From: Lentisphaeria bacterium
Lineage (GTDB): Bacteria; Verrucomicrobiota; Lentisphaeria; Victivallales; Victivallaceae
Assembly (NCBI GenBank): GCA_017502435.1
Contig: JAFVUZ010000069.1
Coordinates: 1 to 34,826, forward strand
Length of the DNA: 34,826 nucleotides
Direction of reading: 5' to 3'
Shown: in pieces, positions 1 to 34,826 of the stretch
Position numbering within the stretch: position 1 is the first letter of the stretch
Layout: each line of letters starts with the position of its first letter
Translations under genes and position numbers: made by a program
Notes under the pieces: model-generated
The model's input: only the letters and a program-made list of their open reading frames with translations
Database searches by the model: none
Told to the model about the DNA's origin: nothing

Positions 1-229
1 GAGGTTAACCGAAGCGAGCCTCCCCGGCGTAGGCGAGCGAAGCGAGTCCGTTGAGGGGCGAGCCGCATTAAGCGGCGAAGGGTAAGTCCTCTGCGAAAAT
101 ATTGTAAAATATCGCAGAGGACGCCGTAATCTGCATCGGGCACAAAATAACGAAAGGATTTGAAGCGGGAAAAAGTTTTCTTTGTTACTTTCTTTTCATA
201 AAAAGAAAGTAAATATTATCTGTAACGTA
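1..229. repeat. GC-rich structured intergenic DNA with inverted repeats
   Basis: No gene is visible here. The first ~80 bases are GC-rich and carry recurring GCGAAGCGAG-like words plus a small perfect hairpin (GCCGC 62-66 / GCGGC 72-76). A perfect 11-bp inverted repeat follows: GTCCTCTGCGA at 86-96 and TCGCAGAGGAC at 112-122, with an AT-rich centre that can extend the stem. A second perfect 12-bp stem lies at 185-196 / 201-212 (TTACTTTCTTTT, loop CATA), 18 bases past the end of the CoiA-like gene. The composition contrasts sharply with the AT-rich gene next to it. It could be a multi-copy intergenic repeat or the edge of a mobile element; the window cuts it off. Confidence 0.5.
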
Positions 230-1090
230 TCAAAATCTGCTACCGGGATATTTTGTCATTAGACGATTTATTTTTCTTGCACTTGCATTAGATGGCAAAA
301 CTATTGATCTACGTACTCCTTTTGCCTGATTGATAGTTTTTGGCACTTGTTTCTGTGGCGTTTTTATAGAATTTGCAATTAATTGCCATGCATATTGATA
401 AATTTCTTTTAACTTATTTTGTTTTACGTACTCAACAAAACAATCATGAGGCATTGAAACAGCAAATACCCATTGATTTATCCTAAAAAATCCCCATATA
501 AGATTTCTCAATATTTTTTCCTTTTCATTTTCTATATCATCTGTTTTTTCAATTCTGAAATCAAAATATACAGGAACAGTTAACTCCCGCCAACATTCTG
601 GTAATAAATTATCCATAAATTTTACTTTGTATAACAAAATATTTTTTTCACGATTTATGCCAAGCGGTTCTAAATTATTAAATTTTTCATAAAAACGAAT
701 AAAATCCTTTTTCAATCTCGTTCCATCCACCACCCATATCATATTTTTATGAAATTGCTCACGAGCTAATTTAGCTCCCGCTGAAATATATGAATGTTGA
801 AATTCAACAACAAGTCCTTCCGGAGTTTTTATATCTGCAATATGAATAGGATTATCTTCCGGACATCTGACTTCCTGCCATTCTTTAGGAAAATAATTCT
901 GCCAATCCAGATGCCATTGGGTTTTAGGTTCTTTTTTTGAATAATTACACTCTTCGTTATTCTTATGTGCCCAATGCCAAGCGCGTTTCTCTCCGCATTT
1001 TGCAATAACTTCAGCCCCGCAACACAAACATTTACCTTGTGCTTTAGGAGTTGCCTCTGTTTTTATTCCATCTACTAATGCATATTTCAT
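230..1090 (-). CDS. CoiA-like nuclease family protein
   Basis: 286 residues, resembling the competence protein CoiA family. The N-terminus has a cysteine cluster (C21, C23, C24, C32) followed by the RAWHWAHK stretch that fits the CoiA zinc-finger-like lead-in (usually ending HFAH). Residues 83-100 read HIADIKTPEGLVVEFQHS, with D86, E96 and Q98 placed as in a PD-(D/E)XK nuclease core. The C-terminal ~180 residues are not recognised. CoiA acts on DNA during transformation in Gram-positive bacteria, but family members are widespread on mobile DNA, and no other competence gene is seen here. The start is 2 nt after the stop of the upstream gene, and its ribosome-binding site (GGGAGA) lies in that gene's last codons, so the two are one transcript. 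Base use is clearly more AT-rich than in the housekeeping genes of the window, suggesting transfer. The nuclease assignment is fairly safe; the role is unknown. Confidence 0.72.
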   Translation of the reverse strand: MKYALVDGIKTEATPKAQGKCLCCGAEVIAKCGEKRAWHWAHKNNEECNYSKKEPKTQWHLDWQNYFPKEWQEVRCPEDNPIHIADIKTPEGLVVEFQHSYISAGAKLAREQFHKNMIWVVDGTRLKKDFIRFYEKFNNLEPLGINREKNILLYKVKFMDNLLPECWRELTVPVYFDFRIEKTDDIENEKEKILRNLIWGFFRINQWVFAVSMPHDCFVEYVKQNKLKEIYQYAWQLIANSIKTPQKQVPKTINQAKGVRRSIVLPSNASARKINRLMTKYPGSRF

Positions 1091-1092
1091 TT

Positions 1093-1710
1093 TTATTCTC
1101 CCAATTTTTTTATTAATTCTGTAATTTGGGCAGGTTTAAGTTGTTTTTTTATCAGTTCTGAAAAATTCTCTATAAACCAGGCAGGTTTAGCATGATATGG
1201 ATTTGCGGCAAACAAACATAAAACGGATGCATCAGAACAGGGAACTTTTTTTTCTTGAAGCAAATTAAAACCAATATTTCGGGCAAGTTCAGCAACAACT
1301 GCCGCTTTGTCTGAAGCTGTTAATTCAAATAAATTAAATGCAGAACTTAAATGTTCAATCAATTTTTTTGCTTGATATATTGCATTATTGCAATTCCTTA
1401 TATCAGCAGCAGTTATACAAGACTCAATATCACGTCCTTTTGACATATCATTATCCAGAAGTTTAGGATTGGAAGAATAAAGTTCATCACTGAATAACTG
1501 AATTGCTCTCAATACGTTTTCATAATCTTCATCCGTCCAATTAGCAGGCAAATTGATCATGCTTTCCAATTGTCTTCTTACCTTTTCCGGATTTTTTGTA
1601 ACATTTAGTCCATTTCTTAATTGCCAATCCACAAATAATCTGTGGGCAATTTTTTTCAAATACTCTTTTTTGCGAAAACGTTCCTGTTTTTGTTGATTTG
1701 ACATAGTCAT
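1093..1710 (-). CDS. Hypothetical protein, first gene of the CoiA-like cassette
   Basis: 205 residues, not recognised. The N-terminal ~30 residues are strongly basic (QKQERFRKKEYLKKIAHR), and the rest looks mostly helical with no membrane segment, signal peptide or clear helix-turn-helix. The start ATG at 1710 is chosen because AGGAG lies 7-8 nt upstream; a second in-frame ATG two codons later is possible. It is cotranscribed with the CoiA-like gene 2 nt downstream. It sits directly behind a promoter overlapped by two palindromes. It could be a partner, inhibitor or regulator of the nuclease, but nothing in the sequence decides this. Confidence 0.65.
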   Translation of the reverse strand: MTMSNQQKQERFRKKEYLKKIAHRLFVDWQLRNGLNVTKNPEKVRRQLESMINLPANWTDEDYENVLRAIQLFSDELYSSNPKLLDNDMSKGRDIESCITAADIRNCNNAIYQAKKLIEHLSSAFNLFELTASDKAAVVAELARNIGFNLLQEKKVPCSDASVLCLFAANPYHAKPAWFIENFSELIKKQLKPAQITELIKKLGE

Positions 1711-1731
1711 AATATGATCTCCTTTTTATAG

Positions 1732-1779
1732 TTGGTTACATAACCAATATAATATAGTTACATAACTGCAAAAAAGCAA
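1732..1779 (-). promoter_or_regulatory. Promoter with two GTTATGTAAC palindromic operators
   Basis: On the minus strand a promoter reads TTGCTT (1774-1779), a 17-nt spacer, TATATT (1751-1756). A palindrome AGTTACATAACT (1756-1767) fills the spacer next to the -10. A longer perfect palindrome TTGGTTACATAACCAA (1732-1747) covers the expected start site near 1744. Both share the core GTTACATAAC, and their centres are exactly 22 bp apart (two helical turns). This geometry fits tight repression by a cooperative dimeric repressor. No recognisable repressor gene is adjacent. Confidence 0.65.
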
Positions 1780-1801
1780 ATCATTTTTCAAAAAAAATAC
1801 A

Positions 1802-1835
1802 AAAAAAGCCCCGTTTTAAACAACAGGGCTTTTTT
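1802..1835 (-). terminator. Inverted repeat with A/T flanks, probable bidirectional terminator
   Basis: AAAAAAGCCC (1802-1811) pairs with GGGCTTTTTT (1826-1835) around a 14-nt loop. A and T runs on both sides allow termination in either direction. It separates the CoiA cassette from the M24 peptidase gene. Confidence 0.6.
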
Positions 1836-1902
1836 GTTTTCGGATTTTTGCGGAGCAAAAAAATGAAAACATACACAAGAGTTTTTTGAAAGATAGAGAG
1901 GT

Positions 1903-1953
1903 GCAGGAGGGAAAGAAAAACTTTTTTGCAAAAAAATTTTCTTTTCCTCCTGC
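1903..1953 (-). terminator. Long hairpin downstream of the M24 hydrolase gene
   Basis: A 17-bp inverted repeat with one G-T pair, arms 1903-1919 and 1937-1953 (GCAGGAGG...CCTCCTGC), lies just after the stop codon of the minus-strand gene ending at 1971. Its layout (C/G outer stem, AAAG/CTTT middle, poly-A/poly-T centre) resembles the repeat at 34540-34582, so it may belong to a dispersed repeat family used as terminators. Confidence 0.5.
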
Positions 1954-1970
1954 AAAAAACTAATCTATCT

Positions 1971-3146
1971 TCAAATATTCAAATCGCTGTGGATTTTGTC
2001 CATTTTTTCGCTGAGGGGTACTGCACCGTCTTTGGTGATGACGTAACCGGTTTCGATACGGCAGCCGTGCCAGACGGGATGACCGAAGAAGGAGACGTCA
2101 ACACAAACGGTCATGCCTTCGGTAAGAACATCATCGGAGTTGGGACCGAAGAAAGGAGCTTCAGCTTCGTGAATACCGATAGTGTGAACGAAGGGGCAGA
2201 CGAGATATTTTGACATACCTTTTTCTTCAAAATATGCACGGGCGGGAGCGTCGATTTCGCGACCGGTTTTGCCGGGAACGAGCATTTTTTTAGTCATAAC
2301 GAATGCTTCACGGAGCATACGGAGACATTCTTTCTGGCTGTCGGTGTAAACGCCGTTGACAGGGAGATAGTCACCGACAGCAGAAGCGTAACCGTTGACT
2401 TTGGGAGAAAGACCGATCATAACAGTTTCGCCGTCAACCATTTCTTTATTGGAAGCGGTAGGAACGACAGCATTTGAACGGGCACCTGAACCGACGATAG
2501 CGGTGAAACCGAAGTTTGAAGCACCGCGTGAACGTGCGGCATATTCACCGGCAGCGGCGACCTGAATTTCAGTATTGCCGACTTTGATCTGTTCTTTCAT
2601 TGCGTCATAAGCGGCATCTGCAAGTTTGAAAGCGGCGGCGATTTTTTCGATTTCCCAAGCGGATTTGTAAGCACGCAAAGAAAGGTATTCGGGAGAAATA
2701 TCAACCATTTCAACACCGGCAAAACCTTCGCAGAGTGCACTGTAGCAGCCCTGAGGCATACGGTCAGCACCGACAAGACCAATGCGGGTGATTTTGCCGA
2801 GAGTTGCATTGAGTTCAGCAAAAAGTTTGGGGAAGTCAATAATGGTTGCAGCGGGATATTCTTCATCGGGAACCATAAAGACGGGGAAGTTGCGGGTTTC
2901 GGTGATGGCACTGTCGAGTTTGGCAAAGGGTTCGCTTTCGGGACCGCCGAGAATCATGGGTGTACCTTTGCGGGGAACAAGAACTGCACCGGATTCGAAC
3001 TGGGGACACCAACCGGTAAGATACCAGCCGTTACCGATGTTGAATTCATCATAATAGACCAGAGCGAGGTCAAGATTTTTGTTTTCGAGGATCTCGCGGA
3101 CTTTTGCGAGACGGGCTTCACTTTCAGATTTAAGCAAATAAGCCAT
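1971..3146 (-). CDS. M24/creatinase-like hydrolase (Xaa-Pro dipeptidase superfamily)
   Basis: 391 residues with the two-domain layout of creatinase/prolidase proteins: an N-terminal creatinase-type domain (about 10-150) and a C-terminal pita-bread domain (about 160-385). Conserved landmarks include EIEKIAAAFKLAD, the HTIGIHEAE histidine motif near residue 320 and RIETGYVI near the end. The usual five metal ligands are not all there. The first Asp motif (normally IDxGxxxxGYxSD) reads MIGLSPKVNGYASAVGD around 243-258, and the first Glu motif (normally EPG) reads VDVS. Only the His and last Glu are clearly kept. It may therefore be a metal-independent enzyme like creatinase rather than an active dipeptidase. 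Start ATG at 3146 has AGGAG 7 nt upstream. It is divergent from a LacI regulator with shared operators. Confidence 0.75.
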   Translation of the reverse strand: MAYLLKSESEARLAKVREILENKNLDLALVYYDEFNIGNGWYLTGWCPQFESGAVLVPRKGTPMILGGPESEPFAKLDSAITETRNFPVFMVPDEEYPAATIIDFPKLFAELNATLGKITRIGLVGADRMPQGCYSALCEGFAGVEMVDISPEYLSLRAYKSAWEIEKIAAAFKLADAAYDAMKEQIKVGNTEIQVAAAGEYAARSRGASNFGFTAIVGSGARSNAVVPTASNKEMVDGETVMIGLSPKVNGYASAVGDYLPVNGVYTDSQKECLRMLREAFVMTKKMLVPGKTGREIDAPARAYFEEKGMSKYLVCPFVHTIGIHEAEAPFFGPNSDDVLTEGMTVCVDVSFFGHPVWHGCRIETGYVITKDGAVPLSEKMDKIHSDLNI

Positions 3147-3177
3147 TTTTTTCTCCTGAGGTTAAAGGTTGAAAATT

Positions 3178-3295
3178 ATGTTAAATTTAACACGATTTTG
3201 TTATAATATAAACAAATATATAAAAAAAACAAGTATTTTTTGTGAAAAAACTTGAAAAATATTCAATGTTAAATTATTTTATAAGAAATGTTAAA
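3178..3295. promoter_or_regulatory. Divergent promoters with three phased ATGTTAAA operator copies
   Basis: The minus promoter for the hydrolase reads TTGTTT (3227-3232), 16 nt, TATATT (3205-3210). Just downstream of its start site is a perfect palindrome TGTTAAATTTAACA (3179-3192). The plus promoter for the LacI gene reads TTGAAA (3252-3257), 17 nt, TATTTT (3275-3280). ATGTTAAA occurs in the same orientation at 3178-3185, 3266-3273 (between -35 and -10) and 3288-3295 (at the start site). The offsets of 88 and 22 bp are whole helical turns. This fits a LacI-type repressor controlling itself and its neighbour, possibly by looping. Confidence 0.6.
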
Positions 3296-3311
3296 ATGAA
3301 ACGGAAAAATA

Positions 3312-4352
3312 ATGCCGCAAAAAGAAAAAAATATAAGTTTGAAAGATGTCGCAGAATATTGCAATGTCAGTCTGATGACTGTCAGCAGAGCATTCCGCAA
3401 GGATTCTGTCATAAGCCCTGATACGCGGGCGAGAATTTTAAAAGCGGCAGAGAAATTAAATTACCGCTGCGGCAACCGGAGAGGCAGACCGCAATCTGTC
3501 AGCAAACGGACTCCGAACACTCAAATACAGCTGGTTTTCGGAACTGCAAGCGGCAATATTGCTTATTTTCATATGCGGCTGCTGACCGCATTGGAACAGC
3601 AATTGTCTCTGAAAGGCTATGATTGTCTGATACGTACAGCAACCGGAGATTACGACAGTTTCATACGGCTGCTGGATAATGCCAAAAATCACAAATGCAC
3701 AGCAACTCTGCTGATGGGAGATTTTCTCAAAGAACAGCTTGAAACTCTGCTGAATACAATTCCCGGAGCAATTCTGCTGGACAATTCCGGTGACGATGTT
3801 TTTAACGGAATATACAGTTCATTTTCGTTTGACAACCGGCAGGCGGCTATCCTCGGAGTAAATCATCTGATACGGGATTGCAAAAGAAGTCGGGTATTGC
3901 TGATAAACGGATTCCGAAATCACTTTTTCTCCAATGAACTGCTTGACGGCTACAAAACGTCACTTGCTCAATGTGGAATTGAATTCGATGAATCACTGGT
4001 GCTTAATACTGACTTTTCTGCAGAATCAGCGGCTTCCGCCCTCAAAAAATTTATTCTTGACGGTGGCAAGTTTGATGCTGTTTTCACCAACGACGAAATG
4101 GCGACCGGAGTTTACCGCATACTGCATGAGTTTAACATAAAAATTCCCGAAAATGTCTCCATCTGCGGATGTGACGATCTGCCTGTAGGCAAGCAGCTGT
4201 ATCCTGAATTGACATCAATTTCACTTAATTATGCAGAACTTGCAAAGTATGCAATTGCCCATCTGACCGATTCATCAAAACACTTGACCAATGCCATTCA
4301 TGTCAAACTTCCTCCGGTTTTAAAACCGGGCAAGAGTTCTGCTGCAAAATAA
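3312..4352 (+). CDS. LacI-family transcriptional regulator
   Basis: 346 residues. The N-terminus ISLKDVAEYCNVSLMTVSRAF is a textbook LacI helix-turn-helix (about residues 8-30), followed by the hinge region. The usual YxPN hinge motif is replaced by LNYRCGNRRGRPQS. Residues ~65-340 form a periplasmic-binding-protein-like sensor domain with the typical AVFTNDEMATGVYRILHEFNIKIPENVSICGCDD and LTSISLNY blocks. The ligand cannot be read from sequence, but the divergent neighbour is a creatinase-like hydrolase and the two share operators, so it most likely controls that gene and itself. The ribosome-binding site is weak (ACGGA). A perfect 16-bp palindrome, CCGGTTTTAAAACCGG, lies within the last codons at 4314-4329. 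Confidence 0.9.
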   Translation: MPQKEKNISLKDVAEYCNVSLMTVSRAFRKDSVISPDTRARILKAAEKLNYRCGNRRGRPQSVSKRTPNTQIQLVFGTASGNIAYFHMRLLTALEQQLSLKGYDCLIRTATGDYDSFIRLLDNAKNHKCTATLLMGDFLKEQLETLLNTIPGAILLDNSGDDVFNGIYSSFSFDNRQAAILGVNHLIRDCKRSRVLLINGFRNHFFSNELLDGYKTSLAQCGIEFDESLVLNTDFSAESAASALKKFILDGGKFDAVFTNDEMATGVYRILHEFNIKIPENVSICGCDDLPVGKQLYPELTSISLNYAELAKYAIAHLTDSSKHLTNAIHVKLPPVLKPGKSSAAK

Positions 4353-4492
4353 ATTATTCTGAAATTTAATATCTGCATGCTGAAAAAATCTTTTTATTGA
4401 TCTGGTATTATTTTTTTATGTTTTTTCATATTGAAATACAATAATAGAATAGCAATTTTATAAAAAAATCAGTTTTTTTAATTTTATCCGTC

Positions 4493-4545
4493 TTGACAAA
4501 CAACTGTAATATGCCTATATTAAAATACAAGAAGTGCAGATGCAC
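4493..4545 (+). promoter_or_regulatory. Promoter and candidate operator of the GntR-type regulator
   Basis: TTGACA (4493-4498), a 17-nt spacer, then TATATT (4516-4521): a near-consensus promoter with a start expected near 4528. A 12-bp palindrome GTGCAGATGCAC at 4534-4545 lies just downstream of that start, where a bound repressor would block elongation or open-complex formation. The regulator encoded 23 nt further on is the natural candidate to bind it. Confidence 0.6.
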
Positions 4546-4567
4546 GTGTTTCACCGCAGGTATATAA

Positions 4568-5653
4568 ATGTTGAAAAAAGATAAAATTTTCAGAACCATA
4601 AAAAACAGAATAATGCATGGAGAATACAAACCGGGAGAGAAATTACCCGGTGAAAAACTTCTTGCAAAAGAACTTGGTGTGTCATTGGTAACACTTCGCG
4701 CCGCACTTGCAATGCTGCAGCATGCCGGCATTGTGAATTGTATTGACCGCAGCGGAAATTATGTTGCGGAAAATCTTGATTCCCACAAAAAATATCTCGC
4801 TGTTGTGACCGGAGATGATTTTGAAAATATCAGTGTCGCCTGCATGTATTATATCAATGAACTGCAGAAAAATCTTGCCGTTACAGGCGATAGATTGAAA
4901 ATAATCCTCAGTACTCAACTCGAAAAAAAATTCACTGAAAACAAATGGCACAGCCGTCTTGCCAAAGATAATATTTCAGGAATATTTCTTTGTGAAGGCG
5001 GCTATAACGGAAATGAAAAAAGTCTGAATTTATTGAGATCTGCAAATTTGCCTGTGGTCCAGCTTGCCGGAGTTCCTTCTGACCGTGAACTGTATGATTT
5101 TCCCATACTGTTAAGATACAGTTCTGAAACCTTCAGCTCAGGAGTAAAATATCTGATATCACTCGGACACAAAAAAATTGCAACTCTTTTTCCGCAAAAC
5201 GGCTGCATGCGCGGATTTACGCCTGAAACATACAAAGACTTTCTGACAAAAGCAGGCATACCCGAAGCAAATTCCCTTGTCTGTTATTTCAAAAAGAAAA
5301 ATCAGCTCGCAAGTATTATCAGAAAACTTATGATCCAGCCCTCCCCTCCGACTGCTTTTATGTGTTACTGCGATGCAACTGCGATGTACGCCCTTGAAAC
5401 ACTTGATGAAATGGGATACGATGTACCTGAACAGATTTCTGTAATGGGCATTTGCGGATATACTGAGCGTCTTTTTACACTCAAACCGCTGTCCGTTGTT
5501 AACTTTCATTACGATATATCAGCATCAGAGGCAGTCAAATTGATGAATGATTCCGCAAGCTGGTATGGAAAAAAACAGAATATAACCCAAATTATACCGC
5601 ATGAAATAATAGCAAGAAGCACTACTGCGGTTTGTAGTGAAAATATAAAATAA
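4568..5653 (+). CDS. GntR-type HTH regulator with LacI-like sensor domain
   Basis: 361 residues. The N-terminal ~70 residues are a GntR winged helix ([20 protein letters not shown], then [20 protein letters not shown] and [13 protein letters not shown]). Residues ~75-355 form a LacI/periplasmic-binding fold ([64 protein letters not shown]). This is the AraR-like architecture of sugar-responsive repressors. It stands first in an apparent transcript with the pseudopilin-like and glycosidase-like genes (22 nt to the next start), so it probably senses a sugar released by that system. The ribosome-binding site GCAGG is weak. The ligand is unknown. Confidence 0.9.
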
Positions 5654-5675
5654 TCTACACCGGAAAGGAAAAAAA

Positions 5676-6389
5676 ATGGAAAAAAGCAACAAAACAAAAT
5701 TCACCCTGATCGAACTTCTGGTCGTAATCGCTATCATTGCCATTCTGGCGGGAATGCTGCTTCCCGCACTTAACAAAGCCAGAGAACGCGCCCGCTCTGC
5801 TCAATGCATGAGCAATCAGCGGCAGATCGGTATGGCAATGGCCAATTATATTGTTGATTATAATTGGGCATTTCTTATGCATTCTCATTTTTTCGGCCAG
5901 GATACAAGCAGTGACAAAAATAAAATTTGCTGGAGCGGTATCCTCTGTTCAAAATCAAGCCAGAATGTGACATGCGGTTACCTGGACTATAACTGGACAA
6001 GCAATGGTTATGCTTACGGTGTCTGGGATTGCCCGTCTGAACCCAGAGCTTATTTCAATAACGGCCATGGCAACGTAGATTATCAGATAGCAAGACACTG
6101 GTGGGGCGGCGCAGCCGGTGCTCCCGCAGCAATTGCTCATCTTGCAGATAATTCACGGGCTCTTTTCAGAGCAGACCGCTACTCTTCTCCTTCCAGAACT
6201 CTCTATTCAAGTGATGTTCCGAAAAACGGAGACGGTAGACATTACGCCGATCCGTACCTTCTGCCTGTCGGCATTCACGGCGGATTTTTTAATGCTTCAT
6301 TCCTTGACGGCCACGGAGAAGCAATCAAAGCAAATACAAAAGTACTGAAAGCCAGTGAAGCTCCGCCTCAGTGGAAGTTTTATCAATAA
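5676..6389 (+). CDS. Pseudopilin-like secreted protein with H-X9-DG motif
   Basis: 237 residues. Residues 9-30 ([21 protein letters not shown]) are a type IV prepilin N-terminal helix with the conserved Glu at +5, followed by [23 protein letters not shown]. The C-terminal part carries [13 protein letters not shown], an H-X9-DG prepilin-associated motif. The residue before the mature Phe is Lys rather than the usual Gly, so processing by a standard prepilin peptidase is uncertain. Such proteins occur in large families in Lentisphaerota and Planctomycetota, many beside sugar-metabolism genes; no pilus or type II secretion assembly genes are here. AAGGA lies before the start. It sits between a sugar-type regulator and a secreted glycosidase-like gene (18 nt), suggesting a surface role in polysaccharide capture or enzyme display. 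That role is inference. Confidence 0.88.
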
Positions 6390-6407
6390 TTGAAGGAAAT
6401 ATAAAAA

Positions 6408-9400
6408 ATGAAATTGAAACATTATTTTATCGCTGCCGCTGTTGCCTTTTCTCTGCATTCAGCTGCCGCTGAACCGCAGCCGCTCGGCGGATTCAAGATT
6501 GAAAAAGGCAAAATGATCCCAGTCGGACAAAAAGGCTTCAAATCTGAAGGCGATGATGTCAAAGTCAACGAATCCGATATAACTCTTGACGGTCTCACCC
6601 ACAGCCTTGTCATTCCCGGTTCAGAAAATATTAATTGCGAAAAAGGAATGACGGTTTTCATCAAATGCCGCTGGCGCACAATGCCGGACAATAATGAAGT
6701 CAATAAAGATCTGGATGCTTTTGCTCACAAAGAAGATCAGTTTATTTTCTCACGTCAGGGAGATCGTATTTATATCAATCTTCATGACGGCAAAGACTGG
6801 AAATCAACTCTTTATTCCGGTCACATCCTGCCGAAATCAGACGGTGCGGAATTTCATAATCTCGTAATGACAGTCAAACACCATCTGGTCATCGATCAGG
6901 GAGAAGACTGGATCGAAGTCACCGCCTGGCTCAACGGCAAGCAGGTAATGAACCGCAAAGTCCCGAATTACAGAATAAATATTTCCAAAAAACCGATAGA
7001 ACTGGCCTCTGGTAAAAAATTCAGTAAACCGTGGAGTTTCGGCGGCGATGTTGCCGAAGTACAGGTATATCCCTATGTTCTCGGTCCTGCCGCCATCCGC
7101 AAACTCAGTGCATACAAGAAAGTTCATTTCAACTACCCCAAAGGCAGCAAAATCACAATGAAGGGCAGAAATTCCAGCCTCGTCCTGCTCAACGCTAAAG
7201 ATTTTGTACATCCTGTATCTTTCTTTGATAATATTGCCAAACGGGACGTTTTTGCCAACGGGTCAAGACTTTTCTCTGTCGATACACGCAAAAATACGAT
7301 AGCTGCCAAAGTATCTCCTCTCAGCCCTGAAATGAAAAGCACTCTTATTAAAAAACCGGTTCTGAAAAACGGTGTATGGTCATTCTCCATCGCATACAGC
7401 AAAGAATCATCTGCAAAAAGTCCTGTTGCTTTCAAAGCAGTATGCGATTTCACTTACAGTGCAGATCGTCTGGAATATACTCTCAGAATATCTGATACCA
7501 AAAACGGCAGGATCTCTCATGTGAATTATCCTGACGTGCAATTCAACTCTCTGAAAAACGGCACAGACTATATGCTTGTACCGCAGATGTGCGGTATCGC
7601 TTACCCGAATGCGGCAAAAAGAAACGCCAGTTTCGGCGAGATCTATCCGCGCGGTATGGCTTCCATGCAGTGCGGGGCCTTCTATGATTCCAAGGGCGGT
7701 ATCTATGTTTCTCCCGGCGATCCCGAAGGTATGATCAAAATAATCAATTATTCAGCTGCTGAAAACGGCCTTGATGCCAATACTATTTATGAAGTTTACA
7801 ACAATAAATTTCAGAACAAAGCCCGTGCAGCTGTCGAAATCTTCCGCGGAGACTGGTACGATGCCGGTTTGATCTACCGTGCGGAACAGCAGCGCAACAA
7901 ATCAAAATGGTGGCGCAAATCTCTGCCCAATACAGATACCCCCGAATGGATGCGCAACGCCACATGGTGTATAAACATCATCTTCCCGTATCTTTCTGAA
8001 AATGCTATCATCAGACTTGCCGAATACTTTGAATCTGCTCCGTCAGTATTTGTCTGGGGCTGGTGGGAAGAAGGCGGCACAAGCCTCGGTCCGAACATCC
8101 GTACAAATCCTGAAATTCTGGAATATTATCGTGCTTTGCAGAAACACGGCATCCGCATTACTCCGTACATAAACGGCAGATTGTGGCCGGACCGCGACCG
8201 TCAGGGTGAAAATTTTGAATACACAAAATACGGTATTCCGGCAGCAATAATCAATAACGGCAAGACTGCAACAGAAAATTATTCCAGTGTAAAATGTGTC
8301 ATTCTCTGCCCGTCTACCAAAACTTACAAAGATAAAATATCCGCCCTTGCATTAAAAATCATGGCTCACGGTGCCGACGGTGTTTATGTCGATCAGGTCG
8401 GTGCAGCCGCAGCTCCGATATGCACCTCAAATAAACACGGTCATGAACCAGGGGATCTCAGATCATGGTACACCAACGGCCATTACAACACCTATAATTA
8501 TATCCGGAATCATCCGACAGCCAAAGGCAAAATACTTTCAACAGAAGATCATACTGAAACCTGTGTCGGTATTTTTGATACAATGTTGCCGTGGAGATGG
8601 TTTTACAATGACATGGTGCCGCTGTTCCCGATGGTATTTTCCGGACGCACACAGTTCTACGGACGTGATAGCGCGGCAATTAATGCCCCCTTCACCAAGA
8701 CGGCCATGATGCTGAACTACGGCGAACAGCTCGGCTGGTATAATCATATCATGCTGTCTCCCCTCTGCGGTGAAATACGCCGTTTTGTAAAGCGTGCGAT
8801 CCATTCACGAATTGCCATGCTGCCGTTTTTCAATGAAGGTATGATGGCACGTCCTCCGCAGATGCTGACTGCTGTACCGCAGGCAAAAGAATATTGGGGC
8901 AATCACGGCGACAAATTCGTCACCATGCCGAGAATACAGACATCCCTCTGGCAAAAAGGTGATGATTATGCTTTGATAATCGTAAATACCTCCGATAAAA
9001 AACTTGCAGGTTCAATGAAAATTGCTCTGCCGAAAGAAAAATATCATGGACTTGTTTACCCATCTTTTGCGAAAACTGAAGAATATGCAGTACGAAGCAA
9101 TATATATAAATATGATATTCCTGCATACGGAAGTCAGATTGTTTATTTCTATCCTGCAGGCAAATGCGATGCGGCATTGAAAAAAGGATTTGACGCTTCA
9201 TTCAAGATCATCCGCAATACCATGACCGAAAAGGATCCCTTCAGTCTTGACCTTGTCTCACGTCCTTACAAAGGCAAAGTCATGGATCCCTATAAATGGA
9301 ACGACAGCGGCAAATCATATTTCATCAATGGTGCTCAAAAGCAGCCCGGCGGCGGCCTTTTCTGGATCGCCAACGGTACTATCGGAGCAGGAAAATATGA

Positions 9401-9677
9401 TTTCGGCAGCGCCTGCAAAGGTTTTGAGATAGAACTTGTCCGCATGAAAAGTTTTATCTCCCCCGGCAGGATACGTTTCTGCATAAACGGTATCGATGAA
9501 AAAGATACTGTTGCTGAAATTGCTGTCAATAATGATACACTGTATTCCAAAAACAGCAAAGACTGGAAAACCATAAAGATCAAAACCAAACGTCCTGTGT
9601 CCGGAAAACAGAATCTGTTTATCCTCTTTGAAGGATACAGTTTCTGCAATGCCAAAAACTGGAGAGCTGTAAAATGA
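6408..9677 (+). CDS. Large secreted glycosidase-like protein (LamG-like, DUF6259-like barrel, CBM6-like)
   Basis: 1089 residues. A signal peptide is clear (MKLKHYFIAAAVAFSLHSAAA, likely cut near residue 21). Residues ~45-230 look like a LamG/concanavalin-type domain (ITLDGLTHSLVIPGS, WLNGKQV, FGGDVAEVQVY). Residues ~240-480 are beta-rich. Residues ~500-800 resemble DUF6259-type glycoside-hydrolase barrels, with FVWGWWEEGG, ITPYINGRLWP and GADGVYVDQVG. Asp662 in VYVDQ is a plausible active-site residue by analogy with barrel enzymes. The last ~110 residues (KYDFGSACKGFEIELV to NLFILFEGYSFCNAKNW) resemble a CBM6-type carbohydrate-binding domain. It probably acts on a polysaccharide outside the cytoplasm; the substrate is not deducible. 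Its stop overlaps the next start (ATGA). Domain limits are estimated by eye. Confidence 0.82.
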   Translation: MKLKHYFIAAAVAFSLHSAAAEPQPLGGFKIEKGKMIPVGQKGFKSEGDDVKVNESDITLDGLTHSLVIPGSENINCEKGMTVFIKCRWRTMPDNNEVNKDLDAFAHKEDQFIFSRQGDRIYINLHDGKDWKSTLYSGHILPKSDGAEFHNLVMTVKHHLVIDQGEDWIEVTAWLNGKQVMNRKVPNYRINISKKPIELASGKKFSKPWSFGGDVAEVQVYPYVLGPAAIRKLSAYKKVHFNYPKGSKITMKGRNSSLVLLNAKDFVHPVSFFDNIAKRDVFANGSRLFSVDTRKNTIAAKVSPLSPEMKSTLIKKPVLKNGVWSFSIAYSKESSAKSPVAFKAVCDFTYSADRLEYTLRISDTKNGRISHVNYPDVQFNSLKNGTDYMLVPQMCGIAYPNAAKRNASFGEIYPRGMASMQCGAFYDSKGGIYVSPGDPEGMIKIINYSAAENGLDANTIYEVYNNKFQNKARAAVEIFRGDWYDAGLIYRAEQQRNKSKWWRKSLPNTDTPEWMRNATWCINIIFPYLSENAIIRLAEYFESAPSVFVWGWWEEGGTSLGPNIRTNPEILEYYRALQKHGIRITPYINGRLWPDRDRQGENFEYTKYGIPAAIINNGKTATENYSSVKCVILCPSTKTYKDKISALALKIMAHGADGVYVDQVGAAAAPICTSNKHGHEPGDLRSWYTNGHYNTYNYIRNHPTAKGKILSTEDHTETCVGIFDTMLPWRWFYNDMVPLFPMVFSGRTQFYGRDSAAINAPFTKTAMMLNYGEQLGWYNHIMLSPLCGEIRRFVKRAIHSRIAMLPFFNEGMMARPPQMLTAVPQAKEYWGNHGDKFVTMPRIQTSLWQKGDDYALIIVNTSDKKLAGSMKIALPKEKYHGLVYPSFAKTEEYAVRSNIYKYDIPAYGSQIVYFYPAGKCDAALKKGFDASFKIIRNTMTEKDPFSLDLVSRPYKGKVMDPYKWNDSGKSYFINGAQKQPGGGLFWIANGTIGAGKYDFGSACKGFEIELVRMKSFISPGRIRFCINGIDEKDTVAEIAVNNDTLYSKNSKDWKTIKIKTKRPVSGKQNLFILFEGYSFCNAKNWRAVK

Positions 9678-10411
9678 GAAAAAAATTAGTTTTTATTTCC
9701 CTGTTTATGATTTGCACTGCACTGTTCTGCAGTGCAAATATCGGAACATTTGACAAAGACCGCGATACCTGGCTTATCGATACCGGCAAGATCAAATGTG
9801 AATTTCTTGAAGGCTGCATGTTTCCTGTATTTTTTCAGAAAAACGGGCAGTTTTACCCTAACTTTTCCCTGCTTGATGAACTGCAGACAAGTTCAGGCAA
9901 ATACTATCTCAAAGAAGAACGCTGGGCAAATATCAAAATCATTGAAAATACCCCCGAAGTATTCAAAGCCGAATGCCGCGGCAGATTCGGACGCAACGGT
10001 TCTCCCCGCTACAGGATATATAAAGCATCTGATGCTGTTTACCGCTACACTTTCCGCAAAAATTCAGGCAAAGTAGAAATGTCTGCCGAAGTCACGATCA
10101 AAGATAAAGCCCCCGTCAAATATATGCTTTTTCATGCCGGCTGGCTCTATCATGAATTTCCGCAGATCATCATAAACGGTCAAGCAGTAAGAACTGTAAG
10201 GGGACGCAGAATCGTATTCCCCGATTCCGGTGCGGTCTTGAAAAACGCTATGGGGTCGATCGCCCTCCCCGGCGATGCTGAATTCAACATGAGCTATAAA
10301 CGTTATGACAAAAACAGCAACCTTTTCCAATATATCATCCTGCCGAAAAACAGAGGTGATCTGAAAAAGGCCGGCAGAATAACTGCAGATCTGACACTGG
10401 AATTCCGTTAA
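9674..10411 (+). CDS. Secreted hypothetical protein, coupled to the glycosidase-like gene
   Basis: 245 residues with a signal peptide (MRKKLVFISLFMICTALFCSA). The mature part looks all-beta and rich in Tyr, Phe, Lys and Arg (KIKCEFLEGCMFPVFFQ, FKAECRGRFGR, YRYTFRKNSGKVEMSAEVTIKD), resembling the beta-sandwich accessory domains common in carbohydrate-active enzymes, but I do not recognise a family. Its ATG overlaps the TGA of the preceding gene, so translation is very likely coupled and the two products probably act on the same substrate. Nothing catalytic can be pointed to. Confidence 0.75.
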   Translation: MRKKLVFISLFMICTALFCSANIGTFDKDRDTWLIDTGKIKCEFLEGCMFPVFFQKNGQFYPNFSLLDELQTSSGKYYLKEERWANIKIIENTPEVFKAECRGRFGRNGSPRYRIYKASDAVYRYTFRKNSGKVEMSAEVTIKDKAPVKYMLFHAGWLYHEFPQIIINGQAVRTVRGRRIVFPDSGAVLKNAMGSIALPGDAEFNMSYKRYDKNSNLFQYIILPKNRGDLKKAGRITADLTLEFR

Positions 10412-10418
10412 GAGATAG

Positions 10419-11440
10419 TTTATAGGAACTGAAAGAAATTATGAATTCCGCAAATTTCTGAATACCGTTCATCAGAGCGGACGCAGGGATGAAAACCTGC
10501 GTCCGTCAGATAATGAAACAGAAATAAGCGATAACTGGACAATTCTGATCGACAACAATACATCAATGCTTGTTGTCAGAACTGCAGCCGATCTGCAGGA
10601 TTACCTTTTTACAAGTATGAACGTGTCAGTACTTCTGAAAAAAGGAAATCTCTCTCAAAAACAGAAAAATGTCATAAAGATCGGCACACAGAAAGAATTG
10701 AAGGGGAAAAAACTTGCTGTTCCAAAAAGTTATGAATTCAGCTGTACAACGGCTGAAATCATCATACGGGCGTGTGATGACCGCGGAGCGGCTCAGGGAT
10801 GTTATTATCTCGAAGACCTGATGAATCTGCGTGAAGCACCGTTTCTGACTCAGGGAAAAATTGACCGCCGACCGGCATTTTCTCCCCGTATGGTACATTC
10901 AGGATGGCAGCTGGACCGCTATCCTGATGCCTATTTAAGTTCTATTGCACATCACGGATTTGATACAATTCTGTTTTTTACAACGGAAGTTGATTCTACT
11001 CCGACTGGTTATCTTGATTTCAATGATCTCGTTGACAGGGCGGCAGGATTCGGAATCGATGTCTATTTGTATACACGCATGCTGAGCGACCGTCATCCAG
11101 ACGATCCGGATGCCGGGAATTATTACAGCAATTCATACGGAAAACTTTTCCGCAAATGTCCCGGAGCCAAGGGTATTATTTTTGTCGGAGAATCCTGCGG
11201 TTTTCCCAGCAAAGATCCGAGAACAGCCGGTTCAAATACTGTACTTGAAGAAGAAGGCATCCGTCCGAAAAAAACCGTTGAGCGGCTATTTCCCGAGTTA
11301 CGATTTTCCGCAATGGCTCAGTCTGATCGAAAAAACAATACATCGAGAATCAGCTGAAGCAGATATTGTTTTCTGGACATACAATTTCGGTTATGCTCCG
11401 GAAAAAAACCGCCTGAAACTTATTCAAATAATATACAATA
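10419..11440 (+). pseudogene. Decayed GH20-like glycosidase gene (truncated and frameshifted)
   Basis: The frame is open from 10419 without a good start or signal peptide. It encodes what looks like an alpha/beta domain often preceding GH20-type barrels (WTILIDNNTSMLVVRTAADL, IIRACDDRGAAQGCYYLEDLM) and then the beginning of a barrel (GKIDRRPAFSPRMVHSGWQ, HHGFDTILFFTTEVD). The frame is lost at an A7 run, 11268-11274: removing one A restores a continuous protein through FPSYDFPQWLSLIEKTIHR and ADIVFWTYNFGYAPEKNRLKLI. The homology-like sequence then stops at ~11435, where the tsf terminator begins, so most of the barrel is missing. An intact relative would probably have been part of this sugar locus. 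An ATG at 10566 opens 263 codons of the first part, but a working enzyme is unlikely. Confidence 0.78.
10478..10505. repeat. Perfect 10-bp GC-rich hairpin
   Basis: CGGACGCAGG (10478-10487) and CCTGCGTCCG (10496-10505) form a perfect stem with an 8-nt loop. There is no T-run after it, so it is not an intrinsic terminator. It lies between the secreted-protein gene and the pseudogene remnant and could stabilise the upstream mRNA end or mark a rearrangement point. Confidence 0.5.
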
Positions 11441-11441
11441 C

Positions 11442-11492
11442 AAAAAAAGAGGCTGCTGCCAACCTTTCAAGGTTTTGCAACAGCCTCTTTTA
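11442..11492 (-). terminator. Strong terminator of rpsB-tsf, probably bidirectional
   Basis: AAAAGAGGCTGctgccAACCTT and AAGGTTttgcaaCAGCCTCTTTT pair across a TC loop. On the minus strand the stem is followed by seven T (complement of 11442-11448), 25 nt after the tsf stop. The plus strand also ends in a T-run, serving the truncated glycosidase remnant. Confidence 0.85.
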
Positions 11493-11516
11493 AAAGACTT
11501 GAGTATCGACCGGAAA

Positions 11517-12311
11517 TTAAATTTCTTCGCCGACTTCCCAACGTGCCATCTGTTTGACGACCATATTGGGTTTCAATTTGACCAGAGAAGTTTTGTCATC
11601 TTTGATCCAGGGCTGGTTAACGAAGCAGACTTCGGTAAACCATTTGTTGATTTTGCCTTTGAGAATGTTTTCAATCATGTTGGCAGGTTTGCCTACAAGC
11701 TGAACTGCGGCAATTTCTTTTTCCTTGGCAATAACTTCTTCGGGAACATCAGCAGAGGTGATGTAAGCGGGACGGAAAGCTGCAACGTGCATAGCCATAT
11801 CAACGAGGAAAGCATCGTCATCTTCGCCTTCGACATCAACCATGACACCGACGCGGCCGCCGCCGTGGATGTAACTGCCGACTTTACCGGCTGATTCCCA
11901 ACGGACAGCACGGCGGATCTGCATATTTTCACCGATAACGGCGATTTTTTCAGTCAAAGCAGCGGCTTCTGCTTCGTTGACTTCAGCGGTAACATCACCG
12001 GTTTTGGCGATGGAGAGAGCGGTTTTTGCAACGCTGTTGACGAAATCCATGAATTTGTCAGTATTGGCGGCGAAGTCAGTTTCGCAAAGGACTTCGACCA
12101 TTGCGGCGAATTTGCCGTCTTTGGCAACAACGACTTTGCCCTGATTGGTGGCACGGCCGGATTTCTTTTCAGCTTTAGCGATACCGGATTTGCGGAGGTT
12201 TTCGATAGCGAGGTCCATATCGCCGTTAGCAGCGGTAAGGGCTTTTTTGCAATCCATCATACCTGCACCGGTTTTGTCGCGGAGGGTTTTGACCATATCT
12301 GCGGTAATCAT
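11517..12311 (-). CDS. tsf: Translation elongation factor Ts
   Basis: 264 residues. EF-Ts is the guanine-nucleotide exchange factor that recharges EF-Tu with GTP. The N-terminal UBA-like domain contains VKTLRDKTGAGMMDCKKALTAANGDMDLAIENLRKSGI, with the TGAGMMDCK signature; the second signature is VEVLCETDFAANTDKF around residues 75-90. AGGAGA lies 9 nt before the ATG. It follows rpsB by 31 nt on the same strand, the usual bacterial rpsB-tsf pair, and ends at a strong hairpin terminator. Nothing unusual is seen. Confidence 0.98.
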   Translation of the reverse strand: MITADMVKTLRDKTGAGMMDCKKALTAANGDMDLAIENLRKSGIAKAEKKSGRATNQGKVVVAKDGKFAAMVEVLCETDFAANTDKFMDFVNSVAKTALSIAKTGDVTAEVNEAEAAALTEKIAVIGENMQIRRAVRWESAGKVGSYIHGGGRVGVMVDVEGEDDDAFLVDMAMHVAAFRPAYITSADVPEEVIAKEKEIAAVQLVGKPANMIENILKGKINKWFTEVCFVNQPWIKDDKTSLVKLKPNMVVKQMARWEVGEEI

Positions 12312-12342
12312 TTTTAAATATCTCCTGATGAGTTATAATTAA

Positions 12343-13242
12343 TTATTCTGCTTTTGCAGCTTCTGCGGGAGCGGCTTCTTCAGCTTTAGCGGCTTTGGGA
12401 GCGGCTTTTTTGGCAGGGGCTTTTTTAGCAGCGGGTTTCTTGGCGGGAGCTTTTTTAGCTTTGGGAGCTTCTTCGGCGTCGCCTTTTTCTGCTTTTTCGT
12501 CAGCGGCTTTTTTAGCAGCGGCTTCTTTGGCATCGCGTTCTTCGATGACACGTTTCTGATAAATTTCTTTAGCGATCAAGATAGCGTCGGCGAAGAGATC
12601 GGTGATGATCTGGATTGATTTGACAGCGTCATCGTTGGCGGCGACGGGATACTGGATCATGGAGGGGTCACCGTTGGTATCAACGATAGCGACGATCGGA
12701 ATATTGAGTTTATTAGCTTCTTTGACAGCGTTGAGTTCATGATCGGTATCGATAACGACGAGGACTGCGGGAAGTTTTTTCATATTAGCGATACCGTCGA
12801 GGTCGCGATGCAGTTTGACAGCATTACGGCTCAAAACAGCCAATTCTTTTTTCTTCATGCCGCTGTTGGTTTCGTCAGCGAGAACTTTGTCGATTTCGTA
12901 CATTTTGCTGATTGACTTGCGGATGGTGACGTTGTTGGTCAAAGTACCGCCGAGCCAGCGTTCTGAAACATGATACATACCGGTACGTTCAGCCAGAGCA
13001 GCAGTGATTTCGCGGGCCTGACGTTTGGTACCGACGAAAAGGACATCTCCGCCTTTCATAACAACATTCTGGAGGAAGTTGCAGGCATCAGCGATCTGGT
13101 GCATGGTTTTGGTGAGGTCGATGATGGAGATTCCGTTTTTAGCCCCGTAAACAAAATGTTTCATTTTGGGGTTCCAGCGTTTGGTTTGATGTCCGAAGTG
13201 ACAACCGGCTTCCATCAAGTCATTGATAGTGATTTTTGCCAT
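12343..13242 (-). CDS. rpsB: 30S ribosomal protein S2 with Ala/Lys-rich C-terminal tail
   Basis: 299 residues from the ATG at 13242, chosen because MAKITINDLMEAGCHFGHQ is the normal S2 N-terminus and AAAGG lies 8 nt upstream. The frame stays open upstream for 56 further codons, which are not S2-like. The core (about 1-235) shows FGHQTKRWNPKM, ISIIDLTKT, FVGTKRQA, ERWLGGTLTNN and IVDTNGDP. The C-terminal ~65 residues are a low-complexity tail of Ala, Lys, Pro and Glu with repeated PAKK/APKAAK units, longer than in E. coli S2; it is likely disordered and basic. It is cotranscribed with tsf. Confidence 0.97.
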   Translation of the reverse strand: MAKITINDLMEAGCHFGHQTKRWNPKMKHFVYGAKNGISIIDLTKTMHQIADACNFLQNVVMKGGDVLFVGTKRQAREITAALAERTGMYHVSERWLGGTLTNNVTIRKSISKMYEIDKVLADETNSGMKKKELAVLSRNAVKLHRDLDGIANMKKLPAVLVVIDTDHELNAVKEANKLNIPIVAIVDTNGDPSMIQYPVAANDDAVKSIQIITDLFADAILIAKEIYQKRVIEERDAKEAAAKKAADEKAEKGDAEEAPKAKKAPAKKPAAKKAPAKKAAPKAAKAEEAAPAEAAKAE

Positions 13243-13310
13243 TTTACAGGGCCTTTCTTTTTTCGGATCCTTGCTTTCTGCAGGTATCCATTTGGTTTGG
13301 TTATTAGTTA

Positions 13311-13370
13311 AAGTGCACAATCCATGCACTTGCAATTTGTATAAAATAGCACATAAATCGAAAATTTCAA
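13311..13370 (-). promoter_or_regulatory. rpsB promoter and leader hairpin
   Basis: On the minus strand TTGAAA (13365-13370), a 16-nt spacer and TATTTT (13343-13348) give a start near 13336. The leader begins almost at once with an inverted repeat, AAGTGCA (13325-13331) and TGCACTT (13311-13317), about 70 nt before the rpsB start. S2 regulates its own mRNA in many bacteria, so an autoregulatory leader is plausible; the hairpin alone does not prove it. Confidence 0.5.
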
Positions 13371-13410
13371 CCGCAGAACAAATTTTTTTTAAAAAATAAA
13401 GAAAAAACAT

Positions 13411-13439
13411 TTGTAATTTTCTTTTCCCTATGCTATAAT
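13411..13439 (+). promoter_or_regulatory. Promoter of the rarA-argC gene cluster
   Basis: TTGTAA (13411-13416), a 17-nt spacer and TATAAT (13434-13439) with an extended -10 (TGC before it). The start is expected near 13446, which leaves a leader of about 160 nt before rarA. It is divergent from the rpsB promoter. Confidence 0.65.
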
Positions 13440-13500
13440 ATAGTTGTATACTTGAGAAAGTATTTTATATATAACATTTAAACTGTGTGATTTACGAAAA

Positions 13501-13568
13501 GCATGACGGCATTTAACGATGCCTTGATGCACAAAATATGAGATATATTCCGTTTTCTGACGGAATAT
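13501..13568 (+). other. Structured 5' leader of the rarA operon (two hairpins)
   Basis: The first hairpin nests GGCAT/ATGCC (13508-13523) inside GCAT/ATGC (13501-13530) with a 3x3 internal loop. The second is a 9-bp perfect stem, ATATTCCGT (13545-13553) and ACGGAATAT (13560-13568), with a 6-nt loop. No T-run follows, so neither is an obvious terminator. A 12-codon open frame (13503-13541) spans the first hairpin but shows no amino-acid bias. It may be an mRNA-stability or translational control element. Confidence 0.45.
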
Positions 13569-13605
13569 TGTTTCAACGACGCTTCATTTGAGGAAGTGTA
13601 TCTGC

Positions 13606-15003
13606 TTGCTTTTTGCAGGTCCGCAGAGAAATTTGAGCTTAAAAGTGGACTTTAATCTATTCGATACAGCAGAAGATACCGTAAATTACGGTTATTCTGA
13701 AAGCTGCTCCGGTCAGCCTCTGGCGGCACGTCTGCGGCCGCAGAAACTGGAAGATTATGTCGGGCAGGATCATATCCTGGCACCCGGCAAACTTCTGCGT
13801 CGTGCCATTGACGCGGATATGTTCCACTCTATCATATTTTCAGGTCCGCCCGGAGTGGGCAAAACCAGTCTGGCTGAACTTATTGCCAAAACTACCAACT
13901 GTGCATTCATTCGTCTCTCCGGAGTGACCAGCACCGTGGCCGACATCCGCAAAGCGATCGCTGATGCAGTACAGCTCAAAAAAGAGTGCGGCAGACGTAC
14001 TGTTCTTTTTATTGACGAAATCCACCGCTTCAATAAATCCCAGCAGGATTCACTGCTGCCGGATGTGGAAAACGGCAATATCCGCCTTATAGGAGCAACT
14101 ACGCACAATGTCCAATTTTATATTGTCGGGGCTCTGCTTTCCCGTTCACTCGTATTCATTTTGAGACCGCTTACGGAGCAGAATATTGAAACTCTGCTGC
14201 TGAAAGCTGCTCAAAATCCGGCAGGTTTTCCGAACCGTAAAGTGAATATCGCTCCCGAAGCTGTACGTTTCCTTGCAAATGCCTGCGAAGGTGACGCCCG
14301 CAAAGCTCTGAATGCTATGGAACTTGCCGTTCTGACCACCCTTCCCGATGCAGACGGAATTACAACCGTCACCCTTGAATGTGCAGAAGATTCCATTCAA
14401 AAAAAGTTCATTCATTACGATGATGACGCTCATTATGACAGTGCCAGTGCATTTATAAAAAGTATGCGGGGCAGTGATGCCGATGCTGCAATTTATTACC
14501 TTGCAAGAATGCTTTCAGGCAATGAAGACATACGTTTTATCGCCCGCAGACTGATGATTTTTGCCTCCGAAGATATCGGAAATGCCGACCCGCACGCCCT
14601 GCAGGTAGCCGTCAGTGCCGCTCAGGCGGTCGATATGGTTGGAATGCCGGAAGCAAGAATAATCCTCGCCCAGGCGGTTACTTATTGTGCGACCGCCCCC
14701 AAAAGCAATGCCTCTTATACTGCAATAAATCAGGCACTTGAAGATATTGAAAAAAACCGTGTCCAGCCGATTCCGGTCCATTTGCGTGACAGCCACTCCA
14801 ATCCCGGTTCGGATACGGTAAAAAATCAGGCGGATTACAAATACCCCCACGCGTCGGGCGGATTTGTGGTTCAGGACTATATGACTGTGGAAAAAAGCTA
14901 TTACGAACCGAAAAATATCGGTTACGAATCTAAAATAAAGGAGCGGATCGATTACTGGAAAAGTCTTCGTTCCGCAGAGAAAAATGGAAGTTTCAAAAAC
15001 TGA
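13606..15003 (+). CDS. rarA: Replication-associated recombination protein A (RarA/MgsA AAA+ ATPase)
   Basis: About 465 residues. RarA is a clamp-loader-like AAA+ ATPase acting at stalled replication forks. QPLAARLRPQKLEDYVGQDHIL leads into Walker A GPPGVGKT (about residue 80), Walker B VLFIDEIHRF, sensor 1 LIGATTHN and an arginine-finger region near LSRSLVFILRPL. The C-terminal half has the MgsA domain (AIYYLARMLSGNEDIRFIARRLMIFASEDIG, ...VPIHLRD) and the tetramerisation region. The start is uncertain: TTG 13606 is chosen for the GAGGAAG 9 nt upstream; TTG 13588 and GTG 13645 are in frame, and the last gives a length most like E. coli RarA. The 3' end overlaps the next gene by 20 nt. Confidence 0.95.
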   Translation: MLFAGPQRNLSLKVDFNLFDTAEDTVNYGYSESCSGQPLAARLRPQKLEDYVGQDHILAPGKLLRRAIDADMFHSIIFSGPPGVGKTSLAELIAKTTNCAFIRLSGVTSTVADIRKAIADAVQLKKECGRRTVLFIDEIHRFNKSQQDSLLPDVENGNIRLIGATTHNVQFYIVGALLSRSLVFILRPLTEQNIETLLLKAAQNPAGFPNRKVNIAPEAVRFLANACEGDARKALNAMELAVLTTLPDADGITTVTLECAEDSIQKKFIHYDDDAHYDSASAFIKSMRGSDADAAIYYLARMLSGNEDIRFIARRLMIFASEDIGNADPHALQVAVSAAQAVDMVGMPEARIILAQAVTYCATAPKSNASYTAINQALEDIEKNRVQPIPVHLRDSHSNPGSDTVKNQADYKYPHASGGFVVQDYMTVEKSYYEPKNIGYESKIKERIDYWKSLRSAEKNGSFKN

Positions 15004-15580
15004 TCTGCGTAAAATATTTGCCGGAAAACGCCGTTTGTTATCAGAAAATGAACGGAAGGATTTTTCTGCTCAAATTTGCCGCAATATCGCTGAAACTGAA
15101 ATTTTCAAAAACAGCCTTTGTGTGGCTTTTTATGCCGCTGATGACTCGGAAGTTGACCTCTGGGAACTTTTCGAAAAATTCAACGGCAGCAAGAAATTTT
15201 TTCTGCCACGCTACAAACGGGAGAAAAAAATTTACGAAATGGTGCAAATACAAGACCGCCTGCACGACCTCACCGTCGGCAAGTACGGTATCGCTGAGCC
15301 CAGAATGGAACTCAGCAGTGCCGCTGAGCAGGAGTATGAATGTATGCTGTATCTGGTACCGGGAGTCGCTTTCGATGACCGCTGCCAAAGACTCGGCAGA
15401 GGCAAAGGTTTCTATGACCGTTTGCTTCTGAATGCAGAATTTTCGATGGGGATTTTTTACGAGTGTCAGCGTTTTGATGGTGAAATACCATCCGAACCGC
15501 ACGATATCAAACTTGATATGATCGTCACCGAAAAACAAATTTACACATTTCCGGCGGAACGTAAACAGTGCCGGATTTAA
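14984..15580 (+). CDS. 5-formyltetrahydrofolate cyclo-ligase
   Basis: 198 residues, the usual length for the family. It converts 5-formyl-THF to 5,10-methenyl-THF with ATP in the cytoplasm. The N-terminus (TDLRKIFAGKRRLLSENER) matches the typical start of these enzymes. The C-terminal signature LVPGVAFDDRCQRLGRGKGFYDRLL (about 125-150) is the ATP/substrate-binding stretch, with the usual LGRGKGFYDR core. It begins inside the last codons of rarA (20-nt overlap), indicating coupled translation, and rny follows after 34 nt. Nothing unusual. Confidence 0.95.
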   Translation: MEVSKTDLRKIFAGKRRLLSENERKDFSAQICRNIAETEIFKNSLCVAFYAADDSEVDLWELFEKFNGSKKFFLPRYKREKKIYEMVQIQDRLHDLTVGKYGIAEPRMELSSAAEQEYECMLYLVPGVAFDDRCQRLGRGKGFYDRLLLNAEFSMGIFYECQRFDGEIPSEPHDIKLDMIVTEKQIYTFPAERKQCRI

Positions 15581-15614
15581 CTAAAACAAAAAAACAAAAA
15601 GAAAGAAAAACAAA

Positions 15615-17171
15615 ATGACAGACATCATCATCTTCACAGCAATCGCCGGTGCCGCCGGTCTTGCTGTCGGAATCATCGCAGTCCTTCTCATTATGGCTGC
15701 CCGCAAAGATTCCGCTGTCCGTGCCGCAGAAAAAATCCGCGGTGAAGCCGCCAAAGAAGCCGATCATATCGTCCGTGAAGCACGCGTAAGTGCCAAAAGC
15801 GATATTATCAAAATGCGTGAAGAATGCGAAGCTGAACTCAAAGAACGCCGCAAAGAACAGCAGAATATCGAAAAACGTCTCTCTCAACGCGAGGAAAACC
15901 TCGAACGCCGTGCCGATACTCTCGAAAATAAAATGGACGAACTTGAGAAAAAAGAAAAAGAAGTCTCTCAACTCCGTGAAAGACTTTCTGCCCGCGAAGC
16001 CGAACTCAAACAATCCATCTCCAAACAAATCGATGAACTTGAACGCATCGCTCAGCTCGATCGCGAAACTGCTACCAATATGCTCCTCGAAAAACTTAAA
16101 AACGAAGTCAAAAATGAGTCAGGCATCCTCGTTCGCACCATTCTCGATGAAGCCAAGGAAAAAGCCGAAAAAGAATCCCGCCGCATCCTTACCTGTGCAA
16201 TTCAGCGTTACGCTTCTGAATGTACCTATGAACGCACTACCGCCACCATTCCGCTGCCCACTGATGAACTCAAGGGCCGCATCATCGGCCGTGAAGGCCG
16301 CAACATTCGTGCCATTGAAGCCGCAACCGGCGTCAGCATTCTGATCGATGATACTCCCGAAGCTGTCGTCATCTCATGCTTTGACCCCATCCGCAAAGAA
16401 GTCGCACGCCAGCTTATGGAACGCCTTATCGGTGACGGACGAATCCATCCCACCCGCATCGAAGAACTTGCCAAGAAAATCGCAAAAGAACTTGACGACG
16501 AACTTTTCAGCGTCGGTGAATCCGCTGTACTTGAAACCGGTATCCAGGGTGTCGCTCCGCAGGTCGTCAAACTCCTCGGCCGACTCAAATACCGTTACAG
16601 TTTCTCCCAGAATGTTCTCAAACACTCTCTCGAAACCGCTTACTTTATGGGCATGATCGCCGCAGAACTCGGTCTCGATGAACAAAAAGCCAAACGTATC
16701 GGTCTTTTCCATGACATCGGCAAAGCCATCGACCACGAAGTTGAAGGCCCGCACGCACAGATCGGTGCAGACATCCTCCGCAAACACAATGAAGCCGCCG
16801 ATGTTATCCACGCTGTTGCCGCCCACCACGGCGAACTCGAAGTCAATTCACTCTATGACATTCTCATCAATGCCTGTGATACTTTGAGTGCCTCCCGCCC
16901 CGGAGCCCGCAGTGAAACAACTGAACTTTACCTCAAACGTCTGGAACAGCTCGAAAGCATCGCCCATGACTTCCCCGGTGTCGAAAACTGCTTTGCACTT
17001 CAGGCCGGCCGTGAAGTCCGCGTGATCGTAACCCCCGAAAAAGTTCACGAAGGCGAAGCCCAGATGCTTGCCAAAGATATCTGCCAACGCATCGAAAAAG
17101 AGATGAATTACCCCGGACAGATCAAAGTTACCATTATCCGTGAAACCCGTTCTGTTGAATATGCAAAATAA
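15615..17171 (+). CDS. rny: Ribonuclease Y
   Basis: 518 residues, the standard RNase Y length. It is a membrane-anchored endoribonuclease that starts mRNA decay. Residues ~4-28 are a single membrane segment (IIIFTAIAGAAGLAVGIIAVLLIMA). Residues ~35-190 are a long charged coiled coil. A KH domain follows (GRIIGREGRNIRAIEAATGV), then the HD hydrolase domain with the metal site HDIGKAIDHEVEGPHAQIGADIL and AVAAHHGE. The C-terminus (KVTIIRETRSVEYAK) is typical. The start is preceded only by A/G-rich sequence (AAAGAAAG). Its stop is 19 nt before alr. Confidence 0.98.
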   Translation: MTDIIIFTAIAGAAGLAVGIIAVLLIMAARKDSAVRAAEKIRGEAAKEADHIVREARVSAKSDIIKMREECEAELKERRKEQQNIEKRLSQREENLERRADTLENKMDELEKKEKEVSQLRERLSAREAELKQSISKQIDELERIAQLDRETATNMLLEKLKNEVKNESGILVRTILDEAKEKAEKESRRILTCAIQRYASECTYERTTATIPLPTDELKGRIIGREGRNIRAIEAATGVSILIDDTPEAVVISCFDPIRKEVARQLMERLIGDGRIHPTRIEELAKKIAKELDDELFSVGESAVLETGIQGVAPQVVKLLGRLKYRYSFSQNVLKHSLETAYFMGMIAAELGLDEQKAKRIGLFHDIGKAIDHEVEGPHAQIGADILRKHNEAADVIHAVAAHHGELEVNSLYDILINACDTLSASRPGARSETTELYLKRLEQLESIAHDFPGVENCFALQAGREVRVIVTPEKVHEGEAQMLAKDICQRIEKEMNYPGQIKVTIIRETRSVEYAK

Positions 17172-17190
17172 TTGAGGTTATAACGTCGAT

Positions 17191-18303
17191 ATGTCACACT
17201 GCCGTGTAACTCTGGAAGTCGATCTTGACCTCCTTGCTAAAAATTTTCAAGCCATCCTCAGCCGGGTTGCTCCGGCAGAGGTAATGGCTGTGATAAAAGC
17301 AAATGCCTACGGTCTGGGCGTCAATGAAGTTGCTTCCGTACTCAAAAAAAACGGAGCGTCTTATTTTGCAGTTGCCGATGTGAATGAGGCAATCGAAATA
17401 CATCATCACGGTCTGCCGGTCCAAATTCTCGGAAATCTGCTCTCTGAAGAAATAGAAGATGCCGTCAGATACGATTTGATTTGCCCTCTGAATGATTTTC
17501 AAACTGCCGCTGCTATCAACCGCGAAGCTGCAAAACAGAATAAAATCATCCGCGGAGCATTGACCATCGATACCGGAATGGGCAGAATAGGAATGCTCGG
17601 AAATGAAGCTTTTGAAGAAATCGTCAAAATTAAAAGTGAACTCAAAAATATTGAATTTTTCGGCATTTATTCACATTTTTCAACATCTTGGAAAATCAAC
17701 GATGATTACACGCATCAGCAAATAAAACTGTTAAAAGCACTCGTGGATCAACTATCTCAGGTCAATATTGCAATGCCGCACGTCTATATCGCCGCAAGCG
17801 GAGGCATCGCCAATTATCCGGAGGCGTTCTCTCATCCGTTCAATCTGGTGCGTGCAGGTATCAATATGTACGGCTGCTGTGATTCATGGGAACTTGATTC
17901 CGTTGTTGAACTCAAAGGCAAACTTATTTCCGTCCGCGAAATGCCGGCAGGTTCCTACGTTGGCTACAATAAACTTTTCCGTTTACACAAAAATTCACGT
18001 CTCGGCACAATTGCCGCAGGGTACGCTGATGGAATTCCGCTCTCGCTCTCAAATCGCGGATATGTACTGGTCAATGGTGCATTCTGTCCGATAGTCGGCC
18101 GTATTTCAATGGATTACACCACGATTCTGCTCGACAATGCACCGGCAGCAAAAGTTGGTGATGAAGTTGTATTTTTCGGCAGACAGCAGAACACCGAACT
18201 TTCCATACGTCAATGGGCAGAAGCAAAAACAACTCACCTGCACGATATTCTCTGTGCCATAGGCCCCAGAGTCAAACGTGTTTACAAAAATCAGGAGCAG
18301 TAA
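17191..18303 (+). CDS. alr: Alanine racemase
   Basis: 370 residues. It is a PLP enzyme interconverting L- and D-alanine, supplying D-Ala for peptidoglycan. The PLP lysine is Lys36 in VMAVIKANAYGLG. The second catalytic base is Tyr259 in the VGYNK stretch, which aligns with Tyr265 of the Geobacillus enzyme (VSYGATY). Other family blocks are IDTGMGRIGML, FGIYSHFSTS, GINMYG, GYADGI and VGRISMDYT. The start ATG 17191 has GAGG upstream (TTGAGGTTATAA). The stop is 1 nt before the aldehyde dehydrogenase start. No second alr or ddl gene is present in the window. Confidence 0.97.
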   Translation: MSHCRVTLEVDLDLLAKNFQAILSRVAPAEVMAVIKANAYGLGVNEVASVLKKNGASYFAVADVNEAIEIHHHGLPVQILGNLLSEEIEDAVRYDLICPLNDFQTAAAINREAAKQNKIIRGALTIDTGMGRIGMLGNEAFEEIVKIKSELKNIEFFGIYSHFSTSWKINDDYTHQQIKLLKALVDQLSQVNIAMPHVYIAASGGIANYPEAFSHPFNLVRAGINMYGCCDSWELDSVVELKGKLISVREMPAGSYVGYNKLFRLHKNSRLGTIAAGYADGIPLSLSNRGYVLVNGAFCPIVGRISMDYTTILLDNAPAAKVGDEVVFFGRQQNTELSIRQWAEAKTTHLHDILCAIGPRVKRVYKNQEQ

Positions 18304-18304
18304 A

Positions 18305-19678
18305 ATGTCCGAAGTTACAAATTTTCTGACAAAAGAACAGATGGTTTTTCAAAGCGGTTCACGCATGACTGTTGCAGAACGCAAAGCCGCTCTTGCCAAA
18401 CTTATAAATATGTTGAAAGAAAACCGTGAACAACTTTTTTCCGCTTTGTATGACGATCTGCACAAATCAGAAAATGAAGCCGCTATCAGCGAATTTATCC
18501 CGCTTGTAACTGCAATCCGCTATCTGCACAAAAATCTCCGCCGATTTGCCGCTCCTTCATACGCCGGAGCATCTATTGCAAACTTCGGCGGCAGAGGTAA
18601 AATAATTAAAGAACCTTACGGCAATGTCCTCGTTGTCAGCACTTGGAACTATCCGCTGCTGCTGAGCATAGAACCGCTTGCCGCCGCAATCGCAGCAGGA
18701 AACAGCGTCGTTCTCAAAATGTCCCCCCTCGCCCCGGCGACGACCCGTATGCTTGAACAGCTTATAAATAAAACCTTTGCCAATGAACACGTTATTGCCG
18801 CAAAAGATGAAAGCATTGAAGAACTGCTCGAACAAAACTGGGATTACATTTTCTTTACCGGCGGTATCCGTATGGGCAGAACCGTTGCCGAAGCAGCCGC
18901 AAAAAATCTCACGCCGACAACGCTCGAACTCGGCGGCAAAAATCCATGTATTGTCGATGCTTCCGCTGATTTGAAACTTGCCGCCAAGCGTATCGTCTGG
19001 GGCAAATTCATGAATGCCGGTCAAACCTGTGCTGCTCCGGATTATCTGCTCGTTCATAAATCAATACAGCCCAAATTTATGAATATGCTCCGCAAAGAAA
19101 TAATCAATGCTTACGGAGAAAATCCGGAGGAAAGCCCCGATTACACCCGTATTATCAATATAAATCATTACAACCGCCTCTCTGCAGTTATCAATCAGGG
19201 CAAACTTGTAACCGGAGGCGAACGCAATCCGGATTCTCTCTATATTGCCCCAACCGTCATTGAAGATATTCAATGGACAGATCCGATTATGGAAAATGAG
19301 ATTTTCGGTCCGATTCTGCCGGTGATAACTTTTGAAACCCCGGATGAGATTCTGCCGATCATCGCACGCCGTCCGAAATCTCTTTCCGGATATTACTTCG
19401 GTTCAAACCGTAAAAATATGAAAAAATTTCTCACCTCCGTAAGTTTCGGAGGCGGCTGTGTCAATGATACCATCATGCATTTGTGCAGTCCCCACCTGCC
19501 CTTCGGCGGAGTCGGTTCCAGCGGTATGGGGTCATACCACGGCAAAGCAAGTTTCAACACCTTCACTCACAACAAAAGTATTCTCATTCAGAGTACATTG
19601 TTGAATTTCCCCATGCGTTTTCCGCCTTTTGGAACTCTCAAAAAGGCGATTATCAAACTTATAACCAAGTTAATATAA
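18305..19678 (+). CDS. Aldehyde dehydrogenase, class-3-like with hydrophobic C-terminal tail
   Basis: 457 residues from the ATG at 18305, preceded by AGGAG. NAD(P)-dependent aldehyde dehydrogenase: the general base is Glu208 in TLELGGKNP, the nucleophile Cys242 in NAGQTCAAPDY, and EIFGPILPV is present. The ELIN-type start of the catalytic domain (KEPYGNVLVVSTWNYPLLLSIEPLAAAIAAGN) is typical of the fatty-aldehyde/ALDH3 branch. The last ~27 residues (LLNFPMRFPPFGTLKKAIIKLITKLI) are hydrophobic-basic and may attach it to the membrane, as in fatty aldehyde dehydrogenases. It lies 1 nt after alr and 15 nt before argC. The substrate is not deducible; a long-chain aldehyde is a reasonable guess. Confidence 0.92.
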   Translation: MSEVTNFLTKEQMVFQSGSRMTVAERKAALAKLINMLKENREQLFSALYDDLHKSENEAAISEFIPLVTAIRYLHKNLRRFAAPSYAGASIANFGGRGKIIKEPYGNVLVVSTWNYPLLLSIEPLAAAIAAGNSVVLKMSPLAPATTRMLEQLINKTFANEHVIAAKDESIEELLEQNWDYIFFTGGIRMGRTVAEAAAKNLTPTTLELGGKNPCIVDASADLKLAAKRIVWGKFMNAGQTCAAPDYLLVHKSIQPKFMNMLRKEIINAYGENPEESPDYTRIININHYNRLSAVINQGKLVTGGERNPDSLYIAPTVIEDIQWTDPIMENEIFGPILPVITFETPDEILPIIARRPKSLSGYYFGSNRKNMKKFLTSVSFGGGCVNDTIMHLCSPHLPFGGVGSSGMGSYHGKASFNTFTHNKSILIQSTLLNFPMRFPPFGTLKKAIIKLITKLI

Positions 19679-19693
19679 TGAAAGGATTAAAAA

Positions 19694-20722
19694 ATGAACA
19701 AAGTAAAAGTTGCAATCTTCGGTGCCGCCGGTTATGCCGGTGAAGAACTTCTCCGCATTCTCACCCGTCACCGCCAGTGTGAAATCGTCGCCATTACTTC
19801 ACGCAAAAATGCCGGTCAGCCCATCAGCACCGTTTTTCCGCGTTTCACCAATTCAGGTCTGACTTTTGTCATGCCCGATGCCGCATCCCTCAAGGGCAAA
19901 TGCGATGCCGCTATTCTGGCTCTGCCGCACGGTCTTGCAACTGAATTTGCAATTCCTCTGCTCGAACAGGGCATTAAAGTTTTCGACATCAGCGCCGACT
20001 TCCGTCTGAAAAGCCCTGAAAAATACAAAGAATATTACGGCGAAGAACATCCCGCAAAAGACCTCCTTGCCAAAGCCGTTTACGGTCTGCCTGAACGTTA
20101 CCGCTCCGAAATCGCCAAAGCCGACCTCGTCGCCTGCCCCGGATGCTATCCCACCAGCAGCATTCTGCCTACCGCTCCGCTGCTGGCTGCCGGACTTGTC
20201 AGCACAAAAAATATCGCTGTCGTTTCATGTTCCGGCGTAACCGGTGCCGGACGCAAAGTCGATCTTGCCTACATCTTCCCCGAATGCAACGAATCCGTCA
20301 AGGCTTACAAAGTTTACGGTCACCGCCATCTGCCCGAAATCGAACAGGAAATGGCAGCAGCCGCAAAAGTCGATGAAATGGCTATCAACTTCATTCCTCA
20401 TCTGGTTCCCACCAACCGCGGCATCAATTCAACCATTCTTCTCGATGCAATGCCCGGCTGCACAATGGAAAAAATCGCACAGGTTTACGAAGAAGCATAC
20501 GGCAAAGAACAGTTCGTCCGTGTTCTTCCCGCAGGCCGCACCTCTGATACCAAGTATGTCACAATGACCAACACTTGCGAAATCGGTTTCAACCTCGACC
20601 CGCATACCAACAAAGTCATCCTGACTTCCTGCATCGATAACCTCACCAAAGGTGCATCCGGTCAGGCTGTTCAGTGCATGAATATCCGCTTCGGTATCGA
20701 CGAAGCCGAAGGCTTGATCTGA
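19694..20722 (+). CDS. argC: N-acetyl-gamma-glutamyl-phosphate reductase
   Basis: 342 residues. It reduces N-acetylglutamyl phosphate to the semialdehyde in arginine synthesis. The Rossmann start is VKVAIFGAAGYAGEELLRIL. The catalytic Cys151 lies in VACPGCYPTSSILPTAPLL, the exact family signature. HRHLPEIEQE and FIPHLVPTNRGI carry the conserved His and substrate-binding residues. AAGGA precedes the ATG. It is the last gene of the cluster and is followed by a strong terminator. No other arginine gene is nearby, so argC here is separated from the usual argCJBD group. Confidence 0.97.
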   Translation: MNKVKVAIFGAAGYAGEELLRILTRHRQCEIVAITSRKNAGQPISTVFPRFTNSGLTFVMPDAASLKGKCDAAILALPHGLATEFAIPLLEQGIKVFDISADFRLKSPEKYKEYYGEEHPAKDLLAKAVYGLPERYRSEIAKADLVACPGCYPTSSILPTAPLLAAGLVSTKNIAVVSCSGVTGAGRKVDLAYIFPECNESVKAYKVYGHRHLPEIEQEMAAAAKVDEMAINFIPHLVPTNRGINSTILLDAMPGCTMEKIAQVYEEAYGKEQFVRVLPAGRTSDTKYVTMTNTCEIGFNLDPHTNKVILTSCIDNLTKGASGQAVQCMNIRFGIDEAEGLI

Positions 20723-20775
20723 TATACAGCCAAAACAGAGACTGATAATCCATAAAATTCTTATCTGTCATAATA

Positions 20776-20824
20776 AAAATCCCCCTGCAAACAATTGATT
20801 TTATTTGCAGGGGGAATTTTTTTA
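20776..20824 (+). terminator. Strong intrinsic terminator after argC
   Basis: TCCCCCTGCAAA (20780-20791) pairs perfectly with TTTGCAGGGGGA (20804-20815), flanked by A5 and T7 runs. It ends the rarA-argC transcript and can also act on the minus-strand gene pair that stops at 20843. Confidence 0.92.
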
Positions 20825-20842
20825 TAAATTTTCACAGTTATT

Positions 20843-21034
20843 TTACATTTCAAGACAAACCTGCGGCAGTGTCTGCAATTCCGCAAGTTTACCTGTCAGC
20901 TGTTCAAGTCTTTGCCGATACTCAGTCTCGATAAGTCTAAACTCTGACTCAAGCTGGTCAAGCTCCTGTAACAATTGAAGCTGTTGACGGGTTCTTTCGA
21001 GTTGAGTGCGGATGATTTCTGTTTGATTTGACAT
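20843..21034 (-). CDS. Small coiled-coil protein overlapping the HTH gene
   Basis: 63 residues, almost entirely Leu/Gln/Glu/Arg heptads (RTQLERTRQQLQLLQELDQL and EYRQRLEQLTGKLAELQTL), a predicted coiled coil. The ATG has GGAGG four nt upstream. The first 139 nt overlap the 3' end of the preceding HTH gene in the -1 frame. The frame is also open upstream of the ATG as far as an A6 run in the HTH gene, where a -1 shift would fuse the two. No family is recognised. Short coiled-coil partners of DNA-binding proteins would fit, but the function is unknown. Confidence 0.6.
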   Translation of the reverse strand: MSNQTEIIRTQLERTRQQLQLLQELDQLESEFRLIETEYRQRLEQLTGKLAELQTLPQVCLEM

Positions 21035-21459
21035 ACTGCCTCCATAAAGGTTAAAGTTTTTTCAGATTTTCTGTTAAATACTGCTGCAATTTCAGGAATA
21101 TCCTCGCAGCGTTTTTTTATCAATTTATGAATTGCCTGACGGGTAATATTCTTTTTTCTGCCGATTTCGGCGAGACTTATGGCCGGATTCTGGAATTTTT
21201 CCGACATAATGGATAAAGTTTTTTCATCCATTGCGACCAAAAAACCAATCAATTCAATCATGTCGGAACGTGAATATATTTTCCTGTCATAACCTCTGCG
21301 GCTGACCGTCACCGGTGATGCGAGATCATCGGCGGGAATTTTTCTGGCACTGTCAGAGATCAGCGACGGTTCTGATTCAGTACTCTCTTTACAATAATCC
21401 CGCAAATTGCACGTCATACACTCATCTTTTGACGAGCGATAATTTGAATAACATTTCAT
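20896..21459 (-). CDS. Cysteine-cluster and helix-turn-helix protein
   Basis: 187 residues from the ATG at 21459, chosen because AAGGA lies 7 nt upstream; the frame extends 11 codons further without a better site. Residues 3-24 hold four cysteines (C3, C14, C17, C23: CYSNYRSSKDECMTCNLRDYC), a likely metal-binding knot. Residues ~97-125 (ISLAEIGRKKNITRQAIHKLIKKR) look like a sigma-factor-type helix-turn-helix. The last ~46 residues are Ser/Leu-rich and overlap the coiled-coil gene in another frame; they look less protein-like than the rest. It is probably a small transcription regulator. A promoter with AT-rich direct repeats lies upstream. Family not recognised. Confidence 0.68.
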   Translation of the reverse strand: MKCYSNYRSSKDECMTCNLRDYCKESTESEPSLISDSARKIPADDLASPVTVSRRGYDRKIYSRSDMIELIGFLVAMDEKTLSIMSEKFQNPAISLAEIGRKKNITRQAIHKLIKKRCEDIPEIAAVFNRKSEKTLTFMEAVCQIKQKSSALNSKEPVNSFNCYRSLTSLSQSLDLSRLSIGKDLNS

Positions 21460-21494
21460 AAACAATCCTTTTTGACTTGGTTTTAAACTCAAAA

Positions 21495-21549
21495 ATCAAA
21501 TATATTTTTAATAATATCAAAAATATATAAACATTTTACTAAAAGTCAA
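21495..21549 (-). promoter_or_regulatory. Promoter of the HTH/coiled-coil pair
   Basis: On the minus strand TTGACT (21544-21549), a 16-nt spacer and TATATT (21522-21527). Two direct copies of an ATCAAA-ATATAT-like word start at 21495 and 21516 (21 bp apart), the second next to the -10, and could be autoregulatory sites. The stretch from here to 21670 is very AT-rich with no gene. Confidence 0.5.
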
Positions 21550-21669
21550 GTAAAAAATTAAACAAATCCATATATTTTTTTAATATTTACCATTTTTTAT
21601 CATCCTCTCAAAATTGTATCAAATTAAAAAAACATATTCATATATAAAAAAAATGTCAACTTCAAGCAC

Positions 21670-21704
21670 AAAAAAGCGTACAGAAACAAACATTTCTGTA
21701 CGCT
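21670..21704 (-). terminator. tyrS terminator
   Basis: A perfect 12-bp stem AGCGTACAGAAA (21675-21686) / TTTCTGTACGCT (21693-21704) with a 6-nt loop. On the minus strand it is followed by a T-run, 27 nt after the tyrS stop codon. Confidence 0.9.
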
Positions 21705-21730
21705 GAATATTGAATTTACAGATTATTCTG

Positions 21731-23026
21731 TCAAACAAGAACGATTTTACGGAAATTTTTCTTTCCTGCTTTGATTACAAACTCTTTCTTATTCAATTCC
21801 GCATTTTTCAAAGCGGCTGAAACATCGGTAATTTTTACATCATCAACTGAAACAGCTCCGCCCTGGACCAGACGGCGGCCGTCACTGGTTGATTTAACCA
21901 GACCTGCTTCCTGCAAAAGTTTGCAAATCCACATACCGTCGCCATCAAACAGTGAACTTGCAAGTTCAACTGCAGGAATTGAAGTATCCTGAGCTTTGGA
22001 AATATCGATTTTTGCAATTTCAGAAGTGGTCGGAATCTTATTTTCCGGATCGGCAAAACCGAATTTTGAACCGGCGGCAAGATAAGCATCACGTGCCTGA
22101 TCTGCACCGTGGGCCAATTTTGTTGCTTCATAAGCAAGAATTTCTTTGGCACGGTTGATATTTTCACAATTTGCCAAAGCAATACATTCCTCAACCGGCA
22201 ATTCGATAGCAAATTTTTTCAACAAATCACCGAGCATGGCATCATCGCAGTTACGCCAGAACTGATAATAATCAAAAACACTTGTTCTTGCAGTATCCAG
22301 CCAGACGCTGGTTCCGCCGACGGACTTGCCGAATTTCTGTCCGGTTGCGGGATTGAGCAGCAGCGGAATAGTCAAAACATGAACTTCACGTTCATCTTCA
22401 TACATACGGCGGATAAGTTCAGTACCTGCGACCATATTGCCCCACTGATCCTGACCGCCGATTTCAAGAGTGCAGTTGTATTCTTTATTCAAATGATAAA
22501 AATCGTATCCCTGCAGGAGAGAATAACTGAATTCCAGAAATGAAAGTCCGTTTTCAAGACGGCTCTCTACAGATTTCTGTGCCAGCATCCGGTTGACAGA
22601 AAAACGGCTGCCGATGTCACGCAGAAAGTCAAGAAGTTTAATATTTCCGAACCAGTCAAAGTTGTTGACAAAATTGGCTTCCCCGTTTTCCAGAGTGATA
22701 AAACGTCCGAGCTGGGCACGCAAACATTCAACGTTGTAAGCGACCTCTTCCATAGTGATCATATTACGGGCAGTTGAACGTCCGGAGGGATCTCCGATGG
22801 CTCCGGTTGCACCGCCGATAAGAACAGTCGGCACGTGTCCGGCTTTCTGCAGCATACGCATAGCCATTACGGGCAGCAGATGTCCTACATGCAGACTGCT
22901 GCCGGTCGGGTCAAATCCGCAATAAAAAACAGCTTTTTCCTCATTAAGTTTTTTTTCTACAGCTTTTTCGTCAGTCATCTGATAGATGAAACCGCGATCT
23001 TTCAGTTCCTGAAAAATGTTGCTCAT
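21731..23026 (-). CDS. tyrS: Tyrosyl-tRNA synthetase
   Basis: 431 residues, standard bacterial TyrRS length; it charges tRNA-Tyr with tyrosine in the cytoplasm. The HIGH-type motif is HVGH in GFDPTGSSLHVGHLLPVM (about residue 48). Tyrosine-binding and tRNA-binding blocks include NFDWFGNIKLLDFLRDIG and YNCTLEIGGQDQWGN. The KMSKS equivalent is KFGKS in TGQKFGKSVGG (about residue 228). An S4-like RNA-binding domain ends the protein (LVQGGAVSVDDVKI). AAAGGA lies 8 nt before the ATG. Upstream is a leader with a tyrosine-rich leader peptide and an intrinsic terminator, which points to attenuation by tyrosyl-tRNA level. Confidence 0.98.
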   Translation of the reverse strand: MSNIFQELKDRGFIYQMTDEKAVEKKLNEEKAVFYCGFDPTGSSLHVGHLLPVMAMRMLQKAGHVPTVLIGGATGAIGDPSGRSTARNMITMEEVAYNVECLRAQLGRFITLENGEANFVNNFDWFGNIKLLDFLRDIGSRFSVNRMLAQKSVESRLENGLSFLEFSYSLLQGYDFYHLNKEYNCTLEIGGQDQWGNMVAGTELIRRMYEDEREVHVLTIPLLLNPATGQKFGKSVGGTSVWLDTARTSVFDYYQFWRNCDDAMLGDLLKKFAIELPVEECIALANCENINRAKEILAYEATKLAHGADQARDAYLAAGSKFGFADPENKIPTTSEIAKIDISKAQDTSIPAVELASSLFDGDGMWICKLLQEAGLVKSTSDGRRLVQGGAVSVDDVKITDVSAALKNAELNKKEFVIKAGKKNFRKIVLV

Positions 23027-23066
23027 TTTTTTTCCTTTATATTAACAAGTTAGTTGATTGAAAATT

Positions 23067-23201
23067 CAAAAAAAAAGATGTCCGGCAGGACATCTGTTTG
23101 AAACGTTGCAAAACACGACTGTCTCTGCATCAGTACCGGATGTAGAGATAATATCGGTAATAGTTTTGTGCGTTAAAATTTTTCATAATACTTATATTAT
23201 A
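23067..23201 (-). promoter_or_regulatory. tyrS attenuator: promoter, leader peptide, alternative hairpins, terminator
   Basis: Transcription should start near 23189 (TATAAT at 23196-23201, with TTGAAA 16 nt further up). The leader peptide occupies 23130-23186. Segment 1 (CTCTACATC, 23139-23147) overlaps Tyr codon 15 and pairs with segment 2 (GATGCAGAG, 23123-23131) with one mismatch. Segment 2 can instead pair with segment 3: GCAGAGACA (23120-23128) with TGTCCTGC (23085-23092), eight pairs with one bulged A. Segment 3 otherwise forms the terminator AGATGTCC/GGACATCT (23076-23095, loop TGCC) followed by nine T. A ribosome stalled on Tyr codons would mask segment 1, free segment 2 and prevent the terminator. 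The terminator lies 40 nt before tyrS. Confidence 0.8.
23130..23186 (-). CDS. tyrS leader peptide, six Tyr in 18 residues
   Basis: ATG at 23186 to TGA at 23130 encodes MKNFNAQNYYRYYLYIRY. Tyrosines are at 9, 10, 12, 13, 15 and 18, all in the second half, directly over the first pairing segment of the leader. The stop codon falls between segments 1 and 2, so a terminating ribosome would cover segment 2. This is the layout of amino-acid operon leader peptides such as those of trp or pheST. No Shine-Dalgarno is visible, and the predicted transcript starts within about 0-4 nt of the ATG, so translation may be leaderless. The chance of six Tyr codons in 18 at this exact site is very low. Confidence 0.82.
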   Translation of the reverse strand: MKNFNAQNYYRYYLYIRY

Positions 23202-23232
23202 TCATAAATTCAGAAAATTTCAAATATTTGTT

Positions 23233-23259
23233 TTGATTTTTTGAAAAATATGATATATT
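23233..23259 (+). promoter_or_regulatory. Possible trxA-que promoter
   Basis: TTGATT (23233-23238) and TATATT (23254-23259) with a short 15-nt spacer; the start would be near 23266, giving a leader of about 85 nt. An imperfect inverted repeat (CATCAA near 23271-23277, TTGATG near 23293-23299) lies in that leader. I saw no preQ1-riboswitch-like sequence. Confidence 0.35.
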
Positions 23260-23351
23260 GACAATGTTTCATCATCAATTTCAGGCAAATTTTTGATGAA
23301 TTTCGAAAACATCTTAATTACCAAACATTTACAATAATAAGGGGTTTTATC

Positions 23352-23660
23352 ATGGCTGAAACAATGACAATGGACGAATTTCAATCCGCAATCGCAGACG
23401 GTGTAACCCTCGTTGACTTCTGGGCAACCTGGTGCGGTCCCTGCAAAATGATGATTCCGGTCATGGAGGAATTGGCTGCGGAATTTGAAGGTTCTGCCAA
23501 AGTTATCAAACTTGACGTTGACGAAAATCAGGAAGTTTCCAGCAATTACGGAGTCCGCACCCTCCCCGCATTTTTTGTTTTCAAAGACGGCGATGTAGTA
23601 GCACAGTTCTCCGGACCGCAGTCCAAAGAAACCCTTGCAGACGCAATTAAAAACGCATAA
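23352..23660 (+). CDS. trxA: Thioredoxin
   Basis: 102 residues, typical thioredoxin length. It is a cytoplasmic dithiol reductant. The active site is WCGPCK at residues 27-32 with the preceding VDFWATW; the cis-proline is in VRTLPAFFVFKDG, and the C-terminal QFSGPQSKETLADAI is standard. AGGGG lies 8 nt before the ATG. It precedes queD by 13 nt, an unusual pairing that makes it head of a 7-deazaguanine operon. No signal peptide. Confidence 0.97.
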   Translation: MAETMTMDEFQSAIADGVTLVDFWATWCGPCKMMIPVMEELAAEFEGSAKVIKLDVDENQEVSSNYGVRTLPAFFVFKDGDVVAQFSGPQSKETLADAIKNA

Positions 23661-23673
23661 GGAATCCTTCAGA

Positions 23674-24045
23674 ATGTTTGAACTTGAAATTTCCCGCGAA
23701 TTTTCTGCCGCTCATCAGCTCCGCGGTTACAACGGCGACTGCTCCAAACTTCACGGCCACAACTACCGCATCGGTGCAGTTCTGCGTGCAAAAGAACTTG
23801 ATGAAATCGGTATCGCCGTGGATTTTAAAAAACTCAAAGCCGCTCTCGATGAAATCATTCTGGAATTTGACCATACAAATCTTTCAGAAAATGAACTTTT
23901 TGCCAAAATCAATCCCACCAGCGAAGTTATCGCTATGGTAATTTACAAAAAACTCAAGGCAAAAATCAACGACGGAAATGTATCTCTTTACGGGATAAAA
24001 GTTTACGAATCCAGCACCAGTTCTGCCATGTACTTTGAGGATTGA
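23674..24045 (+). CDS. queD: 6-carboxy-5,6,7,8-tetrahydropterin synthase
   Basis: 123 residues from the ATG at 23674 (AAGGA upstream). It turns dihydroneopterin triphosphate into 6-carboxytetrahydropterin in the queuosine/7-deazaguanine route. The zinc histidines are in SAAHQL and LHGHNY; the catalytic Cys lies in GDCSKLHGHNY, and the Asp-His pair in LEFDHTNL. IKVYESSTSSAMY is the usual C-terminal block. It lies between trxA and queE, 5 nt before the queE start. The GTP cyclohydrolase that supplies its substrate is not in the window. Confidence 0.95.
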   Translation: MFELEISREFSAAHQLRGYNGDCSKLHGHNYRIGAVLRAKELDEIGIAVDFKKLKAALDEIILEFDHTNLSENELFAKINPTSEVIAMVIYKKLKAKINDGNVSLYGIKVYESSTSSAMYFED

Positions 24046-24050
24046 TTTTT

Positions 24051-24707
24051 ATGCAGACAAAAGTCAGAGTTGCCGAACTTTTTGCCAGTATTCAGGGCGA
24101 ATCCACTTATGCGGGTCGCCCCTGTTTCTTTGTGCGTTTGAGCGGTTGTCCCTACCGCTGTTCATATTGTGACACGCTTTTTGCACAGGATTTTTCTTAC
24201 GGTTGCGAAATGAGCATTGAAGATGTCATCGCAGAAGTGAAAAAATCCGGTTTGCCTCTGGTTGAAGTCACAGGAGGCGAGCCGCTGGCACAGGAAAATG
24301 CCATCCATCTTCTTGAAGTTCTCTTGCAGGAAGGGTTTGAAGTTATGCTTGAAACAAACGGCGGCTTTGACATCAGCCGTGTTCCGACCACTGTCAAACG
24401 GATACTCGACTGCAAACTGCCGTCAAGTCTGATGCATGAAAAAAATCTTTATACAAACTATCAACATCTCACCTCTTTCGATGAAGTAAAATTTGTTACC
24501 GGCAGCCGTGAAGATTACGAATTTGCACTTGAAACCACCCGCAAATACAATCTTGCAGAGAAAACGCCGAACCTGCTTGTAAGTCCGGTTTGGGGCACAG
24601 TAGCATTTGAAAAAATCGTCGAATGGATTCTTGCGGACAATGCCCCCTTCCGCTTTCAGCTGCAAATGCACAAAATCATCTGGGGAGCAGACAAACAGGG
24701 AGTTTGA
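24051..24707 (+). CDS. queE: 7-carboxy-7-deazaguanine synthase (radical SAM)
   Basis: 218 residues from the ATG at 24051, with GAGGA 9 nt upstream inside the end of queD. It is a radical SAM enzyme contracting the pterin ring to 7-carboxy-7-deazaguanine. The iron-sulfur cluster cysteines are in CPYRCSYC (CX3CX2C), following VAELFASIQGEST and FVRLSGC, the exact QueE signature. VEVTGGEPL and MLETNGG are the SAM- and substrate-binding blocks. The C-terminus FRFQLQMHKIIWG is also typical. The next gene starts 3 nt after its stop. Confidence 0.96.
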   Translation: MQTKVRVAELFASIQGESTYAGRPCFFVRLSGCPYRCSYCDTLFAQDFSYGCEMSIEDVIAEVKKSGLPLVEVTGGEPLAQENAIHLLEVLLQEGFEVMLETNGGFDISRVPTTVKRILDCKLPSSLMHEKNLYTNYQHLTSFDEVKFVTGSREDYEFALETTRKYNLAEKTPNLLVSPVWGTVAFEKIVEWILADNAPFRFQLQMHKIIWGADKQGV

Positions 24708-24710
24708 TTT

Positions 24711-25388
24711 ATGACCGGAAAAAAAGCAATTATTCTTTTGAGCGGCGGACTTGATTCTGCCACCTGCCTTGCCATTGCCAAAGATATGGGCTTTGAATGT
24801 TACGCCTTGAGTTTCAGTTACGGTCAACGCCATACCGTTGAACTTGACCGTGCCGCTGAAATTGCAAAAAAAGCAGGTGTTGCAGCCCATTCTGTCATTG
24901 ACATAAATCTCGCACTCTGGGGCGGTTCTGCTTTGACAGACCCAAATATTGCTGTTCCGGATGCCGGAGAATCTGACGGGATACCTGTGACTTATGTCCC
25001 TGCCCGCAATCTGATTTTCCTGTCATTTGCAGCGGCATATGCAGAAGCGATCGGCAGCTGTGACATTTTCATCGGAGTCAACAGTATCGACTATTCCGGC
25101 TATCCAGACTGCCGCAAAGAATTTATCGATTCATTTACCCAAACCGCCAATCTTGCAACCAAAGCCGCCGACGAAAAGTGGAAGTTTAAAATTCACGCTC
25201 CGCTTCAGTCCATGAGCAAAAAAGAGATCATCCGAAAAGGGACATCACTCGGAGTGGATTACAGTCTGACCACCAGCTGTTACAATCCCGACGAACTCGG
25301 ACGTTCATGCGGCAAATGCGACAGTTGTGCACTCCGCAAAGCGGGTTTTGCCGAAGCTGGCATCCCCGATCCTACAATCTATTCCTAA
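24711..25388 (+). CDS. queC: 7-cyano-7-deazaguanine (preQ0) synthase
   Basis: 225 residues, the family norm. It converts 7-carboxy-7-deazaguanine to preQ0 with ATP and ammonia. The PP-loop is [12 protein letters not shown] near residue 9. [18 protein letters not shown] and [19 protein letters not shown] are the nucleotide and substrate blocks. The zinc site is in [24 protein letters not shown] at the C-terminus (four Cys). It ends the trxA-queD-queE-queC run and is convergent with the MFS gene. queF and tgt are not present, so whether preQ0 goes to tRNA queuosine or elsewhere cannot be told from here. Confidence 0.97.
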
Positions 25389-25448
25389 ATCATTAAACTG
25401 CCTCCGCTGCCTTCATTGCCGACAAGACAGACATTGTTTATAAAAAAA

Positions 25449-26741
25449 TCAAATATTCTTTGATTTCAAATGCAGATAATGACCTCTGGTTTCCGGAGCA
25501 AGCAGCATCAGACAGAATGAGGTGAAAGAAATCCCAAGCAATATGCAAAATACTGCAATATACGCTTCACGGGGATAAATTACCGCCTGTCCGGCAGCAA
25601 CCGGAACTTTTATGAATGAATCAAGCAGTTTGCCGATGAAAAATGAACCCGCCGCAACAAAAAGATAATTGCCCATATTGTTGAAACCTGTTGCCGTGGT
25701 TATCAAATCCCGCGAATTCATCTCCTGACTGGTCATCGTATATGCCATCGCAAATCCAGAAGCACAGGCATACAACAAATAGCCCGGCACAAACAACCAT
25801 GACGGCAGTTGACGGAAATACAATGTCGCCAGCATCAGCACTGTGGAGAAAAGATTTATGCTGGATGCTATCCGCATCATCGGACGTCTGCGGTTGCCGA
25901 TAAGTTTGATAACTACTCCCACTCCGGATATGGTAAGCATACAGCTCAAGGTAAGAAACATGATAACTGCAGAGGCTTCCTCTGAACTGAAATTTCCGCA
26001 GTCTTCAAGAAACTTTTTGCCGCAAAATGACTGAATGACATAATATATACCGAAATTAACACTCGAACAAAACAACATCAGCCATGAATAAGGATTTCTC
26101 ATAATCGCCAGCAGCGGCTTGAATGTCAGAGGTATATCTGCTACCGGAGCAAACGGCTCCCGGCGTATTGCAATTACTGCGACCAGTATAAAATATGCCA
26201 ACAGAGTTATTGCACCTATTACCAGCAGAACATTACGCCATTCATATTTCTGACACAGCCACACAAACGGCAATGTCCCGAACATCCCGCCGATATAACC
26301 GACACAATAAATAATACTTAAAAAAATCGAAAAGTTTTTACGCCCGAAAAGTCTGTCTGTCTCTTTGACCAGACAGAGATACATTGTGCTGCCGCCGAAT
26401 CCCATGACAATACGGCAGAAATTTATCATCGCCAGACTGCGGCACATCGGCATAAACAGCGACCCCAATCCAAGCAGAAGTCCACCCAAAAGCACGACCC
26501 GAACACCGCTGAATTTGTCAGCCAGCATTCCAACTACCAGCTGCGACAGAGAATAAACCAGAATAAATGATGCAGAAATCGTTGCAATCTGTTCCGCAGA
26601 AAATCCCTCCTCCGAAAGCTGGGTGAATATCTGCCCCGGCACAGCACTGCGTTGAAAATACGAAAAAACATACAATCCGAGAATTGGCAGAAAAATCCAT
26701 AATCCCTTACGCTGCTCCGACAAATCTTTGAAAAATCCCAT
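25449..26741 (-). CDS. MFS transporter
   Basis: 430 residues with about 12 hydrophobic segments, an inner-membrane major facilitator. The N-terminal half (GLYVFSYFQRSAVPGQIF, SAEQIATISASFILVYSLSQLVVGMLADKFSGVRVVLLGGLLLG) has the conserved loop 2-3 motif GMLADKFSGVR. The region NFCRIVMGFGGSTMYLCLVK also fits the family. Overall it resembles organophosphate/anion-type MFS proteins (GlpT-like), but the substrate cannot be assigned. A promoter, TTGATT (26809-26814), 16 nt, TATATT (26787-26792), lies upstream on the minus strand, so it is probably transcribed on its own. It is convergent with queC; I see no clear terminator in the 60 nt between. Confidence 0.88.
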   Translation of the reverse strand: MGFFKDLSEQRKGLWIFLPILGLYVFSYFQRSAVPGQIFTQLSEEGFSAEQIATISASFILVYSLSQLVVGMLADKFSGVRVVLLGGLLLGLGSLFMPMCRSLAMINFCRIVMGFGGSTMYLCLVKETDRLFGRKNFSIFLSIIYCVGYIGGMFGTLPFVWLCQKYEWRNVLLVIGAITLLAYFILVAVIAIRREPFAPVADIPLTFKPLLAIMRNPYSWLMLFCSSVNFGIYYVIQSFCGKKFLEDCGNFSSEEASAVIMFLTLSCMLTISGVGVVIKLIGNRRRPMMRIASSINLFSTVLMLATLYFRQLPSWLFVPGYLLYACASGFAMAYTMTSQEMNSRDLITTATGFNNMGNYLFVAAGSFFIGKLLDSFIKVPVAAGQAVIYPREAYIAVFCILLGISFTSFCLMLLAPETRGHYLHLKSKNI

Positions 26742-26786
26742 TGTAACACTCCGTTTCAGGAAATTTTTTTAATAAACGTGTCTTTT

Positions 26787-26814
26787 AATATACATCCTGA
26801 ATCAGAAAAATCAA
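26787..26814 (-). promoter_or_regulatory. Promoter of the MFS transporter gene
   Basis: Minus strand TTGATT (26809-26814), 16-nt spacer, TATATT (26787-26792), starting transcription about 45 nt before the MFS start codon. Confidence 0.5.
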
Positions 26815-26843
26815 CTTTTTAATGCTGTTTATACAACAGAAAA

Positions 26844-27347
26844 TCAACTGCGGCGTAAAAATGACAAAAATGCACTGCCAAGAAAATAAAATGCCAGATA
26901 TTCACGCACCGACCAATACAAATGCAACCCTTTGAAAAGTATCAGCACCATCCAGACAAAAGACAGCAATGCCGCACCGAACCAAACCATTTTTTCAAGT
27001 TTACCCGCCCGTTCGGACTTCGCTCCTGCAAACTGACGGCAAACCTCCATCAGCATCATCACTGCAACACCTACCATAAAGGTTTTACGTCCGCAAAAAA
27101 GCAGAAAAACTCCAAGTCCGCCGGAAATAATTCCACCAATCAGATTCAAAAGACTGCCGTGCTTTTTGTAATATTTATAGAAAAGTTCAGCCCCTGCCGC
27201 ATACAGCAATGCCACCGGCAGTACAAAAAGAAACACTTTTGCATAATCCGGATAAAAATAAAGCAAGACAGCCAATATCAATTCCCCTGCCCCGATAAAT
27301 GCCGCCCATGAACTGCGATTGAGTTTTCTGCCGCTTTCAATTATCAT
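26844..27347 (-). CDS. Small integral membrane protein (DUF308/HdeD-like)
   Basis: 167 residues from the ATG at 27347, which overlaps the stop of the rsmB-like gene (ATGA) and has GGAG 9 nt upstream. It shows about six hydrophobic segments (AAFIGAGELILAVLLYF, VFLFVLPVALLYAAGAELF, NLIGGIISGGLGVFLLF, FMVGVAVMMLMEV, WFGAALLSFVWMVLILF, YLAFYFLGSAFLSFL). The repeated small-residue pattern resembles DUF308/HdeD-type proteins, but the match is by general look only. Function unknown. Cotranscribed with lptD and the rsmB-like gene. Confidence 0.7.
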   Translation of the reverse strand: MIIESGRKLNRSSWAAFIGAGELILAVLLYFYPDYAKVFLFVLPVALLYAAGAELFYKYYKKHGSLLNLIGGIISGGLGVFLLFCGRKTFMVGVAVMMLMEVCRQFAGAKSERAGKLEKMVWFGAALLSFVWMVLILFKGLHLYWSVREYLAFYFLGSAFLSFLRRS

Positions 27348-28573
27348 TTCGCGTTTCTCCTCAATACCGCACAATATGAACCGTCATGCATGACATCCGG
27401 CAATGTCAGACGTTCCTCCAGCAATTCAAATTCAATATGACGCAGACAGAAATTCCGTATCTGCCCGCCATCTTCCGCCGGTTCTATCGAACAGGTGCTG
27501 TACAGCAAAAATCCATTATCTGCAACAGCACTTGCAATATTATCAAGTATTTTTTTCTGAATTTCAACGACTTCATGCAAACTTTTTTCATCAAAACGGT
27601 ACAAAACATCCGGACGTTTCCGGAAGACTCCGCTGTTGCTGCACGGAACATCGGCAAAAACTGCATCATACTGCTTTTTGAACTCAAAAGTTGACGCATC
27701 GAAGCATTCCAAAGCGGCATTTACATTGCATCTATGCAAATTTTCTGCAGTTCTTTTATGTCTTTTGAAAGACAAATCACCAACTGTTATCTGCCAATCA
27801 GGACGCAAATCATGAAACATTATGCTTTTGCCGCCGGGGGCTCCGCAAACATCAATAAAACTTCCCTGTTTTTGTGGTAAATATTTATCCAGCAGTTCAA
27901 CTGCAAATCCGGTTGCCGCATCCTGAATATAAATACCGCCATGTTGAAAACAGCCGGATTCAATACATTTATCAATTTCAGACGTTTGAAAAAAAGTGAA
28001 TTTCTGCAAGTCACACGGCAGAATTTCATATTCAAAACCGTCAATTTCAAAACCTTGCCTCAAACGGAAGACATCAACCGGCTCACATCCGAGACATTTC
28101 TCCGCCGTTTTTACAAATTCACTGCCGAAAATCTTACGCCAGTGTCTGCTGCACCACTCCGGCAGAACTGCCTTAAATTCAGGATTTTCACGGCAAACCT
28201 TACGCAGCAGAGCATTTATAAAACGTCCCTCGGAAAAACCGTATTTTATTTTTGCATATTCCACAAAAACATTAACCATTTTTTCCCGTGCGACATGATT
28301 TTGAAAAGCACAATGCACCACGGATGCAGCAGCAAAACGGAAAAGATTTTTTTTGATTCTGCCGTTGTTTGCAAACTTGCGTATATATTCTTCAACACAG
28401 ATCCTGTAACGGAAAAAAGAAAAAAGCCAATGCGATGCCGTCCGACGCATTTCTGCCATTATCAAATGCGGATTATCCAGCACATCATCCAGAGAAGAAC
28501 GTTTTTCATCAATTTCAATGATTGATTGCAATATTCCGTCAAGAAGCGGAAACATCACTCCTTTTTTCTGCAT
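27344..28573 (-). CDS. rsmB: 16S rRNA (cytosine-C5)-methyltransferase, RsmB-like
   Basis: 409 residues. The N-terminal ~130 residues are NusB-like and helical (RFAAASVVHCAFQNHVAREKMVNVFVEYAK, FINALLRKV), as in RsmB. The methyltransferase domain has the SAM motif DVCGAPGGKSIM, motif IV DVPCSNSGVFRKRPDV with Cys311, and STCSIEPAEDG with the nucleophile Cys361. Both cysteines of the RsmB mechanism are thus present. RsmB methylates C967 of 16S rRNA in E. coli. The start ATG overlaps the lptD stop (TGATG); a second ATG six codons in has AAGGAG too close to be used well. Gene order lptD-rsmB-membrane protein is overlapping throughout, so translation is coupled. Confidence 0.9.
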   Translation of the reverse strand: MQKKGVMFPLLDGILQSIIEIDEKRSSLDDVLDNPHLIMAEMRRTASHWLFSFFRYRICVEEYIRKFANNGRIKKNLFRFAAASVVHCAFQNHVAREKMVNVFVEYAKIKYGFSEGRFINALLRKVCRENPEFKAVLPEWCSRHWRKIFGSEFVKTAEKCLGCEPVDVFRLRQGFEIDGFEYEILPCDLQKFTFFQTSEIDKCIESGCFQHGGIYIQDAATGFAVELLDKYLPQKQGSFIDVCGAPGGKSIMFHDLRPDWQITVGDLSFKRHKRTAENLHRCNVNAALECFDASTFEFKKQYDAVFADVPCSNSGVFRKRPDVLYRFDEKSLHEVVEIQKKILDNIASAVADNGFLLYSTCSIEPAEDGGQIRNFCLRHIEFELLEERLTLPDVMHDGSYCAVLRRNAK

Positions 28574-31182
28574 CAGAAACCGCCGATAGTTCGTTTGCTT
28601 GATTCCATACGGTAAAGTCCCGGCATTTCACCTTTGACCTCAGCCAAAGGATTGCGGATACCGTTCAAGGTGGCGTTCACATAAATCGAATAATCTGTCT
28701 CTTTTTTGCGGTCTTCATAATTGGTTGACTGAGCAAGCACAACCGAAAATTCCCAGCAGTGGAACTGATGCGAAACTCCGATACGCTGACTGCGGATGAA
28801 GCCGGCTTCAAAATCATAAGTTATCTGATAACTTGCTTTGGTTCTGCGGTCAGGTGTCAGCGGCACACCGATTCCGAAACTCATCTGCTGAGTGCGTCCA
28901 CTGTAATATCTGTCAAACGCACTTCCGGATTCCATATCAGTAAGTGTTGACCCCATTGAATAGGCACTGCGTGAAGCATAATTATCACGATAAACATAAC
29001 TCATAGTGAAAATAAAATCTTCAATCGGTTCATAACTCAACGACAAGACCCAGCGGTTCAGCCAGCGTCCGGAAATTCCCTTACGCGGGACAAAGCGGGT
29101 GTTGCGGTAAGTATTCTGCCGCACATCATAATTATCTCCTGCATTGATGGCAAACAAAGTGCTTACGACCAATCCTTTAAGCGGAGATGCACTCAATTTG
29201 GTACAAAAATCTCCGACATGATTGAAGCCGTCCTTGCCGTTCAAATGCAAATCGATGTAATTTTCCATACGCAAAGTATTAAGCAGCTGATTATCTGCTC
29301 TGGTGTACAGACGGTTTTCCAAGCCGAGACGGAAAAAGTTCTGCCGCTCGATACGGTCAATATCATCGAAATAATAAAGATGTTCACGATCTTCCGTAGG
29401 TTCCGGGATATAAGTATAATTGACGTACGGAACCATAACGTGTTTCAAACCGTCAATACCGAAAAATTCACTGCGGATATTGTTGAAAGTACGATGGATT
29501 TTGGTATTTGCTTCAAAACCGAATTCCCCGATAAAACGTACTCTGTCTCCGCCGAAACGGTCATAATTGACAACATTGGCAGGAAAATTGCCGTCGATTT
29601 CATTTGCAATAAACATCTGCTGCAGATCATTTTCTGTAATTCTGCGGCGTGATGAATCACTGTAATAAGTGAAACGCACGCCTGCACGCGGAACAATATT
29701 GATATTGAAAAGTTTGATCGGATAATACAAAAAGTTTACAGAATCAAGCCGCATCGTCTCGTAATCTGCTGTCTTTATAAAGTTGGGAACACGTCTCGGA
29801 CGGTCATAATTTCTCCACTCCATAGTCAGATAATCAATACTGTGTTCCCCCTGATAATACAATCCGGTGTTGAAAATTTCCATACGCGGAACATCAATTC
29901 TGAATTCCGGCAGTTTCTGAACAGTATTGGAGAAAGTATTTACACGGACTCTGCTGTAAAGCGACAAAGTTGCATTTTCAAAATATTTCTCAAACGCCGC
30001 ATACGATGCAGGTTCAGGATTATTGTCATAGTTCATACGGAAAAAGTCATGCTGAATATAGGGATCACTCAAATATTCAACGTGAGTTCTGAAGTCAAAT
30101 GTCGGAGTTATATGGCTGACATTGACCAATCTGACATCATAACGGAAATGCGGAATACGCATACGGCTGTTATCCAGGTCAACGCCTTCCTCCGGGTCCT
30201 TGTCATAGATTCCGTAAGCAAATATATTGGTCTTGGAATTTTCTGTTGCAAAGTCAATTTCCGCTCCGTAACCAAAACCGCGTTTAACATAATAATCAAC
30301 CATCAGATTGGCAACAGCATACGGATAATCGCTGATATTTATCTGCTTGCTCAATGAAACAAAAAATCCCCAGTCACTGGTAGCACCGATACCGACATCA
30401 AAAAGCTGCGGACTTTCATCTTTCGGTTTGTAAAACACCGGCAGCCACATAACAGGCACGCCGTAAATATTGACGAAAGCATTTTTGGCAAAAATACTGT
30501 GCTGACCGATGGAGAAATCATAATTTTTTATATCAAAACCATTGTCCTGATAAGTACGGAGTTTTATATCTGAAGCTGAAATCGAATAGTGGGCATTATC
30601 CTCTGCCAGATATTCACAGGTACTGAAATCGGCATCTTTCAAGTCTATGTCGCCGTTGGATTTACGTACGGCACTTGCGGCTTTCAAAGCGAAATTGCCG
30701 GATTTGCAGCGGACATTCTGCATACTCATATAACCGCTGATCAAATTGCCGGAAAGTTTGTCTGCTGTAACTCTGTCAGTTACATAATAAACCAGAGCAT
30801 TGACATAAGGTTTGCCAAGTGAGGTATATGAAATATCCTCAACTTCAATAACTACATCGGGATATTTGCGGAGTTCAGCCAGCTGTTCATTAGTCAAAGC
30901 TGTTTTTTCAGTTTTTCTGGCAAGCAGTCTGATATTTCCGATACACTCGACATCACGGCTCTCAGTATTCAGAATTACTTTATCTGCAACGATATGGAAA
31001 TTGCTTGACGGGATCACTACGTTCCCTTCAAGAATCACATTGTTGGCATTCCAGGTCCATTTATCAGCACGGACACTGCGAAGGTCGGACAGCAGATTTT
31101 TCCGCCCCAACACAGAAGCTGCCATACTATTGCAGCATACAAAAATCAACAGTAAAAATATTTTCAAAGTTTTCATATACAT
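28573..31182 (-). CDS. lptD: LPS-assembly protein LptD (OstA)
   Basis: 869 residues from the ATG at 31182; an ATG two codons on is equally possible, while the open frame further upstream does not look like protein. A signal peptide (MKTLKIFLLLIFVCCNSMA) is followed by an OstA/LptA-like domain, about residues 30-230 (NNVILEGNVVIPSSNFHIVADKVILNTESRDVECIGNIRLL, VIWLPVFYKPK region). The rest is a long beta-barrel rich in alternating aromatic residues. LptD is the outer-membrane pore that inserts lipopolysaccharide with LptE. Its presence shows the cell has an LPS-type outer membrane. Cysteines for the E. coli-type disulfides are not obvious. It heads the lptD-rsmB-membrane-protein transcript. Confidence 0.9.
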   Translation of the reverse strand: MYMKTLKIFLLLIFVCCNSMAASVLGRKNLLSDLRSVRADKWTWNANNVILEGNVVIPSSNFHIVADKVILNTESRDVECIGNIRLLARKTEKTALTNEQLAELRKYPDVVIEVEDISYTSLGKPYVNALVYYVTDRVTADKLSGNLISGYMSMQNVRCKSGNFALKAASAVRKSNGDIDLKDADFSTCEYLAEDNAHYSISASDIKLRTYQDNGFDIKNYDFSIGQHSIFAKNAFVNIYGVPVMWLPVFYKPKDESPQLFDVGIGATSDWGFFVSLSKQINISDYPYAVANLMVDYYVKRGFGYGAEIDFATENSKTNIFAYGIYDKDPEEGVDLDNSRMRIPHFRYDVRLVNVSHITPTFDFRTHVEYLSDPYIQHDFFRMNYDNNPEPASYAAFEKYFENATLSLYSRVRVNTFSNTVQKLPEFRIDVPRMEIFNTGLYYQGEHSIDYLTMEWRNYDRPRRVPNFIKTADYETMRLDSVNFLYYPIKLFNINIVPRAGVRFTYYSDSSRRRITENDLQQMFIANEIDGNFPANVVNYDRFGGDRVRFIGEFGFEANTKIHRTFNNIRSEFFGIDGLKHVMVPYVNYTYIPEPTEDREHLYYFDDIDRIERQNFFRLGLENRLYTRADNQLLNTLRMENYIDLHLNGKDGFNHVGDFCTKLSASPLKGLVVSTLFAINAGDNYDVRQNTYRNTRFVPRKGISGRWLNRWVLSLSYEPIEDFIFTMSYVYRDNYASRSAYSMGSTLTDMESGSAFDRYYSGRTQQMSFGIGVPLTPDRRTKASYQITYDFEAGFIRSQRIGVSHQFHCWEFSVVLAQSTNYEDRKKETDYSIYVNATLNGIRNPLAEVKGEMPGLYRMESSKRTIGGF

Positions 31183-31247
31183 TTTTGACAACCTAAAACT
31201 CCGCAACACACTCTGTAAAAAACAATTAAAAAATATAAATTCATATA

Positions 31248-31275
31248 ACAATATCACATTTTATGAATTTTTCAA
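31248..31275 (-). promoter_or_regulatory. lptD promoter
   Basis: Minus strand TTGAAA (31270-31275), 16-nt spacer, TATTGT (31248-31253), about 60 nt before the lptD start. It is divergent from the PfkB promoter. Confidence 0.45.
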
Positions 31276-31318
31276 TAGCATCTTTATTATTTTTATCATT
31301 TTTCCTTGCAAAATCGAC

Positions 31319-31349
31319 TTGAAATTTTCTCTTTTAGGTCTATTATAAT
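31319..31349 (+). promoter_or_regulatory. Promoter of the PfkB-dehydrogenase-epimerase operon
   Basis: TTGAAA (31319-31324) with overlapping -10 candidates TATTAT (31341-31346, 16-nt spacer) and TATAAT (31344-31349, 19-nt spacer). It leaves a leader of about 35 nt before the kinase start. Confidence 0.5.
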
Positions 31350-31388
31350 ACAATGTTTATAAAATCCTCAATCAAAAAGGAAGTTATT

Positions 31389-32408
31389 ATGACAAAAAAA
31401 GGTATCATCTGTGCCGGCAACTGGATCGTTGACACAGTAAAAACCCTCGACCGTTTCGCCAGAGAAGGCGAATTGTGCAATATCAAAGCCGTCGAACAGG
31501 GCGGCGGCGGCGGTCCCTGCAATGTTCTCTTCGACCTTGCAGCAATGAGCTCGGAAATTCCGCTTTATGCCGCAGGTATGATTGGCAAAGATGCGTACGG
31601 CGACTATCTTATGGATGAAATTGCCAAACGCAATATCAATGCAGATTTCATGTTCAGAAGCGATGTTCCGACATCATTTACTGATGTCATGTCTGCTGAC
31701 GGCAGAAGAACATTTTTTCACTGCCGCGGAGCAAATGCTGAACTCGGATATGAACATTTGAGCAAAATTGATGTTGATGCCAAAATATTCTATCTCAGAT
31801 ACCTGCTTTTGCTGGACAAACTTGACAGTGAAGATCCCGAATACGGCACTCCTGCAGCAAGACTGCTCAAAGATATTCAATCCAGAGGCATCATGACTCT
31901 GGTCGATTTTGTATCTGAAAGCAAAGAAAAATTCAAACGTGTAACTCATGCGGCTTTGCCCTACATCGATATTCTCGCCATCAATGAAATCGAAGCAGGA
32001 AACACTTTTGACCTTGAAATACGCCGTGAAGATGATTCTATTGATTTTGACAATATGAAAAAAGCCCTTCACGCATTTATGGATGCCGGTGTTTCAAATT
32101 GTGTCATTTTCCATATGCCTGAATGCTCCGCCGCCATAGATAAAGACCGTAAACTTTATATCGCACCGTCTTTCAAAATCAACCGCTCTGACATCGTCGG
32201 CAGCAACGGTGCCGGTGATGCTTTCTGTGCCGGTGTCATGTACGGCATCCACGAAAATATGCCGCTGGATGAAATCCTCAAACTCGGTGCGGCAAGTTCT
32301 TTCTACAATCTCAAATCAGCTACCGCATCCGGCGGTGCTGTTTCCATTGAAAAAATAATAAAACAAGTAAAAGAGGGAACCTACAGAGATGTTCCCCGGG
32401 AGTTTTAA
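31389..32408 (+). CDS. PfkB-family carbohydrate kinase
   Basis: 339 residues from the ATG at 31389 (AAGGAAG 7 nt upstream). PfkB/ribokinase fold: the N-terminal substrate part is GIICAGNWIVDTVKTLDRF with the GGGGGPCNVLFDLAAM glycine-rich motif. The C-terminal signature DIVGSNGAGDAFCAGVMYGI holds the catalytic Asp (GAGD). It phosphorylates a sugar or sugar-like alcohol with ATP, but the substrate cannot be read. It is followed 2 nt later by an MtlD-like dehydrogenase and then a DUF4432 epimerase-like protein, so it is probably the kinase of a small sugar or polyol pathway. Confidence 0.9.
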   Translation: MTKKGIICAGNWIVDTVKTLDRFAREGELCNIKAVEQGGGGGPCNVLFDLAAMSSEIPLYAAGMIGKDAYGDYLMDEIAKRNINADFMFRSDVPTSFTDVMSADGRRTFFHCRGANAELGYEHLSKIDVDAKIFYLRYLLLLDKLDSEDPEYGTPAARLLKDIQSRGIMTLVDFVSESKEKFKRVTHAALPYIDILAINEIEAGNTFDLEIRREDDSIDFDNMKKALHAFMDAGVSNCVIFHMPECSAAIDKDRKLYIAPSFKINRSDIVGSNGAGDAFCAGVMYGIHENMPLDEILKLGAASSFYNLKSATASGGAVSIEKIIKQVKEGTYRDVPREF

Positions 32409-32410
32409 AA

Positions 32411-33526
32411 ATGAGTGAAAAAATCTTTTTGGGTATCGGTTGCGGTCCCATCCAGACCGGCATTTTCGTCGCCGGTGCAAGCAAAGGCAATTTCGACAAA
32501 ATCGTTATCGCTGAAGTCAACCCCGCCATGGTTGAAGCCATCCGCAAAGCCGGAAGCATCACAGTCAATACCTCCAATGCCTCAGGTATTGTAACTGATA
32601 CTTATGACAAAGTTGAAATCTACAATCCATCCGTTGCCGAAGATCTGGAAATCCTCAAAGATTACGCTTCAAAAGCAAGCGCAATCAATACCGCATTGCC
32701 GGCAACCAAATTTTACCAGTTCTGCGTTCCCTGGATCAAAGAAGGCTTTGAACGTACTCCCGATGCTGTCCGCTATGTTTACACCTCCGAAAACAGCACA
32801 ACTGCCGCCGATGATTTCAAAAACACCATGAACGCATCATTCCCCAATACCTACTATCTGGATACCGTCATCGGCAAAATGAGCAAGATTTTCAAAACTG
32901 CTGAAAATCCCGCACTGCCCCCCCTCGCCCCCGGTCTTGATGCAGGTCATCTGGTCGAAGAATTCTGCACCATCTACACCTCCAGTGCCCCCGGTATCGA
33001 AAACGTCGGCATTGTCGGTCTCTATCCAAAAAAAGACCTCTATCCTTTTGAAGAAGCAAAACTTTACGGTCACAATGCCAGCCATTTCGCTCTCGGTATG
33101 ATGGCCAAAGCACGCAAATGTACCTACATGAACGAAGTTGCCGCCTTCCCCGAAGCAATGCAGGAAGTCAAAAATCTCCTCATCAATGAATGCGGTGCCG
33201 CTCTCTGCAAAAAATTCGCCGGTGTTGACGATTATTTCAAAGTCGAAAACTTTAACGCATGGGCAGAAGAACTTATCGAACGCATGGTCTCCCCGAATCT
33301 GGCAGACAGCGTTGACCGTATCATCCGCGACCTTGACCGCAAACTTTCATGGAACGACCGCTCCATCGGTGCTATCCGTATGTGTCTTTCTCAGGATGTT
33401 TACCCCGCATTGCTGATCAAAAACGCAAAAAATGCCGCAGCAATGTACGCATTTGCCCAACTCGGCGAAGCCTATCCTGAAGATGAGCGTCAGAACCTGC
33501 TGGATGCTTTGACTTATGAAAAATGA
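32411..33526 (+). CDS. MtlD-like polyol/sugar-phosphate dehydrogenase
   Basis: 371 residues resembling the mannitol-1-phosphate 5-dehydrogenase family. The Rossmann motif is near the N-terminus (FLGIGCGPIQTGIFVAGASKGNFDKIVIAEVNPAMVEAI). The C-terminal helical domain carries LYPFEEAKLYGHNASHFALGMMAK, matching the KLYxHNxxH catalytic-type region of MtlD enzymes. It would oxidise a polyol phosphate (or reduce a ketose phosphate) with NAD(H). The true substrate is unknown, and divergence from MtlD is considerable. It starts 2 nt after the kinase gene and its end overlaps the epimerase-like gene by 11 nt. Confidence 0.75.
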   Translation: MSEKIFLGIGCGPIQTGIFVAGASKGNFDKIVIAEVNPAMVEAIRKAGSITVNTSNASGIVTDTYDKVEIYNPSVAEDLEILKDYASKASAINTALPATKFYQFCVPWIKEGFERTPDAVRYVYTSENSTTAADDFKNTMNASFPNTYYLDTVIGKMSKIFKTAENPALPPLAPGLDAGHLVEEFCTIYTSSAPGIENVGIVGLYPKKDLYPFEEAKLYGHNASHFALGMMAKARKCTYMNEVAAFPEAMQEVKNLLINECGAALCKKFAGVDDYFKVENFNAWAEELIERMVSPNLADSVDRIIRDLDRKLSWNDRSIGAIRMCLSQDVYPALLIKNAKNAAAMYAFAQLGEAYPEDERQNLLDALTYEK

Positions 33527-34493
33527 AGCTCAGCTGATGGCATATCTTGCCGATATGGATCAGTTGGCATACGCCCGTACCCTCGTCCTCGATGAGGGGA
33601 ACGGACGCGGTCTGCGTCTGGTCGAAGTCAATAACGGGTCCGGTTTGCATTTTGTCATCTCCGCCGACCGCGGCATGAGCATTACAGAGTGTTCCATTGA
33701 CGGCAAAAATGTCGCATGGCGAAGTCCTGCCGGTTACAGCGGTACAAAATCTCTCGATTTTCTGACTGACTGGCAGGGCGGCTTGATGACTCCATGCGGT
33801 CTCCGCCATGCCGGAGGTCCGGAAGCAGGACAACCGCTTCACGGCAAAATCAATATGAACAGTGCTGAAATGCTCTCTGTCAATGCCGGATGGATCGACG
33901 GCAGATACCGTCTGCAAATTTCCGGAACAGTCCGTGAAGCAGCAATGTTCGGTGAAAATCTGCGTCTGCGACGTACCATTACAACTTTTATGGGCGACAA
34001 CACCGTTTATATTGACGATGAAGTCAAAAATCTCGGAGCATCCGATGATTATCTGGTCATGCTTTATCACTGCAATTTCGGCTATCCGCTGGTGGATGAA
34101 AACGTCATCTATTCAAGCAATGACGAAAAAATCGTTCCCCGCAATGAAGATGCAGAAAAAAATCTGGCAGTTTACGAAAAAATGCCCGCACCGGCAGCAG
34201 ATACTCCGGAAGAAGTATTTTTCCACTTCATCAAACCCGATGCCGACGGTTTCTGCAACGCTGTTCTGAAAAACAGCAAAAACGGTCTCCAAGCCGTCAT
34301 TTCTGCAAAATCAGACGAACTGCCCTACCTCGCACAATGGAAATCTTTCCAGAAAGGACGTTACGTTTGCGGCATAGAACCCACAAACTGTCTCCTTGCC
34401 GGACGCAAAGGCGAAATCGAAGCCGGACGTGCCAGAAAAATCTCTCCTCTTGAAACAGTAAAATTCAGCATGAAAATCGCTCTTGAAAGCTGA
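33516..34493 (+). CDS. DUF4432-type aldose epimerase-like protein
   Basis: 325 residues resembling DUF4432, a galactose-mutarotase-like beta-sandwich family. Landmarks are RGLRLVEVNNGSGLHFVISADRGMSI, AWRSPAGY, GGLMTPCGLRHAGGP, PLHGKIN and the block YHCNFGYPLVDE, with the histidines that usually sit in the sugar-binding groove. These proteins probably interconvert anomers or bind a sugar. It overlaps the dehydrogenase gene by 11 nt and completes a three-gene kinase-dehydrogenase-epimerase operon. Cytoplasmic, no signal peptide. Confidence 0.85.
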   Translation: MKNEAQLMAYLADMDQLAYARTLVLDEGNGRGLRLVEVNNGSGLHFVISADRGMSITECSIDGKNVAWRSPAGYSGTKSLDFLTDWQGGLMTPCGLRHAGGPEAGQPLHGKINMNSAEMLSVNAGWIDGRYRLQISGTVREAAMFGENLRLRRTITTFMGDNTVYIDDEVKNLGASDDYLVMLYHCNFGYPLVDENVIYSSNDEKIVPRNEDAEKNLAVYEKMPAPAADTPEEVFFHFIKPDADGFCNAVLKNSKNGLQAVISAKSDELPYLAQWKSFQKGRYVCGIEPTNCLLAGRKGEIEAGRARKISPLETVKFSMKIALES

Positions 34494-34826
34494 TTTTTCC
34501 AATACTGCTGTCAATTTACAGAGCGGAGAAAAACTGTTTTGTGGGGAAAAAACCTTTTTGAAAAAAGGTTCTTTTCCCCACACCCCATTTTCCAAAAACT
34601 TTTACCGTAATTGCTTTTATTATCCCAATAAAAGCAATTACAATTTGTTTATTGCAAATAATTTAAAATATATTTTACTATAAAAATTTGGCTCTGTACT
34701 AAACATTGACTGATAATAAAAAAAATTGAGGGGGTTCGGGGGTATAGTGAGTTGCGACAGCAACGAACGGCATACCCCTGATGTGGCTAATCCGGCGGAA
34801 GATTTGATTGCTCATTCCCTAAAAAA
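34494..34826. repeat. Stacked inverted repeats and structured GC-rich tail
   Basis: No gene is supported in these 333 bases. Three structures follow one another. (1) 34540-34582: a long hairpin TGTGGGGAAAA...TTTTCCCCACA with an AACCTTTTT/AAAAAGGTT centre and one base of slippage, probably the operon terminator. (2) 34607-34641: a perfect 15-bp inverted repeat (GTAATTGCTTTTATT, loop ATCCC). (3) 34739-34778: GGGGTAT/ATACCCC enclosing GTTGC(GACA)GCAAC (34751-34764), in a GC-rich stretch starting GAGGGGGTTCGGGGG. The third resembles the GC-rich start of the window in style and may be part of a repeat or element running off the end. Confidence 0.55.
34540..34582 (+). terminator. Long hairpin, probable terminator of the PfkB operon
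   Basis: A near-perfect 20-bp stem lying 46 nt after the DUF4432 stop: GTGGGGAAAA...TTTTCCCCAC outside and AACCTTTTT...AAAAAGGTT inside. The centre layout matches the repeat at 1903-1953, suggesting a shared repeat type. Confidence 0.55.

Follow-up and report, generated by a model that had tools for sequence, protein, structure and literature searches.

A putative leader-peptide attenuator sensing tyrosine upstream of tyrS in Victivallales (Lentisphaerota)

Can a tyrosyl-tRNA synthetase gene be controlled by the translation of a Tyr-rich leader peptide? In Firmicutes such as Bacillus subtilis, tyrS is usually under T-box control, in which the T-box RNA binds uncharged tRNA directly. Attenuators of the pheST (PheM leader), trpL, and pheL type instead combine a leader peptide rich in the cognate amino acid, alternative 1:2, 2:3, and 3:4 hairpins, and a stop codon adjoining segment 2. 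The question is raised by a stretch of 34,826 nucleotides (the window) from a Lentisphaeria contig, JAFVUZ010000069.1. From the letters of this stretch, an original prediction described such an arrangement on the minus strand upstream of tyrS, and correctly placed the DNA in Lentisphaerota. The present analysis supports its interpretation as an attenuator. The parts in the window, their recurrence before other tyrS genes, and computed folding indicate that the tyrS leader is very probably a ribosome-mediated transcription attenuator sensing charged tRNA-Tyr.

Anatomy of the tyrS leader

The short ORF with its six Tyr codons, the three alternative pairings, and the terminator with nine T are all present as first described (Table 1), and they stand in the right order and spacing for an attenuator. 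The span originally marked (23067..23201) reaches from the -10 box to the terminator, and the -35 box lies just beyond it. Segments 1 and 2 can form a hairpin (CTCTaCATC / GATGcAGAG), and the 2:3 antiterminator has eight pairs and one bulge. Segment 2 begins at the leader stop codon, so that a ribosome at the stop would cover it. The terminator ends 41 nt before the tyrS start codon (40 nt in the original prediction) and is the only terminator-like site within 22900..23500. The leader folds more stably than its shuffles (z -3.26).

Table 1. Features of the tyrS leader region in the window (JAFVUZ010000069.1).
Feature	Position	Strand	Details
Promoter, sigma-70-like	23196..23223	minus	11/12 consensus matches
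-35 box	23223..23218	minus	TTGAAA; spacer 16 nt
-10 box	23201..23196	minus	TATAAT, with TG ahead
Leader-peptide ORF	23186..23130	minus	MKNFNAQNYYRYYLYIRY; ATG 23186 to TGA 23130; 18 codons, 6 Tyr
Segment 1	23139..23147	minus	CTCTACATC; over leader codons 14-16, Tyr15 included
Segment 2	23120..23131	minus	Pairing with segment 1: GATGCAGAG (23131..23123); with segment 3: GCAGAGACA (23128..23120)
Segment 3	23085..23092	minus	TGTCCTGC (23092..23085); overlaps terminator 5' arm
Intrinsic terminator (3:4 hairpin)	23068..23095	minus	AGATGTCC-TGCC-GGACATCT at 23095..23076; stem 8 bp, loop TGCC; nine-T run 23076..23068
tyrS, tyrosine--tRNA ligase	21731..23026	minus	TIGR00234, E 2e-110; ATG at 23026
Thioredoxin gene	23352..23660	plus	TIGR01068; divergent

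The synthetase gene is single-copy in its assembly and has its own Shine-Dalgarno sequence, AAGGA. Since the thioredoxin gene is divergent, the tyrS leader occupies its own intergenic region. Given the usual 6-8 nt from the -10 box, transcription is predicted to start ~2-4 nt before the leader ATG. No Shine-Dalgarno sequence was found ahead of the leader ORF in the window, and with a start so near the ATG the ORF would be nearly leaderless. Its translation would thus have to be leaderless, which counts against the attenuator reading.

The original prediction saw no T-box sequence, and a T-box riboswitch can be rejected: Rfam gave no match, and the T-box motif is not above chance, with none near tyrS. 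Rfam leader families (Trp_leader, Phe_leader, and similar) gave no match at the gathering score and, even with E relaxed to 10, no relevant hit. The same search of the other tyrS upstream regions returned nothing.

Recurrence and conservation across Victivallales

The upstream regions of 112 distinct tyrS genes, nearly all from the order Victivallales, were compared, with that of the window as L001. A Tyr-rich short ORF by a loose criterion (at least four Tyr and 15% Tyr) occurs in 8 of the 112 regions (L001, L002, L010, L015, L022, L029, L051, and L187). It sits far upstream of tyrS in L187, whereas the other seven also have a terminator within the last 200 nt. Such a terminator is present in only 8 of the 104 remaining regions. 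The original prediction held that relatives with the terminator and no Tyr-rich ORF would speak against it, and some do occur. A strict criterion (at least five Tyr, the ORF being followed after 10-70 nt by a terminator that precedes tyrS) retains six of the 112 real regions. The strict search applied to other amino acids found ORFs with a terminator once for Ala and three times for Leu.

The leader peptides of the relatives are MKNFNAQNYYRYYLYTTF in L002/L031, whose TyrS is 88% identical to that of the window; MKTFSNYSRRAYYLLYYYCGAIVSV in L022/L083 (strain zth2, complete genome CP071032); MKLFSNYYRRAYYLLYYYCGMTVSA in L029/L086; MKKFLEHAYYYSYYYRTRAGRR in L010/L057; MKTPFTEKQNTFVYNAYRYLYRELSR in L051; and MLLERYYDAYPYAYLRCGERRSLAA in L015. 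In L002 and the window alike, 9 nt separate the -10 box from the leader ATG; in L010 the distance is 7 nt. No clear promoter was seen in L022 and L029.

On the Victivallales TyrS tree, the distribution of the element needs five changes and so marks five separate places. The comparison of relatives proposed with the original prediction therefore has two sides: Tyr-rich ORFs recur with terminators in five separate lineages, but most tyrS relatives are without the element. Its distribution is sporadic, and even the congener L009 lacks it, which indicates that the element is not essential. The element-free sister genes L043, L007, L012, and L025 have different upstream sequence, often another gene. 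Outside Victivallales, none of 60 regions sampled across the phylum has a Tyr ORF with a terminator before tyrS. Either the element was gained several times or it was lost many times, and the TyrS tree alone does not say which.

Two further observations concern tyrS genes of this sample. In L164, which has no Tyr ORF, a terminator hairpin comes only a few bases after a TATAAT -10-like sequence directly ahead of tyrS. The two span -55 to -26 relative to the matched start (the start codon is uncertain) and are possibly another kind of attenuator. The TyrS of some genomes of another family, f4 (G064, G067, G068, G069, G070, and G080) is 70-75% identical to that of the window, and the TyrS of the congeners of G080 about 55%. 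These identities suggest replacement of tyrS, or its transfer from one family to another.

The closest comparison is between the window and L002. Tyr stands at codons 9, 10, 12, 13, and 15 in both, and codon 18 is Tyr in the window and Phe in L002; five of the window's six Tyr codons thus persist in its nearest relative. Of the codon changes, three are synonymous, and the three nonsynonymous ones all lie in codons 16-18, where the changes in the 1:2 helix also fall. All eight pairs of this helix are kept in the relative, with two compensatory double changes (T-A to C-G and C-G to T-A) and one half change. Sliding the 1:2 partner by 1 to 3 columns makes all double changes vanish. The covarying stems sought in the original prediction are thus found for the 1:2 stem, in a comparison of two sequences, where a shuffle control cannot reach significance. 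Segment 3 is invariant, the terminator is identical in L031/L002, and segment 2, like the terminator, differs very little between the window and L002, whereas the spacer has diverged. Between zth2 and L086, all shared Tyr codons are kept, two of them with a synonymous change.

These patterns bear on the simplest alternative, that a Tyr-rich ORF arose by chance from AT-rich sequence beside an ordinary terminator. Dinucleotide shuffles (30 sets of the 112 regions, strict criterion) yielded a mean of 0.13 Tyr ORFs, none with a terminator. The five lineages include the less AT-rich leaders L010 and L015, and the Tyr codons are conserved through synonymous changes. Moreover, transcription of the divergent trxA runs the other way, which leaves the terminator no upstream gene to end. 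A chance origin is hardly credible on this evidence, even though the window region is AT-rich, TAT and TAC codons arise easily, and such an ORF is missing from most relatives.

Predicted switching with ribosome position

In the proposed mechanism, RNA polymerase would start a few bases ahead of the leader ATG, and a ribosome would follow through the Tyr-rich ORF. With plentiful charged tRNA-Tyr, the ribosome would reach the stop codon and cover segment 2, leaving segment 3 free; the 3:4 terminator would then form, and transcription in the cell would end before tyrS. If charged tRNA-Tyr runs low, the ribosome would stall at the Tyr codons and cover segment 1, leaving segment 2 free. Segments 2 and 3 would pair, the terminator would not form, and tyrS would be transcribed, restoring tRNA-Tyr charging.

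The window 2:3 duplex has an energy of -14.7 kcal/mol. The complementarity of segment 2 with the terminator 5' side exceeds that of shuffles in the window (p = 0.027) and in L002 (0.024), L010 (0.001), L022 (0.020), L029 (0.021), and L051 (0.018), but not in L015 (0.37). Folding was then constrained by an assumed ribosome footprint of 15 nt behind the P site and 12 nt from the A site on, with the transcript folded up to the terminator loop. At equilibrium, which ignores kinetics, the terminator 5' arm of the window is captured with a probability of 0.93-0.94 when the ribosome is stalled at Tyr9 to Tyr15; the value falls to 0.57 for a stall at Tyr18 and to 0.16 for a ribosome on the stop codon. 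Stalled and at-stop values are 0.85 and 0.32 in L010, about 0.7 and 0.31 in L022, and 0.81 and 0.54 in L051. In L029, capture is 0.8-0.97 for most stall sites, drops to about 0.2 at Tyr17 and Tyr18, and is 0.48 at the stop. The switch of L002 has the same direction as that of the window but is weak. Compared with shuffled spacers, the stalled-versus-stop difference has p values of 0.007 (L001), 0.32 (L002), 0.09 (L010), 0.59 (L015), 0.05 (L022), 0.07 (L029), and 0.15 (L051). The stalled-ribosome folding suggested earlier hence gives a clear switch in the window, a weaker one elsewhere, and none in L015, where terminator and antiterminator are both unconvincing.

L015, which has the ORF and no computable switch, speaks for another mode of action of the ORF: translational coupling or polarity, of the Rho or reinitiation type, in place of an antiterminator. 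However, a strong intrinsic terminator lies between the ORF and tyrS, tyrS has a Shine-Dalgarno sequence of its own, and the 2:3 complementarity is found in four of the five lineages, which together make coupling or polarity very unlikely.

Without a ribosome, the antiterminator is the favoured fold of the window RNA, and transcripts that escape translation might therefore read through. The strong structure in this fold, and the existence of attenuators with other sensors, would suit a leader RNA bound by a protein or ligand, for example by TyrS on its own leader, with the ORF incidental. E. coli ThrRS binds its own leader in this manner, acting on translation. Beyond the switch, however, no RNA structure is conserved between lineages; the Tyr codons recur and the RNA sequence does not; and Rfam has no match. 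Binding of this kind is an extremely unlikely explanation. Ribosome-mediated attenuation remains the preferred reading.

Other leaders in Victivallales and known attenuators

Leader ORFs were also found at trpE. In strain zth2 (L292), L293, and genome G020 (L294), a pair of Trp leader ORFs precedes trpE, and a terminator comes after each; in zth2 these are MKKILNSKNIWWWLR and MTNHTTNKYFGWWWRSGQGP, lying with their terminators ~50 to 324 nt before trpE. One or two Trp-rich ORFs with terminators precede trpE in L324, L331, L332, L334-L336, L338, and L340. Ribosome-mediated attenuation therefore looks native to Victivallales. The tandem arrangement of Trp leader-peptide attenuators before trpE is seen in L292, L293, L294, and L324, from three genera of the order, and a literature search on tandem attenuators gave Salmonella mgtCBR and no trp operon. 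In the genomes of the tyrS comparison, no convincing cognate leader was found before trpS, hisS, thrS, or hisG, which argues that the tyrS leader is no by-product of the search. A Tyr leader was not found at tyrA. Short Phe-containing ORFs overlapping terminators at pheS (L191/L192 and L196-L198) were rejected, as the terminators look like those of the upstream gene.

The assembly of the window (G000) has two pheS copies (C16 and C166) with the same terminator hairpin upstream of both. One may be foreign, and the contamination estimate is 5%. trpE was not found in the incomplete assemblies of G000, G001, G002, G011, and many relatives, although three of these (G000, G001, and G011) do have hisG and tyrA; tryptophan auxotrophy is possible in the window's genus.

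Among synthetase genes, the E. coli pheST attenuator is the cited precedent (PMC1262725; PMC11802643). Like pheST, trpL, and pheL, the window leader has a cognate-rich peptide, alternative hairpins, and a stop beside segment 2, and, like pheST, a terminator before a synthetase gene. It differs in its use of Tyr instead of Phe or Trp, its tyrS target, its place in Lentisphaerota, its nearly leaderless ORF, and the lack of an Rfam leader match. Seliverstov et al. (2005, PMC1262725) predicted classical attenuators for the Streptomyces genes trpS and leuS, likewise synthetase genes outside Proteobacteria, but for Trp and Leu in Actinobacteria. Leader-peptide attenuation is also predicted for the uORFC-8-2 motif before cysS in Rhodobacterales (PMC8632094) and for a His leader that in bacilli lies upstream of hisZ and hisS paralogues (PMC2965389). 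These concern synthetase or hisS-family genes as well, but with Cys and His and in other phyla. The AroR leader of Corynebacterium glutamicum aroF contains Phe-Tyr-Phe and is reported to respond to limitation of Phe, not Tyr (PMC11802643); it shares Tyr in the leader peptide with the window but answers Phe and controls a biosynthetic gene. Tyrosine control was listed as T-box only in the 2005 comparative paper (Seliverstov et al., PMC1262725). T-box control of tyrS involves the same gene, signal (tRNA-Tyr charging), and outcome (antitermination) as proposed here, but the window has no T-box.

The original prediction knew of no leader-peptide attenuator for tyrS, and none was found in a search of the open literature covering 5.39 million papers. 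The mechanism is already known; what is new, as far as could be checked, is its use with this amino acid, with this target gene, and in this phylum. It is fairly likely that tyrosine and tyrS here have their first dedicated leader-peptide attenuator. Within a single order of a phylum for which no description of ribosome-mediated attenuation was found, it would repeatedly have originated at tyrS, or been retained and lost there, with a nearly leaderless ORF in some lineages. As far as the open literature shows, and with priority uncertain, it is tyrosine among the aromatic amino acids for which no dedicated leader-peptide control has been described.

Ribosome-mediated attenuation thus probably reaches Lentisphaerota, where trpE carries it too; in some gut and deep-sea bacteria of the phylum, tyrS appears to be controlled in this way. 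The cultured strain zth2 has a complete genome, so that the predicted response to tyrosine is measurable. As the same solution appears at scattered places on one gene tree, the ease with which attenuators originate becomes testable.
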